NCBI RefSeq assembly: GCF_000764655.1
Contig: NZ_JRGL01000087.1
Coordinates: 60,536-124,535, forward strand
Direction of reading: 5' to 3'
DNA: 64,000 bases
Source of the DNA: Aeromonas aquatica
GTDB lineage: Bacteria > Pseudomonadota > Gammaproteobacteria > Enterobacterales > Aeromonadaceae
Below the pieces are notes generated by a model that worked only from the letters and a program-made list of their open reading frames with translations, ran no database searches and was not told where the DNA came from. Positions 1-64,000 of the stretch are shown one piece after another (the first letter of the stretch is position 1; the number at the start of each line of letters is the position of its first letter). Position numbers and translations under genes: made by a program.

Positions 1-685
1 TCTCGGCCACGTGCATGCCGCCGAGGAAGTCCTGGGACCACATCACTTCCTTGAGCAGGATGCCGCCCACGGCCGCCGGGTTCAGCAGGTTGTCACTGCC
101 GCTCCAGCGCAGGGTCGTGTAGTCACGGAAGTAAGCGGGAACCTGGGTCTTGACGGATTTCTCGGTGCCCTTGGCGGTCTTGATGGTGAGCTGATCGCCG
201 TTGACCGGGGTGGTGTTAACCCCTTGCGCAAACTCGGGATTGGCGGAGGCGTAGGGCAGGGAGAGGGGATACATGCCTTGTGGCACTTCATCGGCCGGGA
301 AGCCGACCGCTTCGGCCATGGCCAGCACCCGCTTGCCGAGATCGGCCAGGGTGCCGCCACGGGCCAGATTCTGGGGTCCGTTCACCAGATGCGGGCCCAT
401 GCCTGACTGGTAGTTCAGGGCGTACATGGCTTCTTCGGAGTATTCATAGGATTCGATGCCGGCGGCGAAGTCGAACGGAGTCGGCTCATCGGCGCGATTG
501 GCATCCAGCACGTCCAGATCCAGGCCGAGGGCCTCGGCCAGCGGCTCGCCGGAGAGCTCGAATTCGGTGTAGGCCAGCATGCTGGCGGCGGTATTGAAGG
601 TCTTGTCCTCGACCTTGACGGCGGCGTGCGCGGCGCCGCCGATCAGTGCACAGGCGATCGCCTGCACCAGTACGGTTTTTCTCAT
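1..685 (-). CDS. Predicted secreted protein, C-terminus off the window
   Basis: The N-terminal 228 or so residues are visible; the gene runs off the left edge. It begins MRKTVLVQAIACALIGG and has an Ala-His-Ala type cleavage site near residue 21, so a Sec signal peptide and periplasmic or exported location are likely. The mature part is acidic, with a Glu/Tyr-rich stretch (IESYEYSEEAMYALNY) and several Gly-Pro turns. I do not recognise the family. Upstream, around 735-755, a sequence containing AAATGAGAAT resembles half of a Fur box, so iron regulation is possible. It is transcribed away from the siderophore operon. The call that it is a real gene rests on the good signal peptide and the long open frame. 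Confidence 0.7.
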   Translation of the reverse strand, partial: MRKTVLVQAIACALIGGAAHAAVKVEDKTFNTAASMLAYTEFELSGEPLAEALGLDLDVLDANRADEPTPFDFAAGIESYEYSEEAMYALNYQSGMGPHLVNGPQNLARGGTLADLGKRVLAMAEAVGFPADEVPQGMYPLSLPYASANPEFAQGVNTTPVNGDQLTIKTAKGTEKSVKTQVPAYFRDYTTLRWSGSDNLLNPAAVGGILLKEVMWSQDFLGGMHVAE

Positions 686-781
686 GTCCTTTTCACCCAT
701 ATGTTTGATTTTATTATGACGCTTCTCAGAATCGAAATGAGAATGGTGTGCATTATGGGGCAAAGGGGCAGGCTTGAGAAG

Positions 782-811
782 AAAAAAGCCGCGCCTCGAG
801 CGAGGCGCGGC
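782..811 (-). terminator. Rho-independent terminator of the YceB-like lipoprotein gene
   Basis: A stem of GCCGCGCCTCG with its complement spans 788-811. On the minus strand it is followed by six T (782-787). It lies just downstream of the stop at 820. Confidence 0.85.
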
Positions 812-819
812 GATGAGCA

Positions 820-1374
820 TTACATCAGCTTGAAGGGGATGACCAGACGGCCCGGTTCCACCTTGAGGGCCTCGACCTTCTCCTTGATCCTGGCCTCGTT
901 CTTGCGGCTGCCATCCAGACGGTAGACCGGGGTCTGGGAGAGGAACAGGGAGAGGGACTGGTTGAAGGTGGGCAGCAGCGGGGTGAGGGCGGCCCCCACG
1001 TCGGCCGGCTCCGTCTTGACCGAGATGAGCTCAAGATCGCGCAGGTAGATGGCGCCTTGCTCGGCCACATAGTCCGGGCGGGCACTCAAGGAGAGGCGGA
1101 TCTTCATTTGCTGACTGCCGAGGGGGCTCGCCACCTGCAGATCGCCAGCTGCATCCAGCTCGACCCGGTCGGCGCGGCTACGACCTATGCGGCTCTGCAG
1201 ATCGTCGAGCCGGATCTTGCTCGACATGATGCCGGGGATCCCTATCTCTTTCTCGAAGGCGACCCTGTCTTTGAGGTACTGGTTTATCTCGCTCTCGCTG
1301 ACGTTGTATTGGGTAAGGGAGGAGCAGGCTGCCAGCAGCAGGCTGAGGGGAAGCAGAAGCAGGTATTTTAACAT
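820..1374 (-). CDS. yceB: YceB-like lipoprotein (DUF1439)
   Basis: A 184-residue lipoprotein of the DUF1439/YceB family. The N-terminus has a hydrophobic stretch ending in a lipobox (LLLAACSS), so Cys17 should be lipidated and the protein anchored to a membrane. Family hallmarks recalled from E. coli YceB are present in order: LTQY, a SEIN.YL motif, GIPG, the GAIYL segment and the terminal PG.LVIPF. The open frame extends to 1428, but the Met at 1374 places the signal peptide at the N-terminus. Function is unknown; members sit in the envelope. It is a single gene with its own terminator and no clear link to the neighbouring siderophore operon. Confidence 0.85.
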   Translation of the reverse strand: MLKYLLLLPLSLLLAACSSLTQYNVSESEINQYLKDRVAFEKEIGIPGIMSSKIRLDDLQSRIGRSRADRVELDAAGDLQVASPLGSQQMKIRLSLSARPDYVAEQGAIYLRDLELISVKTEPADVGAALTPLLPTFNQSLSLFLSQTPVYRLDGSRKNEARIKEKVEALKVEPGRLVIPFKLM

Positions 1375-1605
1375 GGAGGGTTCCATCTCGACGGGTGACA
1401 ACAGGATATGGCGCCATCTTAGGGGCAAAGCGGCGTTGCCGCCAGCTCAGGCCCTTTTATCCCGTTTCTGTCGCATCCCCCATATGGGGATGGCAATTTG
1501 TGTTCATTCGAGTAGCACTTCAGGCCCCGGTCACGCCAGGCCAGTGCTGGCCTCATCCCTCCTATATCCACAGATAAGCTCCAGTTTTTGCGCCAAAAAA
1601 TCCCC

Positions 1606-1635
1606 TTGACCGGGCTCTTTCGACCCGCGTATTTT
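1606..1635 (+). promoter_or_regulatory. Candidate promoter of the amo operon
   Basis: TTGACC (1606-1611), an 18-base spacer and TATTTT (1630-1635) precede the Fur box at 1655. If used, Fur would sit just downstream of the start point. An alternative -35 (TTGATA) lies inside the Fur box itself. The rest of 1375-1605 holds no gene; an imperfect palindrome around CCCCATATGGGG is at 1474-1493. Confidence 0.5.
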
Positions 1636-1654
1636 ACCGCCGCTCAAAAGCAAT

Positions 1655-1669
1655 TGATAACGATTATCA
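1655..1669 (+). promoter_or_regulatory. Fur box upstream of amoC
   Basis: TGATAAC-G-ATTATCA matches the 7-1-7 Fur consensus (TGATAAT-N-ATTATCA) at 13 of 14 arm positions. It lies 26 bases before the amoC start, so the whole biosynthetic operon should be repressed by Fe(II)-Fur. Confidence 0.93.
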
Positions 1670-1695
1670 TTATGAATCATCTTTGAGGGTCTAGC

Positions 1696-2859
1696 GTGAA
1701 TACTCTTGTAATGGAAGATGGTGTCCCTGCCGAGGCCGGATCCCCGCCTGATTTCTTGTTTACCTCGGGCCAGGGCTGCCTTCGTGCCTATGATTTGGGC
1801 CAGCCCATCAGCACCCCGGCCAGCGAATGGCCCCTGCTGGAGCGGCAGATAGTCCAGGCCCTGGCGGTGGCGCAGGCCCAAGGCCAGGCCAATCCCCTGC
1901 TGGTCGGTGCCTTCGCCTTTGACCCTGCCGAAGCCTCCTGCCTCTATGTGCCCGACCGCTACGAGCGGGGAGAGCGAGTCCCCCCCCAGGCGAGTACCCC
2001 CGACACCAATCGGGTGATCTCGGTCAACAGCACGCCCGCCGCTGCCGAATTCAAGGCCTCGGTGAGCTCGGCCCTCGATGCCTTCGCGAAGGGCAGCCTC
2101 GCCAAGGTGGTGTTGTCGCGCAAACTCAAGCTGCACCTGAGCAAAGCCGCCGATCCCGAGCAGGTGCTTGCCCGCTTGATGATCCAGAACCCCAACGCCT
2201 TCCACTTCTCCTTGCCGCTCGGGCAGGGCCGTCGCCTGCTCGGTGCCAGCCCCGAATTGCTGCTGCGAGTCAATGAAGGCGCCGTCTTCACCCATCCGCT
2301 GGCGGGCTCGGCCAAGCGGGGCGGCGAGCCGCAACAGGATGAGGCGGTGGCGCGCAAGCTGCTGGCGTCCCACAAGGATCAGCATGAACACCGCCTGGTG
2401 ATCGACGAGATCCGCCGGGTGCTGACTCCCCACTGCCGCGAGCTGGCGATCCCCTCGAGCCCGACCCTGATGAGCACGGACACCCTCTGGCATCTGGGCA
2501 CGCCCATCGCAGGCCAGCTGCACGGCAGCGACGCCTCAGTGCTCTCTCTTGCCTGCCAGCTGCATCCGACCCCGGCCCTGTGCGGTTACCCCACGGATCT
2601 GGCGCGCCAGTTCATTCGTGAGCAGGAGCCCTTCCGGCGCGCCCTGTTCAGCGGCATCGTCGGTTGGTGCGACAGTCAGGGCAATGGCGAGTGGGCCGTG
2701 GTGATCCGCTGCGGCGTGCTGGATGGTCATCACGTGGAGTTGTTTGCCGGCGCCGGCATAGTCGCGGGTTCGGATCCCGCCATGGAGTGGGCCGAAACCG
2801 GCACCAAGCTCGGCACCATGCTAAAAGCGCTGGGCCTGGATCTGGAGGTGGCCCTATGA
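1696..2859 (+). CDS. amoC: Isochorismate synthase AmoC (EntC family)
   Basis: Converts chorismate to isochorismate, the first step of 2,3-dihydroxybenzoate (DHB) synthesis for a catechol siderophore. The 387-residue protein belongs to the chorismate-binding (anthranilate synthase component I-like) fold. Its C-terminal half carries KVVLSRKL, the GASPELLLR segment, GSAKRGG and the terminal [12 protein letters not shown] block seen in EntC/DhbC. The start is a GTG at 1696 with GAGGG five bases upstream; an ATG five codons in is the alternative. It is first in a seven-gene operon and its stop overlaps the amoE start (ATGA). It lies directly below a Fur box. Naming follows the Aeromonas amonabactin cluster. 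Confidence 0.93.
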
Positions 2860-4523
2860 GCGAGTCCAATCACTTCCTGCCCTACACCCGCTGGCCGACC
2901 GAGCTGGCCGAATCGTACCGTGCCAAGGGCTATTGGCGCGGCGAGCCGCTGACCGCCATGCTGGCGCGTCAGTGCGAGGTGACGCCTGATGCGGTCGCCA
3001 TCCTCTGCGGAGAGCGCAGCATCAGCTATCGCGAGCTCGATGAAGGCGCGACCCGGTTGGCCGAGAGGCTGGCCCGCCATGGCTTCAGGGTCGGCGACAC
3101 CGCCCTGGTGCAACTGCCCAACGTTGCCGAGTTCTACCTGGTGTTCTTCGCCCTGCTCAAAGTCGGCATAGCGCCGGTCAACGCGCTCTTTAGCCACAAC
3201 CGGCTGGAGCTTACCGCCTATGCCGAGCAGATAGCCCCCCGGCTCTTTATCGGCTCCACCGCGCATCCGCTCTTCGCCGGCGTGGATCGTGGCGCCGAGC
3301 TGCTGGCAGGGATAGGCGCCGAGCTGGTGCTGCTCGATGGCGAGAGCGCAGAGCTGGGCCTGGCCCACTGGTTGGCGGCACGGGATGACATGGGGTTGGC
3401 GCCCCTGAGTTATGGCCCTAGCCCGGCGGACGAGGTGGCCTTCTTCCAGCTCTCCGGCGGCAGCACCGGCACCCCCAAGCTCATTCCCCGCACCCACGAC
3501 GATTACCTGTACAGCGTGCGCCGCAGCAACGAGATCTGCGCCCTGGGGCCCCATACCCGCTACCTCTGCGCCCTGCCGGCACCCCACAACTTCCCCTTAA
3601 GCTCTCCCGGGGCGCTGGGGGTGTTCGAGGCGGGCGGCGCCGTGGTGCTGGCGCCGGATCCCGGCCCCATGAGCTGCTTCCCGCTGATCGCCCGTCACGG
3701 CGTCAACCTCTGCTCCCTGGTGCCGCCGGCGGTCTCCCTCTGGTTGCAGGCGGCCGAGGCGGACCCGTCCGTGCGCCGCCAGCTCGAGAGCCTGGCCTTG
3801 CTGCAAGTGGGCGGTGCCAAGCTGGCCGAGGCGGTGGCCAGCAAGATCACCCCGCTGCTCGGTTGCCAGCTGCAACAGGTGTTTGGCATGGCCGAAGGCC
3901 TGGTCAACTACACCCGGCTGGACGATAGCGACGACAAGATAATTCACACCCAGGGCCGCCCCATGTGTCCGGACGACGAGGTGCGGATCCTGGACGAGGA
4001 GGGCAACCCGGTGCCCCAGGGGCAAGCCGGCGCTCTGCACACCCGCGGCCCCTACACCTTCCGTGGCTACTACCGGAGCTCGGCCCACAACGCCCGTGTG
4101 TTCGATGCCGAGGGCTTCTACTGCTCCGGGGATCTGGTGGTGCAAGACCAGGATGGCTATCTGACCGTGGTGGGCCGGCAGAAGGATCAGATCAACAGAG
4201 GCGGCGAGAAGATCGCGGCCGAAGAGGTGGAGAACCAGTTGCTGCACCACCCGGCCATCACCCAGGCGGCCCTGGTCTCCATGCCGGACAGCACCATGGG
4301 GGAGAAGAGCTGCGCCTTCATCGTCACCACTGAGCCGGGCCTCAGGGCGCTGACCCTGCGCAAGTTCCTGCGCTCTCGCGGTGTCGCCGAATTCAAGTTG
4401 CCGGACAGATTCGAAATCCTCAACGCCCTGCCCATGACGGCGGTGGGCAAGATCGACAAGAAGGGGCTGCGTGAGCGCATCGCGCAATCCGTTGCCGCAA
4501 ACCAGCCCCAGGCAACAGTTTAA
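2856..4523 (+). CDS. amoE: 2,3-dihydroxybenzoate-AMP ligase AmoE (EntE family)
   Basis: Adenylates DHB and loads it on the aryl-carrier domain of AmoB. The 555-residue protein is a stand-alone ANL-superfamily adenylation domain. It has the phosphate loop [15 protein letters not shown] (about residues 198-212), the YCSGDLV core, [14 protein letters not shown] and the C-terminal catalytic lysine region ([12 protein letters not shown]). The frame is open upstream to 2664, but the ATG at 2856 overlaps the amoC stop and begins a normal EntE N-terminus (FLPYTRWP). It is followed after 23 bases by amoB. Confidence 0.94.
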
Positions 4524-4546
4524 AAACTAAAAGGAATCATGACGTT

Positions 4547-5455
4547 ATGGCTATCCCAACCCTGAACAACTACGCCATGCCCAGCCAATGGAAGGCCAAC
4601 AAGGTCAGCTGGACTTTGGATCCCAAGCGCGCCGCCCTGCTGATCCACGACATGCAGGAGTATTTCACCGCCTTCTACGGCGAGAACAGCCCCCTGATCA
4701 CCGCCCTGACCGAGCGTCTGGCCGCGGTACGCAAGCACTGCAAGGCCCTCGGCATCCCGGTCTACTACACCGCCCAGCCCAAGGATCAGGCCCCCGAGGA
4801 CAGGGCCCTGCTCAACGACATGTGGGGCCCGGGTCTGAACAAGCGCCCCGAGCTGCAGCAGGTGGTGGCCCCCCTGTGCCCCGAGAGCGATGACGTTGTG
4901 CTGGTCAAGTGGCGCTACAGCGCCTTCCAGCGCTCCGAGCTCGAGCAAATGCTAAAAGAGCAGGGGCGGGATCAGCTGATCATCGGCGGCATCTACGGCC
5001 ACATCGGCTGCATGATGACCGCCTGCGACGCCTTCATGCGCGACATCCAGCCCTTCTTCCTGGCGGACGGGGTGGCGGACTTCTCCCTGGCGGATCACCA
5101 GATGGCGCTGGACTACGTGGCGACCCGCTGCGGCAAGGTGGTGCCCTGCGAGGAGGTGCTGGCCCTGGTCGTACCGGCTTTCACTTCCGAGACCAATCCG
5201 CTGCTCACCTACGAGGGGCTCAAGGCACGGTTGCTGAGCCATATCGACGAGGATGAAGAAGAGTTCGATGCGGACGAGAACCTCATCGACTACGGTCTCG
5301 ACTCGGTGCGCATCATGTCCCTGCTCACCGAATGGCGCGCCGCCGGGGTGGAGCTCGGCTTCGTGGATCTCGCCAAGACGCCGACCCTGAACGGCTGGTG
5401 GCGCCTGATCGACGCCAAGCTGGCCGAGCAAAAAAACCTGGAGGTGGTGCAATGA
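4547..5455 (+). CDS. amoB: Isochorismatase / aryl carrier protein AmoB (EntB family)
   Basis: A bifunctional protein of 302 residues. The N-terminal domain (about 1-210) is an isochorismatase that hydrolyses isochorismate to 2,3-dihydro-2,3-DHB; it shows LLIHDMQ.YF near residue 29, the KWRYSAF lysine and GIYGHIGC. The C-terminal domain (about 215-290) is the aryl carrier protein, with the phosphopantetheine serine in [10 protein letters not shown] (Ser253). AmoE loads DHB on it for condensation by AmoF or AmoG. AAAAGGAATC before 4547 is a good ribosome site. Its stop overlaps the amoF start. Confidence 0.94.
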
Positions 5456-8400
5456 GCCGCTTCTCCTTGACCATCCCCCAGCAGGGGCTCTGGTCCGGTC
5501 ATCTGCTCAACGACGACAAGGCGATGTTCAACACCGCCGAGTGCATCGCCTTCGATGGCAAGGTGGACGGCACCGTGCTGGCCGCGGCGCTCGCCCAGGC
5601 GGTGGGCGAGTGCGAGGCGCTGCAGGGCCACTTCGATGCGGCCAACGAGCCGGTCTGTTTCGTCTCCCAGCCAGTGCCCCTTGCCTATCGCGAGCTGGTG
5701 CTGGAGGGGGGCGACGAGGCCGCCGCCCGCGCCTGGGCCTGGGCGGATCTACGCCGCCCGTTCGAGTTGACCCGCGAGCCTCCCTGCCGCTTCGCCCTGC
5801 TGCGCGGCGTGGAGCGGGATTACCTCTACAGCTGCGTGCACCACATCGCCCTGGACGGTTTCGGCACCACCCTGCTGTTCCAGCGCATCGCCGAGCTCTA
5901 TGGTGAGGGGCTGGCCGGGGTGGTGAATTCACCGTCCCCGTTCGGCCTGCTCGATGAGGTGCTGGCCGAGGAGCTGACCCGAGAGGAGAGCGGCAAGAAC
6001 GCCGCCGCCCGCACCTTCTGGCAGGCGCAGTTGCAAGGCTGGCCCGAGGTGAAATCCTTCAGCGAAGCCCGCGCGCCCATCGCCGCCGAGTTCATCCGTG
6101 AGAGCCGCCCGTTGCCCGCCGACCTGTGGCAGACCCTGGTGCGCTTTGCCGATGACAACAAGCTGGGCTGGCCGGATCTGCTGCTGGCCGGTCTCTCGGC
6201 CCAGTTGTCCCTGGCCAGCGGTCAGAGCCAGACCCTGCTGGGCCTGATGATGATGAACCGCATCGGCTCGGCTTCCCTCACCGTGCCCTGCATGCAGATG
6301 AACATCACTCCCCTGGCGCTGGCGCTCGAAGAGGGGCTGGATCTGATGGGGGCCGCTGGCGCCGTGGCCAAGGCCAAGCGCGGGGTGCGCAAGCATCAGT
6401 ACTATCGCTACGAGCTGCTGCGCCGTGACCTTGGGCTGGTGGGGGGTGACAAGCGGCTGTTCGGTCCCCTGGTCAATATCATGCCCTTCGATCACGCCCG
6501 CCGCTTCGGACCCCTCAGTGCCCATATCCTCAACATCAGCGCCGGCCCGGTGGAGGATCTCACCATCGAGGTGCAGGTCGGCGCCGATGGCCAGCCACGC
6601 CTGGATCTGGACGCCAACCCTGGCTGCTACCAGCAGGGGGCTCTGGCGGCCATCGCCGATACCCTGTTTGCCCTGCTGGGCCGCTGGCTCGCCGAGCCCG
6701 CCCTGACTCTGGGAAGCCTCAAGGCCGACTGGCTGGCCGAGCAGCGGCTGGCTGCGCTGATCACTGGCCCTGACAATGAAGTGATCAAGGTGCGCCCTGT
6801 GCTGGATGCGCTCTGCCACTTCGCGGCCCAGACCCCGCACAAGATTGCTCTGATACAAGGGGAGAGCCGCTTCAGCTACGAGGCGCTGCTGGCGCGCAGC
6901 GAGCAGATGGCCTCGGCCTTGCAAGCCGCCGGTGTGCAGCCAGGGGACAGAGTCGGCGTCATGCTGGCGCGCAGCCCCCAGGCCATCTTCGCCCAGCTGG
7001 CGGTGCTCCTGGCGGGCGCCGTCTATGTGCCGCTGGATCCCGAGCAGCCCCTGGAGCGCCAGGGCCACATACTGCGTCTGGGGGAGGTGAAGACCCTGAT
7101 CACCCAGGCGGAATATCGCCACAAGCTGGCCAGCCTGTTCGAGGGCCGCACCCTGCTGGCGGGGGATCTGGTGAGCGAGAACCGCCTCTGTCAGCCGACC
7201 AGCGGCGCTGCGGTGGCCTACCTGATGTTCACCTCCGGCTCGACCGGCCTGCCCAAGGGGGTGGCGGTCAGTCATGGGGCGCTGGATCACTTCGCCGCTG
7301 CCGCCCGCTGCCGCTATCACCTGAACGAGGGCGCGCGGATGCTGCAATTTGCCCCCTTCAATTTCGACGCCAGCATAGAGGAGGTGTTCGCCACCCTGAG
7401 CGCCGGTGCCACCCTGGTGCTGCGCACCGACGCCCTGCTCGAATCCATCCCCGCCTTCGTGGCCGGAGTGGAGGAGATGGGGATCACCCACCTCGATCTG
7501 CCCACCGCGTTCTGGAACGAGTGGGTGGTGGCGCTGACGGCGGGCCAGGCCCACATTCCGGCCAATCTGGCCACCGTCATCATAGGCGGCGAGGCGGTAT
7601 ACCCCGAGCAGCTTGCCCAGTGGCAGCGTCAGGGACGCGCCGATCTGCGCCTGTTCAATACCTATGGCCCCACCGAGACCACTGTGGTGGTCACCACTCA
7701 GGAGCTGCAAGGGGAAGACCCGGCGCAGGCCCAGCTGCCCATCGGCCTGCCGCTGCCTGGCATGCAGGCGCTGATCCTGGGGGCGGGGGAACAACCCGCC
7801 GAGGAGGGGGAGCTGGTGCTGCTCGGCCCGCAACTCGCCAACGGTTATGTGGGGGGCGTGCAAGGCAGCTTTGGCACCCTGCGGGTCGGGGAGCTGGATC
7901 TGGCCGTCTATCGCACCGGCGATCGGGTGCGCTGGGTGGCCGGTCGTCTGGTCTATCTGGGCCGGCGTGACAACGAGTTCAAGATCAGCGGCTATCGCAT
8001 CCAGCCCGGCGAGGTGGAGGCCCAGTTGCTGGCGCTGCCCGGGGTGGATGAGGCCTGCGTGCAGGGGGTGAGCATCGGCAATGTGCGCCGGCTGGTGGCC
8101 TTTGTGGCGGGGCCGGAGCGCGACAGCCGGGTCATCAAGGCGCAGCTCGCCAAGGTGCTGCCCGCCGCCATGATCCCCACCGACTATCGCCACCACGATC
8201 AGCTGCCCCGCACCGGCTCCAACAAGCTGGATCGCAAGGGGCTGCTGGCCCAATACCAGGCGGGTGGGGAAGCCCTGACCCTCGGCAGCGAGACCGAGAA
8301 CAGGGTCGGCGCCATCTGGCAGCAGATCCTGGGGCTGGCCACCATGGGGCCGGCGGACAACTTCTTCGAGCTGGGGGGCCAGTCCCTGCAGACCATACAG

Positions 8401-8541
8401 ATAGTGAACCGGCTCGGCGCCGAGTTCGGGGTGCAGGTGAAGGTCTCCGATGTGTTCGATCATCCCCGTCTGGACGACTTCTGCCGTTTCCTCGACGGCA
8501 AGCTGACCGAAGACGAAGAGAGCGTGGAGATGGTCTGGTAA
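5452..8541 (+). CDS. amoF: NRPS AmoF: condensation-adenylation-thiolation
   Basis: A 1029-residue one-module synthetase. The condensation domain (about 5-430) has the active-site HHIALDG at 130-136. The adenylation domain (about 460-890) has [11 protein letters not shown] near 593, FNTYGPTET and the [20 protein letters not shown] and NKLDRKG cores. The thiolation domain (about 920-1010) carries its serine at 978 in LGGQS. There is no thioesterase, unlike EntF. Amonabactins contain lysine, an aromatic residue and optional glycine; I did not assign a substrate, because the specificity-code residues need a structural alignment. The C domain may acylate with DHB from AmoB. The ATG at 5452 overlaps the amoB stop; the open frame starts earlier but reads as non-homologous sequence. 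Confidence 0.92.
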
Positions 8542-9308
8542 TGAAAGGCGAACAGATGATGAACGTTGATTTCAGTGGCAAGCGGGTCTGGGTGACCGGG
8601 GCCGGACGTGGCATAGGGTATGAGGTGGCACAGCAGTTCGTGGCCGCTGGCGCCGAGGTGATAGGGCTGGATCAGGCCTTCCCCCATGCAGATTACCCCT
8701 TCGCCACCCGGCTGCTCGACATTCGTGACTCGGGGGCGGTGAATGCTTGCTGCGCGGAGCTGCTGGCGGATGGCGGGCTGGATGTGCTGGTGAACGGGGC
8801 CGGTGTGTTGCGCCTCGGCCCCACCGAGAGCTTGAGCGACCAGGATTGGGATGACTGCATGGCGGTCAATGCCAGCGGCGTCTTCTACCTGTTGCGGGCC
8901 CTGGTGCCCCATTTCAAGGCACAGCAGCGCGGCGCCATCGTCACCATAGGCTCCAACGCGGCCCATGTGCCGCGCATGCAGATGGCGGCCTACTGCGCCT
9001 CCAAGGCGGCGGTCACCAGCCTGACCCAGACGGTCGGGCTGGAGTTGGCCCCCTTCGGCGTGCGGGTCAACCTAGTGTCACCGGGCTCGACGGATACCGA
9101 GATGCTGCGCGGCATGTTGCCCGATGAGGGGGCCATGGTCCGCACCATAGCGGGGCTGCCGGCCCAGTTCAAACTCGGCATACCGCTCAACAAGATCGCC
9201 ACCCCTCGCGAGATTGCCAATACCGTCCTCTTCCTGGCCTCAGACCTGGCCAGCCACATCACGCTGCAGGATCTGGTTGTCGACGGCGGCGCCACCCTGA
9301 GCGCCTGA
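8541..9308 (+). CDS. amoA: 2,3-dihydro-2,3-dihydroxybenzoate dehydrogenase AmoA (EntA family)
   Basis: A short-chain dehydrogenase that oxidises 2,3-dihydro-DHB to DHB with NAD+. It shows the Rossmann motif TGAGRGIG near residue 19, NGAG, and the catalytic Ser...YCASK (Tyr-x-x-x-Lys). The tail SDLASHITLQDLVVDGG is nearly the same as in E. coli EntA. The ATG at 8541 overlaps the amoF stop (TAATG). An ATG at 8556 has AAAGG seven bases upstream and gives the more usual EntA length, so the true start may be there. The symbol is used here for the EntA-type gene; older literature used amoA for isochorismate synthase. Confidence 0.92.
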   Translation: MKGEQMMNVDFSGKRVWVTGAGRGIGYEVAQQFVAAGAEVIGLDQAFPHADYPFATRLLDIRDSGAVNACCAELLADGGLDVLVNGAGVLRLGPTESLSDQDWDDCMAVNASGVFYLLRALVPHFKAQQRGAIVTIGSNAAHVPRMQMAAYCASKAAVTSLTQTVGLELAPFGVRVNLVSPGSTDTEMLRGMLPDEGAMVRTIAGLPAQFKLGIPLNKIATPREIANTVLFLASDLASHITLQDLVVDGGATLSA

Positions 9309-9329
9309 TCCAAGAGGCTGAGATAACTT

Positions 9330-12300
9330 ATGAACAACATGATTGCGTTGCTCCAGCAGATGGAGCGCCAGGGAGTCAAGCTGGCCCTGAACGACAAGGG
9401 TCAGCTCATCTCCCAGTCGAGCAAGGAGGCGGTGACCCCCGCCATCGGCACCCTCATCAAGGCGCACAAGGATGAACTGGTGCGCTGCCTCGGCGCTCGC
9501 GCCGCCTTCGAGGCCCCCATCCTTGCCCAGGGTGCCCTGCAGGGGCCGCTCTCCTCCTCCCAGAGCGGGCTCTGGTTTATCGAGCAGTACGAGGAGGCCT
9601 CCCACCTCTACAACATGCCGGTCTATTTTCGGGTCAGGGGCGAGCTGGACACGGCCGCGCTGGAATTTGCCTTCGATCACCTGTTCGCCCGCCACCCCAG
9701 CATGCGCACCCGTTTCGTCAAGGACGAGGCGGGCAGGGGGGCCCAGGAGATCCTGCCCCATGTTCACTTCAAGCTGCAGATAGAGGATGTGAGTGCCGCG
9801 TCCAATGCCGAGCGCGAAGCCTACGTGGCCAGGCGGGTGCGCGAAGAGATAGGCCGCCCCTTCTCCCTGACCAAAGGGGACTTGAGCCGGGTGCACCTTA
9901 TCCGGATCGGCCGCCATGAGCATGTGCTGCTCATCACCCAGCACCACATCATCTCCGATGGCTGGTCGGTCAAGAACATGTTCGCGGACTTGAAGCGTGC
10001 CTTCCTGGCCCATCAGAACCGCGCGCCCTTGAGCGTGGCCGAGCTGCCGCTCAACTACCTCGACTACGCCCACTGGTTCAACTCCGCGCGCTTCCTCGAT
10101 TACCACGCCGAGTTCAAGCCGTTCTGGGTGGACCGCCTGGGCGGAAGCCCCGAGGTGCACGGCCTGCCGCTCGACAAACCGCGCCCGGCCCATCAGGCCA
10201 GCGGCGGTGAACTGGTATTCTCCACCATAGACAACGCCCTGTGGGACAGCTTCAAGCGGCTGTGCCAGCGTCACAGCACCTCCAACTTCATCGGCCTGCA
10301 CGCCCTGTTCGCCCTGCTGATGGTGCGCCAGAGCGGGGAGAAGGAGGTGGTCATCGGCACCCCGCTCGCCTATCGCGAGCGCCACGAGATAGAGTCCCTG
10401 GTGGGCTTCTTCGTCAATACCCTGGTGCTGCGCACCCGGCTGGAGGGGCGGCCGAGCTTCGTCGACTACCTGCAACAGTGCCGGGAGGAAGATCTCGCTG
10501 CCTTTGACCATCAACTCTATCGATTCGAGGCGCTGGCCGAGGCTATAGGAGCGGATCGCACTACCGCCATCAACCCCATCTTCCAGATCATGCTGGTGTA
10601 TCAGGCCAAGGTGGATTTCAACGATCTCATCCCCGGTTGCCAGCTGGTGGAGGAGACCTCCCCCGTGCTGCCCGCCAAGACCGACATCTCGGTCAAGGTG
10701 ACCGAGTTGATGGACTCGGTGCGGGTGGACTGGCTGTTTGCCACCGCCCTGTTCGAGCGTGAGACCATCCAGGCTTACGCCGATCGCCTGCTGCACCTGA
10801 TGCGCGCCGTGGTGGCCGCCCCCGAGACGGATATCTGGCAGCTGCCGCTGGAAGCGGGGATGGATGAGGCCGCGCTGGCCGCCGAGCTGGCCAGCCTGCC
10901 GAGCGACTACCCGAGCCGGGAGACCCTGCTCTGCCAGTTCGAACGCCAGGCGGCCACTCATCCTGCAGCCTTGGCGGTGACCGACGGCGAGGGTGCCCTG
11001 AGCTACGGCGAGCTGGAGGCGCGCGCCAACCGGCTGGCCCACTGGCTGCAATCCTGCGGCGTGAAGCCGGGCGCCGCCATCGGCATCCAGGCCAGACGGG
11101 ATGTGGCTTTCGTGGTCGCCCTGCTTGCCTGCTGGAAGGCGGGGGCGGCCTATGTGCCGCTCGATCCCGCCTATCCCGCCGAGCGGCTGGCCCATATCCT
11201 GAGCAACGCCGCCATCAAGCTAGTGCTGGGGGGCGCGCCGGACGCACGGCTCGCCGAGGCGCTGGTGGGCGCGACTGCTGAGTATCACGACCTGCACGGA
11301 CTTGCTCTGGATGAGATGCCGAGCAGCACTCCTGCCATCCCCCGGGACGCCGCCATGCTGGCCCAGATCATCTACACCTCCGGCAGCACCGGTCTGCCCA
11401 AGGGGGTCATGGTGGAGCAGGGCAGCCTGGTCAATCTGATGGCCGATCATGCAGAGCGTATCGAACTCGATCGGAGCGGCACCATGTTCAACTGCATGTC
11501 CCTGTCGTTCGATGCAGGCAACATGACGGCCTTGCTGCCGCTCTCTTGCGGCGCGGCTCTGCACTTCGGTGAGCCGGGGGAGGGGGTGATCGCCGCCGCC
11601 ATGGCCAAGGGCGCCAGCCACATGATCTTGCCGACCGCCCTGCTGGCCAACCTGCTGCCGCCGGCGGATCTCGGATCCCTCAAGGCCATCGGCTTTGGCG
11701 GCGAAGCCTGTCCCAGCTCCCTGGTGGATCGTTGGGGCAACCGGGTCGCACTCTATAACATGTACGGCCCGACCGAGTGCACCGTCACCGCGCTCTGCGC
11801 GCGGCTCATGCCGGGTCAGCCCATCACCATAGGCCGGCCCATCAACAACCTGAAGGCGCTGATCCTGGACGAGGCGGGCAACCCCTGCCCGGTGGGTGTG
11901 CCGGGTGAGCTCTGCCTGGCCGGCCTCGGGCTGGCTCGTGGCTACCTCAACCTGCCGGAGCGCACCCAGGAGGCCTTCGTCGAGCTCAGGTTTGATGACA
12001 GCGGCGATGGCCGCACTTATCGCCTCTATCGCACCGGGGACAGGGCGTTGCGGCGTCGCGATGGCAACATCCAGTATCTGGGCCGGCTTGACGAGCAGAT
12101 CAAGCTGCGGGGCTATCGCATCGAGCCTGGCGAGATAGAGACCCAGATTGCCGCGCTCGAGCCGGCCATTCGCCAGATCAAGGTGGTGGTGCAAGAGGGC
12201 CGCCTGCTCGCTTACGCCAGCCTGCAAGCTGGCGCGACCGAGCCGGACGCCGAGGCCCTGCTGCAACGGGCCGGCGAACAGCTGCCCGAATACATGGTGC

Positions 12301-15300
12301 CGGTACGACTCTGTTGGCTGCCCGAGATGCCGCTCACCCCCAACGGCAAGCTGGACCTGCGCCGCCTGCCCGCCATCAGCTGGCAGGAGAGCAAGGCCGG
12401 GCCACAGAGCGAGCTGGAGCAAACCGTGCTCGCCATCTGGCAGGGGGTGCTGAAACAGCCCCTCGGGGTGGAGGATGACTTCTTCCGCCTAGGCGGCGAT
12501 TCCATCCTCAGCATCCAGCTCACCACCCGGCTGCGGGACGCCGGCCTGCACTGCAGCGTGAAAGACGTGTTCGAGGCCAAGACGGTGCGCCGTCTCTGCC
12601 GCCAGCTCGGTCAGCAGCAGGCCGTCAGCCACCAGACTGAGCAGGGGATCCTGGAAGGGGAATTCCCCCTGCACCCCATTCAGCACTGGTTCTTCGAGCA
12701 GGGCTTCGCCAAGCCCGGCCACTGGAATCAGGGGGTGATACTGCGCCTGCCCGCCGGCATCGACGACGCCGCCCTGAGCGGTTGGATGAGCGCCCTGCTC
12801 GGTCACCACGACGCCCTGCGCCTCGCGGTCACCCCGGCCGGTCAGCACTATCTGCCCGAACTGGCGCTGCCGTCTCTGCAAAGGCTGGACGCGGCCGGGC
12901 TGGACGAGGCCGAGTTGCAGGCCCGGCTGACCCAGTGGCAGGGGGAGCTTGCGCCCGAGCGCGGCCAGACCCTGGCCTGGGCCCGGCTGCGCAATCTCGC
13001 GAGCGAGGCGGATGCCGAGCCTGTGGAGGGGCTCTTTATCGCCTTCCACCATCTGGTCATCGATGCCGTCTCCTGGCGCATCCTGGCCGAGGATCTGGCC
13101 CGCCTCGCCGAGGGCCGACCCTTGCCGGGCAAGGGCAGCAGCTACCGCCAGTGGGGTGAGGGGCTTGCCGCTTATGCGGCCCGCGAAGCCGCGCAGCTCG
13201 CATTCTGGTTGGGGCAGGGGGAAGGCTGCGAGCAAGCCTTGCTGGAGGCGCAGCGCGCCCCCGATGGCCGCGCCGCCGCCAGCCTGTTGCGTCTGGATGA
13301 GCAGACCACGGCCCGCCTCATAGACCCGGCCAATCAGGCCCATCTCACTCAGGTGCCGGATCTGCTGCTGGCGGCCCTGACCCGCACCCTGAGCGAGCTC
13401 GGTTACGGCGCCAAGCAGTGCGTGATGCTGGAAGGGCACGGCCGTGAAGCAATCGATGCTGAAGGCATTGATTCTGACACCAGAGCCCCGCAACTGGATG
13501 TGAGCCGCACCCTGGGCTGGTTCACCAGCACCTATCCGCTGGCGCTGGCCGATAGCGCGTCCTGGAGCGATCTCGTCTGTGACACCAAGGAGCGGCTGCG
13601 GGCCGTGCCGGACAAGGGGGTGGGCTTCAACGCCCTGCGCCTGCACCATCCCCGTGGTCAGGCGTTGCCTCACTCCAATATCGTTTTCAACTACCTGGGG
13701 GTCTCCCACAGGGGCACCCCGGCCCCCTGGCAGCCGCTGCCGGTGGCGCCGGGCCAACCCTCGGCACCACAGAACTTGCCGCGCGAGCTCATCAGCCTGC
13801 ACGGCGGCGTCTACGGCGGTTGCCTCACCCTGCGCCAGGTCGGCGCCCTCAACCAGCAGGCGAGCGACGCCCTGATGACGGCCCTCGCGGCCAACATAGA
13901 GGCCCTGGTGAACGCCTGCTGCGCGCAAGCCAAGCCGCGCCGCACCCCGAGCGACGTCCCGGGTCTGGCGCTCTCCCAGCCAGCCCTGGACAGGGTGCTG
14001 GACGAGGCACTGGCGGGCGGCGAGGTGGAGACCCTGCTGCCCATGACCTCATTGCAGCAGAGCATGCTCTATCACAGGGCATTGGCGCCCCGTGATACGG
14101 CCTATCACCTGCAGACCGAGATAAGCTATCGGCAAAACCTGGATGTGGCAGCCTATTGCGCTGCCTGGCAGGCCCAGCTCGCCCGCTGGCCCGTGCTCAG
14201 AGCCGCCCTGCTGATGGAGGAGGGGGTGGCGTTGCAGCGCATACTGCGCCACGCCGAGTTGCCGTTCCACCATGAGGACTTGTCCGGCGTGGCGGGGGCG
14301 GACGCCCGCATCGAGGCCTATCGTCAGCAGGATCTGGCCCATCCCATTGCGCTGGACAAGGCGCCGCTGCTGCGGATCGCCTGCTTCACACTGGCCCCCG
14401 ATCACCACAAGGTGATCCTGAGCGCTCATCACGCCGTGCTCGATGGCTGGAGCGGCCCCGTGCTGCTGGGCTCCCTGCATCGGCATTATCAGCAGTCAAT
14501 GACACAAGGGAAGGCGCCCGAGGTGACACCGGATACCGCCTGGCTCGCCTTCGGTCGCCATATCGCCAGCGAAACGGCCAGCAGCACCGCCTACTGGCAG
14601 GGACGTGCCGAGCTGCTGGCCAAGCCCAACGATCTCTCGTGCCTGTTCGGGGTGGCGCTGGAGCCACACCTGACCCAGCACAGACCAGAAGTCTGTGGCG
14701 AGACGCTGGCGCCGGCCCTGTCCGGGCAACTGGAGGCCCGGGCCCGGGCGCTCGGGGTGACCGCCGGTCTGCTGGCCCAATACGCCTGGCATCGGCTGCT
14801 CGCCCGCCAGTGCGGCGACGCGATAACCCTGGTGGGCAACGTGACCCCGGGCCGGGACTTCCCCATCGAGGGGATCACCCAGAGCGTCGGGCTCTACATC
14901 AACAGCCTGCCGCTCGCCCTGGATTGGCGAACAGAGGCGACCCTCGAGCAACATATCGCCTTGCTGCAGCGGGACTCGCTGGCGCTCAATCAGCACGGCA
15001 CCCAGTCCCTGGCAGCCCTGACCCGGGGTGGCCCGCGCCTGTTCCAGAGCCTGTTCGTGTTCGAGAACTACCCCATGCCGGCGCGGCCCGAGACGCCGGA
15101 GCCCCATCAGCTGATGCCGCAGTTTGGCGCCGTGGTGGAGAAGGTGGAGCTGCCCTTGTCGCTCGTGGTCAACGCCCGTGGCGGCCAGCTTAACCTGCGC
15201 CTCGAATACGACGGCGAGCTGATAGCGCGGGAAGGGGCACAGAGGGTATTGGCGCAGTGGCTGGCGGAGTTGGCGTGGCTGGCGCAGGCCCCCCTGACCG

Positions 15301-15626
15301 AGCCTGCCCGCCTGGTGGGGGTGGACAGGATCCAGGCCCCCGCGCCGGTTCAGATCCCAGCAGGACAGGAGGCGTGTCCCGTCCATACTGACGCCCGCCG
15401 CCTGTTGGCCCTGTGGCAGCAGCACTGTGGTGAAACCGCGCGCTGGCAGCAGCCGCTGGCAGCGCTCGGGGCAGACTCGGTGCAACAGCTCGCCCTGCTG
15501 GCGGCCCTCAATCAAGCGTTCGCCGGGGATCACCGCCCGCTGACGCTGCGGGATCTCAAGGTGCACGGGGCGCCTTGTGCCCTCTACCATCACTGGCTGG
15601 AACGGCTGCCCGAGGAGGTGCTATGA
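9330..15626 (+). CDS. amoG: NRPS AmoG: TubC-C-A-T-E-C-T
   Basis: A 2098-residue synthetase. Domains in order: a TubC-type N-terminal docking domain (1-55); condensation (about 70-500, HHIISDG at 205-211); adenylation (about 530-1000, [11 protein letters not shown] near 681, MYGPTECT, GRLDEQIKLRGYR); thiolation (Ser1058 in LGGDS); epimerisation (about 1100-1540, HHLVIDAVSWRIL at 1240); a second condensation domain (about 1560-1980, HHAVLDGWS at 1700); and a short terminal thiolation domain (Ser2050 in LGADS). The epimerisation domain predicts a D residue from the first module. The last thiolation domain has no adenylation domain in cis and no thioesterase follows, so AmoH probably loads it in trans. 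The docking domain suggests a defined upstream partner, probably AmoF. Confidence 0.92.
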   Translation: MNNMIALLQQMERQGVKLALNDKGQLISQSSKEAVTPAIGTLIKAHKDELVRCLGARAAFEAPILAQGALQGPLSSSQSGLWFIEQYEEASHLYNMPVYFRVRGELDTAALEFAFDHLFARHPSMRTRFVKDEAGRGAQEILPHVHFKLQIEDVSAASNAEREAYVARRVREEIGRPFSLTKGDLSRVHLIRIGRHEHVLLITQHHIISDGWSVKNMFADLKRAFLAHQNRAPLSVAELPLNYLDYAHWFNSARFLDYHAEFKPFWVDRLGGSPEVHGLPLDKPRPAHQASGGELVFSTIDNALWDSFKRLCQRHSTSNFIGLHALFALLMVRQSGEKEVVIGTPLAYRERHEIESLVGFFVNTLVLRTRLEGRPSFVDYLQQCREEDLAAFDHQLYRFEALAEAIGADRTTAINPIFQIMLVYQAKVDFNDLIPGCQLVEETSPVLPAKTDISVKVTELMDSVRVDWLFATALFERETIQAYADRLLHLMRAVVAAPETDIWQLPLEAGMDEAALAAELASLPSDYPSRETLLCQFERQAATHPAALAVTDGEGALSYGELEARANRLAHWLQSCGVKPGAAIGIQARRDVAFVVALLACWKAGAAYVPLDPAYPAERLAHILSNAAIKLVLGGAPDARLAEALVGATAEYHDLHGLALDEMPSSTPAIPRDAAMLAQIIYTSGSTGLPKGVMVEQGSLVNLMADHAERIELDRSGTMFNCMSLSFDAGNMTALLPLSCGAALHFGEPGEGVIAAAMAKGASHMILPTALLANLLPPADLGSLKAIGFGGEACPSSLVDRWGNRVALYNMYGPTECTVTALCARLMPGQPITIGRPINNLKALILDEAGNPCPVGVPGELCLAGLGLARGYLNLPERTQEAFVELRFDDSGDGRTYRLYRTGDRALRRRDGNIQYLGRLDEQIKLRGYRIEPGEIETQIAALEPAIRQIKVVVQEGRLLAYASLQAGATEPDAEALLQRAGEQLPEYMVPVRLCWLPEMPLTPNGKLDLRRLPAISWQESKAGPQSELEQTVLAIWQGVLKQPLGVEDDFFRLGGDSILSIQLTTRLRDAGLHCSVKDVFEAKTVRRLCRQLGQQQAVSHQTEQGILEGEFPLHPIQHWFFEQGFAKPGHWNQGVILRLPAGIDDAALSGWMSALLGHHDALRLAVTPAGQHYLPELALPSLQRLDAAGLDEAELQARLTQWQGELAPERGQTLAWARLRNLASEADAEPVEGLFIAFHHLVIDAVSWRILAEDLARLAEGRPLPGKGSSYRQWGEGLAAYAAREAAQLAFWLGQGEGCEQALLEAQRAPDGRAAASLLRLDEQTTARLIDPANQAHLTQVPDLLLAALTRTLSELGYGAKQCVMLEGHGREAIDAEGIDSDTRAPQLDVSRTLGWFTSTYPLALADSASWSDLVCDTKERLRAVPDKGVGFNALRLHHPRGQALPHSNIVFNYLGVSHRGTPAPWQPLPVAPGQPSAPQNLPRELISLHGGVYGGCLTLRQVGALNQQASDALMTALAANIEALVNACCAQAKPRRTPSDVPGLALSQPALDRVLDEALAGGEVETLLPMTSLQQSMLYHRALAPRDTAYHLQTEISYRQNLDVAAYCAAWQAQLARWPVLRAALLMEEGVALQRILRHAELPFHHEDLSGVAGADARIEAYRQQDLAHPIALDKAPLLRIACFTLAPDHHKVILSAHHAVLDGWSGPVLLGSLHRHYQQSMTQGKAPEVTPDTAWLAFGRHIASETASSTAYWQGRAELLAKPNDLSCLFGVALEPHLTQHRPEVCGETLAPALSGQLEARARALGVTAGLLAQYAWHRLLARQCGDAITLVGNVTPGRDFPIEGITQSVGLYINSLPLALDWRTEATLEQHIALLQRDSLALNQHGTQSLAALTRGGPRLFQSLFVFENYPMPARPETPEPHQLMPQFGAVVEKVELPLSLVVNARGGQLNLRLEYDGELIAREGAQRVLAQWLAELAWLAQAPLTEPARLVGVDRIQAPAPVQIPAGQEACPVHTDARRLLALWQQHCGETARWQQPLAALGADSVQQLALLAALNQAFAGDHRPLTLRDLKVHGAPCALYHHWLERLPEEVL

Positions 15627-17152
15627 CGGTGTTGACTCCTGATGCAGTAAAAGAGGCGGGGGTCACCCCGTCCCATTCCCCGCAGCGGGCGGGGCTGAGT
15701 GCCCGGCTGGCCGGGTTGCTCGGCGGCACGCCGCTGGCCCCCGCCATCGGCATGGAGGGTCATTGGCTCACCTACGCAGATCTGCAACGTCGGGTCGATC
15801 AGATCGCCGCTAGCCTGCAAGGGTTGGCGGTGGGGGAGCGGGTCGGTCTCTATCTGGATCGCACGCCGGATCTGGTGGCCAGCCTGCTCGCCTGTCTGCG
15901 CCTTGGGCTCTGCTTCGTGCCGCTCGAGCCGGATTTCCCGGTGGAGCGCCTGCAGGGCATCGCTCGTCAGGCGCGGCTGTCGGCGGTGATCTGCGACCGT
16001 GGGCAATCTGTGCCGGACTTTGGCTGCCCGCTGCGGGCCCTCGCCGAGCTGGCTGACTCCGGCCTTGTGCGAAGGGAGGCGGCTTCCTGTCCCCAGGTGG
16101 ACGATGCCCTGGCGGCCTACATGATGTTCACCTCGGGCTCCACCGGCGAGCCCAAGGGGGTGGTCATCAGTCGGCGCGCCCTGCTCTGCTTCCTCGACGG
16201 GATCCGCGAGCGGTTGGGTCTGACCCCGGCTTGCCACTGGCTCTTTATCACCACCCCGGCCTTCGACATCTCATTGCTGGAGATGCTGGGGCCGCTCTGG
16301 AGCGGTGGCCGCCTGACGGTGGCGGGCAATCGGCACAACAAGGATCCCCTGGGGATGCTGGCGCTGCTGGCGGCGGACGCCTCCATCAACTGGCTGCAGG
16401 CGACCCCGGCCTGTTGGCGCATGCTGCTCAAGGCGGGCTGGCAGGGATGCGAGCGCCTCACCGCCCTGTGCGGCGGCGAGGCGCTGGATCTGGGGCTCGC
16501 CGAGCAGCTGTGCGGCCGCACCCAGCGGCTGTGGAACTGTTACGGTCCGACCGAGGCCACCGTCTGGTCCCTGGTGAGCGAGGTGCGCATGCCGCCGGTC
16601 GGGGGGCGCATCACCGTTGGCCACAGCCTGCCGGGCTACCGGCACTGGGTGCTGGACGCCGAGGGGCTGCCGGTGGCAGAGGGGGAGGAGGGAGAGCTCT
16701 GCATCGAGAGCCCGGCCCTGTGCGAGGGTTACTGGCGCAAACCGGCCCTCACCGCGGCGGCCTTCCTGCGCCTCGGCACCCATCGCCTCTATCGCACCGG
16801 CGATCGGGTGCGCAGGCTCGGCAGCGACAGCTTCCTCTACCTGGGGCGGCGCGATGACCAGATAAAATTGCGCGGTTTTCGCATCGAGTTGGGGGAGGTG
16901 GAGGCCGGCCTTCGCGGCCAGCCCGGGGTGCAGGAGGCGGCGGTGCGGCTGGTCGGCGAGGGGGACGAGGCCATGCTGGTGGGCTATGTGGAGGCCAAGG
17001 CCGGGATAACCCTGAACCGGCTGGCCCTGCGCAAGGGCTTGCAGGCCAGCCTGCCTCACTACATGGTGCCGGCCCGCCTCATCCTGCTGGATGCCCTGCC
17101 CAAGACCGGCAGCGGGAAATTGGATAGAAAGGCGTTGCCACTGCCGGAGTGA
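15623..17152 (+). CDS. amoH: Stand-alone NRPS adenylation domain AmoH
   Basis: A 509-residue amino-acid-activating enzyme with FTSGSTGEPKG near residue 170, [31 protein letters not shown] and the C-terminal SGKLDRKAL. It ends right after that core, with no carrier domain of its own. The natural acceptor is the orphan thiolation domain at the end of AmoG, encoded immediately upstream; this is inferred. It may be the enzyme that accepts either Phe or Trp. The ATG at 15623 overlaps the amoG stop and has GAGGAGG seven to eight bases upstream. It is the last gene of the operon. Confidence 0.9.
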   Translation: MTVLTPDAVKEAGVTPSHSPQRAGLSARLAGLLGGTPLAPAIGMEGHWLTYADLQRRVDQIAASLQGLAVGERVGLYLDRTPDLVASLLACLRLGLCFVPLEPDFPVERLQGIARQARLSAVICDRGQSVPDFGCPLRALAELADSGLVRREAASCPQVDDALAAYMMFTSGSTGEPKGVVISRRALLCFLDGIRERLGLTPACHWLFITTPAFDISLLEMLGPLWSGGRLTVAGNRHNKDPLGMLALLAADASINWLQATPACWRMLLKAGWQGCERLTALCGGEALDLGLAEQLCGRTQRLWNCYGPTEATVWSLVSEVRMPPVGGRITVGHSLPGYRHWVLDAEGLPVAEGEEGELCIESPALCEGYWRKPALTAAAFLRLGTHRLYRTGDRVRRLGSDSFLYLGRRDDQIKLRGFRIELGEVEAGLRGQPGVQEAAVRLVGEGDEAMLVGYVEAKAGITLNRLALRKGLQASLPHYMVPARLILLDALPKTGSGKLDRKALPLPE

Positions 17153-17322
17153 GCCGTGGTGAAATAGTAAACTGCCAAGACTGGATTTAGTCGTCTATTT
17201 ATGCTTTTAAACTCAAGATAATTGGTGAGTTGTCGTCTTGGGGCTTGTCCCGCTCTCGACAGGCCGGATCCCGCCAAGGGGTCTTATCCCCGCTGGTAGG
17301 TACCTAGCCCCACCAGACAATC

Positions 17323-17349
17323 AAAAGCCCGCATGATGCGGGCTTTTTT
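17323..17349. terminator. Bidirectional terminator between amoH and the binding-protein gene
   Basis: AAAAGCCCGCAT pairs with ATGCGGGCTTTT around a two-base loop and ends in T on both strands. It can end the rightward amo operon and the leftward gene at 17367. Nothing else was recognised in 17153-17322. Confidence 0.88.
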
Positions 17350-17366
17350 ATTCCTGTGTGACGGTA

Positions 17367-18308
17367 TTAGCGGGTGATGGGGGCCGCATCCGGCTTGGCT
17401 AGCAGCTGCTCCACATCGTCGATCACCCGCAGGGCCGCCTGGGGGCCGCCGGTGGAGGTCCAGAGCGACCCGTCCACGGCGCCGAAGCGCTTGCCTTTGA
17501 TGGCGCTCAGTTGCTGGAAGGCCGGGGTCTGTTCGGCCTGCTGCATGGCATCTACCGCATCGCCGCTGGTGCTCAGGGTGCCGATCACCAGCCAGTCACC
17601 GTCCAGCAGGTTGAGGGACTCGAGACTCAGGGCCGGGGAGTGGGGGCTCTTGTCGCCGAGCTGGTGGGCCGGTCGGGCCAGGCCCATCTCCTGCACCACG
17701 CTGCTGGCGAAGGTGCCGCCGTGCATGTAGCTCGGCCCCTTGGGGTTCCAGCGCACTATGCTGATCTGCTCCCCCTGATGCTTGGCCAGTTGGGTGCGCG
17801 CCTCCTGCAGGCGGGCGTCATATTGGGCGAGGAAGGCCTTGCCCTCGGCCTCCTTGTTCATCACCAGGGCGCTGCGCTGGAACACCAGCTTCCAGGGCTC
17901 GCCCCAGTTGCCGGTGACCACGGTCGGCGCTATCTCTTTGAGCAGGGCCAGCAGCTCGGGCTTGGTCTGGCCGGTCAGGATGAGATCCGGCTCGAGATCG
18001 ATGAGTTTCTCCAGGTTCGGATTGTCCAGATCCCCGACCACGGCGATCTCCTTGCCCGCCTTGTCCAGCAGGTAGCGGGGCAGGGTGGCCTGGCCACGAC
18101 CGTTGACGGTGCCGACCGGCTGCACGCCCAGGGTCAGGGCGCTGTCCAGATCCAGCTCGCTCAGCACCACTATGCGCTTGGGAGCGTCGGGAACGGCTTG
18201 GGACTGGCCGTTGGCATCGAGGATCTGACGGGTGCCGGCCTGAGCCTGGAAGCCAACCAGGCTCGCCAGCATCAAGGCGGCGGCGGCCAGGGGGGAGGAG
18301 ATCTTCAT
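17367..18308 (-). CDS. Periplasmic ferric-siderophore-binding protein
   Basis: A class III periplasmic binding protein of 313 residues (FepB/FhuD/BtuF fold). It should deliver ferric catecholate to the FecCD-type permease encoded at 20.2-22.3 kb. A signal peptide is clear (MKISSPLAAAALMLASLVG, cleavage near AQA). The mature part shows PKRIVVL near residue 45, then the LIDLEPDLILTG segment typical of the family. The Met at 18308 was chosen because AAGGAT precedes it and it starts the signal peptide; upstream residues read as leader. The gene is separate from the transporter genes but shares the Fur-controlled region 18309-18503 with the divergent phosphopantetheinyl transferase gene. Confidence 0.88.
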   Translation of the reverse strand: MKISSPLAAAALMLASLVGFQAQAGTRQILDANGQSQAVPDAPKRIVVLSELDLDSALTLGVQPVGTVNGRGQATLPRYLLDKAGKEIAVVGDLDNPNLEKLIDLEPDLILTGQTKPELLALLKEIAPTVVTGNWGEPWKLVFQRSALVMNKEAEGKAFLAQYDARLQEARTQLAKHQGEQISIVRWNPKGPSYMHGGTFASSVVQEMGLARPAHQLGDKSPHSPALSLESLNLLDGDWLVIGTLSTSGDAVDAMQQAEQTPAFQQLSAIKGKRFGAVDGSLWTSTGGPQAALRVIDDVEQLLAKPDAAPITR

Positions 18309-18423
18309 GGTTACATCCTTATGGGTGAAATCGGCGGGCACCCTGGCGGCTCTGTCTATCGACCAGGGGGCACTCTCTTTGTTCGGCCCCAAATGGGCGG
18401 GAACATGCTACCACAGGAGCGAT

Positions 18424-18438
18424 TGAGAAACGTTGTCA
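18424..18438 (-). promoter_or_regulatory. Fur box between the binding-protein and PPTase genes
   Basis: TGAGAAA-C-GTTGTCA matches the 7-1-7 Fur consensus at 10 of 14 arm positions and is followed by ATTTG repeats typical of overlapping Fur sites. It lies between two divergent iron genes and could repress both. Confidence 0.7.
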
Positions 18439-18503
18439 TTTGTATTTGTGGCATGTTCCGGGTTGGCTTTGGTACCATCAGGAACCCATGCCAGGAGCCT
18501 TCC

Positions 18504-19235
18504 ATGCCCCCTTCCTCCCCCTCCGCCGACGGGCGCTTTATCCGTCACGCCGATGCCTTGTTCATGCCTTGTCTCGACAGTCTCCCCCTTCACAGGGTCT
18601 GTTTCGATCTAGCGGCCTTCAGGCCCGCTTGCTTTGCCGAGCAGGGGATACCCTTGCCGGCCGAGTTGCAGAGCGCCGTGGCCAAGCGACAGGGGGAGTT
18701 TCTGGCGGGGCGGCTGGCGGTGCGGCTGGCCCTGCGTCCTTATGGGCTGGGCGACGAGACGGTGGTCATAGGCCAGGATCGCGCGCCCTGTTGGCCCGCG
18801 GGGATGGAGGGCAGCATCAGCCACAGCCAGTTGCTGGGGCAGGGGATGGCGCTGTGCGCGGTGCGCCCCGGCAAGGCGGGGCTGGGGCTGGATCTGGAGG
18901 CCTGGCTCGATGAAAGCCAAACGGCGCAGCTCTGGCCCGGCATCCTCGATGGGGAGGAGTGGGGGCGACTGGCATCGGGGGCCGCCGCCGCCGATCTGAG
19001 CCTGGAGGAGGGGCTGACCCTGGTGTTTTCGGCCAAGGAGAGCCTGTTCAAGGGGCTCTACCCCAGGGTCGGGCGCTACTTCGACTTTCTCGATGCGAGC
19101 TGGTCGGCCATGGGGGCCCAGACCCTGAGGCTGAGTCTGAAGACGGCGCTTGCCCCGGACTTGCCCGCGGGCTGGCACTGCACCCTGCGCTGGCAGCGGC
19201 TGCCGGGGGGCCTGCTCACCCTGCTGGCGCTTTGA
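18504..19235 (+). CDS. entD: 4'-phosphopantetheinyl transferase (EntD family)
   Basis: Transfers phosphopantetheine from CoA to the carrier domains of AmoB, AmoF and AmoG, turning apo-proteins into active synthetases. The 243-residue protein has the EntD-type motifs: RPACFAEQGIPLP near residue 40, GMEGSISHS, the magnesium-binding LGLDLEAWL and FSAKESLFKGLYP. The ATG at 18504 has CAGGAG six bases upstream. The frame is open far upstream but only as antisense to the binding-protein gene. The same role is called amoD in some Aeromonas literature. It is probably Fur-regulated from 18424. Confidence 0.92.
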   Translation: MPPSSPSADGRFIRHADALFMPCLDSLPLHRVCFDLAAFRPACFAEQGIPLPAELQSAVAKRQGEFLAGRLAVRLALRPYGLGDETVVIGQDRAPCWPAGMEGSISHSQLLGQGMALCAVRPGKAGLGLDLEAWLDESQTAQLWPGILDGEEWGRLASGAAAADLSLEEGLTLVFSAKESLFKGLYPRVGRYFDFLDASWSAMGAQTLRLSLKTALAPDLPAGWHCTLRWQRLPGGLLTLLAL

Positions 19236-19256
19236 ATCCGTCAGGAGATCAGCCAA

Positions 19257-19286
19257 TAAAAAAACCGCCGGATGGGCGGTTTTTTA
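19257..19286. terminator. Bidirectional terminator
   Basis: AAAAACCGCC pairs with GGCGGTTTTT around a short loop (GGAT), with A/T tails on both sides. It separates the convergent PPTase and ABC ATPase genes. Confidence 0.88.
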
Positions 19287-19295
19287 TTGAAGGCA

Positions 19296-20123
19296 TCAGG
19301 CCCGTTGTTTGCCGGCCGCGGCATCAGTGCGCCGACGGGGCACTGTCTCAGAGCGCCGGCGCGGCACTATGACGGGGGCGCCGTCGCCGGGGGCGTGCAG
19401 TATGTCGACGTCGGTCTGGTAGAGACGGTCGATGAGCCCCTTGGTCACCACCTCGCGAGCCGGTCCCATGGCCTGAACGCCACCGTTACCGAGGGCGATC
19501 AGCTCGTCGCAGTAGCGGGCGGCGGTGGCGAGATCGTGAATGACGATGAGCACCGTCTTGCCCTCGGCGGTGATCTGGTGGATGGCCTCCATCACCTCGG
19601 TCTGGTGGCCTATGTCCAGGGCGCTGGTGGGCTCGTCCAGCAAGATGATGTCCGCGTCCTGGGCCAGCACCATGGCGAGCCAGACCCGCTGGGCCTGACC
19701 GCCGGACAGCGAATTGGCGCTCTGGTGCCAGATGGCGTCCAGCTGCATCCGCTCGCGAGCCCAGTTGACCATGCGGGCGTCCTCCGCGCTCCACTGATTG
19801 AACCAGCCTTGGTGGGGATGGCGGCCGTATTGCACCAGCTGCTCCACCAGGATGCCCGCAGGCACCAGAGGGCGCTGGGGCAGGTAGGCGAGCTCCCGGG
19901 CCAATGCCTTCATGCCGTGGCTCGCCAGCGGCTTGCCCTTGAGCAGGATCTCCCCGCTCTGGGGCTGCTCTTGCCCCGCCAGCAGCTTGAGCAGGGTGGA
20001 CTTGCCGCCGCCGTTGGGGCCGACGATGCCCACCAGCTTGCCCTTGGGCAGGGTGAAGGAGACGTCGTCGAAGACGGATTTGTGCTGATAGCCGAAACGC
20101 AGGTTATTCACGCAGAGGGTCAT
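19296..20123 (-). CDS. Ferric-siderophore ABC transporter ATPase (FepC family)
   Basis: The energy-coupling subunit of an iron-siderophore importer, 275 residues. It has Walker A GPNGGGKST near residue 35, the Q-loop LPQRP, the signature LSGGQAQRVWLA and Walker B ILLDEPTSALD followed by the switch histidine in VIHDL. The C-terminal end is basic and low in complexity (PRRRSETVPRRR). It is last in the leftward group exporter-receptor-permease-permease-ATPase, 43 bases after the second permease gene. Substrate is inferred from context to be ferric amonabactin. Confidence 0.93.
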   Translation of the reverse strand: MTLCVNNLRFGYQHKSVFDDVSFTLPKGKLVGIVGPNGGGKSTLLKLLAGQEQPQSGEILLKGKPLASHGMKALARELAYLPQRPLVPAGILVEQLVQYGRHPHQGWFNQWSAEDARMVNWARERMQLDAIWHQSANSLSGGQAQRVWLAMVLAQDADIILLDEPTSALDIGHQTEVMEAIHQITAEGKTVLIVIHDLATAARYCDELIALGNGGVQAMGPAREVVTKGLIDRLYQTDVDILHAPGDGAPVIVPRRRSETVPRRRTDAAAGKQRA

Positions 20124-20166
20124 AGGAGGGCCCCTTGTCGGTGTTGGAAAAGGATGGAGTGCATCA

Positions 20167-21237
20167 TCAGTCGGCTCTCTGCCTGTCTTTGATAAGGATG
20201 AACAGCAGCAACAGGCCGCCGAGGATACGGGTCATGATGCCGGTGGCGACCTCGTGGGGGCTGGCCAGCACCCGCACCAGGGTGTCGCTCGTCAGCAGCA
20301 GCAGGGCACCGCACAGGGCCGCTATCCAGAGCGGCACTATGCGATCCCGGGAGAGCCAGGAGGCGAGAATGGGGGCCGCCATGGCGATGAACACCACGGG
20401 GCCGCCGATGGCGGTGCCGAGCGCCGCCACCATGATAGCCTGGGCCAGTACTCCGAGCTGCACCCGGTTGACGTTCACCCCCAGCGTCTGGGCCGTGATG
20501 GGGCCGAGGCGCAGCACGCCGAGGGCGCGGGAGAGATAAATGATCCAGGGGCAGATCAGCAGGATCAGTATCCCCACCGGCGCCACGGTACCATAGCCCT
20601 GGCCGACGAAGTTGCCCATGTTCCACAGGTAGAGGCTGCTGAGGTGCACCAGGGACTGGGTGGACATGGCGAACTGGCCGATGGCGTTCATCAGCTCGGA
20701 GACGCCGATGCCGATCACCACGAACAGGTAGCCCTGCTCCCCCGGCTTGTTGCACAGGGCGTAGAGCACCATGGCGGCGAACAGGGCGCCGAGGGGCGCG
20801 GCCCACCAGGGCCAGCTGCCCAGGGTCAGGTAGAGGGAGAAGATGATGATGGCCAGGGAGGCTCCCTCGTTGACCCCGATCATGTCCGGGGTGGCGAGGC
20901 GGTTGCGGATCAGGGTCTGCACCAGGCAACCGGAGAGGCCCATGGCGGCACCTGCCACCAGCACGGCGACGATGCGCGGCAGCCGGATCTTGAACACCGT
21001 CACCTGATCGAGTCGGCTCCCCTCACCGAGCAGGGTCTGGACGACTCCCAGCATGGTGATCTTGCCGGAGCCCAGAGTCAGCGCCAGCAGGGAGAGCAGC
21101 ACCAGGGCGACGATCAGCGCGAGCGTGATAAGCCAGGCGCGGCGTTCGAGCAGCAGGGTGCGGGAGCCCAGGCGCAGGCAGAGGGTGCCGGCGGGGAGGG
21201 GGTAGGGGGCAGGGGCGTCGTGGATGGCGTTATGCAT
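20167..21237 (-). CDS. FecCD-family siderophore permease (FepG-like)
   Basis: An inner-membrane permease of 356 residues with about nine to ten hydrophobic segments, after a cytoplasmic leader of some 33 residues. The family pattern is clear: FKIRLPRIVAVLVAGAAMGLSG, then LATPDMIGVNEGA, and in the C-terminal third the LG......GPVVFIAMAAPI segment that contacts the ATPase. FepG-like pairing with the FepD-like protein at 21248-22264 gives a heterodimeric importer; the two genes are ten bases apart. Confidence 0.92.
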   Translation of the reverse strand: MHNAIHDAPAPYPLPAGTLCLRLGSRTLLLERRAWLITLALIVALVLLSLLALTLGSGKITMLGVVQTLLGEGSRLDQVTVFKIRLPRIVAVLVAGAAMGLSGCLVQTLIRNRLATPDMIGVNEGASLAIIIFSLYLTLGSWPWWAAPLGALFAAMVLYALCNKPGEQGYLFVVIGIGVSELMNAIGQFAMSTQSLVHLSSLYLWNMGNFVGQGYGTVAPVGILILLICPWIIYLSRALGVLRLGPITAQTLGVNVNRVQLGVLAQAIMVAALGTAIGGPVVFIAMAAPILASWLSRDRIVPLWIAALCGALLLLTSDTLVRVLASPHEVATGIMTRILGGLLLLFILIKDRQRAD

Positions 21238-21247
21238 GGGAGGCTCC

Positions 21248-22264
21248 TTATTTGACGGCCAGCAGGGAGCGGAAACCGCCGCTGCGCACCACCAGGATGA
21301 GCACGGGGGCGCCGATCAGCGCCAGTATCACCCCGTTGGGCAGTTCGAACGGCTGCAGCAGCCAGCGCGCCAGTATGTCCGCGCCGAGCAGGAACAAGAC
21401 GCCGAACAGGGCGGAGAAGCGCACCTGAATGGACAGGCGCACCGGCTCCACCAGGCGGGCACAGTAGGCGGCGAGGAAACCGACGAAGCCGATGGGGCCG
21501 GCGATGGCGATGGCGCAGGCGGTGAACAGGGTGGCGGCCAGCAGCACCCCGATGCGCACCCGGGTCGGCCGGATGCCGAGCGCCTGGGCCTGATTGTCCC
21601 CCATCTGCATCAGGGTGAGCTGACGGCACAGGGCCAGGGTCAGCAGCAGGCCCGCGAGGGCGAAGGGCACCACCGTCAGCACCGAATCGAGGCTGGAGGC
21701 GGCGAGCGACCCCAGGTTCCAGAAGCGGAATTGCTCCAGCACCACCTTGTTCGAGAGCAGCAGGAAGTTGGAGAGGCCGCCGAAGGTGGCGGAGAGGGCG
21801 ACCCCCACCAGGATGAGCTTGAGCGGGTTGGAGCGACCCACCATCAGGCCGAGGCCGAGCACGACGAGGTTGCCGAGCAGGGCCCCCATGCCGGACCAGA
21901 GCAGGTATCCGTAGGCCGATTCGACACCGAAATAGGTGAGGCCGATCACCAGGGCGAAGACGGCGCCGGCGTTGACGCCGAGCAGGCCGGGTTCGGCCAG
22001 GGGGTTGCGGGTGGCGCTCTGCAGCATGGAGGCGGCCAGCGCGAGGCAGGCGCCCACCACCAGGGCCGCCAAGGTGCGGGGCAGGCGCAGGGTGTTGACT
22101 ATCATGGCGAGTTTTTCATCGGCCACGAGGGCGGGATCGCCCAGCAGGAAACCGGCGACCTCGCGGCCACCATAGACACCGGCCCCGGTGGCCAGTGACA
22201 GTGAAATCAGCAGGAAGAGGAGCAGCACTCCGAGCCAGAACAGCTGTGCTTGGTATCTGAGCAC
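21248..22264 (-). CDS. FecCD-family siderophore permease (FepD-like)
   Basis: The second permease subunit, 338 residues with many membrane segments. It has the hallmark LRLPRTLAALVVGACLALAA, NPLAEPGLLGVNAGA and AGPIGFVGFLA motifs of the BtuC/FecCD family. It precedes the FepG-like gene by ten bases. A terminator-like hairpin at 22300-22325 lies between it and the receptor gene, so its expression may be lower than the receptor's or come from read-through. Confidence 0.92.
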   Translation of the reverse strand: MLRYQAQLFWLGVLLLFLLISLSLATGAGVYGGREVAGFLLGDPALVADEKLAMIVNTLRLPRTLAALVVGACLALAASMLQSATRNPLAEPGLLGVNAGAVFALVIGLTYFGVESAYGYLLWSGMGALLGNLVVLGLGLMVGRSNPLKLILVGVALSATFGGLSNFLLLSNKVVLEQFRFWNLGSLAASSLDSVLTVVPFALAGLLLTLALCRQLTLMQMGDNQAQALGIRPTRVRIGVLLAATLFTACAIAIAGPIGFVGFLAAYCARLVEPVRLSIQVRFSALFGVLFLLGADILARWLLQPFELPNGVILALIGAPVLILVVRSGGFRSLLAVK

Positions 22265-22299
22265 TCAATGACTCCTTTCAATTAGGGGCAGTAGAAACG

Positions 22300-22325
22300 C
22301 AAAAAGGGAGCCCTGTCGGGCTCCC
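22300..22325 (-). terminator. Hairpin with T-run after the receptor gene
   Basis: GGGAGCCC pairs with GGGCTCCC around TGTC. On the minus strand it is followed by five T. It lies in the 76-base gap between receptor and permease genes and probably gives partial termination. Confidence 0.8.
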
Positions 22326-22340
22326 TGCACAAGGGGGGGA

Positions 22341-24314
22341 TTACATCTTGTAATCGATCCCGGCATAGACGGTACGACCTTCCAGGATGAAGTCGGCGTC
22401 GGTGGCGACCTGATCACGTTGAGTATTGGTGAGATTGGTGATGCCGAGCTTGAAGTCCAGGGCCGGTGTGACGGCCCAGTTAGTGTTCACGTCCAGAGTC
22501 TGGTAGTGCTTGGACTTGAGCGCCTGGGAGTTGTGCATCGGCACCTTGATGAACTGGCTGCCGACATATTGCCAAGCCAGGTTGGCACTGACCACGTCGC
22601 TCGCCTGCCAGTCCAGACCGAGGTTGCCGGTGTGCTCCGGGGTCTTGGCCAGATCTTGACCGGTGCTCTTGTCCTCGGAGTCCAGCAGGGTCCAGTTACC
22701 GGTCAGCTGCACGTTGTCCAGTACGTCGACCCAGCCGCTCAGCTCCAGACCCTTGATGCGGGCCTTCTTGACGTTGAGGTAGGTCATCACACTCGGGTTG
22801 TAACCGGGGCCCCACTGATCGCTCTGGATCAGATCCTCGATATCGTTGTGGAAGCCGGTCAGCCCGGCGCCGAAGCGGGCGCTCTCGTAGGCGGTGCCAA
22901 GCTCATAGCTGACCGCGGTTTCCGGTTTCAGATCCGGGTTGCCTATCACCTGGCAGGCGCCGCGGCAGGCGGTGGTGGAGAAGCCTTCGCTGGACTGGGC
23001 CAGGGTCGGTGCCTTGAACGCCTTGCCGGCGCCACCCTTGATCACCCACTCGTCGGTCAGGGTGTAGAGGGCGTAGGCACGGGGGCTGAACTCGGTGCCA
23101 TAGGTCTCGTGGTGATCCAGACGACCGGAGAGGGTCAGGGCCAGATCGCCGAAACCGAATTCGTCCTGCAGATAGACGGCGCTCTGGGACGCATCCACGC
23201 TGCCGTTGGCGATGTTGCGGCTGTGCTCCAGCTCGGTCTTGCGCAGCTCGGCACCGGAAGTCAGCAGATGCTCACCCAGGTAGCCGCTGACCTGACCGTC
23301 GACGGTGTTGTTGGTCTGGGTGACATCGGCGGCGCCGCCATTGAGCTGGGAGTCGTCCATCAGATCTACTTGCTCGAAGTAGTAGCGGACCCGGCTGTCA
23401 AAGTGCTGCCAGCGGCCGTTGTGGCTTACTCCCAGGCTCAGGCGATCGAGGTTCTGCACGTTGTGGGCGGTGGCTGGCGCCGTTGCTGCGCGCGGCACGT
23501 TGTTGAAGTAGCTGTCCATGTCGTTCTGGTTGTAGCCCAGATCGAATTCCACGTCCTGGTTGTCGGCAACCAGCCACTTCAGGCCGGTCAGCACGTTGAC
23601 CACTTCGCGTTTTTCCAGCGCATCGGCGTCCGGGTTGTTGGACTGATCGCTCTTCCAGCGGTCACGCTGATAGCCTTCGACCACTATGTTGCCGAGCAAC
23701 TTGTTGTCGATGAGGGCGCCGGACACATAGGCGCTGCCCTGGTTGGCATCGCCGCCGTCACCCTTGGTCGGGATGCTGTGGGTATAGCCGACGGAGGCTT
23801 CGGTCTTCTCGGTGGCCTGGCGCAGGATCACGTTGACCACGCCCCCCAGGGCATCGGCACCGTACAGGGAGGAGACGGGGCCACGGATCACTTCGATGCG
23901 CTCGATGGCCGCCATGGGAATGGAGCTCAGGTCGAAGTCGTTGCCATAGGCGCTGCCCAGGGTCTCGCGGGCATTGACGCGCTTGCCGTTGATCAGCAGC
24001 AGGGTGTAGTCACCGCCCATGCCACGGATCTTGATCTCGTTACGGCCGGTGGGGTTGGTGGCGATGATGTTGACGCCAGGCACATGCTTGAGCGCATCGC
24101 CGATGTTGTTGACGTTCATCTTGTCCAGATCGGCGCGGCTCACGACCGAGACGCTGGCCGGGGCCGTGAACTCGGTGTGCTTGGTCTGGGTCGCGGTGAC
24201 CACCACGGTCTCGTTGGCCTTGGTCGGCTCGGCCTGAGCCAGACCCGGCAGGGCCAGCAGACCGAGGGAGAGCAAAATGGGGTTCAATTTAAAGACGCCG
24301 TGCTGCAACTGCAT
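22341..24314 (-). CDS. fstC: TonB-dependent catecholate siderophore receptor (FstC-like)
   Basis: An outer-membrane receptor of 657 residues. A signal peptide (ending GLAQA near residue 29) is followed by the TonB box ETVVVTA, a plug domain (PGVNIIATNPTGRNEIKIRGMGGDYTLLLINGKRVN, shown here only as a family landmark region about 80-115), ERIEVIRGPVSSLYG, and a 22-strand barrel ending in aromatic-rich VYAGIDYKM. It resembles CirA/IrgA-type receptors. A. salmonicida FstC is known as the amonabactin receptor, and the location inside the amo locus supports the same role; the symbol is by context. The start at 24314 was chosen because it begins the signal peptide. Confidence 0.9.
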   Translation of the reverse strand: MQLQHGVFKLNPILLSLGLLALPGLAQAEPTKANETVVVTATQTKHTEFTAPASVSVVSRADLDKMNVNNIGDALKHVPGVNIIATNPTGRNEIKIRGMGGDYTLLLINGKRVNARETLGSAYGNDFDLSSIPMAAIERIEVIRGPVSSLYGADALGGVVNVILRQATEKTEASVGYTHSIPTKGDGGDANQGSAYVSGALIDNKLLGNIVVEGYQRDRWKSDQSNNPDADALEKREVVNVLTGLKWLVADNQDVEFDLGYNQNDMDSYFNNVPRAATAPATAHNVQNLDRLSLGVSHNGRWQHFDSRVRYYFEQVDLMDDSQLNGGAADVTQTNNTVDGQVSGYLGEHLLTSGAELRKTELEHSRNIANGSVDASQSAVYLQDEFGFGDLALTLSGRLDHHETYGTEFSPRAYALYTLTDEWVIKGGAGKAFKAPTLAQSSEGFSTTACRGACQVIGNPDLKPETAVSYELGTAYESARFGAGLTGFHNDIEDLIQSDQWGPGYNPSVMTYLNVKKARIKGLELSGWVDVLDNVQLTGNWTLLDSEDKSTGQDLAKTPEHTGNLGLDWQASDVVSANLAWQYVGSQFIKVPMHNSQALKSKHYQTLDVNTNWAVTPALDFKLGITNLTNTQRDQVATDADFILEGRTVYAGIDYKM

Positions 24315-24373
24315 TGTAAAAACTCCATGGATAAAGCCGAGGTTATGGGTTCCGGGCTCTTCTGGTCCGGTGC

Positions 24374-25612
24374 TCACTGACTTCCTTGTCTGGCAGTGCC
24401 AGGGGCAGGATTATTGTTGTTTTGTATCCGCGCCAGTCCCCGGATGAGGAACCAGACGCCCGCGCAGGCCAACAGGCCGCAGGCGATATTGATCCAGGCG
24501 AGCGTAGCGAAGCCGTGCAGGACGCCGCTCTCGTCCGAGATGAGGAACTTGGCCGACAGCAGGCTGCCGAGTCCGGCCGCCACATTGGTGACCGTGCCCT
24601 GGAATGACATGAAGGCGGCACGCTGATGGGGAGCCGGAATGGCAGCGGTGACGGCTAGCGTGGTGCTGGCACGGGCCGAACTCAGGGCCATGAACAGGGT
24701 AAACAGCAGGTAGATGGGCATGCCGGCCGGCAGGGCGAAGCCGAGCAGGGTCACCAGGGCCAGCAGCAGGCTGGTGAGCAGGATGGCGCCCTGAGCACGG
24801 CCCTTGTCTATCCAGCCGCCGCACAGGCGCATGGTGACCATGCTGGCGAGGCCACCGCACAGGTAGAGGGCGGCGATCTGCTCGCGCGGGAAGCCCTGGT
24901 TGAACTGGAAATAGTTCGCAAAATGCGGGATCAGCAGGAAATGGCCGAACATCTGCAGACTGAGAATGCCGAGGGCGCCCTGACACAGGGGAGAGCTCAG
25001 CAACTGGCGCACGCCGCTGCCGTGGGGGGCGCGGGTGACCGGCAGGGAGGGCAGCAGGCGGCGGCTTATCAGGGCCAGCAGCAGGCCGCAGGCGCCAAAC
25101 AGCAGGAAGGGGCTCTGCCAGCCGAGCCCCTGGGCCAGGGTCAGGGCGATGGGCACGATCAGGATGGCGGCAAGGGAGAACGCCATGCCCACATAGGCGA
25201 GGCGGCGTCCGCGCTCGGCCGGTGGCACCAGATCCAGCACCGCGGCCATCAGGATGGCGGAGAGCGGGCCCGCCACGCAGCCCGACAGGATGAACAGCAG
25301 CAACAGTTGCTGGCTGTCCTGCATCAGGGCGCAGGCCATCAGCAGCAGGAAGCGCAGGGTCAGCAGCAGCAACAGGGCGGGTTTACGGTTGACCCGATCG
25401 AGCCAGGGTGCGGCGAGGATCCCCATCAGGGCGGCCCCCAGGGTCGCGCCGCCACTGAAATAGCCGGTCTGCTCCGGCGCCATGCCGAGGCTGATGACGA
25501 GATCCGGCCCGAGCGGCATCACCATCATCATGCTGCCCATGGAGAGCATGTTGATCAGCATCGCCAGATGAATGGCGGCAGGGATGCTGGAGAGGGCAGA
25601 AACTGGCTTCAT
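24374..25612 (-). CDS. MFS transporter, probable siderophore exporter
   Basis: An inner-membrane major facilitator protein of 412 residues with about twelve membrane segments. A basic A-loop lies between segments 2 and 3 (WLDRVNRKPALL) and a matching GGWIDKGRAQGA loop in the second half. It heads the Fur-controlled leftward group (exporter, receptor, permeases, ATPase), the usual position of EntS-type catecholate exporters, though the sequence itself reads as a general MFS drug/metabolite exporter. The Met at 25612 was chosen over 25711 because the earlier codons would overlap the Fur box. Export of amonabactin is inferred. Confidence 0.85.
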   Translation of the reverse strand: MKPVSALSSIPAAIHLAMLINMLSMGSMMMVMPLGPDLVISLGMAPEQTGYFSGGATLGAALMGILAAPWLDRVNRKPALLLLLTLRFLLLMACALMQDSQQLLLLFILSGCVAGPLSAILMAAVLDLVPPAERGRRLAYVGMAFSLAAILIVPIALTLAQGLGWQSPFLLFGACGLLLALISRRLLPSLPVTRAPHGSGVRQLLSSPLCQGALGILSLQMFGHFLLIPHFANYFQFNQGFPREQIAALYLCGGLASMVTMRLCGGWIDKGRAQGAILLTSLLLALVTLLGFALPAGMPIYLLFTLFMALSSARASTTLAVTAAIPAPHQRAAFMSFQGTVTNVAAGLGSLLSAKFLISDESGVLHGFATLAWINIACGLLACAGVWFLIRGLARIQNNNNPAPGTARQGSQ

Positions 25613-25674
25613 CAGAGGCTGACTCAAAAAAATGAGTCCGAATTGTATCCGAGGGTTTCCGTTGTGACAACAAA

Positions 25675-25689
25675 TGATAACCATTTTTA
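25675..25689 (-). promoter_or_regulatory. Fur box upstream of the exporter-receptor group
   Basis: TGATAAC-C-ATTTTTA matches the 7-1-7 consensus at 11 of 14 arm positions and continues into ATTTGTATTGAGA, suggesting overlapping Fur dimers. It is 63 bases before the exporter start. No gene was recognised elsewhere in 25613-25857. Confidence 0.8.
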
Positions 25690-25857
25690 TTTGTATTGAG
25701 AGGTCTCTCAATGAGTCTTTTGTTTAACGCCATGTAATGACTCTGGCGAATAGCGCATAGCATGTAAATACACAGCAAAATGAAGGGCTTCTGACCCCGA
25801 TATCATTACAATGACGGCACAGGGTGGGAAGATAACGACGGCAGGAAGGGGGAGACG

Positions 25858-26613
25858 ATGATGAGAGGGTGGCGATGGATCTGGCTGTGGTGCTGCTGTG
25901 GGCTCTGGGCCTTGCCGCTGCACGCCGAGGTCAAGGTGATCCCCGTGTTTGAGGCGCCGGCCATGGTGCAGACTCTGAAGGATATCTACCCGGCGCTCGG
26001 GGTGAGCGCCATGGGCAATCAGCTGGTGCTGAGCGGCACACCCGCGCAGTTGCAGGAGGCAGAGGCAACCCTGAACCAGCTCAACCAGCCACCCCAGAGT
26101 CTGCTCATCGAGTGGCGGGTGGAGGGGGCCTCAAGCGGTCGGCAGTTGGGAGTGGGCGTTGGCAACCATAACGCCAAACGGCAGTGGCTTGTCGAGGGCG
26201 GGGCGCAGGATTATCAGCGCAGCCAGAACGACAGCTGGCAGGTGCGCGGCCTGTCGGGGCGGCCGGTGCTGCTGCAGATGGGCTCCTACCAGCCGGTCAC
26301 CTTCTATCGCTGGCAGGGGGGGCGAGTGGTGGGCATGGTGCCGTTGATCAATGGCCTCTATGCCACCGCGACCCTGATAGGCGATCGGGTGCAGATAGCG
26401 CTCAGCAGTGAGCAGGCCAGGCTGGAGCGGGGTGACATCAAGACAGGGCAGAGCGCCACCGAGGTGAGCGGTACGCCCGGCCAGTGGATGACGGTGGGGG
26501 AGCTCTCCACCACCCAGGCGAGCCGGGGGAGTGAGCTCTCGAATTCGTCACAACTCGGGGTGGCCAGCGGCAGCGAGCGCCAGACATTGCAGATCCGGGT
26601 CACTCGCCAATGA
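25858..26613 (+). CDS. Secretin-like periplasmic protein of unknown role
   Basis: A 251-residue protein with a Trp/Cys-rich signal peptide (cleavage near LHAEV). Residues about 24-80 look like a secretin N-domain (short alternating beta/alpha, QLVLSGTPAQLQEAEATLNQL), followed by SLLIEWRVEGAS, like the start of a secretin core. It lacks the membrane-forming C-terminal secretin part. Such stand-alone proteins occur in Aeromonas and Vibrio; I do not know a function. GGGGGAG precedes the ATG pair at 25858/25861. It is a single gene, divergent from the iron genes. Confidence 0.75.
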   Translation: MMRGWRWIWLWCCCGLWALPLHAEVKVIPVFEAPAMVQTLKDIYPALGVSAMGNQLVLSGTPAQLQEAEATLNQLNQPPQSLLIEWRVEGASSGRQLGVGVGNHNAKRQWLVEGGAQDYQRSQNDSWQVRGLSGRPVLLQMGSYQPVTFYRWQGGRVVGMVPLINGLYATATLIGDRVQIALSSEQARLERGDIKTGQSATEVSGTPGQWMTVGELSTTQASRGSELSNSSQLGVASGSERQTLQIRVTRQ

Positions 26614-26673
26614 GACGCCAAGCGGATCATGTCGTCCCCTGGGTTCGTGATCACCCTGGTTGAACTTGGCTGA

Positions 26674-27144
26674 TCAGTTTCCGGCGTGGGGTTGGTCGAC
26701 GGCGTATTCTCGCAGCTGGCGGCTCTTGAGCAGATACCAGAGCGCCCAGAGGCTGCCGATCAGCACCAGTGCCGTCGGCCAGCTGAACGACCACTTCTGC
26801 AGGTTGAGACTGTGCAGTTGCAGCGCCAGGCCACTCAGGGTCGAGCAGAGCAACAGGCCGCGGCTGTGGCGCCTGAGCCAGGCGCGGGGACTACGGGTCT
26901 GTTGATGGGTGCCGCCGAAGGCGAGCAGCGCCAGCATGGCGGGCAAGTCGCTCAGCAAGCCGAGATAGAGGCTCATCCTGTCCGGATAAAACAGCGTCAG
27001 GATCTCGCTGCCGCTCTCGCGGGTGACCCCCGCCATCAGAAACAGCCAGACCGAGCGGGTCAGCAGCAGGGCGATGGGCCAGAACCAGAGCGGCGGGCGC
27101 AGCTGGCCGTGATCGTCATAGCGGTGTTCGGGATAGAGGGTCAT
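26674..27144 (-). CDS. YfeZ-like inner-membrane protein (DUF2919)
   Basis: A 156-residue protein with four hydrophobic segments (about 18-40, 58-80, 92-110, 118-140). The N-terminal YDDHGQLRPPLWFWPIALLL is the characteristic DUF2919/YfeZ beginning (cytoplasmic tail then first membrane helix). Function is unknown. It is convergent with the secretin-like gene and lies in the same direction as corA, 142 bases downstream of it. Confidence 0.78.
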   Translation of the reverse strand: MTLYPEHRYDDHGQLRPPLWFWPIALLLTRSVWLFLMAGVTRESGSEILTLFYPDRMSLYLGLLSDLPAMLALLAFGGTHQQTRSPRAWLRRHSRGLLLCSTLSGLALQLHSLNLQKWSFSWPTALVLIGSLWALWYLLKSRQLREYAVDQPHAGN

Positions 27145-27286
27145 GAGGCCCTGTCGGAGGTTGAGCGAGTGATGAAGAGGGATATGGGGCGGCGGTTGGC
27201 CCTTTACAAGGCGGGAGTCGGGTCGGAATTGATCGGGGGCCCTGCCCCCAATCCATCTTCTTCACCGTCCGGCACTCTTCGGTGTG

Positions 27287-28234
27287 TTACAGCCAGCCCT
27301 TGCGCTTGAAGAACAGGCCGGTGCCGAGCGACGACATCACCATCAGCACCAGCGACATCTGATAGCCATACTCCCAGGCGAGCTCCGGCATGCGGCCGAA
27401 GTTCATGCCGTAGATGCTGGCGATCAGGGTCGGTGGCAGGAAGATCACCGCGGCCACCGAGAAGATCTTGATCACCTTGTTCTGCTCCAGATTGGTCACC
27501 CCCATGGAGGCCTCCAGCTGGAAGTTGATCTTGTCGAACAGGAACTGGGTGTGGGGCAGCAGGGACTCCACATCGTGCAGCATCTCGTCGATCCACTTGT
27601 TCTGCTCGCTGGTCATGCGCTGGCGCAGGCTGCGCTTGAGGAAACGCAGGGCGCGGCGGGTATCGTGCAGGGAGAGGCGGATCTGGCCGTTGGCCTCTTC
27701 CTGGGCCATCAGCTCCTTGAGCATGGCGTTGATCTGATCCGGCTCAAAAATCTGGTCTGCGGTGTTTTCCAGGGTTTTGTAACCGTCTTCGATGAGATCG
27801 GAGAGATATTCCACCTTCAGATTCTGTACTTCCAGCAGGATATCGAGGGCATTCTCCACTTCCAGCCTGTCCTGACGCATGTAATGGCGCAGCAGGCGCA
27901 CCAGGCCGATGTCATCCTCGCGGATGCTGATCAGCAGGTTGTTGCGCAGGGTGAAGGAGACGTGGACACCCTTGGTGTCGCGGCCGATCCGCTGGGGGAA
28001 CAGGGAGTGGATGTGCAGGCCGTCGGTGTCCCAGTAGAAACGGGCGGAGGCCTCGATGTCGTCCAGCTCTTCCTTGTCCGGTACCTCTTCCAGGAAGAGG
28101 CCCGTCAACCATTCTCGCTCCGCCGTGTCCGGCTTGTAGGCATCCAGCCAGACGGTGTTGTCGGGGACTATGTCGTCCGGCCCGAGCGTGACTATGTCCA
28201 GCACCTTGTTATTGAGAATGTAGGCGGTGATCAT
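27287..28234 (-). CDS. corA: CorA-type magnesium/cobalt transporter
   Basis: An inner-membrane Mg2+ channel of 315 residues, forming a pentamer in the family. A long cytoplasmic N-terminal domain (1-250) is followed by two C-terminal membrane helices, with the invariant selectivity motif YGMNFG near residue 276 and a basic tail (KRKGWL). The start at 28234 has GGGGGG upstream. The intergenic region upstream (28235-28717) carries decayed copies of the ETF-QO 3' end and no gene. Confidence 0.93.
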   Translation of the reverse strand: MITAYILNNKVLDIVTLGPDDIVPDNTVWLDAYKPDTAEREWLTGLFLEEVPDKEELDDIEASARFYWDTDGLHIHSLFPQRIGRDTKGVHVSFTLRNNLLISIREDDIGLVRLLRHYMRQDRLEVENALDILLEVQNLKVEYLSDLIEDGYKTLENTADQIFEPDQINAMLKELMAQEEANGQIRLSLHDTRRALRFLKRSLRQRMTSEQNKWIDEMLHDVESLLPHTQFLFDKINFQLEASMGVTNLEQNKVIKIFSVAAVIFLPPTLIASIYGMNFGRMPELAWEYGYQMSLVLMVMSSLGTGLFFKRKGWL

Positions 28235-28530
28235 CTGTCCCCCCTTAAGAAGTCGTGGGTAATCAGGGATGGTTGCACAGGTTCATGCGGCCCTAGATCG
28301 CACAGAAAGCGATCCCATGAAATAGCGTAGCGAGGCCGATGGACAACCTGAATGCGGCGAACTATACAGGGGCTCGCCGCGCTTGTCAGGGGCTATTCAT
28401 CAGGGTTTCGGCCTGTTCGCTCAAAAAAACAGCGAGGTCGGATCAGCGGTTCCGGCCTCGAAAGCAGGGATATCTGCCTCCTGTTATTCCCCTGCCGAGC
28501 CAGAGGAACAAGAGGGCAGGCGTCATATGG

Positions 28531-28710
28531 CTGGGCTGTGGGGGCCGAGCCGATCCTGAGCGGGATCCAGACGATATTCTGGGTTTGAGCATCCTCGATG
28601 TCGCAGGTTTTCTCACATATTGGGGGTGTTGGGGCCCGCTCCCCCCTGGGGCGGCGTCCAGACGATGTTCTGGGCTTGAGCATCCTCGATGTCGCAGCTT
28701 TCCCCACATC
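28531..28710 (-). repeat. Two decayed tandem copies of the ETF-QO 3' end
   Basis: The last 90-odd bases of the ETF-QO gene (28718-28808) recur twice downstream. The landmark CCAGACGAT lies in the gene at 28763, and again at 28658 and 28567, steps of 105 and 91 bases. On the minus strand both copies still translate to TCDIEDAQTQNIVW-like peptides, compared with TCDIKDPSQNIVW in the gene. They lack a start and have diverged, so they are remnants. No gene was recognised in the rest of 28235-28530. Confidence 0.85.
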
Positions 28711-28717
28711 CCACATC

Positions 28718-30370
28718 TCACATATTGGGATAGTTCGGCCCAGAGCCACCTTGCGGCGGGGTCCAGACGATATTTTGACTAGGATCTTTGATGTCGCAGG
28801 TCTTGCAGTGGATGCAGTTCGCTGCGTTGATCTGCAACCTGGGCTGGTTATCTGTCTCCAGGATCTCGAACACCCCCGCCGGGCAGTAGCGCTGGGCGGG
28901 TTCGGCCCAGGTGGGCAGGTTGACCGTCACCGGGATGCTCGCATCCTGCAGCCGCAGGTGGCAGGGCTGATCCTCGTCATGGCTGGTGTTGGCGAGATAG
29001 ACGGAGGAGAGCTTGTCGAAGCTGAGCTTGCCATCGGGCTTGGGGTAGACGATAGGTTGGCAGCGGCTGGCCAGGCGCAGCTGGCGATAGTCGGCCTCCC
29101 TGTCTAGCAGGGTGAAGGGGGAGCCTGTGTGCAGCTTGCTGAAGAGTCGCTGCTCCAGCCAGTTAAAGGCGCCGCCGAGCCAGGGGCCGAAGCGGTGCAG
29201 GGCGGCGCCGAAGTTGCGGGCCGTCTTCAGCTCACTCGCCAGCCAGCTCTGCTGCAGCGCATCGCCGAACTCGGCCAGATCCCGACCTCCCTCATCTCCC
29301 CCACGCAGGCTCATGGCCACAGTGCGAGCCGCCAGCATGCCGGACTTCATGGCGCAGTGGATGCCCTTGATGCGGGAGAAGTCCAGGGTGCCGGCGTCGC
29401 AGCCGATGAGCAGGCCGCCGGGAAAATGCATGCGTGGCAGGGAGTGCCAGCCCCCCTTGGTGATGGCACGGGCGCCGTAGCTGATACGCTCACCCCCGCT
29501 CAGGGCCTGCGCGATCAGCGGGTGATGCTTGAGACGCTGGAACTCGTCGAAGGGGCTGAGCCAGGGATTCTGGTAGTTGAGATCGACGATGAGGCCGACC
29601 GCCACCTGGTTGTCCGCCAGATGATAGAAGTAGAAGCCGCCCTGGCTCTTGTTGCCCTTCTCCTCGCCGAGCGGCCAGCCGCTGCCGTGCAGCACCAGGC
29701 CAGGTTTCGACTGGTCGGCGGGCACCTGCCACAGCTCCTTGAAGCCGATGGCATAGTGTTGCGGCTGGGCGTCGCTCTCCAGATTGAACTCGGCGATCAA
29801 CTGCTTGCCCAGGTGGCCGCGGGCCCCCTCGGCAAACAGGGTGTAGCGGCCATAGAGCGCCATGCCGGGCACGTGATCCGCCTTGGGGTTGCCTTCTCTG
29901 TCCAGCCCGAGATCGCCGGTGATCACCCCCCTTACCCTTCCTTTTTCCAGGATAAGTTCGCTCGCGGCGAAGCCGGGGTAGATCTCGACCCCGAGGGACT
30001 CGGCCTGCTGGCCGAGCCAGCGGCAGAGGTTGCCGAGGCTGATGATGTGGCAGCCGTCGTTGTGCATGCGCGGCGGCACCGCCCAGTGGGGCAGTTGCAG
30101 GGCGCGGGTTGCGCTTTGCAGCAGATGCACCCGATCGTCCGTGACCGGTACCCCGAGCGGTGCCTGCTGCCAGCTGTCCGGCAGCAGCTCCTTGAGGGCG
30201 ACGGGATCGAGCAGGGCGCCGGAGAGCAGGTGGGCGCCGATTTCCGCCCCCTTCTCCAGCAGGCAGACCGCCAGATCCGGGTTCTGCTGCTTCAGTGCGA
30301 TGGCGGCACTGAGACCCGCCGGGCCGCCACCGACGATGACGACATCAAATTCCATTGCTTCGCGTTCCAT
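28718..30370 (-). CDS. Electron-transfer flavoprotein:ubiquinone oxidoreductase (ETF-QO)
   Basis: Passes electrons from reduced ETF to ubiquinone in the inner membrane. The 550-residue protein has an N-terminal FAD-binding GGGPAGLSAAIAL (about 13-25), a long middle domain with the ubiquinone-contact region, and a C-terminal 4Fe-4S domain with four cysteines in the order seen in the family (CPAG ... CIHCKTCDIKDP). AGAGG precedes the start at 30370. It is divergent from etfB-etfA, its electron donors, with a shared palindromic operator at 30412. The 3' end has been tandemly copied downstream. Confidence 0.93.
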   Translation of the reverse strand: MEREAMEFDVVIVGGGPAGLSAAIALKQQNPDLAVCLLEKGAEIGAHLLSGALLDPVALKELLPDSWQQAPLGVPVTDDRVHLLQSATRALQLPHWAVPPRMHNDGCHIISLGNLCRWLGQQAESLGVEIYPGFAASELILEKGRVRGVITGDLGLDREGNPKADHVPGMALYGRYTLFAEGARGHLGKQLIAEFNLESDAQPQHYAIGFKELWQVPADQSKPGLVLHGSGWPLGEEKGNKSQGGFYFYHLADNQVAVGLIVDLNYQNPWLSPFDEFQRLKHHPLIAQALSGGERISYGARAITKGGWHSLPRMHFPGGLLIGCDAGTLDFSRIKGIHCAMKSGMLAARTVAMSLRGGDEGGRDLAEFGDALQQSWLASELKTARNFGAALHRFGPWLGGAFNWLEQRLFSKLHTGSPFTLLDREADYRQLRLASRCQPIVYPKPDGKLSFDKLSSVYLANTSHDEDQPCHLRLQDASIPVTVNLPTWAEPAQRYCPAGVFEILETDNQPRLQINAANCIHCKTCDIKDPSQNIVWTPPQGGSGPNYPNM

Positions 30371-30411
30371 CTTGCCTCTGCGCTCGACTTGGCCTAGGGT
30401 AGTGCTGGTAG

Positions 30412-30427
30412 TTTACGTAAACGTAAA
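30412..30427. promoter_or_regulatory. Palindromic operator between ETF-QO and etfBA
   Basis: TTTACGT-AA-ACGTAAA is a perfect 7-2-7 inverted repeat centred in the divergent promoter region. Its form recalls motifs reported for the LiuR-type regulator of branched-chain amino-acid catabolism in gammaproteobacteria; which regulator binds here is inference. It could control both transcription units. Confidence 0.65.
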
Positions 30428-30496
30428 GCATTTTGTCAGCATAAAAGTGTGAGAGTGCAAAATGGATCCACTCAACCGATATGAGGAATGACCGCC

Positions 30497-31249
30497 ATGA
30501 AGCTGCTGGTCGCTGTCAAACGGGTCGTTGATTTCAACGTCAAGATCCGGGTCAAGCCCGATGGCTCCGATGTGGAGCTCGCCAATGTGAAGATGGGCAT
30601 CAACCCGTTTTGCGAAATCGCGGTGGAGGAGGGGGTGAGGCTGCGCGAAGCCGGGGTCGCGACCGAGCTGGTGGTAGTCACCTTCGGGCCAGCCGCGGCC
30701 GCCGAGCAACTGCGCCATGCCCTGGCGCTGGGGGCGGATCGGGCGCTTCACTATGTGACTGACGAACCGTTGAGTCCGCTCAAGGTGGCGCAGGCGCTGC
30801 AAAAACTGTGCGAGCAGGAGCAACCGGATCTGGTGCTGCTCGGCAAGCAGTCCATCGATTCCGACAACAATCAGGTCGGCCAGATGCTGGCGGCGCTCAA
30901 TGACTGGCCGCTCGCCACCTTCGCCTCTGCCATCAAGCTGGTGGAGGGGGAGCTGCAGGTGACCCGGGAGATAGACGGCGGCCTCGAGACCCTCGGCATG
31001 GTGCTGCCCGCCCTGGTGACGGTGGACTTGCGGCTGAACGAGCCCCGCTTCGCGTCGCTCCCCAACATCATGAAGGCCAAGCGCAAGCCGCTGGAGAGCC
31101 AGCCGTTTGCGGCGCTCGGTGTCGAGCCCGCCGCCCAGACCCGGCTGCTCGGGGTGATGGCACCCGCGGTGCGCAGCGCCGGCGTGCGGGTCGGCTCCGT
31201 GGATGAGCTGGTGGACAGACTCAGAAACGAAGCCAAGGTGCTGCCATGA
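30497..31249 (+). CDS. etfB: Electron-transfer flavoprotein beta subunit
   Basis: The AMP-binding small subunit of ETF, 250 residues. It begins MKLLVAVKRVVDFNVKIRVK, the typical EtfB start, and carries LLGKQSIDSDNNQVGQMLA (about 119-137), the nucleotide-binding signature region, and the VKVT-like LPALVTVDLRLNEPRFASLPNIMKAKRK recognition-loop area (about 172-199). The ATG at 30497 was chosen over 30488 because GAGGA at 30482 is correctly spaced only for the later one. Its stop overlaps the start of a 33-codon chimeric minigene rather than etfA itself. Confidence 0.92.
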   Translation: MKLLVAVKRVVDFNVKIRVKPDGSDVELANVKMGINPFCEIAVEEGVRLREAGVATELVVVTFGPAAAAEQLRHALALGADRALHYVTDEPLSPLKVAQALQKLCEQEQPDLVLLGKQSIDSDNNQVGQMLAALNDWPLATFASAIKLVEGELQVTREIDGGLETLGMVLPALVTVDLRLNEPRFASLPNIMKAKRKPLESQPFAALGVEPAAQTRLLGVMAPAVRSAGVRVGSVDELVDRLRNEAKVLP

Positions 31250-31347
31250 GCGCCCTGGTGATGGTGGAACCCATCGGGTGCCAGCCTGTTGCCGGAATAG
31301 GTGATGTGGCGGGCAAACTCAACAACGAAGCTAAGGTGCTGCCATGA
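31246..31347 (+). CDS. 33-codon chimeric minigene from an etfB/etfA junction duplication
   Basis: The open frame starts MSALVMVE, like the EtfA start MSVLVIVE, and ends [11 protein letters not shown], like the EtfB end DRLRNEAKVLP. Its start overlaps the etfB stop as ATGA and its stop overlaps the etfA start as ATGA, so ribosomes could pass through all three. It is explained by a 98-bp tandem duplication of the etfB-etfA junction: the common block runs from about 31219-31266 and again 31317-31364. Whether a stable peptide is made is unknown. Confidence 0.55.
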   Translation: MSALVMVEPIGCQPVAGIGDVAGKLNNEAKVLP

Positions 31348-32273
31348 GCGTACTGGTCATAGTCGAACATCATCAGGGCCAGTTGGCCGACAGCGCCGCC
31401 CGTCTGGTGGCGGCGGCCACCCAACTCGGCGGCGAGGTGCACCTGCTGCTGCTGGGGCAGGGGTTGACCGAGGCGGGGGAGCAGGCCGCCAGCCTGCGAG
31501 GAGTCGATCGGGTGTTGCTGGCCGAGCATCCTCTGCTGGCAGAAGGCCTGAACGATGGGGTCGATCGGTTGCTGGCTCAGGTGGCGCGGGACTATCAGCA
31601 CTGCCTGATGGCGGCGAGCAGCCACGGCAAGGATTTGCTGCCGCGGCTGGCGGCCAGGCTCGGGGTGGAGATGATCTCCGAGGTGACCGGCATTGAATCC
31701 GCCGATACCTTCCTGCGCCCCATCTATGCGGGCAATGCCATCGCCAGGGTCGCGAGCTCGGCCCTCGTCAAGGTGCTCAGCATTCGCGCTAGCGCCTTCA
31801 CCGGGGTCAGTGGCGGGGCGGGTGGAACGCCCGTCGAACGATTGCCCGTGCCCGATCTCAGGTGTCGCACCCGCCTCATCGAACGGCGGGCGGTGCGCTC
31901 CGCGCGGCCCGAACTCGGCGCGGCGCGGGTGGTGGTCTCGGGGGGACGGGCGCTCGGCTCGAAGGAGCAGTTCGCGCTGATCGAGGCCTTGGCCGACAAG
32001 CTGGGGGCGGCGGTCGGTGCCTCCCGGGCGGCGGTGGACGCGGGCTTCGTCGCCAACGATCTGCAGGTGGGCCAGACCGGCAAGATAGTAGCCCCCGAGC
32101 TCTACATCGCCGTCGGCATCTCGGGGGCCATCCAGCACCTGGCGGGCATGAAGGAGTCCAAGGTGATCGTCGCCATCAACAAGGATCCCGAGGCCCCCAT
32201 CTTCCAGGTGGCGGACTACGGCCTGGTGGGGGACCTGTTCAGCCTGTTGCCCGAGCTCACCGCCAAGCTGTGA
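31344..32273 (+). CDS. etfA: Electron-transfer flavoprotein alpha subunit
   Basis: The FAD-binding large subunit of ETF, 309 residues. The N-terminal half pairs with EtfB. The C-terminal half has the FAD signature [16 protein letters not shown] (about 193-208), [42 protein letters not shown] and the terminal [20 protein letters not shown]. Together with EtfB and ETF-QO it moves electrons from acyl-CoA and other flavin dehydrogenases to ubiquinone. The start overlaps the minigene stop. Confidence 0.94.
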
Positions 32274-32341
32274 TGTTGTGAAAAAGGGCCTCGGCAGTGC
32301 ATTTATGCCAGCAGCCGGCCATTTCTCTGCACGTTCTCTGC

Positions 32342-32368
32342 AAGCCCTGACCCATTCAGGGCTTTTCT
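32342..32368 (+). terminator. Terminator after etfA
   Basis: AAGCCCTGA pairs with TCAGGGCTT around CCCAT and is followed by TTCT. It ends the etfB-etfA transcript; the remainder of 32274-32497 leads into serC. Confidence 0.7.
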
Positions 32369-32497
32369 ACTCTTTGGGATCAGCCTGGCTGACCCAAAAG
32401 GGTGCGCCAGATCCCAAAAAGCCTTTGATCCGGTGGGGGCCTCTCGTGTAAAAACGTTCAAGTCATCGATCACTCTCATCCACTCACGGAAAGCGTC

Positions 32498-33586
32498 ATG
32501 AGCAAACAGATTTACAACTTCTGCGCCGGCCCCGCCATGTTGCCGGTTGAAGTCATGGAGCGCGCCCAGCGCGAATTTTGTAATTTCCAGGGGCTGGGAG
32601 CCTCGGTCATGGAGCTGTCCCACCGCGGCAAGCCCTACATGGCGGTCGCCGAGAAGGCCGAGGCTGACCTGCGCGAGTTGCTGGCGGTGCCGGCCAACTA
32701 CAAGGTGCTGTTCATGCACGGCGGTGGCCGTGGCCAGTTCTCCGCGGTGCCCATGAACCTGCTCGGCGGCGCCAACAAGAAGGCGGATTACCTGCTGACC
32801 GGCGTCTGGGCCCAGAGCGCCGTGGATGAAGCCCACAAGTATGGCGACATCCAGACCTTCCAGGGGGTGGCCAAGAATGCGCAGGGGGTGAGCCACCTGC
32901 TGCCGACCCCGGCGTTTCGCGCCGACGCGGCCTATGTGCATTACTGCCCGAACGAAACCATCGATGGCATAGAGATGTTCGACATCCCGGCCACCGGCGA
33001 TGTGCCGCTGGTGGCGGATCTCTCCTCCACCATCCTCTCCCGTCCCATCGACGTGAGCCGCTTCGGCATCATCTATGCCGGCGCCCAGAAGAACATCGGC
33101 CCCTCCGGCCTCGCCATCGCCATAGTGCGGGACGACTTGCTGAGCCAGGCGAGAGCCGATGTGCCCTCGATCTTTGACTACCAGCTCACCGCCAAGAACG
33201 ACTCCATGTTCAACACCCCGCCCACCTACGCCTGGTATCTGGCCGGGCTGGTGTTCGAGTGGCTGAAAGAACAGGGCGGGCTCGAGGCGATGGCAGCGCG
33301 CAACAAGGAGAAGGCCGATTTCCTCTACGGCTATCTCGATCAGTCCAGCTTCTATGGCAACCAGGTGGATGCGGCCTGCCGCTCGCGCATGAACATCCCG
33401 TTCCAGCTCAAGAACGCCGAGTTGGACAAGCTGTTCCTGGCCGAGTCGGAGGCGTCCGGTCTACTGGCGCTGAAGGGGCACCGCATCGTCGGCGGCATGC
33501 GTGCCAGCCTCTACAACGCCATGCCGCTGGAGGGGGTCAAGGCTCTGGTGAGCTTTATGGATGGCTTTGCCAAGCGCCACGGCTGA
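32498..33586 (+). CDS. serC: Phosphoserine aminotransferase
   Basis: Makes 3-phosphoserine from 3-phosphohydroxypyruvate and glutamate, and also serves pyridoxal phosphate synthesis. The 362-residue class V aminotransferase has [12 protein letters not shown] at the start, the [15 protein letters not shown] phosphate region and the PLP lysine in [12 protein letters not shown] (Lys about 198). It ends with the RASLYNAMP motif. It lies upstream of aroA as in enteric bacteria, but here 317 bases and a terminator separate them. Confidence 0.95.
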
Positions 33587-33752
33587 GGCGCCGCTCACGC
33601 GCTGACTGCGATGTCGTGATCAAGGCTCATGTGCTGCGCGGAACCATCATTGATGGGTATCAACTCAGGTTCCTGCGCTGCGCTTCACCTTGCTGACGGC
33701 CTCTCGCGACAACCCGTGAACAGGTTCTAAAGCATCTTCCCTCTGATGCAAG

Positions 33753-33781
33753 GCGCCGGGGACTCCCCGGCGTCTGTTTTT
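33753..33781 (+). terminator. Terminator after serC
   Basis: CGCCGGGG pairs with CCCCGGCG around ACT, followed by TCTGTTTTT. The 317-base serC-aroA gap otherwise shows an imperfect hairpin (GCGGAACC with GGTTCCTGC, about 33638-33676) and no gene. Confidence 0.8.
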
Positions 33782-33903
33782 CCGGTGGATCCTGACCGCC
33801 CGCATCAGCGGCCCGGTTTTTGTGCCAAGAGTAGTCTTGCCGCGCAGAACGCAGGCTGTTAACGTCCGGTTAGGTGATTTAATTGAGATAGTACAGGAAG
33901 TCT

Positions 33904-35187
33904 ATGAATTCGTTGCGTTTGGAACCCATTTCTCGTGTGGCTGGCGTGGTCAATCTGCCTGGCTCCAAAAGTGTCTCTAACCGTGCCCTGCTGCTGGCAG
34001 CCCTGGCGCGGGGCACCACCCGGCTGACCAACCTGCTCGACAGCGATGACATCCGTCACATGCTGGCGGCGCTGACCCAGCTTGGCGTCAAGTACAAGCT
34101 CTCCGCCGACAAGACAGAGTGCACCGTGCACGGCCTGGGCCGCAGCTTCGCGGTGAAGGAGCCGGTCAACCTCTTCCTCGGCAACGCCGGCACCGCCATG
34201 CGTCCGCTCTGCGCTGCGCTCTGTCTGGGATCCGGCGAATACATGCTGGGCGGTGAGCCGCGCATGGAGGAGCGCCCCATCGGTCATTTGGTGGATGCCC
34301 TGCGTGAAGCCGGCGCCCATATCCAGTACCTGAAGAAAGACGGCTACCCGCCGCTGGTGGTGGATGCCAAGGGACTCTGGGGTGGCGATGTGCATGTCGA
34401 CGGCTCCGTTTCCAGCCAGTTCCTGACGGCGTTTCTGATGGCAGCCCCCATGGCGGCCGGCGATACCCGCATCCACATCAAGGGTGAGCTGGTCTCCAAG
34501 CCCTACATCGACATCACCCTGCACATCATGAAGCAGTTCGGGGTGGTCATCGAGCACGACGACTACAAGCTGTTCTACATCAAGGGCAACCAGACCTACG
34601 TCAGCCCCGGTGACTTCCTGGTGGAAGGGGATGCCTCCAGCGCCTCCTATTTCCTCGCGGCAGGTGCCATCAAGGGCAAGGTGCGGGTGACCGGCATCGG
34701 CAAGCACAGCATCCAGGGCGACATTCACTTCGCCGACGTGCTGGAGAAGATGGGGGCGAAGATCACCTGGGGTGACGACTTCATCGAAGCGGAGCAGGCT
34801 CCGCTGCACGGCATCGACATGGACATGAACCAGATCCCGGACGCGGCCATGACCATCGCCACCACGGCGCTGTTCGCCGAGGGGCCGACCTCCATTCGCA
34901 ACATCTACAACTGGCGGGTGAAAGAGACGGATCGGCTGCACGCCATGGCGACCGAGCTGCGCAAGCTCGGGGTTGAGGTGGAGGAGGGGCACGACTTCAT
35001 CACGGTGACGCCGCCGGCCAGCCTCAAGCACGCGGCCATCGACACCTACAACGATCACCGCATCGCCATGTGCTTCTCGCTGGTGGCGCTGTCGGACACC
35101 GCGGTGACCATCAACGATCCGGGTTGCACCTCCAAGACCTTCCCGGACTACTTCGACAAGCTGGCCAGCATCAGTCAAGCGGTCTGA
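33904..35187 (+). CDS. aroA: 3-phosphoshikimate 1-carboxyvinyltransferase (EPSP synthase)
   Basis: Joins PEP to shikimate-3-phosphate in the chorismate pathway, which feeds both aromatic amino acids and the siderophore precursor DHB. The 427-residue protein has [17 protein letters not shown] near residue 20, [13 protein letters not shown] (about 91-103), the RMEERPIG segment and the C-terminal RVKETDRL and [10 protein letters not shown] blocks. It belongs to the class I, enteric-type enzymes. CAGGAAG precedes the ATG. Confidence 0.96.
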
Positions 35188-35208
35188 TCCCAAAGGTCCG
35201 CTGCCCGT

Positions 35209-35251
35209 GCCCGCCCTCTCGCCATGCGCGAAGGGCGGGCCTCTTCTTTTT
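35209..35251 (+). terminator. Terminator after aroA
   Basis: GCCCGCCCT pairs with AGGGCGGGC, with a further TCGC/GCGA inside the loop, followed by CTCTTCTTTTT. Confidence 0.85.
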
Positions 35252-35324
35252 AGCCCCTCAAACACTTTGCTAGCAGTATTATTACAACTTGCAAGACTCC
35301 GTTGCTAAATTCATTTCGTGAAGA

Positions 35325-35342
35325 TGTAATTTTCTATTTACA
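35325..35342 (+). promoter_or_regulatory. TyrR box upstream of aroG
   Basis: TGTAAT-TTTCTA-TTTACA fits the TyrR consensus TGTAAA-N6-TTTACA with one mismatch. It lies 64 bases before the aroG start, as expected for feedback control of DAHP synthase by aromatic amino acids. Confidence 0.75.
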
Positions 35343-35405
35343 CCGCTTCGGCTGCGGGCTAGATTGAAGTTTCTTTATCGCAGTTATCTAGCAGGAAGCC
35401 TTGTC

Positions 35406-36461
35406 ATGAAGCATCAAACCGACGACGTTCGTATCAGTGAAATCAAAGAATTATTGCCCCCGGTTGCGGTGCTCGAGAAGTTTCCGGCGACTGAAACCGC
35501 TTCATCGACCGTGTTTGAATCCCGCCAGGCCATTCATCAGATCCTGGCCGGCGAAGATCAGCGCCTGCTGGTGGTGATCGGCCCCTGCTCCATCCACGAT
35601 CCGGTGGCGGCATTGGAATATGGCAAGCGCCTCAAGACCTTGCGTGACGAGCTTAAAGGTCAGCTGGAAATCGTGATGCGAGTCTATTTCGAGAAGCCGC
35701 GCACCACGGTCGGCTGGAAGGGGTTGATCAACGACCCTTACCTCGACAACAGCTGCCAGATCAACGATGGTCTGCGCATCGGTCGCAAGCTGCTGCTGGA
35801 CCTCAACGACATGGGGCTGCCGACCGCCTCCGAGTTCCTCGACATGATCACTCCGCAATACATGGCGGATCTGATGAGCTGGGGCGCCATCGGGGCCCGT
35901 ACCACCGAATCCCAGGTGCACCGTGAGCTGGCCTCCGGTCTCTCCTGCCCGGTCGGTTTCAAGAACGGCACCGACGGCACCATCAAGGTGGCCATCGATG
36001 CCATCGGCGCCGCCAGCGCGCCGCACCACTTCCTGTCGGTGACCAAGTACGGCCACTCCGCCATCGTCTCCACCGCCGGCAACCCGGACTGTCATATCAT
36101 TTTGCGCGGTGGCCGCGAGCCGAACTACAGTGCCGCCCACGTGGATGATGTGGTGAAGGGGCTGGACAAGGCCGGTCTGCCGCAGAAGGTGATGATCGAC
36201 TTCAGCCACGCCAACAGCAGCAAGCAGTTCAAGAACCAGATGTTGGTGGCCGAGGACGTGGCCGGTCAGCTGCGCGCCGGCAGCAAGGCGGTGTTCGGTG
36301 TCATGGTGGAGAGCCACCTGGTGGAAGGACGTCAGGATCTGGTGGAAGGCTGCGAGCTCACCTTCGGCCAGAGCATCACGGATGCGTGCATCAACTGGGC
36401 CGATACCGAGGTCCTGCTGCGCAACCTGGCCGATGCGGTGGCGACGCGCAACGCGCTCTGA
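35406..36461 (+). CDS. aroG: 3-deoxy-7-phosphoheptulonate (DAHP) synthase, AroG type
   Basis: Condenses PEP and erythrose-4-phosphate at the head of the shikimate pathway. The 351-residue class I enzyme is close to E. coli AroG over its whole length: IKELLPPVA, LLVVIGPCSIHDP (metal-binding Cys), EKPRTTVGWKGLIND, GARTTESQ.HRELASG, GFKNGTDGT and IDFSHANSSKQ. The frame extends back to 35364, but the Met at 35406 has AGGA eight to ten bases upstream and matches the family start. The class suggests phenylalanine feedback; a TyrR box lies in the promoter. Confidence 0.95.
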   Translation: MKHQTDDVRISEIKELLPPVAVLEKFPATETASSTVFESRQAIHQILAGEDQRLLVVIGPCSIHDPVAALEYGKRLKTLRDELKGQLEIVMRVYFEKPRTTVGWKGLINDPYLDNSCQINDGLRIGRKLLLDLNDMGLPTASEFLDMITPQYMADLMSWGAIGARTTESQVHRELASGLSCPVGFKNGTDGTIKVAIDAIGAASAPHHFLSVTKYGHSAIVSTAGNPDCHIILRGGREPNYSAAHVDDVVKGLDKAGLPQKVMIDFSHANSSKQFKNQMLVAEDVAGQLRAGSKAVFGVMVESHLVEGRQDLVEGCELTFGQSITDACINWADTEVLLRNLADAVATRNAL

Positions 36462-36494
36462 TGCCCAGGCCCAAGCGGCCCGTTCACAACGGAT

Positions 36495-36525
36495 AAAAAA
36501 AGCGCGACCCGGGGTCGCGCTTTTT
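36495..36525. terminator. Bidirectional terminator between aroG and the TerC-family gene
   Basis: AAAAAGCGCGACCCC pairs with GGGGTCGCGCTTTTT. It serves the convergent genes on both sides. Confidence 0.9.
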
Positions 36526-36555
36526 GTTGGCCTTGTGTGGCAGGAAGTCGGCAGC

Positions 36556-37278
<723 letters not shown>

Positions 37279-37384
37279 GATTGAACCTTGGTTGAAATAT
37301 TGAAGCAGCGCATTTTAGCAGGCAAGCCCGGCTTGTCCCATAGCGGCGAACAGATAAAATAGCGGCGATCAGAGGGAGAGAATC

Positions 37385-38500
37385 ATGTTTCGTTTAGGGC
37401 TCATTATCAACCCGGTCGCCGGCATCGGCGGGGCGGTCGGCCTCAAAGGCAGCGACGGTGTCGTGGCCGAGGCGCTGGCGCGGGGCGCGGTGCCAAAGGC
37501 GCAGGAGCGGGCCCGTCAGGCCCTGCTGCCGCTACTGGATCTGACGCAGCCCTTCGAGCTGCTGACGGTGGCGGGGGAGATGGGGGCGAGCCTCGCCGCC
37601 GAGCTGCAACTGCCGCATACCATCGTCTATAAGTCCGCCGGCCCGACAACCTGCGCCGACGATACCCGCGCCGCCGCCGCGCTGATGCGGGAGGCGGGGG
37701 TGGATCTGCTGCTGTTTGCCGGTGGCGATGGCACGGCCAGGGACATCTGCGCCGCGGTGGGGGAGTCCTGCCATGTGCTCGGCATCCCGGCCGGGTGCAA
37801 GATCCACTCCGGGGTCTACGGCGTGACCCCGGCCGCCAGCGGGCGGGTGGTGGCGCGGATGATAGGCGGTGAGCTGCTCAGCCTGATGGACGCCGAGGTG
37901 GTGGACATCGACGAGGAGGCGTTTCGGGCCGGCAAGGTGCGGGCTCGTCACTATGGCCAGATGCAGGTGCCCGGCGATCTGCGCTACGTGCAGGCGACCA
38001 AGCAGGGCGGGCGGGAGTCCGAGGAGCTGGTGCTCGCGGATCTCGCCGCCGGGGTGGTGGAGGAGATGGAGCCAGATACCCTCTATCTGATGGGGTCGGG
38101 CAGCACGGTCGCCGCCTGCATGGCCGAGCTTGGGCTGGAAAATACGCTGCTCGGTGTGGATCTGGTGGAAAATGGCCGGCTTATCGGGCAGGATCTGTCC
38201 GCCGCCGAGATCCTGACCCGGATCCGCGGTCGTCGCTGTCGCCTGATCATTACCCTGATCGGCGGTCAGGGACATCTGTTCGGGCGCGGAAATCAGCAAC
38301 TGAGTCCAGAGGTGATCAGGGCCGTCGGGCGAGACCATATTCAGGTGCTCGCCACCAAGACCAAGCTGGCGGCACTCCAAGGCCGTCCGCTGCTGGTGGA
38401 CACCGATGACCCGGCACTGAACCGGTCGTTAAGGGGTTATCTGCGGATAACCACCGGCTACAAGGACCAGGTCATCTACCCGGTGGCCAACCCGGAATAG
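37385..38500 (+). CDS. ATP-NAD kinase family protein
   Basis: A 371-residue protein of the NAD-kinase/AcoX-like family. Family landmarks are LIINPVAGIGGAVGLKGSDG at residues 5-24, the glycine-rich FAGGDGTARDI near 117 and GIPAGCKIHSGVYG near 136. It differs from housekeeping NadK in length and in the second half. Some relatives sit in acetoin catabolism operons; here there is no such context. Likely a nucleotide-binding kinase of unknown substrate. Confidence 0.82.
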   Translation: MFRLGLIINPVAGIGGAVGLKGSDGVVAEALARGAVPKAQERARQALLPLLDLTQPFELLTVAGEMGASLAAELQLPHTIVYKSAGPTTCADDTRAAAALMREAGVDLLLFAGGDGTARDICAAVGESCHVLGIPAGCKIHSGVYGVTPAASGRVVARMIGGELLSLMDAEVVDIDEEAFRAGKVRARHYGQMQVPGDLRYVQATKQGGRESEELVLADLAAGVVEEMEPDTLYLMGSGSTVAACMAELGLENTLLGVDLVENGRLIGQDLSAAEILTRIRGRRCRLIITLIGGQGHLFGRGNQQLSPEVIRAVGRDHIQVLATKTKLAALQGRPLLVDTDDPALNRSLRGYLRITTGYKDQVIYPVANPE

Positions 38501-38608
38501 GACATCAAGGATGCGGCTGGCCTGGCGCCAGAGAGCCGTGATCAACAAGATCGCGGTTCCACTCCCCGAATTATTTTGCCGGCAATCCCGGAAATGAGGC
38601 TGCGTTAC

Positions 38609-38887
38609 ATGACAATTCACGATTTTGAGCACAAGTTGTTGGGATTGATCGACGGCATGGTGGCCACGGCCAGCGATGACGATCTGTTTGCTGGCGGCTA
38701 CCTGCGCGGGCATATCTCGCTGGCGGTGGCCCGTGCCGAGCTGGAAGGCAAGACCCTGGTGCGGGATGTAAAGAGCTATGTCTTGCGTAGCCTGAATGAG
38801 GCCATCTTGCAGGGCGAACTGTCCGAGCAGGATGAGGTGCTGGTGCAGGATCTGTGGCAGCGTCTGCAGCAACAGGCGGAAGCTTGA
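38609..38887 (+). CDS. yfcL: YfcL family protein
   Basis: A small soluble protein of 92 residues that matches E. coli YfcL in length and pattern: a Phe-Glu-rich start, then LIDGMVATASDDDLFAGGYL and RGH.SLAVA near residues 10-40, with the C-terminal half helical. Function unknown. The frame is open from 38576, but the Met at 38609 fits the family start. Confidence 0.85.
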   Translation: MTIHDFEHKLLGLIDGMVATASDDDLFAGGYLRGHISLAVARAELEGKTLVRDVKSYVLRSLNEAILQGELSEQDEVLVQDLWQRLQQQAEA

Positions 38888-38986
38888 TCCCATTCGCAGT
38901 TCAAACAGAAGTTTAAGTAATCTGCTTCCCTGAGTGTTATCAAAAGGTTAATAATGGGACTCGCCTTTTGTTTCAGGGATTGAACT

Positions 38987-40648
<1,662 letters not shown>

Positions 40649-41483
40649 CGGACAGAGGCATTTGGAAAACAAATACAAAAAGGGGAGCCAGTGGCTCCCC
40701 TAATAGTTTTTGCCTGCCGATCAGACGGCTTTGTACTCCAGTTCGACGGATCCCAGCGCCTTCAGGGTGGAAAGTGGATTGAGCCGCATCTCGCTGGCTG
40801 ACCCCCACCATGAAGATCCGGCGCCACCTGCTTGAGCAGAAATACGCGGACATCGGCGATCGCTGGTCCGGCTCCCAGAGCATTATCTGGGGATCCTGAC
40901 GGACAGAGGCATTTGGAAAACAAATACAAAAAGGGGAGCCAGTGGCTCCCCTAATGCATTTGGCCTGCTGATCAGACGGCTTTGTACTCCAGTTCGACGG
41001 ATCCCAGCGCTTTCAGGGTGGAAAGTGGATTGAGCCGCATCTCGCTGGCTGATCCCCACCATGAAGATCCGGCGCCACTCGCTTGAGCAGAAATACGCAG
41101 ACATCGGCGATCGCTGGTCCGGCTCTCAGAGCATTATCTGGGGATCCTGAGGGACAGGGGTATTTAGAAAACAAATACAAAAAGGGGAGCCAGTGGCTCC
41201 CCTAATGCATTTGGGCTGCTGATCAGACGGCCTTGTACTCCAGTTCGACGGATCCCAGCGCCTTCAGGGTGGAAAGTGGATTGAGCCGCATCTCGCTGGC
41301 TGATCCCCATCATGAAGATCCGGCGCCACTTGCTTGAGCAGAAATACGCGGACATCGGCGATCGCTGGTCCGGCTCCCAGAGCATTATCTGGGAATCCTG
41401 ATGGGCCTGTGAGGGGGCCTGCGGCCCCCGTATCGGCATTTAGCAAATCACTGCCAAGCGCCGCACTATTTAGATAACAAATG

Positions 41484-41512
41484 AAAAAGGGGAGCCACCG
41501 GCTCCCCTTTTT
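41484..41512. terminator. Terminator downstream of cdd
   Basis: AAAAAGGGGAGCC pairs with GGCTCCCCTTTTT around AC. It is the parent of the hairpins in the 251-bp repeats, which keep the stem but lost the T-run on the plus strand. Confidence 0.88.
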
Positions 41513-41528
41513 GCGTTCAAGGCATCGA

Positions 41529-42410
41529 TTAGACGGCTTGGTACTCCAGCTCGACTGTTCCCAGCGCTTTCAGGGTGGACTGGGCCGCATCTCGCTGGCT
41601 GATCGGGCTGTTGCCGTTCTCCAGCAGCACGGCACGGCGCACGGTGCCGAGATCCTCGCCGTTCAATACCGCATGGGCACAGGCCATCTGCATCGGTGGC
41701 AGGCTGGGGTTGAAGGCGGCGTTCTCGGCGTAGCGCCCGCAGAAGACGCGGCCGTCGGCGAACTGCAGCGCCACCGCGGCATAGCCCTGGCTGTAGGGGG
41801 CATAGCTCTGGCGGGCGGCAGTCAGCGCGGCCTGCCACAGGGGATCATCGCTTTCCAGCACCAGCTCGTCATGGGCTTGCGGGCTCATCAGGGCGTCGGT
41901 GATGTCCAGATCGGCGGGACCGAACGAGTGGGGCAGGAAGGACTGCAGCTCGCTCAAGTCATCGGGCAGGGAGACCTTCAGGGTCTTGGCGGTGCTCAGC
42001 TCGTTCATGAACTGACGGCAATGGCCGCAGGGGGTGTAGTTGACGGTGATTTCACTGATCCCGGTCTCGCCGCCGAGCCAGGCGTTGGAGATGGCGGACT
42101 GCTCGGCGTGCACCGAGTGGAACAACCCCGGACCGGCAAACTCCATGTTGGCACCCAGATACCAGTGGCCGCTCAGGCCACAGGCGATGGCGCCGACGAA
42201 GAACCTGGAGATGGGGGCGACCGAGCAGGCGGCGGCCAGCGGCAGCAGGGCGAGACGCAGGGCACGATCCTCAAGGCCGGTGGCGGCTTTGAGGATGGCG
42301 ATTTGCGCCGGGCTGAAGCTGGCGTTGAACCCCTCATCCAGCATGGGGCGCAGGGCCGCTTGCAACGGGGCTGACAGGGTCTCGAATGGCTTGGCAAAAC
42401 GGGGATGCAT
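41529..42410 (-). CDS. cdd: Cytidine deaminase
   Basis: Deaminates cytidine and deoxycytidine. The 293-residue, two-domain enteric-type enzyme has the catalytic HAEQSAI motif (about 101-107) and the zinc cysteines in YTPCGHCRQFMNEL (about 125-138), followed by a degenerate C-terminal domain. It follows yohJ-yohK as in E. coli and has a CRP site 58 bases upstream. The 3' end has diverged copies in the neighbouring tandem repeat. Confidence 0.95.
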   Translation of the reverse strand: MHPRFAKPFETLSAPLQAALRPMLDEGFNASFSPAQIAILKAATGLEDRALRLALLPLAAACSVAPISRFFVGAIACGLSGHWYLGANMEFAGPGLFHSVHAEQSAISNAWLGGETGISEITVNYTPCGHCRQFMNELSTAKTLKVSLPDDLSELQSFLPHSFGPADLDITDALMSPQAHDELVLESDDPLWQAALTAARQSYAPYSQGYAAVALQFADGRVFCGRYAENAAFNPSLPPMQMACAHAVLNGEDLGTVRRAVLLENGNSPISQRDAAQSTLKALGTVELEYQAV

Positions 42411-42467
42411 ACTGTGTCCTCAAAGGCCAATTGGGGGGCCATTGTAGGGAGCAAGCGCGGCGAAATG

Positions 42468-42483
42468 TGTGAGCGCGCTCACG
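42468..42483 (-). promoter_or_regulatory. CRP site upstream of cdd
   Basis: TGTGA-GCGCGC-TCACG matches the TGTGA-N6-TCACA core with one mismatch. CRP control of cdd is known in enteric bacteria. No gene was recognised in the rest of 42411-42657. Confidence 0.8.
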
Positions 42484-42657
42484 CCTTGGTGGGCAAAGGG
42501 CCGGCGATGTTAAAGGAAACGTTTGTCTTGCGCAATCTGTGCGTCAGCTCCCAGCACGGGGGCGTTTTAAGTGTCACCTGAGTACGAGATGGTGTTTGGA
42601 TAGAAAGCGAGCAATGGCCGCCAGGGGTGGCCATTGCAGGGGACGCGCGCGGTGGTT

Positions 42658-43344
42658 TCAGGTCAGCCAGTGGTAGATGGCAAACAGCAGGGGAGCGACC
42701 GCGGCGGTGAGGATACCGCACACCACCATGGCCAGCGACGAGAAGGCGCCCTGGGTGACCCCCTTTTCGGCGGAGGTGGCGGTGCCGATGGCGTGGGCAC
42801 AGGCCCCCATGGCGAGGCCCTGGGCCTCGGGATCGGTGACCCGCATCAGCTTGAGCAGGGGGTAGCCGATGAGGGCGCCGATGATCCCGACCACCACCAC
42901 CACGGCGGCCGCGATGGCGGGAATGCCGCCCAGCGACTGGCTGACGCTCATGGCCAGCGGCGTGGTGATGGACTTGGTGGCCAGCGAGGCCAGCAGCGCC
43001 GGATCCGCCCCCATCAGGTGGCCGATCAGCAAAGTGGTGCAGACCGAGATCAGCACAGAGGCCAGGGTGCAGGCAAGGATGGGCTTGAGCCTTGAGCGGA
43101 TCTGGCGAGCCTGCTGATAGAGCGGCAGCGCCAGCGCGACCACCGCCGGCTCCAGCAGCGCCGTGATGGGGAAGGTGCCGTGCTGGTACTGCTCCAGCGG
43201 CAGATCCAGCCAGAGCAGCAGGCCGATGATGACGGCTGTGGGGATCAGCACAGGGTTGACGATGGGCCAGGGCAGACGGCGGTAGAGGGCCCGGGTGGCG
43301 AAATAGAGCGCAAGCGTCAGGGGAATGGCAAACCAGAACATCAT
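42658..43344 (-). CDS. yohK: LrgB/CidB-family membrane protein (YohK)
   Basis: An inner-membrane protein of 228 residues with several hydrophobic segments. It carries the LrgB hallmarks NPVLIPTAVIIG near residue 30, LEPAVVALALPLY, the KSITTPLAMSVSQSLGG region and AHAIGTATSAE. LrgAB/CidAB proteins affect murein hydrolase activity and export of small metabolites; in E. coli YohJK have been linked to 3-hydroxypropionate. It follows yohJ and precedes cdd. Confidence 0.9.
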   Translation of the reverse strand: MMFWFAIPLTLALYFATRALYRRLPWPIVNPVLIPTAVIIGLLLWLDLPLEQYQHGTFPITALLEPAVVALALPLYQQARQIRSRLKPILACTLASVLISVCTTLLIGHLMGADPALLASLATKSITTPLAMSVSQSLGGIPAIAAAVVVVVGIIGALIGYPLLKLMRVTDPEAQGLAMGACAHAIGTATSAEKGVTQGAFSSLAMVVCGILTAAVAPLLFAIYHWLT

Positions 43345-43402
43345 GGTTGCTTCCTTGTCATGGGATGGCGGGATTGAGCGGGGGAGATGGCAAGCCGGCG
43401 CA

Positions 43403-43762
43403 TCATTGCTTGTTCATCCTCTGGTAGAGGTGGCCGACGGTGGCCAGGATCAGCACTATGCCCAGCACCACGCACAGCAGGATGAGCCCGAAGGATTGGC
43501 GCAGGGGCTCGAGCCAGGCCACCAGCCCGACCGCCACCGGCACGAACAGCACCCCCATGTGGCGCAGCAGCAGGCCGGCACTCTGTTCGACCCAGTGCAG
43601 CTTGATGAATTGCAACGAGAGCAGCACGAACAGCAGCAGCATGCCGAGGATGCTGCCGGGGAAGGCGAAGGGCAGCAGGGCCGCCAGAGCTTTGCCTGCC
43701 AGCAGGCAGGCGACGATGACCATGAAATCACGAAGGTAGAGCAAGGCGCGTTGAAGCAGCAC
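43403..43762 (-). CDS. yohJ: LrgA/CidA-family membrane protein (YohJ)
   Basis: A 119-residue protein with four membrane segments and the LrgA pattern FPGSILGMLLLFVLLSLQ near residue 36, then LLRHMGVLFVPVAVGLV. It is the usual partner of YohK. The start is taken as the GTG at 43762 because GATGAGG lies five bases upstream and it gives a YohJ-like N-terminus; the open frame reaches an ATG at 43843, which would add 27 unrelated residues. Confidence 0.85.
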   Translation of the reverse strand: MLLQRALLYLRDFMVIVACLLAGKALAALLPFAFPGSILGMLLLFVLLSLQFIKLHWVEQSAGLLLRHMGVLFVPVAVGLVAWLEPLRQSFGLILLCVVLGIVLILATVGHLYQRMNKQ

Positions 43763-43894
43763 TGGGGCCTCATCTTGGCAACTGTGAGCGAGGTCGCAGT
43801 TTAGCAGAGCGCAGGGGGCGCAGAACAGGGTCAACTGGCCCACAGGCTATACAATGGCGACCAGAGTCATTCCTATTCATAAGAAGGAGATCCC

Positions 43895-45610
43895 ATGTCC
43901 TCCCCCTCTCTCTTGTCCCGGCTGCGCCTACTGCCTGCCGATCTCGCCCTGCCTCCCCAGCTGTTGCAGACCCCTGAGTGGGACGGCCCCCTGTGCCGGG
44001 TGCGGCTCGACAACACCGGCGCCACCCCTGAGCCCGTGCGCGACTGGCTGCTGTTTGACGGCGAGCTGGGTATCTCCCCCGAGGCGGCCATCTACGGCGA
44101 GGGATTCCAGATGCTGGCCCAGACCATGGGCACCTGGCAGGCTCCGGCTCCGGTCGGCCGCTGCCCGGATGCGAACGTCTACCGCATCACGGCGGACTTG
44201 GGCTATCACACCGTCCACAACCTGCTGCTGGTAGCGCAGGACACGGGCTGGCTGCTGCTGGCATTTGCGAGCTGCCAGCGTTTCGGCGGCGAGTTTCGAC
44301 TCTATCCGAGTGGCCGGCTGCAGATCCTGATGAACGGCGAGGGACGGCAACTGCTGCCGGGCGAACATTGGCAGAGCGAAGCCCTGCTCTGTCTGGAAGG
44401 GCCGGACAGGGAGGCCCTGCTCAGGGAGCTGGCGGACTACATCGAGGCCGAACATCCTTCGCTGGTGGCGGACGTGGCCGCGCGCCCGAGTGGCTGGTGC
44501 TCCTGGTATCACTACTATGCGGACGTGAGCGCCGCCGACATTCGCGAGAACCTGGCAGTGCGGGCCGAGCGTTTCCCTGGGCTGCGCTATGTGCAGATCG
44601 ACGACGGCTACCAGGCCAGGATGGGGGACTGGCTCACTCCCTCCGCCAAGTTCGAGCAGGGGGTAGCGGCGCTTGCGGCCGAGATCCGGGCGGCGGGTTG
44701 CGAGCCGGCGCTCTGGGTCGCCCCCTTTATCGCCGAGCCGGGCTCTCGGGTGTTTCAGGATCACCCCGACTGGTTCGTGAAGGGGGATGACGGCCTGCCG
44801 CTGCCCTCGGAGCGGGTCACCTACGGCGGCTGGCGCTGCACCCCCTGGTATGTGCTGGACGGCACCCACCCCGAGGTGCAGGCCCACCTCGAGCGGGTGT
44901 TCCGGACCCTGCGCGAGCAGTGGGGCATTCACTACTTCAAGCTGGATGCCAACTTCTGGGGGGCCATCCACGGCGGCCACTTCTGCGATCCGTCCGCCAC
45001 CCGGGTCGAGGCCTATCGCCGCGGCATGGCGGCGGTGCTGCGCGGGGCGGGGGAGGGCGCCTTCCTGCTCGGCTGCAACGCCCCGCTCTGGCCGAGCCTG
45101 GGGCTGGTACACGGCATGCGGGTGAGCGACGACGTGGAGCGCCAGGGCCCGCGTTTTCGCCAGATAGCCCGGGAAGCCTTCTGCCGCGCCTGGCAAAACG
45201 ACCGGCTCTGGGCGCTGGATCCCGACTGTGTCTGCCTGCGGGACCTGCCAAACCAGCGGGCCGGCGAGCATGACTACCAGTTCCACCTCGCCGCCCTGGT
45301 GGCGAGCGGCGGCATGGTGTTGGCCGGCGACCGGCTGCAGGATCTTGACGAGGGCCAGGCTGGGCAACTGCACAGGCTGCTGGCCCTGTGCGAGGCGCGC
45401 GCGCCGGCGGCCCGTTTCGATGACATGAGTTTCAGCCGTGGCCGGGTGACGCTGCCGGAGGGGGGCGAGCTGCTGTGCCTGTTCAACTGGGACACCGAAG
45501 AGAAGACGGTGGAGGTGCCGGCAGGAGCCCTGGACTTCTGGCATGAGCGTCCTGTAGGGCAGCAGGTTGTGCTGCAAGGTGGGCAAGGCAGGGTGCTTAG
45601 CTACCGTTAA
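43895..45610 (+). CDS. GH36-family alpha-galactosidase-like glycosidase
   Basis: A cytoplasmic glycoside hydrolase of 571 residues with no signal peptide. The catalytic region has WCSWYHYYADVS near residue 200, VQIDDGYQ, the nucleophile aspartate in YFKLDANFWG (about Asp350) and the acid/base region RVSDDVE (about 410), in the order of GH36/clan GH-D. AAGGAG is well placed before the ATG. No transporter or other sugar gene is adjacent, so the substrate is not clear. Confidence 0.85.
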   Translation: MSSPSLLSRLRLLPADLALPPQLLQTPEWDGPLCRVRLDNTGATPEPVRDWLLFDGELGISPEAAIYGEGFQMLAQTMGTWQAPAPVGRCPDANVYRITADLGYHTVHNLLLVAQDTGWLLLAFASCQRFGGEFRLYPSGRLQILMNGEGRQLLPGEHWQSEALLCLEGPDREALLRELADYIEAEHPSLVADVAARPSGWCSWYHYYADVSAADIRENLAVRAERFPGLRYVQIDDGYQARMGDWLTPSAKFEQGVAALAAEIRAAGCEPALWVAPFIAEPGSRVFQDHPDWFVKGDDGLPLPSERVTYGGWRCTPWYVLDGTHPEVQAHLERVFRTLREQWGIHYFKLDANFWGAIHGGHFCDPSATRVEAYRRGMAAVLRGAGEGAFLLGCNAPLWPSLGLVHGMRVSDDVERQGPRFRQIAREAFCRAWQNDRLWALDPDCVCLRDLPNQRAGEHDYQFHLAALVASGGMVLAGDRLQDLDEGQAGQLHRLLALCEARAPAARFDDMSFSRGRVTLPEGGELLCLFNWDTEEKTVEVPAGALDFWHERPVGQQVVLQGGQGRVLSYR

Positions 45611-45626
45611 CTGCTGTTAAAGCAGA

Positions 45627-45653
45627 TAAAAAGGCTCCATTAGGAGCCTTTTT
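45627..45653. terminator. Bidirectional terminator
   Basis: AAAAAGGCTCC pairs with GGAGCCTTTTT around ATTA, between the glycosidase gene and the convergent envelope-protein gene. Confidence 0.88.
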
Positions 45654-45694
45654 ACAGGGTGTCGCCTGTTAAAATCAGCCCACGGCGTCCTGGC

Positions 45695-46201
45695 TTAGAA
45701 GTGCCACTCCACGCCGACGGCGTAGTTGGACGAGCCGTAGCCCGGAATGTCGTTGCTGGAGGCCAGCGCCTTGACGGTCAGGCGGTCGCCGAGGGGAATG
45801 CCCAGCCCCATGCCGATGGCGACCTCATCGCTCTGATCTCCCATCATGTCGACCCGCAGGGTGCGATAGAGGGAGAGATCCTCGCTCATCTGGGCGTAGA
45901 TCTGGGACGACTTGTTGTAGAGCTGGCCGAACACTTCCATCTGGAAACCGTTCTGCGCCGTGATGGCGAGCGGGATCCCGGCGAAGCGGTAGAGATCGGA
46001 GTGGTTGAAATAGCTGTTGGTGATCAGGGGGGTGAAGTCGGTCTGCTGGTAGAGGGTGCTGAAGTTGCTCTCGATCTGCCGATAGGTCTGCTCCGGCAGG
46101 CGCAGCAGATAGTCCGGCACCTCGAAACGTGCCCCGGCCATGGCGGCCATTGGCAGCAGGGCACAGGCGATAAGCGTGAAAGCAGCTGGTCCTGAACGCA
46201 T
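45695..46201 (-). CDS. Predicted exported protein, possibly outer membrane
   Basis: A 168-residue protein with a signal peptide (MRSGPAAFTLIACALLPMAAMAG). The mature part ends GYGSSNYAVGVEWHF, an aromatic-terminated beta-strand as in outer-membrane barrels, with alternating patterns in the last 60 residues. I do not recognise the family. The Met at 46201 was chosen because it begins the signal peptide; the frame extends to 46258. Confidence 0.72.
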   Translation of the reverse strand: MRSGPAAFTLIACALLPMAAMAGARFEVPDYLLRLPEQTYRQIESNFSTLYQQTDFTPLITNSYFNHSDLYRFAGIPLAITAQNGFQMEVFGQLYNKSSQIYAQMSEDLSLYRTLRVDMMGDQSDEVAIGMGLGIPLGDRLTVKALASSNDIPGYGSSNYAVGVEWHF

Positions 46202-46349
46202 CAAACGTAAGATCCCCAAGAGTCGATAACACGGCATCCATGCCGTCAGTGCATACAAATAATTAAATTGTCAGGAGCTTGGCTCCCCTGCTCATTATGT
46301 CGTGAGCGCGGGGCGCGTACAGGGCTTTAACTGTGAAATCACTCACATA

Positions 46350-47777
46350 TCAGAGATCTTCGAGGTAGCGATAGAGGCTCTTGAGGATGGCGAAGTTCCG
46401 ATCGTTACCCTGATTTTGCTCCGCCAGCGCCTCGAGGCGGGGGACATAATCCGGCAGCCGCTGGCTGAAGTAGTCGCTGCAGTGCAGACGCCAGCGCTTC
46501 TGCTCGGCTTCGCTTAAGGTGTGTGGCCAGTTGCGGGCGCGATAACGAAACAGCATCTCGGGCAGGCGCGGGTCGCTGAAGGCAAATTCCCGCTCCCCCA
46601 GCAGATCCGCCGGGGTGGCGCGCACCAGATCCATGCTGGCCTTGTCGCCGTGACCGAAGAAACCGGCGTAGAGCTGGGTGTCGGGATCCGGATCGCTCTT
46701 GCCGGCGAACTCCTGGTTGAACACCTCCACCAGCTTTTCACGCACCTCGGGGTGGGCCCGCAGCAGGTTCAGGCTCTTGCGGCACTGCTCCCGGTCGACA
46801 CCGAGCTCGTCCGCCCGCTCCACGGTCAGGGTGGCGGCGGGGGCCAGCACCGGGCACTTGTTGATGTGCACCAGCTTGACCGGAATAGCGGCCAGCTCCC
46901 CCAGCTCGTCCTTTTTGGTGTAGAGCCGCTCGCGGATCTCGTCGCTGGTGAGCTCGATGAGGGGGGTCGGATCCCGGGTGAGGTCCACCATGATCACCGC
47001 GTTCTGGTTGGTCGGGTGCCAGGCCAGCGGTGACACCCAGCTCACGCAGCCCTGCCAGGGGGAGAACATCCCCGAGACGTGGGTCAGCGGCTTCATGGTC
47101 ACCACGTCGATCAGCGCCTTGACCTTGTTCTTGTTGCGCAGGGCAAACAGGTAGTCAAACAGTTTGGGCTGGGCTTGCTTCACCAGCTTGGCCAGCTCTA
47201 TGGTGGCCAACACGTCCGACAGCGCATCGTGGGCGTTGGCGTGGGCCACGCCGTTGGCCACCGTCAATTTTTCGAGCCGAAAACTCGGCTTGCCCTCTTC
47301 ATCGAAGGCCCACTCTATCCCCTCCGGGCGCAGGGCATAGCAGGCCCGCAGCATGTCGAGGATGTCCCAGCGAGAGTTGCCATTCTGCCAGCTGTAGGCA
47401 TAGGGGTCGTAGAAGTTGCGATACAGGGTGTAGCGGGTCACCTCGTCATCGAAGCGGATGCTGTTGTAGCCCAGCACGCAGGTATTGGGGGTTGCAAACT
47501 GTTCGTGGATCTGACGGATGAAGTCCGCCTCGCACAGTCCGTCCTTCATCGCCTTCTGTGGCGTGATGCCGGTGATGAGGCAGGCCTCGGGCTCGGGCAG
47601 ATAGTCCGCCGGCGGCTTGCAATAGATGACCAGCGGCTCGCCGATGATGTTGAAATCCCCGTCGGTGCGAATGCCGGCGAACTGCGCCGGCCTGTCTTTC
47701 GCGGGGCTTATCCCGAAGGTCTCGTAGTCGTGGAAGTAGAATGTGGGCTGGGTGGTCTGCTTCGCTGATGTGCTCAT
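46350..47777 (-). CDS. sbcB: Exodeoxyribonuclease I
   Basis: A 3'-5' single-strand exonuclease of 475 residues acting in recombination and mismatch repair. The DnaQ-fold motifs are present: FYFHDYETFG (Exo I) near residue 12, GYNSIRFDDEVTR (Exo II) and HDALSDVLATI (Exo III). The middle has VSGMFSPWQGCVSWVSPLAWHP as in E. coli. The ATG at 47777 is favoured; a GTG six codons upstream is possible. The prophage is inserted beside its 5' end. Confidence 0.94.
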   Translation of the reverse strand: MSTSAKQTTQPTFYFHDYETFGISPAKDRPAQFAGIRTDGDFNIIGEPLVIYCKPPADYLPEPEACLITGITPQKAMKDGLCEADFIRQIHEQFATPNTCVLGYNSIRFDDEVTRYTLYRNFYDPYAYSWQNGNSRWDILDMLRACYALRPEGIEWAFDEEGKPSFRLEKLTVANGVAHANAHDALSDVLATIELAKLVKQAQPKLFDYLFALRNKNKVKALIDVVTMKPLTHVSGMFSPWQGCVSWVSPLAWHPTNQNAVIMVDLTRDPTPLIELTSDEIRERLYTKKDELGELAAIPVKLVHINKCPVLAPAATLTVERADELGVDREQCRKSLNLLRAHPEVREKLVEVFNQEFAGKSDPDPDTQLYAGFFGHGDKASMDLVRATPADLLGEREFAFSDPRLPEMLFRYRARNWPHTLSEAEQKRWRLHCSDYFSQRLPDYVPRLEALAEQNQGNDRNFAILKSLYRYLEDL

Positions 47778-47896
47778 GTGTTCTTTTTTGTTCACGCTTC
47801 TGATTGATTTTTCAGGGTTTAGTGTCGTTCTGGTGAGGTGCAGATTCCGAAAACACTTTCATCGTTCACCCAAACTTGACGTTGTTCAATGGCCTG

Positions 47897-47939
47897 CTGG
47901 TACATTATCTGGTACAAAACACCCCATGAAACTGGTACA
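47897..47939 (+). repeat. Three direct CTGGTACA repeats before the integrase
   Basis: CTGGTACA occurs at 47897, 47909 and 47932 (steps of 12 and 23), and CCCCAT/ATGGGG brackets the last copy (47922-47952). They could be integrase arm sites or part of attL; the attachment core cannot be set without the other end. Confidence 0.5.
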
Positions 47940-47957
47940 AAATTTTATGGGGTGGCA

Positions 47958-49151
47958 ATGGCGTTATCAGATAGCTGGCTTCGAGGGGTGAATGGTAAAC
48001 CATATGCTGGCTCGAGCGAAGTGAACGACGGTGATGGGCTGAGTGTCCGGGTCTCTCCGAAGGGGCTGATCGCGTTCCAGGTTCGGCATGTGGTCGACGG
48101 GAAACGGGTCCGGACCTCTCTCGGTCGGTATCCTGCTCTGACCCTGCGCGAAGCACGGATCAAGGCCGATGAGCTCAAAAGTGGTGCCGTACAGATCAGT
48201 GCCTCGGGCGACGAGCCCACCCCGGCCGCCCTGTTTGACGAGTGGTTCGAGAAGTATGTGATGCGGGAGTGCCGAGAAGGCACCCAGAAGAACTATCGCT
48301 ACACCTTCTCGTCGGTGAAGAACCGCTTGCCTAACCGACCACTCAACCATATCACCATGGACATGTGGCTGAGCTATTTCGATGCCATCAGCGAGCGGGC
48401 CCCGGGGGTTACCCGTGCGGTGATCACGGGGTTGAAGGCCTGCTTCAACTGGCATATCCGCCGCGGTACGATCAACATGCCCAACATGATGAGTCTGCGG
48501 GCCAGGGATGTCGGGGCGCCAGCCAAGACGGGGCACCGGGTGTTGACGATTGCCGAGGTTGCCAAGATCTGGAGGGCCATCGAGGCCAGTCGGGCAGGCA
48601 CCGGCAACAAGGTGATCCATCTGCTTTGTCTGGTCTATGGCTGCCGGCTATCCGAGGCCAGAACGCTCAAGCGCCAAGACTTGGATTTCGAGTCTATGGT
48701 CTGGACGGTGCCGGCTGAGATCAGCAAGACTGGTCGGCCGATTCGCAGGCCCATTACGTCGGTGGGAAGGCAACTGTTTGAAAGAGCTGCGATGGCGTCG
48801 GTGGACCCGGTCTATCTGTTCCCTGGTCAAGGGGAGGGGAATGGGCCGCTGGAGATCCACTCGTGTAATCGACTGGTGAGCCGCTTGCGCAGCAACTTGG
48901 GGATCCCCCATTGGCGGATCCATGATGCTCGCCGGACCCTGTCGACCCGGTTATCGGAAATGGGGGTGTCGCCCCATATCACCGAAGTGATGCTGGGGCA
49001 CACCCTGCTTGGCGTGATGGCTGTCTACAACAAGCATGACTGGCTGGAGGATCAAGCGGTTGCCTATGAGCGCTGGTGGACGGTGATTCAGCGAGAGCTA
49101 GGCGTTGCCACTGATCCGGTTGTGGCTGTCAATCCAGGCCATGATGTGTGA
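47958..49151 (+). CDS. int: Tyrosine-recombinase phage integrase
   Basis: A site-specific recombinase of 397 residues. The N-terminal arm-binding domain has the DUF4102-like pattern (DGDGLSVRVSPKGLIAFQVRH, RTSLGRYPALTLREAR). A core-binding domain (about 105-190) and a catalytic domain follow, with Arg in YGCRLSEA, HDARRTLSTR, LGHTLLG and the nucleophile Tyr in VYNKHDW. GGGGTGG precedes the ATG at 47958; the upstream in-frame Met at 47889 would read through the direct repeats. Confidence 0.93.
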   Translation: MALSDSWLRGVNGKPYAGSSEVNDGDGLSVRVSPKGLIAFQVRHVVDGKRVRTSLGRYPALTLREARIKADELKSGAVQISASGDEPTPAALFDEWFEKYVMRECREGTQKNYRYTFSSVKNRLPNRPLNHITMDMWLSYFDAISERAPGVTRAVITGLKACFNWHIRRGTINMPNMMSLRARDVGAPAKTGHRVLTIAEVAKIWRAIEASRAGTGNKVIHLLCLVYGCRLSEARTLKRQDLDFESMVWTVPAEISKTGRPIRRPITSVGRQLFERAAMASVDPVYLFPGQGEGNGPLEIHSCNRLVSRLRSNLGIPHWRIHDARRTLSTRLSEMGVSPHITEVMLGHTLLGVMAVYNKHDWLEDQAVAYERWWTVIQRELGVATDPVVAVNPGHDV

Positions 49152-49292
49152 CTTAATCCAGCGCAGTGGCTGATGGTCGATAGGCTTGGGGAATGTGGTA
49201 TCCCTCATGCGCAGGTGATACAGCGCCGTGCGCCCCTTTCCCAACATGACCATCAGCTCACTCTGGTCAATCTTCTCAATCTGTTCTTGCAT
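49098..49292 (-). CDS. AlpA-like excisionase/regulator
   Basis: A 64-residue protein with a winged-helix HTH near its N-terminus and the pattern RDTTFPKPI....LRWIKSHIMAWI (residues 30-54), typical of AlpA/MerR-like phage regulators and excisionases. Its 3' end overlaps the convergent end of int by 54 bases, so it probably works as Xis. It is last in the leftward operon. Confidence 0.82.
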   Translation of the reverse strand: MQEQIEKIDQSELMVMLGKGRTALYHLRMRDTTFPKPIDHQPLRWIKSHIMAWIDSHNRISGNA

Positions 49293-49300
49293 GCTTCCTC

Positions 49301-49717
49301 CTATCTATTCTGCTCATTTGTTTCGACGGCCCAGCGATAGCCACCATGGGTTGCCTGAGAGTTGTTCAGGCACCGGGTGATGCTGACCCGTACAAACCCG
49401 CCTGTTCGTTCCGCCTCGACAATGCTGCCGAACCTCACAACCTGCAGCTCGTCGTTGATGCCGATCACCGGCGTCTTGTGCCACTGCGGATCCCGCACCT
49501 GGTCCACGTAGAGGCGGCGGGTGTGCCGCCCTCTGCGGTTTTCACCGACCATGCAAAAGTGCTCAACCCGAGTGGTGAAGCGGGTTTCCCTGTGGATCTG
49601 GCCCATCACGATGCTGGCCTTGCTGACAGTGAGGGAGAAGGCCGCCGCAACCTCAGCGCTGATGGCGCCTTCCGGTCTGGCATGCACCCACTCTGCAATT
49701 TCCTGCACGATGCTCAC
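49301..49717 (-). CDS. Phage protein with HTH and NUMOD1-like C-terminus
   Basis: A 138-residue protein. The N-terminal 50 residues look like a winged helix (EIAEWVHARPEGAISAEVAAAF). The C-terminal part (about 88-132) reads as a NUMOD1-like DNA-binding module: a short beta turn, RFGSIVEAERTGGFVRVSI and GGYRWA. NUMOD1 modules usually occur in homing endonucleases, but no nuclease domain is present here. Function unknown, probably DNA-binding. Confidence 0.75.
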   Translation of the reverse strand: MSIVQEIAEWVHARPEGAISAEVAAAFSLTVSKASIVMGQIHRETRFTTRVEHFCMVGENRRGRHTRRLYVDQVRDPQWHKTPVIGINDELQVVRFGSIVEAERTGGFVRVSITRCLNNSQATHGGYRWAVETNEQNR

Positions 49718-49727
49718 GCGCTCCCTC

Positions 49728-49808
49728 CTATATCAGTGCCAGCGCAACGAATGCGGCCAGTGTGTTGAGCGCCAGTATGGTGAGCCCGGCGGCTTGATGC
49801 TTGGTCAT
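49728..49808 (-). CDS. 26-residue single-pass membrane peptide
   Basis: Starts MTKHQAAG and continues as a single hydrophobic helix to the stop. Evidence that it is real: the start overlaps the methyltransferase stop (ATGA), AAGGAAG is well placed upstream, and the next ribosome site (TAGGAGGGAG) begins at its stop. No function known. Confidence 0.6.
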   Translation of the reverse strand: MTKHQAAGLTILALNTLAAFVALALI

Positions 49809-51616
49809 GCTGCCTTCCTTATCTGCAGGTGCTTGTATGGGTTGTTGGCTCTGGCGATGGCCGCCATCGGCGGCGGGCTGACGCTGTTGCCGACCATCAG
49901 AACCTGATCGGTGATGGAAAGCGGGGTGCCATCGTGACCGCGGTCATGGATGTAGTGGCGTGGCATGCCCTGGCAGCCATAGAGCTCCTTCGGTACCAGC
50001 ATGCGCAGGCCGATATCCACGATCACCCAAGTGTTGCCACACCAGGCCACGGTCACCAGTGCCAGCCGGTCCTTGGTGGTGATGGTGTGCATCGGGTCGG
50101 TGACGGCCCCCCACTGCCCACCGCTCGAGTAGTAGCGCATCAGGAAGGCGCTGACCCGCAGGGCCCCGGCCTCTTGCTCCGGTGTCAGGCCAAACTCACC
50201 CGGGCTAGCCATCACTGTTTGCACCAGGGCGTGGTGCTGGCCCGCCGAAACGATGGTGGGGAGCTGGCTCTCCGGAGTGCTCGGCGGCAGGTTCTTGCGC
50301 AGGTGCACCATGAAAGCGGAGGCCAGTTGCTGCTGGCTACCGCTCGAGGTGATGGTGCTGCATGGGTCAGCCACGGATCTAGCAGGCACGGTGTTGAACC
50401 CACCGTTGGCCTGCACCATCAAGGGGGCCGCCAGCATGGACTTGCCACCGCCGCCGGCCATGATGGCCGCAGCAGGTACATCCACCCCGTGCTCGCCTCC
50501 TTTACCGAAGTGGCGCACCACAAGAGGGGCCAGACTCGGGTTGCAGACGGCGAACGCGCCACCCTTGGGCCAGCCGGTGATGGTGCGCAGCGGGGCATCA
50601 ACCGAATCGATACCTCGCCCTGACCAGTTGGCCAGCTCAATGATGAAGGGCTTGGAATTGGTCAGCACCTCGCGGATCACCCCGATCGCCACGCGCTCCA
50701 AGGTGGCATCGGCCAGCGGGCGTTTGACATTGAGCCCTTGTGCCCGGGCTTCTTCCTTGGTGAGGAAAATGCTGGGGGTGGGGATCGACCAGTCAATGTG
50801 ATCCGCCGTCACTCGGTACGGTTTGAGGTGACTGCCTGGTACCGGTGCCTTGCAATGGGTTGGGGCGGGCCAGCAAACGGGCTCCCCGTCTCGGCGGGCA
50901 ACGAGGTAGAGGCGCTGGCGGCTGGTGGCCGCACCGTAATCGGCTGCATTCTTGACGGTATGGTCCAGTTCATACCCCATGCGTTCGATACTGGCCAGAA
51001 AGCGGCGCCAGGTCTGGCCCGCCCGCTTGGGATCCGGTACCAGATACTGCTGCTGGCGTGGCACCCGCTCCCCGGGCTCGGCGATATGCTGCTCGATCTT
51101 GGTCTTCTTGCCGCGCAGAACCTCGACCAGCTTGATCACCCGGCCGGTGGCCTTGTCCCGCTTGGCGACGAGGGGCCCCCAGGTGCGCATCTGCTTGACG
51201 TTCTCCATGGAGAGCACGGCAGGTTTGCCCAGGGCAAGCCACTTGGTTATCACCCAGGCCAGGCTGCGGATCTCCTGCTTGCGCGGCTGACCGCCAGCGG
51301 CCTGGGAGTGGTGGGTGCAATCCGGGCTGGCATGCAGCCAACCGATCGAGCGCCCCGCCAGCACCGTAACCGGATCCACTGCCCAGATATCCTCTTGCAG
51401 ATGCAGGGCTTCCGGGTGGTTTGCCTGGTGCATGGAGAGCGCCTTGGGGTTGTGGTTGATGGCGATGTGCACCGGGCGACCCAGCCCGCGCTCTAGCCCG
51501 GTGCTGGCGCCACCGCCGCCAGCGAACAGATCCACGTTGATGGCAGACTTCAGGTTGAGCGGAGCCCGGCTCACCTTGGCCCTGACGGTACGGGAGCGGC
51601 GAGTGGACTTGATCAT
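49805..51616 (-). CDS. C5-cytosine DNA methyltransferase
   Basis: A 603-residue DNA cytosine methylase. Motif I is VDLFAGGGGASTG (about 28-40), the catalytic region is HASPDCTHHSQAAGG with Cys near residue 100, and motif VI is MENVKQM. The target-recognition and C-terminal parts are long (insert of about 200 residues). The usual Pro-Cys is replaced by Pro-Asp-Cys, as in some phage enzymes. No cognate restriction nuclease is adjacent, so it probably protects phage DNA from host restriction. Confidence 0.9.
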   Translation of the reverse strand: MIKSTRRSRTVRAKVSRAPLNLKSAINVDLFAGGGGASTGLERGLGRPVHIAINHNPKALSMHQANHPEALHLQEDIWAVDPVTVLAGRSIGWLHASPDCTHHSQAAGGQPRKQEIRSLAWVITKWLALGKPAVLSMENVKQMRTWGPLVAKRDKATGRVIKLVEVLRGKKTKIEQHIAEPGERVPRQQQYLVPDPKRAGQTWRRFLASIERMGYELDHTVKNAADYGAATSRQRLYLVARRDGEPVCWPAPTHCKAPVPGSHLKPYRVTADHIDWSIPTPSIFLTKEEARAQGLNVKRPLADATLERVAIGVIREVLTNSKPFIIELANWSGRGIDSVDAPLRTITGWPKGGAFAVCNPSLAPLVVRHFGKGGEHGVDVPAAAIMAGGGGKSMLAAPLMVQANGGFNTVPARSVADPCSTITSSGSQQQLASAFMVHLRKNLPPSTPESQLPTIVSAGQHHALVQTVMASPGEFGLTPEQEAGALRVSAFLMRYYSSGGQWGAVTDPMHTITTKDRLALVTVAWCGNTWVIVDIGLRMLVPKELYGCQGMPRHYIHDRGHDGTPLSITDQVLMVGNSVSPPPMAAIARANNPYKHLQIRKAA

Positions 51617-52620
51617 GCGGTCACCTCATCGTTCAGAGAGAGCGGCAGTTGATTTTCATCCGGGGTCAACAGGTGCCTGGCCATTTGGATGGCGTTCTCG
51701 AGGATCACTACACCATCAGTGCCGCTCGCCTGCAGGTTATGGATGTAGCCAGCCAGTAACCGTGTATTGGCAGGTGTGAGCAGGTCAGCTTCATCAATCT
51801 GATAGATGACCGATTTGATAGCTGGGTGGTGCTGCCAGTCCTGAAGAGGTTCGATACCTTGGGGTGTGATCACTGGCACCGGTTCGGCCGCAGCAGGCTG
51901 ATCTTGGATCACAGCCGGTGCCAGCTTGTGTGTGGTGCTCCGGATGACCTGATCGGCGGCCAAGGTGAGCTCTACGGCCTGGCGGTGGATCATGTCGAGA
52001 ATGATCTGGCCGGTGGTGATGAGGTCGTCACGGCGCAGGCGCGCCTCGGGGCGGCGCTCGCCCTGCCAGGTGGTGTCGAAAATCACCACGGCAGAGGCAA
52101 AGCCGCTGGAGCTGGGCTTGTCCTTCTTAGGGTCGCGGGGGACGTACCAGCTCGGCACCTCAAAGCCGATGCGGCCGCTGATGAACTGGATGAAGTCGGC
52201 ATCCTCCGGCCACCAGGTCTCGCTGGTGGCCGCCTTGATAAGCAGCATGATCTTGGCGCCCAGCGCCCGCTGTTCACAGCAGTAGTTGAGGATGGCCTCC
52301 ATCCCGGTGATGGGTTTGCCCTCGCTATCCGTGCAGGGGCGCGAATAGGGCGGGTTGGCGTAGGCCACGCCCCCCAGGCGGCGTAGGTCGGCGGCCAGCT
52401 CCTGGGTGAGGGCGTTGTCTTCGGCATCGTAGTAGTGCGGCACCAGGTGGTTGCAGTCGTCGGCAAACATGTCGAGTACCACCGGCCCGAGGGTGGGGGC
52501 GAACTGGTGGAATAGGCCCCAGGCCAATGCCTTGGGGGTCTGCCACTGGTCGCCGATCTGTTTAAGTTCGTGGTCTGGCTGGACCTGCAGCTCGGCCAGC
52601 GCTTGGGCGTAGTGGTTCAT
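51613..52620 (-). CDS. Phage DNA N6-adenine methyltransferase
   Basis: A 335-residue protein. The N-terminal half is a phage-type Dam-like methylase: WQTPKALAWGLFHQFAP near residue 25, VVLDMFADD (SAM-binding) and the catalytic YANPPYSRP near residue 81. The C-terminal half (about 190-335) is of unknown role. The Met at 52620 overlaps the stop of the upstream gene. With the downstream cytosine methylase it gives the prophage two base modifications. Confidence 0.88.
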   Translation of the reverse strand: MNHYAQALAELQVQPDHELKQIGDQWQTPKALAWGLFHQFAPTLGPVVLDMFADDCNHLVPHYYDAEDNALTQELAADLRRLGGVAYANPPYSRPCTDSEGKPITGMEAILNYCCEQRALGAKIMLLIKAATSETWWPEDADFIQFISGRIGFEVPSWYVPRDPKKDKPSSSGFASAVVIFDTTWQGERRPEARLRRDDLITTGQIILDMIHRQAVELTLAADQVIRSTTHKLAPAVIQDQPAAAEPVPVITPQGIEPLQDWQHHPAIKSVIYQIDEADLLTPANTRLLAGYIHNLQASGTDGVVILENAIQMARHLLTPDENQLPLSLNDEVTA

Positions 52621-53153
52621 GCAGCCTCCTGCCCTTGGGAGATGTACTGGCGTAGCCCTTCGCGAACCGCTTGAATGACGCGGATCAGGTGCGTGTAGTC
52701 GGGGTTTTTTTTCTCCGGAAGGTCCATCCACCATTCGTCCCCAAGAACGGCTTCCATCAGCGCCGTGTTGCTGCAGTAGTCATTGGTGAGAGTGATGCTA
52801 TCTGCCTCATTCCAGAATTTGAGGGCATCGTCCTTTTCCAACTCTCCGCACCGGCGTTGCTGGATAATCTTGCCCCGCAAATACTCGCCAAGCTCACCCA
52901 TGTTGGTGATCGGCACATGTGAGCGGCAGGTGCTCAGGTTGCCTGCCAAATAATCGTCATCGCATGAAACGAAGAACTGCTCGACACTACGGCCGCCCAT
53001 GGCGGGCCAGCTCGCTGACCAGCTCTTGCGGAAGCAGGTAATGGTGATCCGGCCGCGCCCTGGCTCGAAGTTCTCAAGGTAGATGGTGACCGGATCCAGG
53101 CGGTCGAGCTCGGTCAGACCCAGCTTGGTGTTGGTAGATACCTGGATCTTCAT
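52617..53153 (-). CDS. Phage protein of unknown function
   Basis: A 178-residue soluble protein starting MKIQVSTNTKLGL. The middle has a Trp/Ser-rich stretch (SWSASWPAMGGRSVEQFF) and the C-terminus a helical tail. It sits between a DUF4406-like gene and the adenine methylase with ATGA overlaps on both sides. Family not recognised; possibly a lambda NinX/Ea-type accessory protein. Confidence 0.75.
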   Translation of the reverse strand: MKIQVSTNTKLGLTELDRLDPVTIYLENFEPGRGRITITCFRKSWSASWPAMGGRSVEQFFVSCDDDYLAGNLSTCRSHVPITNMGELGEYLRGKIIQQRRCGELEKDDALKFWNEADSITLTNDYCSNTALMEAVLGDEWWMDLPEKKNPDYTHLIRVIQAVREGLRQYISQGQEAA

Positions 53154-53494
53154 GCCGCCACCTCGGGGCTGGTGGGGTACCAGGCAAAGCCGTCTTCGGC
53201 TTGGCGGATGACCTTGCCGCACTTCATGGCGAGGTGGAACTCGGCGATGGCGCCCTGGCTATCGCGCCAGTCGGGGAGCATGACCAGCTCATCGGCGAGC
53301 ATGAGCATGGGCAGGCAGCAGGCCATGTACTCGGCTTGGGTCAGGCCATCGGGTAGGGTGGCAGGGTTGAGCGGGATATGGCCGTTCTCACGTTGGTGGT
53401 TGGCCTCGGCATGGAAGGTAGGGCGGTTGCAGTCAGGAAGGCCGGACATGGGGCCGGCGATGTAGATGCGCTTGCTGTGTTGGTGGTTTGACAT
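53150..53494 (-). CDS. DUF4406-like nucleotide-processing protein
   Basis: A 114-residue protein beginning KRIYIAGPMSGLPD near residue 8, with LPDGLTQAEYM and MLADELVMLPDWRDSQGAIAEFHLA (about 70-94), the pattern of DUF4406 and nucleoside 2-deoxyribosyltransferase-like folds. It is the first gene of the leftward operon behind a predicted PL promoter. Confidence 0.82.
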   Translation of the reverse strand: MSNHQHSKRIYIAGPMSGLPDCNRPTFHAEANHQRENGHIPLNPATLPDGLTQAEYMACCLPMLMLADELVMLPDWRDSQGAIAEFHLAMKCGKVIRQAEDGFAWYPTSPEVAA

Positions 53495-53525
53495 GGTTGA
53501 TCCCGTTCACTGGTGTGTACGAGAT

Positions 53526-53566
53526 AAAATACATTTTGTATATATTCCGGTCAATACATAATGTAC
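53526..53566 (-). promoter_or_regulatory. Predicted PL promoter with two operators
   Basis: On the minus strand TTGACC (53549-53554), 17 bases, TATTTT (53526-53531). Two 13-bp operator-like sites overlap it: ATACATTTTGTAT (53529-53541) covers the -10 and ATACATAATGTAC (53554-53566) touches the -35. Centres are 25 bp apart. No gene was recognised in 53567-53704. Confidence 0.7.
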
Positions 53567-53704
53567 TTTTAGGTCCTCGAAGGGGAAACAATGAACCCAC
53601 CGTGCTGGTGGGCTTCATTTGTGAGGCATGTCTATTGCAACCTAGCAGAAGCGTTAAACCATGTACCTAGGTGTGGTTTGTTCAAACACTATGTGTTAAG
53701 AGTA

Positions 53705-54907
53705 CTAGCAAGCTATGCTTTTTATCCACCACCAAGCATCAGGGGTAAGAGAGAAATATACAACATGAGCTAAAACAAAACCGATCGCCAGAACAATAGA
53801 TATTGCCCATAGGATGCATTTCTGAAAAAAAAGCCGTTTGTCTAACGCTTGAAAAATGTCGTTAAAATTTGACGCAATGGTTTGGTGTTTATTCTTAATT
53901 AATTCTTTCTGGCGAGTGATTTCGCTATCTAGAACCTCAAGTGTATGTCGTTGGTTACAAATAAGGAAACTTACTAGGATAACGAAAATCCAACAACCCA
54001 ATAATACTGCTGAGTTAACCCAAGTCTCATAACTTGTCGCTTTATCCGTGCTTGCATCTTTCATTTGTGTAGCGATAATAACTGTAGCTACAGGAATACC
54101 GACCACTTGGTTCTGAATATCGGAAAATACCTTATGTATCTTTCCGGTATATTCAATTTTGGCAGCTTCAAGATCGCTTCTGACTTTGTCATAAGAAAAA
54201 TTAGAAACAAAAAGTTTATACCCGTCTGAAAATTTCTTTTGAAGCTCAGATAAATGCGACAGTAACTGTTGGAATCGATTCTCTGAAGGGGTGCTCTTTA
54301 TAAGATTGATTGCTGCATCAGCGAGAATAACAAGTTTTTGCTCTCTATGAGTATCATTTGTGAACGTTTCTACGATCTTTTGCATGACCGAAAAATCAGC
54401 AGAAAGAAGGTCTGATGTGTCGTAGCTTATTGGTAATGAAAATTTACCTTCATTAATAAATACTAACTCCTCTCTATCGGAGTCTAAGTATGCGGCAGAT
54501 TCCTTGAGTAAATTTATAAAGGTAAGCAGCTTCTGATATAGTTGTATATCAGAAGGGACATCTGAATCTCCTCGGCCATATTTACTGTTAATTAAAAAAT
54601 AACGCTTCGGCTCTTCAATATGAGCTTTTCTGGTTCTGAGTAGGTTATCCAAATCGATAGCCAACACACCAAGACCGATTCTAGGAGAATCTATGCGCAC
54701 ATGTACTTTTTGTCCAACTACTAACTGGTCAGGATCTCCAGAAGTGAGGCATATCCCTGAATCGTCAAGATTCTCCTCCTTCAGAAGCAAGATAAGGGCA
54801 TCTCTCAAGTCTTGACTTGATAGTTCCAGCAATCCGCTAGTGGCGTTGCTATCGAACACCACGTTGCGGTAAATGCTCAGTAGGAGAGGGAATGTAGCCT
54901 TACTCAT
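53705..54907 (-). CDS. Membrane protein, second gene of the module behind cI
   Basis: A 400-residue protein, AT-rich unlike most of the prophage. The long N-terminal part (1-265) is soluble, with RYFLINSKYGRGDSD near residue 125 and an acidic ELVFINEGKF segment. Two strong membrane helices follow near 298-318 (LLGCWIFVILVSFLIC) and 364-388 (ILWAISIVLAIGFVLAHVVYF), perhaps with a third weak one near 270. A charged helical linker lies between them. Its start overlaps the NdpA-like gene's stop by eight bases. I do not recognise the family. Position and architecture recall a RexB- or KwaA-like membrane effector; that is inference. Confidence 0.75.
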   Translation of the reverse strand: MSKATFPLLLSIYRNVVFDSNATSGLLELSSQDLRDALILLLKEENLDDSGICLTSGDPDQLVVGQKVHVRIDSPRIGLGVLAIDLDNLLRTRKAHIEEPKRYFLINSKYGRGDSDVPSDIQLYQKLLTFINLLKESAAYLDSDREELVFINEGKFSLPISYDTSDLLSADFSVMQKIVETFTNDTHREQKLVILADAAINLIKSTPSENRFQQLLSHLSELQKKFSDGYKLFVSNFSYDKVRSDLEAAKIEYTGKIHKVFSDIQNQVVGIPVATVIIATQMKDASTDKATSYETWVNSAVLLGCWIFVILVSFLICNQRHTLEVLDSEITRQKELIKNKHQTIASNFNDIFQALDKRLFFQKCILWAISIVLAIGFVLAHVVYFSLTPDAWWWIKSIAC

Positions 54908-55967
54908 CATCTCCGTCGTCTTGTCGCAACTCGTTACGTAACCTAGTCTTGAGCTCATCAGGTACGTTGGTGATTGTCAATGTCTCATCAGTATTGAAGA
55001 GTACGTGCTTTTCATTTAGTGCGGTCCGATCACATTCGAACTTCCATGACTTGGTTTGACCAGAGAACTTTACCAGCTTTCGTAGTACTCGACGGTCCGG
55101 AACAAATCCTTCAGACAGCTTTAGCTCTGGGTCAGACAACTCTTCAACTAGTTCATCAGGTGTGTTAGGCCAAAGCTCATTTGAAAATGCCTGAATATCA
55201 AATGGTTCATCTTCTTTAGAAAACTTAGAACATATAGCGTGAGCTTTGCTAAGGAAGGCCTCTTTTTCAATTTCATTCATTTCGCGCTTAGTCGCAAAAG
55301 ATTCTAGACCTTTTATTAGAGTTGCGGTCTCTGCTGCCGCAGCGACACTATTATCACAACCAAGGAAGGCCTTGAAATAGTCTGAAACTTTGGCTTGGTC
55401 CCGTCCTTTCAAAAAGCTTAAGTAGCGTTCACTTCCAGCATTCCAACTGGTCATATCGATCTTGCCCGCTAATCTAAAACCCTTAATATCTAGATAAACG
55501 CTATCCTCTACATCCTTTCCCTCAGTCAATGCGGCACCAATCTCATCGGTAAGGATTGCAACAAGTAGATAGTCTGAGGCGTCTCTCTTCGTGTGTGCTA
55601 TGAAAACGTGGCCACCAGTTGCGGCTGTTTTCATCGCCTTTGCACAGAGTGTCTTCATCATTGATATTGTCAGTTCAATGAAAGATTTGCTTTTCCCTAC
55701 ATAGTATTCCCGAACATACTTTTGAACGGGATAATTTTCTTCATCACTTTCAAAGTGTCCAAACGATTTCCCTGGACGCTTGCCATATACATGAATCAAC
55801 TGGTCCACTAAACGTTGCACGGTTCTGGTAACAGGAAGCAGGTCATGCCTTTCATCAATAGCTAAAACGCCATCTTTTTTGGTAAGATCGTGGACGATAA
55901 CACTATTAATTACATTTTGAGATTCAATTATCTCACTAACTTCAATAACAGCTGGTGCCGACATCAT
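54900..55967 (-). CDS. NdpA/YejK-like nucleoid-associated protein
   Basis: A 355-residue protein that reads as the 37-kDa nucleoid-associated (NdpA, YejK) family: an acidic N-terminal part, FIELTISMMKTLCAKAMKTA near residue 95, GHVFIAHTK..ASDYLLVAILTD and KVSDYFKAFLGCDN. Chromosomal relatives are DNA-associated proteins. Here it is AT-rich cargo in a prophage, directly downstream of cI and in the same orientation, with the membrane-protein gene overlapping its end. AAGGGGAT precedes the double ATG. A role as a sensor in phage exclusion is a hypothesis. Confidence 0.8.
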   Translation of the reverse strand: MMSAPAVIEVSEIIESQNVINSVIVHDLTKKDGVLAIDERHDLLPVTRTVQRLVDQLIHVYGKRPGKSFGHFESDEENYPVQKYVREYYVGKSKSFIELTISMMKTLCAKAMKTAATGGHVFIAHTKRDASDYLLVAILTDEIGAALTEGKDVEDSVYLDIKGFRLAGKIDMTSWNAGSERYLSFLKGRDQAKVSDYFKAFLGCDNSVAAAAETATLIKGLESFATKREMNEIEKEAFLSKAHAICSKFSKEDEPFDIQAFSNELWPNTPDELVEELSDPELKLSEGFVPDRRVLRKLVKFSGQTKSWKFECDRTALNEKHVLFNTDETLTITNVPDELKTRLRNELRQDDGDDE

Positions 55968-56069
55968 ATCCCCTTAGTAAACATTTAAAAATGTGGAACT
56001 GTTCCCATTACTTTTTTGTTATTTATCCGGGCAATATTAAGGAATGACAACCCTCCATGGTTGAGTCTC

Positions 56070-56732
56070 CTAGCGGCGTTTTCTGCGGCGGCGGTGTTCC
56101 ACCATGGTGCCGATAATCTGGATATGTTGGCGATCGGATCGCATGGTGGGGAAGTCGTCATTAAGTGGTACAAGCTCGAAGACTTCCTGCCCATCCTCAC
56201 CCACCCCTCGGGGACGGTATTTCTTGAAGGTAGCCGCTTCCTCGCCATTTTTGGCCACCACGAAGTCACCTGGGTGGGGGTGTTCATCAGGGTCGATCAG
56301 CACCACATCCCCTTCGACAAACTCCGGCTCCATGGAGTGGCCTTTTAGCTCAATGGCAAAAGCCCGGTCGCCAAGTTCGAGATCGGTGGTGATATAGACC
56401 CAGTTACCATCGCACTCGCGGATCTCACAGGTCTCTGTCCAGACCCCAGCCTGCACATAGCTTATTACTGGAATACGATGAATGTCGGGTTGGACGATCG
56501 CCATGTTCTGTTGATCATCCACGATAGTTCCGTCAATACCTATGTTGATGTTCTTCAGCTCAAGCGCAGCCATGATCTGCAGGATGATATCCATAGAAGG
56601 TTCTCGGCGCTTGTTTAGCCAATGACCGATCGCCCCCTGAGTTACTCCTAGCTTTTCAGCTAGTTGCTCCTGAGTGATACCAAGTTTCTTCATCCGGCTC
56701 TTAGCCAGACTGTGCCATGTCTCTTTTTCCAT
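56070..56732 (-). CDS. cI: CI-type prophage repressor (HTH plus S24 peptidase)
   Basis: A 220-residue LexA/CI-like repressor. The N-terminal HTH (residues 10-60) has GITQEQLAEKLGVTQGAIGHWL. The C-terminal S24 domain has the nucleophile in ELKGHSMEPEF (about Ser143) and the general-base lysine in DFVVAKNGEEATFKKY, so RecA-stimulated self-cleavage is expected. The open frame reaches 56918, but the Met at 56732 starts the HTH. No ribosome site precedes it; the predicted promoter places the transcript start at or next to the ATG, as in lambda cI leaderless mRNA. Confidence 0.92.
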   Translation of the reverse strand: MEKETWHSLAKSRMKKLGITQEQLAEKLGVTQGAIGHWLNKRREPSMDIILQIMAALELKNINIGIDGTIVDDQQNMAIVQPDIHRIPVISYVQAGVWTETCEIRECDGNWVYITTDLELGDRAFAIELKGHSMEPEFVEGDVVLIDPDEHPHPGDFVVAKNGEEAATFKKYRPRGVGEDGQEVFELVPLNDDFPTMRSDRQHIQIIGTMVEHRRRRKRR

Positions 56733-56739
56733 ACTGAAA

Positions 56740-56767
56740 ATATTACGTTGTGTATTTTTATTGGCAA
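56740..56767 (-). promoter_or_regulatory. Predicted PRM promoter and operator
   Basis: On the minus strand TTGCCA (56762-56767), 16 bases, TAATAT (56740-56745), ending seven bases before the cI ATG. The operator-like ATACACAACGTAA (56743-56755 on the plus strand as its complement) overlaps the -10, predicting autorepression. Confidence 0.65.
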
Positions 56768-56775
56768 CGCACAAA

Positions 56776-56814
56776 TTGTCATGACTACAAAACGTGGTAT
56801 AGTACATATCGTAT
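56776..56814 (+). promoter_or_regulatory. Predicted PR promoter and operator
   Basis: TTGTCA (56776-56781), 16 bases, TATAGT (56798-56803). The operator-like GTACATATCGTAT (56802-56814) overlaps the -10 and start point of the cro transcript. Confidence 0.7.
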
Positions 56815-56844
56815 TTATTTGGCCTGAGTGAAACGGAGTCGTTT

Positions 56845-57051
56845 ATGAACAACATCAAGGCACTGCGAGACAAAGCAGGCAAAACACAATCTGATTTGGC
56901 TGCTGTAGTTGGCGTCACGCAGGGGGCGGTTGCCCATTACGAAAAGAGTCGTCGTAAACCCGGATTGACCACCTGCCGAAAGATCACATCTGCCATCAAT
57001 GGCTGGGGGATTAACTGTTCCATCAATGATGTTTTTCCGCCAGAAAGTTGA
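56845..57051 (+). CDS. cro: Cro-type HTH repressor
   Basis: A 68-residue DNA-binding protein that is almost wholly one HTH: LRDKAGKTQSDLAAVVGVTQGAVAHYEKSRRKPG. Its recognition helix (TQGAVAHYE) resembles that of the CI protein here (TQGAIGHWL), as expected for Cro/CI competition on the same operators. First gene of the rightward early transcript; its stop overlaps the next start (TGATG). Confidence 0.88.
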   Translation: MNNIKALRDKAGKTQSDLAAVVGVTQGAVAHYEKSRRKPGLTTCRKITSAINGWGINCSINDVFPPES

Positions 57052-57062
57052 TGAGAACCATC

Positions 57063-57584
57063 ATGACAAAACCCACCAGAACAACCACGAGAGTGAAGCG
57101 GGAACACTCCCACCTTTCTGACCCTATTGATGCCGCTTATCAGTTGAGCCGCCGGTACAACATCACCGATCTGGCCCGCCTGATGGGCTCCAAGCGTCCG
57201 ACCACCCTGAACAACAAGTTCAACCCGGCCTGTGAAGACCACCATCTGACCCTGTCCGAGGCGATGGCGGTGACCGAGCTGACCGGTGACAACGCCATCC
57301 TGCAGGCCTGGGCGCTGGCCCGCGGTCATACGCTGGTGGCCCTGCCAGATAGCACGGTGACCGAAGAAGAGCTAGCCGACCAGGTGATGCTGGTGGGGGA
57401 GGTGGTCGCGGCAGTGTTTGGGGAGCTGCGCGAGGCGCGGCAAGACGGGGTAATCGACCCTGTGGAAAGGCAAGCCATCACGGGTGCAGTACATAGGGCC
57501 ATCAAGGAGCTGCTGAGCCTGGAAGAGTCGGTGGCGAGTCAAGTGCGCCCGTTCCCGGGTTCACATGCACAAGGAGAGAAGTGA
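57063..57584 (+). CDS. CII-type phage regulatory protein
   Basis: A 173-residue protein of the phage regulatory CII family: DPIDAAYQLSRRYNITDLARLMG near residue 20, the HTH-like SKRPTTLNNKFNPACEDHHLTLSEAMAV block, and a helical C-terminus. It is second after cro, the cII position. An ATG at 57051, overlapping the cro stop, is an alternative start. GATGAG at 57050-57055 lies seven bases before the chosen ATG. Confidence 0.82.
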   Translation: MTKPTRTTTRVKREHSHLSDPIDAAYQLSRRYNITDLARLMGSKRPTTLNNKFNPACEDHHLTLSEAMAVTELTGDNAILQAWALARGHTLVALPDSTVTEEELADQVMLVGEVVAAVFGELREARQDGVIDPVERQAITGAVHRAIKELLSLEESVASQVRPFPGSHAQGEK

Positions 57585-57865
57585 TGAAGGAAGCACAAAA
57601 AGAGTGGGCCGGCGCTGCTGTAACAGCCCGACCCGAGGTCCATTTTCGCGGAGAAAAGAACATGGAGAAGCGTACCGAACAAATGTCGATCGCGCAAGGC
57701 AGGCGCCGTTCATGCATTCCGCCCACGCTGCCGAGGTTGGTGGTGGGCACTCGGGGGACCTTTTTGGTCTACAGCGGGTTGCGTATTCCTGCCACGGCCG
57801 AACAGGTACAACGCCACCTGGCCTGTTTGCAGCAGCACCTGCAGGAGGTTGCCCATGCATCCTGA
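57584..57865 (+). CDS. Small phage protein of unknown function
   Basis: A 93-residue basic protein starting MKEAQKEWAGA. The ATG at 57584 overlaps the CII-gene stop and has AAGGAGAG upstream. No domain was recognised. Its 3' end overlaps the next gene by eleven bases. Confidence 0.65.
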   Translation: MKEAQKEWAGAAVTARPEVHFRGEKNMEKRTEQMSIAQGRRRSCIPPTLPRLVVGTRGTFLVYSGLRIPATAEQVQRHLACLQQHLQEVAHAS

Positions 57866-58110
57866 GATGTTCATCGAGCGCAACGTGGCCTTCGGGGGGA
57901 TATACCCCGGATGTGGTGCACACCGCGACCCAGGAGGCTGTGAAGCATTTTCGCACCACGCCCTGCTTTGCCAAGGGGCAGGCTTTTGCCAAGTGCCTGG
58001 CGGAGGCGAAGAAGATGGCCAAGTTGCTGCAGCGCAAGCTGCGTCAGCAGGAGAAGGACGCCAAGAAGGCGGCCAAACCGAAACGAGTGAAGAAGGTGAG
58101 CCATGGGTGA
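57855..58110 (+). pseudogene. Small basic phage protein gene, frameshifted at a G6 run
   Basis: AGGAGG and the ATG at 57855 start MHPEMFIERNVAFGG. After the six-G run at 57894-57899 the frame that looks like protein changes: GYTPDVVHTATQEAVKHF and a Lys-rich helical tail (KKAAKPKRVKKVSHG) lie in another frame ending at 58110. Removing one G restores a single 84-residue reading. It could be a sequencing error, true mutation, slippage-based switching or programmed frameshift. The start frame alone runs to 58115 with low-complexity sequence. Confidence 0.65.
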
Positions 58111-59173
58111 GGTAGTCAGACTGGCGGCCCCGGTGGCCGCCCCTGTTTCGCGAGGATGCAATGTGGCCGACAACCGCCGTAGCGGGTTTGTCCTGCTTTA
58201 CAAGAGCCTGAAGGAATCTCCGTTCTACCGTGACCCGGTGCGCAAGGCGCTGTGGCTGCACCTGCTGCTGGAGGCGGCGCACGAGCGCTGCGAGGTGACT
58301 TTCAACAGCAATCGTCTGCTGCTGCAGCGTGGGCAGATCGTGGGCTCGGCCCGCTCCCTGGGGGAGGCCTGTGGCGTCTCTGAAGACAGTGCCCGCCGAT
58401 CCCTGGATGCTTTCGAGCAGGAGGGGATGATCAGCCGTTCAAGCAAGCAGGGCACCCGGGGGTACACCTTGGTCACCTTGCTCAACTACGACCCTTACCA
58501 GCGCGGAGTTTTAGAACACATTGGCGCGGAGTTGGGCGCGGAGTTGAAACCCGCATCAGGGCAGGGGATGGAGGGGGTATCACAATCTGATGGCGCGGAG
58601 TTAGGCGCGGAGTATCACGCCGAAGATCTAAACAAGATAAACAATAAAACAAACAAAGATCTTAAAGACTCTTCGTCACAACTCGCTGACGTGACTTTCG
58701 ACCAGGTTGGGGATGATCCCGCCACTCTGGGGGTTGTCGATCCCGAACCCAAGTCCAAGACCCGGGTCATTCCTGAGGCGGCCATCCAGACCCCGAACGG
58801 CAAGACGTGGGGCAATGGTGATGACCTGATGACTGCGCAGTGGATGTTCAGACGGGTACAACTCATCACCCCGAACGTCCTTGAGCCGAACTGGGTGCAA
58901 TGGGCCAACGTGATCCGACTGATGCGCATGCTGGACCAGCGCAGCCACCGCGATATCTGCGAGCTGTATGACTGGGTGAGCCGGGATGCGTTCTGGTGCG
59001 CCAACGTACTGTCCCCGCAGAAGCTGCGCCAGCAGTGGGATCGGTTGCAGGCCAAGCGTTGCAACCCGTCTGCCAGCCACCAGCGCCCCCTGTCTAACCT
59101 TGCGCAAGCCCAACAGCAGGTTCAGGCCTTGCGAGCCGCGGGGGTCGATTATGACGACAACACTCCCCTCTAA
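58103..59173 (+). CDS. Phage replication protein, lambda O-like
   Basis: A 356-residue protein. The N-terminal region has GFVLLYKSLKESPFYRDP near residue 28 and a winged-helix (SLGEACGVSEDSARRSLDAF) as in phage replication initiators and DnaT-like proteins. The middle (about 133-190) is encoded by repeated GCGCGGAGTT sequences and an AT-rich stretch, giving a GAELGAEL repeat; the C-terminal third is helical. Origin-in-gene layout matches lambda O. Its end overlaps the P-like gene. Confidence 0.8.
   Translation: MGEVVRLAAPVAAPVSRGCNVADNRRSGFVLLYKSLKESPFYRDPVRKALWLHLLLEAAHERCEVTFNSNRLLLQRGQIVGSARSLGEACGVSEDSARRSLDAFEQEGMISRSSKQGTRGYTLVTLLNYDPYQRGVLEHIGAELGAELKPASGQGMEGVSQSDGAELGAEYHAEDLNKINNKTNKDLKDSSSQLADVTFDQVGDDPATLGVVDPEPKSKTRVIPEAAIQTPNGKTWGNGDDLMTAQWMFRRVQLITPNVLEPNWVQWANVIRLMRMLDQRSHRDICELYDWVSRDAFWCANVLSPQKLRQQWDRLQAKRCNPSASHQRPLSNLAQAQQQVQALRAAGVDYDDNTPL
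58501..58675 (+). other. Origin-like iteron array and AT-rich region inside the O-like gene
   Basis: GCGCGGAGT(T/A) occurs five times: 58501, 58524, 58536, 58593 and 58605; two pairs have 12-base spacing. Immediately after, 58623-58663 is almost free of G and C and is flanked by AAGATCT and AGATCTT. This is the layout of lambda ori: iterons bound by O, then an unwinding element. Confidence 0.7.
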
Positions 59174-59636
59174 CGTGACCAGCCTGCCCGTCAATCCGGC
59201 CAGTCTGCAGGTGAGCACCGGCATGTCGATGTTCCTGGCCGACGAGCTGTTGCCGTTGATGGCAGGGTGCTGGCCCGCCAGTGCCAGCCAGTTGGATGCC
59301 AATGCCCGCGGCGTGGCCATGGCCTGGGGAGTTCAGCTGCGCGGGTTCACTGCCCAGCAGATCCGCGAGGCGGTGCTGGAGCTGGCCGATGATGCCGGTC
59401 GCCCGTTCGCTCCTCGCCCGGCCGAGGTCAAGGCCGCCATCCTGCAGCGCAATCCGGTACCGAAGTCTGCCCAGGTTGGCCGTCAGGTCTCCCTGCGGGC
59501 TTGCGAGATGCAGGCGCAGGCCCGGGTCTATGTGCGTGATCGCCAGGTGACTGATGAGGCGGTGCAGGCCGATCTTCAGCAGTTGTTGGCCAAGCTACGC
59601 CGTGAGGGCGTGACGATTACCGGGAGGATGGCGTGA
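59151..59636 (+). CDS. Phage replication protein, P-like helicase loader candidate
   Basis: A 161-residue protein overlapping the end of the O-like gene. The stretch MAWGVQLRGFTAQQIREAVLELADD (about 56-80) and RPFAPRPAEVKAAIL resemble the lambda P / replication P-like family that loads DnaB. Assignment leans on position after the O-like gene. Confidence 0.68.
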   Translation: MTTTLPSNVTSLPVNPASLQVSTGMSMFLADELLPLMAGCWPASASQLDANARGVAMAWGVQLRGFTAQQIREAVLELADDAGRPFAPRPAEVKAAILQRNPVPKSAQVGRQVSLRACEMQAQARVYVRDRQVTDEAVQADLQQLLAKLRREGVTITGRMA

Positions 59637-59917
59637 TGGCTGTGTCGCTCAGTGATGCATGTGAGCGGGACATTCGCCATGCCCAGTATGTGCGGGTGGC
59701 GGTGTACCCGGAGGTGAAAGACTGGTTGCCGGTGCAGGTGCGCCTCGAGGTGTCGGATTGCCCGAAACAGCTTGGGTTTACCTCACAGGCTCACCGTGCC
59801 GGGCACTACCTGGTGCAGGGGGCCGAGCTGGCGGAGGTAGTTAAGGCGGTCAACGCCTTGCGCGGCCAGCAACAGCGGCCCGCCACGTTGGAGATGATCC
59901 AATGCGCGATCTCGTGA
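59636..59917 (+). CDS. Phage protein of unknown function
   Basis: A 93-residue protein (MAVSLSDACERDIRHAQ). GGGAGG lies upstream and the ATG overlaps the P-like stop as GTGATG. No family was recognised. Overlaps the start of the next short gene by 16 bases. Confidence 0.65.
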   Translation: MAVSLSDACERDIRHAQYVRVAVYPEVKDWLPVQVRLEVSDCPKQLGFTSQAHRAGHYLVQGAELAEVVKAVNALRGQQQRPATLEMIQCAIS

Positions 59918-60003
59918 TGCCGGCGTTGTTGCTGTTGTTGCTCGTCGGTCTGGCGTTGTACCTGGCCGCCAATGTTTCGATGGGGGTAGATAGATGGAAT
60001 TGA
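59902..60003 (+). CDS. 33-residue single-pass membrane peptide
   Basis: MRDLVMPA is followed by a Leu-rich membrane helix and a short polar tail. GGAG lies eight bases upstream, and both ends overlap real genes in the tight early operon. Second tiny membrane peptide of this prophage (compare 49728-49808). Function unknown. Confidence 0.55.
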   Translation: MRDLVMPALLLLLLVGLALYLAANVSMGVDRWN

Positions 60004-60704
60004 TGATGCGGGGCGTGACCCCCTTGACGATGACCAGCGTGGAGCTCGCCGAGCTGACCTGCAAGGAGCACAAGAACGTGCTGGCCGATATTCGCCGGAT
60101 GCTGGTGGAGATTCAATCGGCTGAAAAGTCAGCCGAGTACCAGGACAGCCTTGGTCGTGCCCAGCCCTGCCTGTTGCTGGACAAGGACGAGACCCTTTGC
60201 CTGGTGGCCGGTTACAGCGCCCAGCTGCGGATCCTGATTATTCGCCGATGGCAGGAGCTGGAGCAGCAGGCCCACCAGCCCGCCCTGATGATCCCCCAGA
60301 CCCTGCCGGAAGCACTGCGTCTTGCCGCCGAGCTGGCTGAGCAGAAGATGGCGCTGGAGCAGAAGGTGGCGATGGATGCCCCGGCCGTGGAGTTTGCCAA
60401 GCAGATCGCCAGCGTGGAGAAGGGGATTACCCTGTCGGCATTTGCCAAGACGGTGGGCCTTGGCCCCAATACGCTGTTCACCCTGCTGCGTGATAGCAAG
60501 ATCCTGATGAGTTGCCGCGGTGAGCGCTGGAACCTGCCGATGCAGGAGTATGTGGACCGCGGGTTGTTCGCTACCCGGGAGAGCTCGTTTGACAGTAACG
60601 GTGAACGGCGCATCAGTTTCACCCCCCTGATCACCGGCAAGGGCCAGCAGTGGCTGGTGGAAAGGCTGATCCGTGACGGCGTTCTGCGCGGGGTGGCTGC
60701 ATGA
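59994..60704 (+). CDS. Rha/KilAC-type phage antirepressor
   Basis: A 236-residue protein. The N-terminal part (1-90) is Rha-like: MTSVELAELTCKEHKNVLADIRRML near residue 13, then QPCLLLDKDETLCLVAGYSAQLR. The C-terminal part (about 125-236) is a KilAC/ANT DNA-binding domain with ITLSAFAKTVGLGPNTLFTLLRDSKIL. Such proteins counter CI-type repressors or act as late regulators. Stop overlaps the next start (ATGA). Confidence 0.88.
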   Translation: MELMMRGVTPLTMTSVELAELTCKEHKNVLADIRRMLVEIQSAEKSAEYQDSLGRAQPCLLLDKDETLCLVAGYSAQLRILIIRRWQELEQQAHQPALMIPQTLPEALRLAAELAEQKMALEQKVAMDAPAVEFAKQIASVEKGITLSAFAKTVGLGPNTLFTLLRDSKILMSCRGERWNLPMQEYVDRGLFATRESSFDSNGERRISFTPLITGKGQQWLVERLIRDGVLRGVAA

Positions 60705-60898
60705 CTCATAACCTGGCCCTGCTGCCATCGGCTGAACGGCAGCGCATCGAGTTGATTAAGCAGGCGCACCTGCTGGTGTGGCGCCGGCGCCGCAACGAGA
60801 TTGGGCGTGAGGTAGTAGTGGCCGCCATCGATGAGGTGGAAGAAGTGCACCGTGAGTGGTTCCGCCAGCGGCTGAACGAGATCAGGGGGAAAGCGTGA
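60701..60898 (+). CDS. Small phage protein of unknown function
   Basis: A 65-residue, charged, mostly helical protein (MTHNLALLPSAERQRI, then RRRRNEIGREVV). Overlaps both neighbours by four bases, which supports it as real. No family was recognised. Confidence 0.68.
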   Translation: MTHNLALLPSAERQRIELIKQAHLLVWRRRRNEIGREVVVAAIDEVEEVHREWFRQRLNEIRGKA

Positions 60899-61887
60899 AC
60901 GTAGGCAATACCGTTTTTGTTGAAGCACTGGGGCTGGCCCTGGTGCCGTTGGGTGACAGCCTGCCTGCGGTGCGGCGCCAACTGGCTGGCAAGCAGGTGC
61001 GCCTGGTACATGATCAGGGATCCGACCTGTTGGCACAGTTCCCAGAGCTGGTGCCGGCCTTGGCCTGTGCTGCGGTGGTGAATGCTGCAGGCGGGGAGTC
61101 GTTGACGGCCAATGCTGCTGATTGTGTGATAGCCGATGGCTGCACGGGAGAATCCGTCACCGTTCTGGTGGAAGGTGTTCACCTGCCGCTGTGCTGGCAT
61201 CACGACAACGAGCACCACGATGGACAGTTGCCGATCAGCCTCGCCGATGTAGCCGAGTGGCTGGCTCGAGTGGTGCTGCAGCGGCTTGCCGGGTGGTGTG
61301 GGGTGGCTGTGCCCGAACTGACTGCCCGGGATCTGTGCTGGTGGGCAACTGTCTATAAGGTGCTTCCATCTTTGCCGGATCCGCTGCTGCGGGCAGCCTG
61401 CCGCCTTGCTCCCATCGAGCCGGACCGGAAGTGGTCGCCCCGCGGTAATCGTGAGACAGACGCCCGCTATCTTGATCATCGCCTCGCAGTGGCAGAGCGC
61501 GATCCGCTCGCCGATCTGCGGGCCCGTATCAATGCCAAGCCTGCCATCCGCCATATCGACCCCGAGCCCGCGGCCCTGCACCTGGGCAAGCCCAAGCGCC
61601 AACGTTGGGAGTGTGCAGCCTACCTGGCCTTTGTGCGGCAGTTGCCCTGTGTGGTGACAGGTCAGCGCGAGGGCATCGAGGCGCACCACGTTGTGGGTCA
61701 CGGGATGAGTGTGATGGGCAGCAAGGCACACGACTTGATGGCGTTCCCGCTCGCCCACCAGCCACACATGGAGTTGCACCGGATCGGGTGGAAGGCCTGG
61801 GAGGCCCAGCACGGTTCGCAGTTGGAGCACGTTATCAACACACTGGAGCTGGCTTGCTCCTTGGGAGTGTTCAATGCCAAAAGCTGA
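60895..61887 (+). CDS. Phage HNH-like protein (DUF968 type)
   Basis: A 330-residue protein starting at GTG 60895 (overlapping the previous stop, with AGGGGGAA upstream). The C-terminal region (about 235-330) has LPCVVTGQREGIEAHHVVGHG, GSKAHDLMAFPLAHQPHMELHR and a following Trp, the histidine-rich pattern of DUF968/HNH-fold nuclease-like phage proteins that sit near Nin and Q genes. The first 230 residues are of unknown function. Confidence 0.82.
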   Translation: MNVGNTVFVEALGLALVPLGDSLPAVRRQLAGKQVRLVHDQGSDLLAQFPELVPALACAAVVNAAGGESLTANAADCVIADGCTGESVTVLVEGVHLPLCWHHDNEHHDGQLPISLADVAEWLARVVLQRLAGWCGVAVPELTARDLCWWATVYKVLPSLPDPLLRAACRLAPIEPDRKWSPRGNRETDARYLDHRLAVAERDPLADLRARINAKPAIRHIDPEPAALHLGKPKRQRWECAAYLAFVRQLPCVVTGQREGIEAHHVVGHGMSVMGSKAHDLMAFPLAHQPHMELHRIGWKAWEAQHGSQLEHVINTLELACSLGVFNAKS

Positions 61888-62260
61888 TTCATGGACAGTG
61901 ACCCTGCCATGGCCCCCTTCAACCAACCGGATCTGGCGCAATGTGGCCGTAAGTGGCAAGCCCAGAACCCTGTTGAGCCAGGAGGGGAGGGTCTATCGCA
62001 AGGCTGCGGCCGATGCCTGCCTGGTTGCCAAGCTGGCCGGCAAGCAGATCTCCGATCGGTTGGCCCTGCGGCTGGTGGTACAGGCCCCTGACCGGCGAGC
62101 CCGGGATCTGGATAACATGGTGAAGGCGGTGCAAGACGCCCTGACCCACGCCGGAGTGTGGCTGGACGATAGCCAGATCGACCGGCTGCTGGTGGAGCGC
62201 GGGCCGGTAGTGAAAGGGGGAATGGTGTCGGTAACGGTGGAGGTGATGAGTGCGCTTTGA
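61874..62260 (+). CDS. rusA: RusA-family Holliday junction resolvase
   Basis: A 128-residue junction endonuclease. It starts with WTVTLPWPPSTNRIWR, then has RRARDLDNMVKAVQDALTHAGVWLDDSQID, containing the conserved catalytic aspartates of RusA. It resolves recombination and replication junctions of the phage. The start overlaps the HNH-like gene and its stop overlaps the GTG of the Q-like gene. Confidence 0.93.
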   Translation: MPKADSWTVTLPWPPSTNRIWRNVAVSGKPRTLLSQEGRVYRKAAADACLVAKLAGKQISDRLALRLVVQAPDRRARDLDNMVKAVQDALTHAGVWLDDSQIDRLLVERGPVVKGGMVSVTVEVMSAL

Positions 62261-62876
62261 ATATGCAATCGCGATTGGGGATCCTCGTTCTGTGATGCTG
62301 CAGGCCTATCAGGCCCAGTCAACGGGGCGTTCTCATTTGACAAAGAGTGATGTGATGACAGCATTGGGATTTGTTCAGAAGCATAACGGGGCAGGCATGG
62401 CGCTGGTGATGGCGCGCTACTGCAAGGACCTTGGGGATGCCAAGAAGGCCTTGCTGGCGGTGCAGGCCGAGTGCACCAAGCTTGCTCCCCGCTATGTGGG
62501 GGCCAACAAGGAACGTGGCCACGGCATGGCCTTGCGCCGGGTGGCCGAGTTGGCCCTGGAACACTACTGCCGCACGGTGGACACGCCGGGGGCGGCCTGT
62601 CACCCGCAGTTCTGCAGGGGGAGGGGAGTGATCCGCGACCTGGAACTGAGCCTCCTGCACGGCAAGGCGATCGATAAGGTCTGCCCACGCTGCAACGGTA
62701 CCGGCCTGCGCCCCATCCCGGGCACCCAGATCAGACGCGCAATTGAACTGTTGGCTGGTGGACTGACCCGTGGGCAATGGGAGCGGGGCTGGTATCCGCT
62801 CTATCTGGCGGTGCTGGCCTGGTGCCATGTGCAGGAGAGTGAGACTGAGAATATGTTCACTTCTGTCATTTTTTAA
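62250..62876 (+). CDS. Q-like late antitermination protein
   Basis: A 208-residue protein starting at GTG 62250 (GGAGGTGATGA upstream). Two cysteine pairs with spacing CHPQFC...VCPRCNGTG (about 125-155) form a zinc-finger pattern, and the following helical part (RRAIELLAGGLTRGQWERGW) fits phage Q/antitermination families. It is the last gene of the GC-rich early region, as expected for Q. Confidence 0.78.
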   Translation: MRFEYAIAIGDPRSVMLQAYQAQSTGRSHLTKSDVMTALGFVQKHNGAGMALVMARYCKDLGDAKKALLAVQAECTKLAPRYVGANKERGHGMALRRVAELALEHYCRTVDTPGAACHPQFCRGRGVIRDLELSLLHGKAIDKVCPRCNGTGLRPIPGTQIRRAIELLAGGLTRGQWERGWYPLYLAVLAWCHVQESETENMFTSVIF

Positions 62877-62898
62877 CCCAATAAATTCAATTGATTAC

Positions 62899-63060
62899 AT
62901 GTCTTTTTTGAGGGAGTGGGAGAGGCTAGAACGTGCCTTGGTTCAAAATAATGATCTATCAGGTTCTAATTTACTCCCGGTCTCGTATAGTATGTACGCA
63001 AAGAGGCTGTCTCATGAGAGGCCATTCATGTTCAGCATAGTTATTCAAAATTCGATGTAA
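62899..63060 (+). CDS. Possible 53-residue protein
   Basis: MSFLREWERLERALVQ starts an open frame of 53 codons in AT-rich sequence. There is no clear ribosome site, and nothing similar was recognised. It may be non-coding. Confidence 0.3.
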   Translation: MSFLREWERLERALVQNNDLSGSNLLPVSYSMYAKRLSHERPFMFSIVIQNSM

Positions 63061-63073
63061 AAGCAGCAATCTG

Positions 63074-63110
63074 GGGGCTGTAACTCAGTGGCGGTAGCAA
63101 ATCCAGCTCC
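63074..63110 (+). other. Truncated tRNA-like sequence
   Basis: GGGGCTG-TA-ACTCAGTGGCGGTAG resembles a tRNA acceptor strand and D arm, and AAATCCAGCTCC resembles a tRNA 3' end that can pair with the 5' strand (with one G-U). The anticodon arm and most of the T arm are missing. A late promoter may also lie here. Nothing else was seen in 63061-63219. Confidence 0.35.
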
Positions 63111-63219
63111 TTATTTTTGTTGCTTGTTGCGTTAAAAAATGAATTTGCCAGTCAATGCTGGTTATTTTTAGTTTCAAAAAAACATAAACATAAATAGCAA
63201 TAATTTAGAGAGCAGCACG

Positions 63220-64000
63220 GTGACCACTACAGTATTTAGAAACTCGAATGGTAATGTGACAATGGCGAGTGATAGCAGGGTCACATGGGTAAATGGAGAC
63301 AATCTCCCAATACAGTGGTTTGATTCAACTGATTTTTTAAAAACGCTCACTATTGATGGTGTGATGTATGGTTTTGCTGGAACGAATTTTATGTTCAAAA
63401 TGTTCCTGCAAAATTATACTACAGCGCAGCAATCCGAGTTTGTTCTTGATACATTGGTTTCATTTGCCAAGAGCAATAGGGTTCAGTTTTTCATTATTCG
63501 CTTCGATGGCGTTTCACTTAAATTATTTGCATATTCCCCACCCGAATCTGGCAACCCAGAAATATTGCGTACATCTAGAGATCCTGCAATTGAAAAGACC
63601 ATTTATGCAATTGGTTCTGGGAAATATGCAAAGGAATTTAGTAAAAATAAGACAGCTATCAATGCTCAAGTTCCGATTCGTCGGATAATAGCAGCGAATA
63701 TAATTGGTTTGAAAAAAAGCAGAGTGTCAGAACTTGATAAGGTAGCAGCCTTAAGACCTCTAACACTTGAACAATCATCTATGGCATACCATGCTTGCAA
63801 AAGTAAGGGTGGTGATATTTTTACCGGCGGAGAGGTTAATATGACTCAACATGCAACACAGCAGCAAATCCAAAAACAGATAGATATTCTTGACCGTATG
63901 GATCAGAGAGCAAAAGCTGTTGGTGCAGTGTGTGCTAGTCCCGTTGATGCTACACTGGAAGTTAAACAGCTACAGCTTATGGGTCAATACTCTGTTAGTC
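63220..64000 (+). CDS. HslV/proteasome-like Ntn hydrolase, C-terminus off the window
   Basis: An open frame of at least 260 codons with no stop before the window edge. With GTG start it begins (M)TTTVFRNSNGNVTMASDSR, like HslV (MTTIVSVRRNGHVVIAGDG) and proteasome beta subunits: Thr2 would be the N-terminal nucleophile and Asp18 the conserved partner. It continues with KTLTIDGVMYGFAGT (lysine near 41; HslV has a Lys before a similar GFAG) and IYAIGSGKYAKEF near 133, close to the HslV IAIGSGG segment. Later, GGDIFTGGEV recalls the HslV C-terminal part. The rest is helical. An in-frame stop at 63169 limits the start; no ATG is available. The gene is AT-rich prophage cargo. No HslU-like partner is visible. 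Confidence 0.8.
   Translation, partial: MTTTVFRNSNGNVTMASDSRVTWVNGDNLPIQWFDSTDFLKTLTIDGVMYGFAGTNFMFKMFLQNYTTAQQSEFVLDTLVSFAKSNRVQFFIIRFDGVSLKLFAYSPPESGNPEILRTSRDPAIEKTIYAIGSGKYAKEFSKNKTAINAQVPIRRIIAANIIGLKKSRVSELDKVAALRPLTLEQSSMAYHACKSKGGDIFTGGEVNMTQHATQQQIQKQIDILDRMDQRAKAVGAVCASPVDATLEVKQLQLMGQYSVS

What the first reader, a model, noticed from the sequence alone, without database searches (positions are those of the whole stretch)
53705..55967. Two-gene NdpA-like plus membrane-protein module in the lambda rexAB position
Directly downstream of cI, same strand, two overlapping AT-rich genes encode a nucleoid-associated-type protein and a protein with a large soluble domain and two C-terminal membrane helices. 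RexA/RexB (DNA-binding sensor plus membrane effector) and Kiwa (DNA-binding KwaB plus membrane KwaA) share this plan, but neither family is recognisable here. Expressed from the lysogen, the pair could exclude other phages.
Basis: partly seen in the sequence, partly recalled or inferred. Interest (0 to 1): 0.8.

Follow-up and report, generated by a model that had tools for sequence, protein, structure and literature searches.

The report
DS-1-like phage exclusion pair beside cI
A dormant virus in this bacterial genome carries, right behind its own repressor gene, two overlapping genes related to a recently described bacterial anti-phage system (DS-1): a protein of the NdpA/YejK nucleoid family and a protein with predicted membrane segments, which together likely block infection by other phages.

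Summary
Behind cI (102-nt gap, same strand) lie a 355-aa NdpA/YejK-family protein (A) and a likely 400-aa membrane protein (B), overlapping by 8 nt, at 36-44% GC in a roughly 60% GC phage. Both proteins match, far below cut-off, the two NCBIfam models for DS-1, an E. coli anti-phage system (A 59.5 of 330 bits, B 89.2 of 315); profile comparison confirms that B and DS-1B are homologous (E 1.1e-15). A lies directly upstream of B in 86 of 89 loci; the rest are two truncated copies and a contig edge. A and B trees run parallel (rho 0.93). Paired NdpAs, DS-1's included, fall on one side of a supported branch, apart from housekeeping YejK and three lone phage NdpAs. A repressor-like gene sits upstream on the same strand in 11 of 23 distinct viral contigs. 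I judge it a divergent DS-1-type exclusion module in the rex slot: a new variant of a known kind. DNA sensing by A and membrane breach by B are inferred; nothing was tested at the bench.

The parts
54900..55967 (-). gene A: NdpA/YejK-family (NA37) protein, 355 aa; predicted sensor
53705..54907 (-). gene B: protein with a soluble N-terminal part and C-terminal membrane segments, likely 400 aa (ORF open to 54958); predicted membrane effector
   Evidence: PHROG 5023; DS1_2 89.2 bits, cut-off 315; profile-profile with DS-1B E 1.1e-15; start by homologs; hydrophobic segments
56070..56732 (-). cI-type repressor, 220 aa from the likely ATG (ORF open to a GTG at 56918); presumed to share its transcript with A-B
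   Evidence: HTH_3 and Peptidase_S24; translation; promoter-like site at 56767-56740 would put the transcript start close to the ATG (weak; start inferred)
55968..56069 (-). 102-nt gap between cI and A; no terminator-like site found in it
53594..53614 (-). terminator-like hairpin downstream of B
   Evidence: 6 terminator-like sites found in the region, 3.0 expected

Best explanation
The two genes are a prophage-borne pair homologous to the E. coli anti-phage system DS-1, placed directly behind cI, and they likely let the lysogen exclude other phages: A is predicted to recognise invading or replicating phage DNA, and B is predicted to respond by breaching the inner membrane and so would abort the infection. 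Shown: gene order, overlap, A's family, B's hydrophobic segments, near-obligate linkage, parallel divergence, homology to DS-1. Inferred: expression with cI, DNA sensing by A, contact between A and the soluble part of B, and that the conserved D-I-Q-N-Q ... I-P-V-A-T segment plus two membrane helices form or gate a leak.
For: DS-1 homology of both genes, with a YejK domain listed among newly validated defence domains (PMC13092281, section 5). Linkage 86 of 89. In the window's genus 3 of 37 genomes carry a second NA37 gene, and the same 3 carry B. Mirror trees rho 0.93, n 71. Paired A proteins split from YejK and lone phage NdpA. Repressor-like gene upstream on the same strand in 11 of 23 viral contigs. 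Conserved proline in the segment before the first membrane helix. Low GC, typical of a transferred accessory gene.
Against: Both genes fall far below the DS-1 cut-offs, so function may have shifted. DS-1's mechanism is not given in the text I saw. NA37 without B is common in phages, so NdpA alone does not mean defence. The repressor-adjacent place is a minority overall (14 of 60 loci, 3 of 37 genome contigs). No pore fold was found for B. DNA binding by this A is not shown.
Confidence: 0.5

Rival explanations
1. Defence by another step: A and B hold or block incoming phage DNA at the membrane (injection, replication or packaging) without any leak, so protected cells survive.
For: Same homology and linkage as the main reading; B pairs a soluble part with membrane segments and A is a nucleoid-family protein, which would suit a tether.
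Against: The most conserved stretch of B lies at the membrane entry, more like a working segment than a plain anchor; this is inference.
Confidence: 0.28
2. Lysogeny regulator: A tunes the cI/cro switch or silences phage genes, and B places it at the membrane; any exclusion is a by-product.
For: Position behind cI. A mobile-element NdpA2 acts in transcription control of the ICE PAPI-1 (PMC8565334, passages).
Against: The PAPI-1 protein is described as 97% identical to its housekeeping NdpA and as working with TprA, so it is not of this kind. Many pairs lie far from any repressor: 46 of 60 loci with enough DNA.
Confidence: 0.1
3. Phage DNA metabolism: A is a replication or topology aid taken from the host, and B is incidental.
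For: F116 carries a lone NdpA between recombination genes and methyltransferases; 68 phage records match A but only 7 match B.
Against: The three lone phage NdpAs that I placed fall with housekeeping YejK, the paired ones apart; B is hardly ever without A; here the pair lies on the repressor's strand, away from the replication genes.
Confidence: 0.05

Closest known systems
DS-1 (NCBIfam NF053868 DS1_1 and NF053869 DS1_2; DefensePredictor, PMC13092281)
   Same: Two adjacent genes, NA37 protein first and membrane-type protein second, both homologous to ours; the E. coli copy opened also sits in a prophage.
   Different: Scores far below both curated cut-offs; B's N-terminal part is not aligned (profile match starts at residue 95); the E. 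coli copy lies beside antiterminator Q, ours behind cI.
Lambda RexAB and P. putida RexABpp
   Same: Place behind a CI-type repressor; DNA-associated protein plus membrane protein (PMC12894663, passages).
   Different: A is YejK-type; RexA being RdgC-like is recalled, and A shows no profile kinship with RdgC. RexA and RexB sequences were not compared.
Kiwa (KwaA/KwaB)
   Same: Plan of a DNA-associated protein with a membrane partner.
Housekeeping YejK/NdpA
   Different: Accessory second copy, separate lineage, tied to B.

Membership tests
DS-1 | A passes the DS1_1 curated cut-off (330 bits) | tested here: not met
   59.5 bits, E 2.8e-16
DS-1 | B passes the DS1_2 curated cut-off (315 bits) | tested here: not met
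   89.2 bits, E 2.9e-25
DS-1 | A and B homologous to the DS-1 proteins, same order | tested here: met
DS-1 | reduces phage plating | not testable with these tools
   needs plaque assays
Kiwa | KwaA/KwaB sequence families | tested here: not met
   no KwaA/KwaB model in PADLOC and no PF16162 in Pfam; hhalign probability 0.2
Kiwa | A has the KwaB fold | tested here: inconclusive
RexAB | two genes directly downstream of the CI repressor, same strand | tested here: met
RexAB | RexA/RexB sequence or fold | tested here: inconclusive
NA37/YejK | A passes PF04245 gathering score (24.6) | tested here: met
   250.3 bits

The most novel reading that the evidence does not exclude
DS-1 is one twig of a large superfamily of exclusion modules in which a nucleoid protein of the YejK/NdpA fold was turned once into a phage-DNA alarm wired to its own membrane-breaching partner, and which unrelated temperate phages have placed again and again behind their repressor: a third, sequence-unrelated answer, beside RexAB and Kiwa, to the same design problem.
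Probability: 0.45. Interest if true: 0.72.

Novelty: new variant of a known kind. Interest (0 to 1): 0.52.

Why it matters
DS-1 has a name and a plating result, but the text I saw gives no mechanism. This clade ties it to a lysogeny slot and to a broad family of diverged pairs, gives conserved residues to test, and offers a natural contrast: housekeeping YejK and the paired copy in the same cell. If A senses phage DNA, one can ask what separates a nucleoid protein that tolerates its own chromosome from one that sounds an alarm.

Tried and rejected

CI operator repeats: none convincing. Defence-island test: of 354 neighbour proteins called within 6 kb in 42 collapsed loci I gave 104 to the scans. 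PADLOC (25 of 118 families shown) lists one member each for ZorA, ZorB, class I Argonaute, Shedu SduA and type I methyltransferase, 2 for TniQ, 4 for mad2 and 2 for mad3; Pfam's commonest is phage integrase, 4 members. No background was run, so I claim no enrichment.

The first viral scan with the single sequence confirmed nothing; the alignment query worked. DS-1B from E. coli found no match in the phage collection. A paper search for DS-1 with NA37 found nothing.

Full report
OBSERVATION. The pair is real. On the minus strand, A (54900-55967, 355 aa) follows cI after a 102-nt gap and overlaps B. Homologs show that B most likely starts at 54907 (400 aa), an 8-nt overlap. cI carries HTH_3 and Peptidase_S24 domains; cro-like, CII-like and O-like genes follow on the other strand, an integrase lies at 47889-49151 and an antiterminator Q at 62250-62876. 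The pair has 36-44% GC against about 57-66% further out. No terminator-like site lies between cI and A; one lies downstream of B. Promoter- and terminator-like hits in the region (9 and 6) are only modestly above shuffles (6.7 and 3.0).

FAMILIES. A is NA37/NdpA/YejK (E 4.1e-74). B has no significant Pfam family and is PHROG 5023, unknown function. NCBIfam gives remote hits to DS1_1 (59.5 bits, cut-off 330) and DS1_2 (89.2 bits, cut-off 315). To see what DS-1 is, I took a pair from a genome of the same family (L001), whose B passes its cut-off, and searched E. coli genomes with its DNA: 105 of 5,426 have a match; the 20 rows listed cover about a tenth of the query, inside the A gene. The one I opened (strain FORC_069) has the pair in a prophage, converging on antiterminator Q, and its proteins pass both cut-offs (348.7 and 375.2 bits); so do both of L001's. 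The DefensePredictor paper (PMC13092281; I saw the outline, sections 5 and 15 and passages) lists a YejK nucleoid-associated domain among newly validated defence domains. The main text held has no whole-word 'DS-1', so the link from that sentence to DS-1 rests on the NCBIfam names. Profile comparison puts B and DS-1B together at 98.6% probability, E 1.1e-15, 243 columns.

LINKAGE. 47 loci from genome contigs and 37 from viral contigs, plus five, make 89; a few are the same DNA in both collections. A lies directly upstream in 86; the others are two truncated copies of B (L048, L049, one named a plasmid contig) and one contig that starts inside B (L078). After collapsing B at 95% identity 73 loci remain, 71 with A, of which 66 overlap (median 14 nt). 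In the window's genus 37 of 37 genomes carry an NA37 gene of the housekeeping type; 3 carry a second NA37 gene, and the same 3 carry B. A and B tree distances correlate (rho 0.93, n 71 pairs, the window and E. coli DS-1 included; p 0.001 by 999 permutations). Shared descent alone can give this, so it shows joint inheritance, not contact.

ONE PAIRED LINEAGE. In a tree of 87 rows (71 paired A, 16 housekeeping YejK) YejK is one side of a 100/100 branch. In a second tree I used 41 of the 71 paired rows, 11 YejK and 3 lone phage NdpA; I chose the 41 for spread and left out the longest branch of the first tree, L053. All 41 paired rows, DS-1 included, lie on one side of a 99/92 branch; lone proteins of F116, PseuP_222 and Vibrio phage P2 lie with YejK. 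Against a simple reading: NA37 without B is common in phages (68 records match A, 7 match B), and F116 carries one amid recombination genes. I checked four such neighbourhoods (3.5 kb flanks or to the record's end) with the B profile and none had B, while the positive, Klebsiella phage Kp4865-4, did. So NdpA in a phage does not by itself mean defence.

SLOT. A repressor-like gene (iterated profile from this cI, loose) lies within 2.5 kb upstream on the same strand in 14 of 60 collapsed loci with enough DNA: 11 of 23 viral and 3 of 37 genome contigs. On the opposite strand it is 2 of 60; downstream on the same strand 0, that denominator not being printed. Ten candidate repressors were scanned, eight of them among the 14: nine hit HTH, CI-repressor or S24 families, L054's did not. 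L087 and L090 copy the window closely: S24 repressor, 97-nt gap, A, B. Phage types differ: tail-protein neighbours in L009 and L081, holin or amidase genes downstream in L054, L076 and L086, integrase downstream in L087; naming the first P2-like is my reading. Other copies sit in chromosomes, on plasmids (9 records; one opened with annotation) and in Sinorhizobium phage phi2LM21. So the rex slot is a favoured home, not the only one.

MECHANISM. Lambda RexAB and P. putida RexABpp are described as DNA-binding sensor plus membrane effector behind a CI-type repressor (PMC12894663, passages). By anatomy A-B follows that plan with other proteins. I commit to: expressed in the lysogen, A detects foreign or replicating phage DNA, engages B, and B breaches the membrane. 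Defence as such I hold at about 0.8, the full chain at 0.5. Searches for NdpA or YejK with phage (listings, and passages of six papers) showed phage-genome, regulation and defence papers but, in what I saw, nothing on this pair's function; the library is open-access papers only.

VERDICT. A divergent, cI-linked relative of DS-1: new variant of a known kind.

Noticed in passing
L128 (G000 contig 71, around 44482-45000): KwaB 1441-2409, KwaA 2425-3018: The same genome carries a genuine Kiwa pair elsewhere (KwaB 453 bits, KwaA 281 bits), so one cell holds Kiwa and the A-B pair.
   Followed up: partly
window 63220-63999: An AT-rich ORF running off the window end lies just after antiterminator Q, the slot that holds DS-1 in E. 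coli; no Pfam or PADLOC hit.
   Followed up: partly
window 49805-52734: Two adjacent, overlapping methyltransferase genes (C5-cytosine and Dam-type) lie downstream of the pair on the same strand.
   Followed up: no
window 46350-49151: The integrase gene adjoins an exonuclease gene of the Exonuc_X-T_C type, possibly the host side of the attachment site.
   Followed up: no
L054 7702-8520 and L009 2102-2779: Proteins of PHROG 6521 (moron, membrane protein) lie between the repressor and A-B in two different phages, so other accessory genes share the slot.
   Followed up: no
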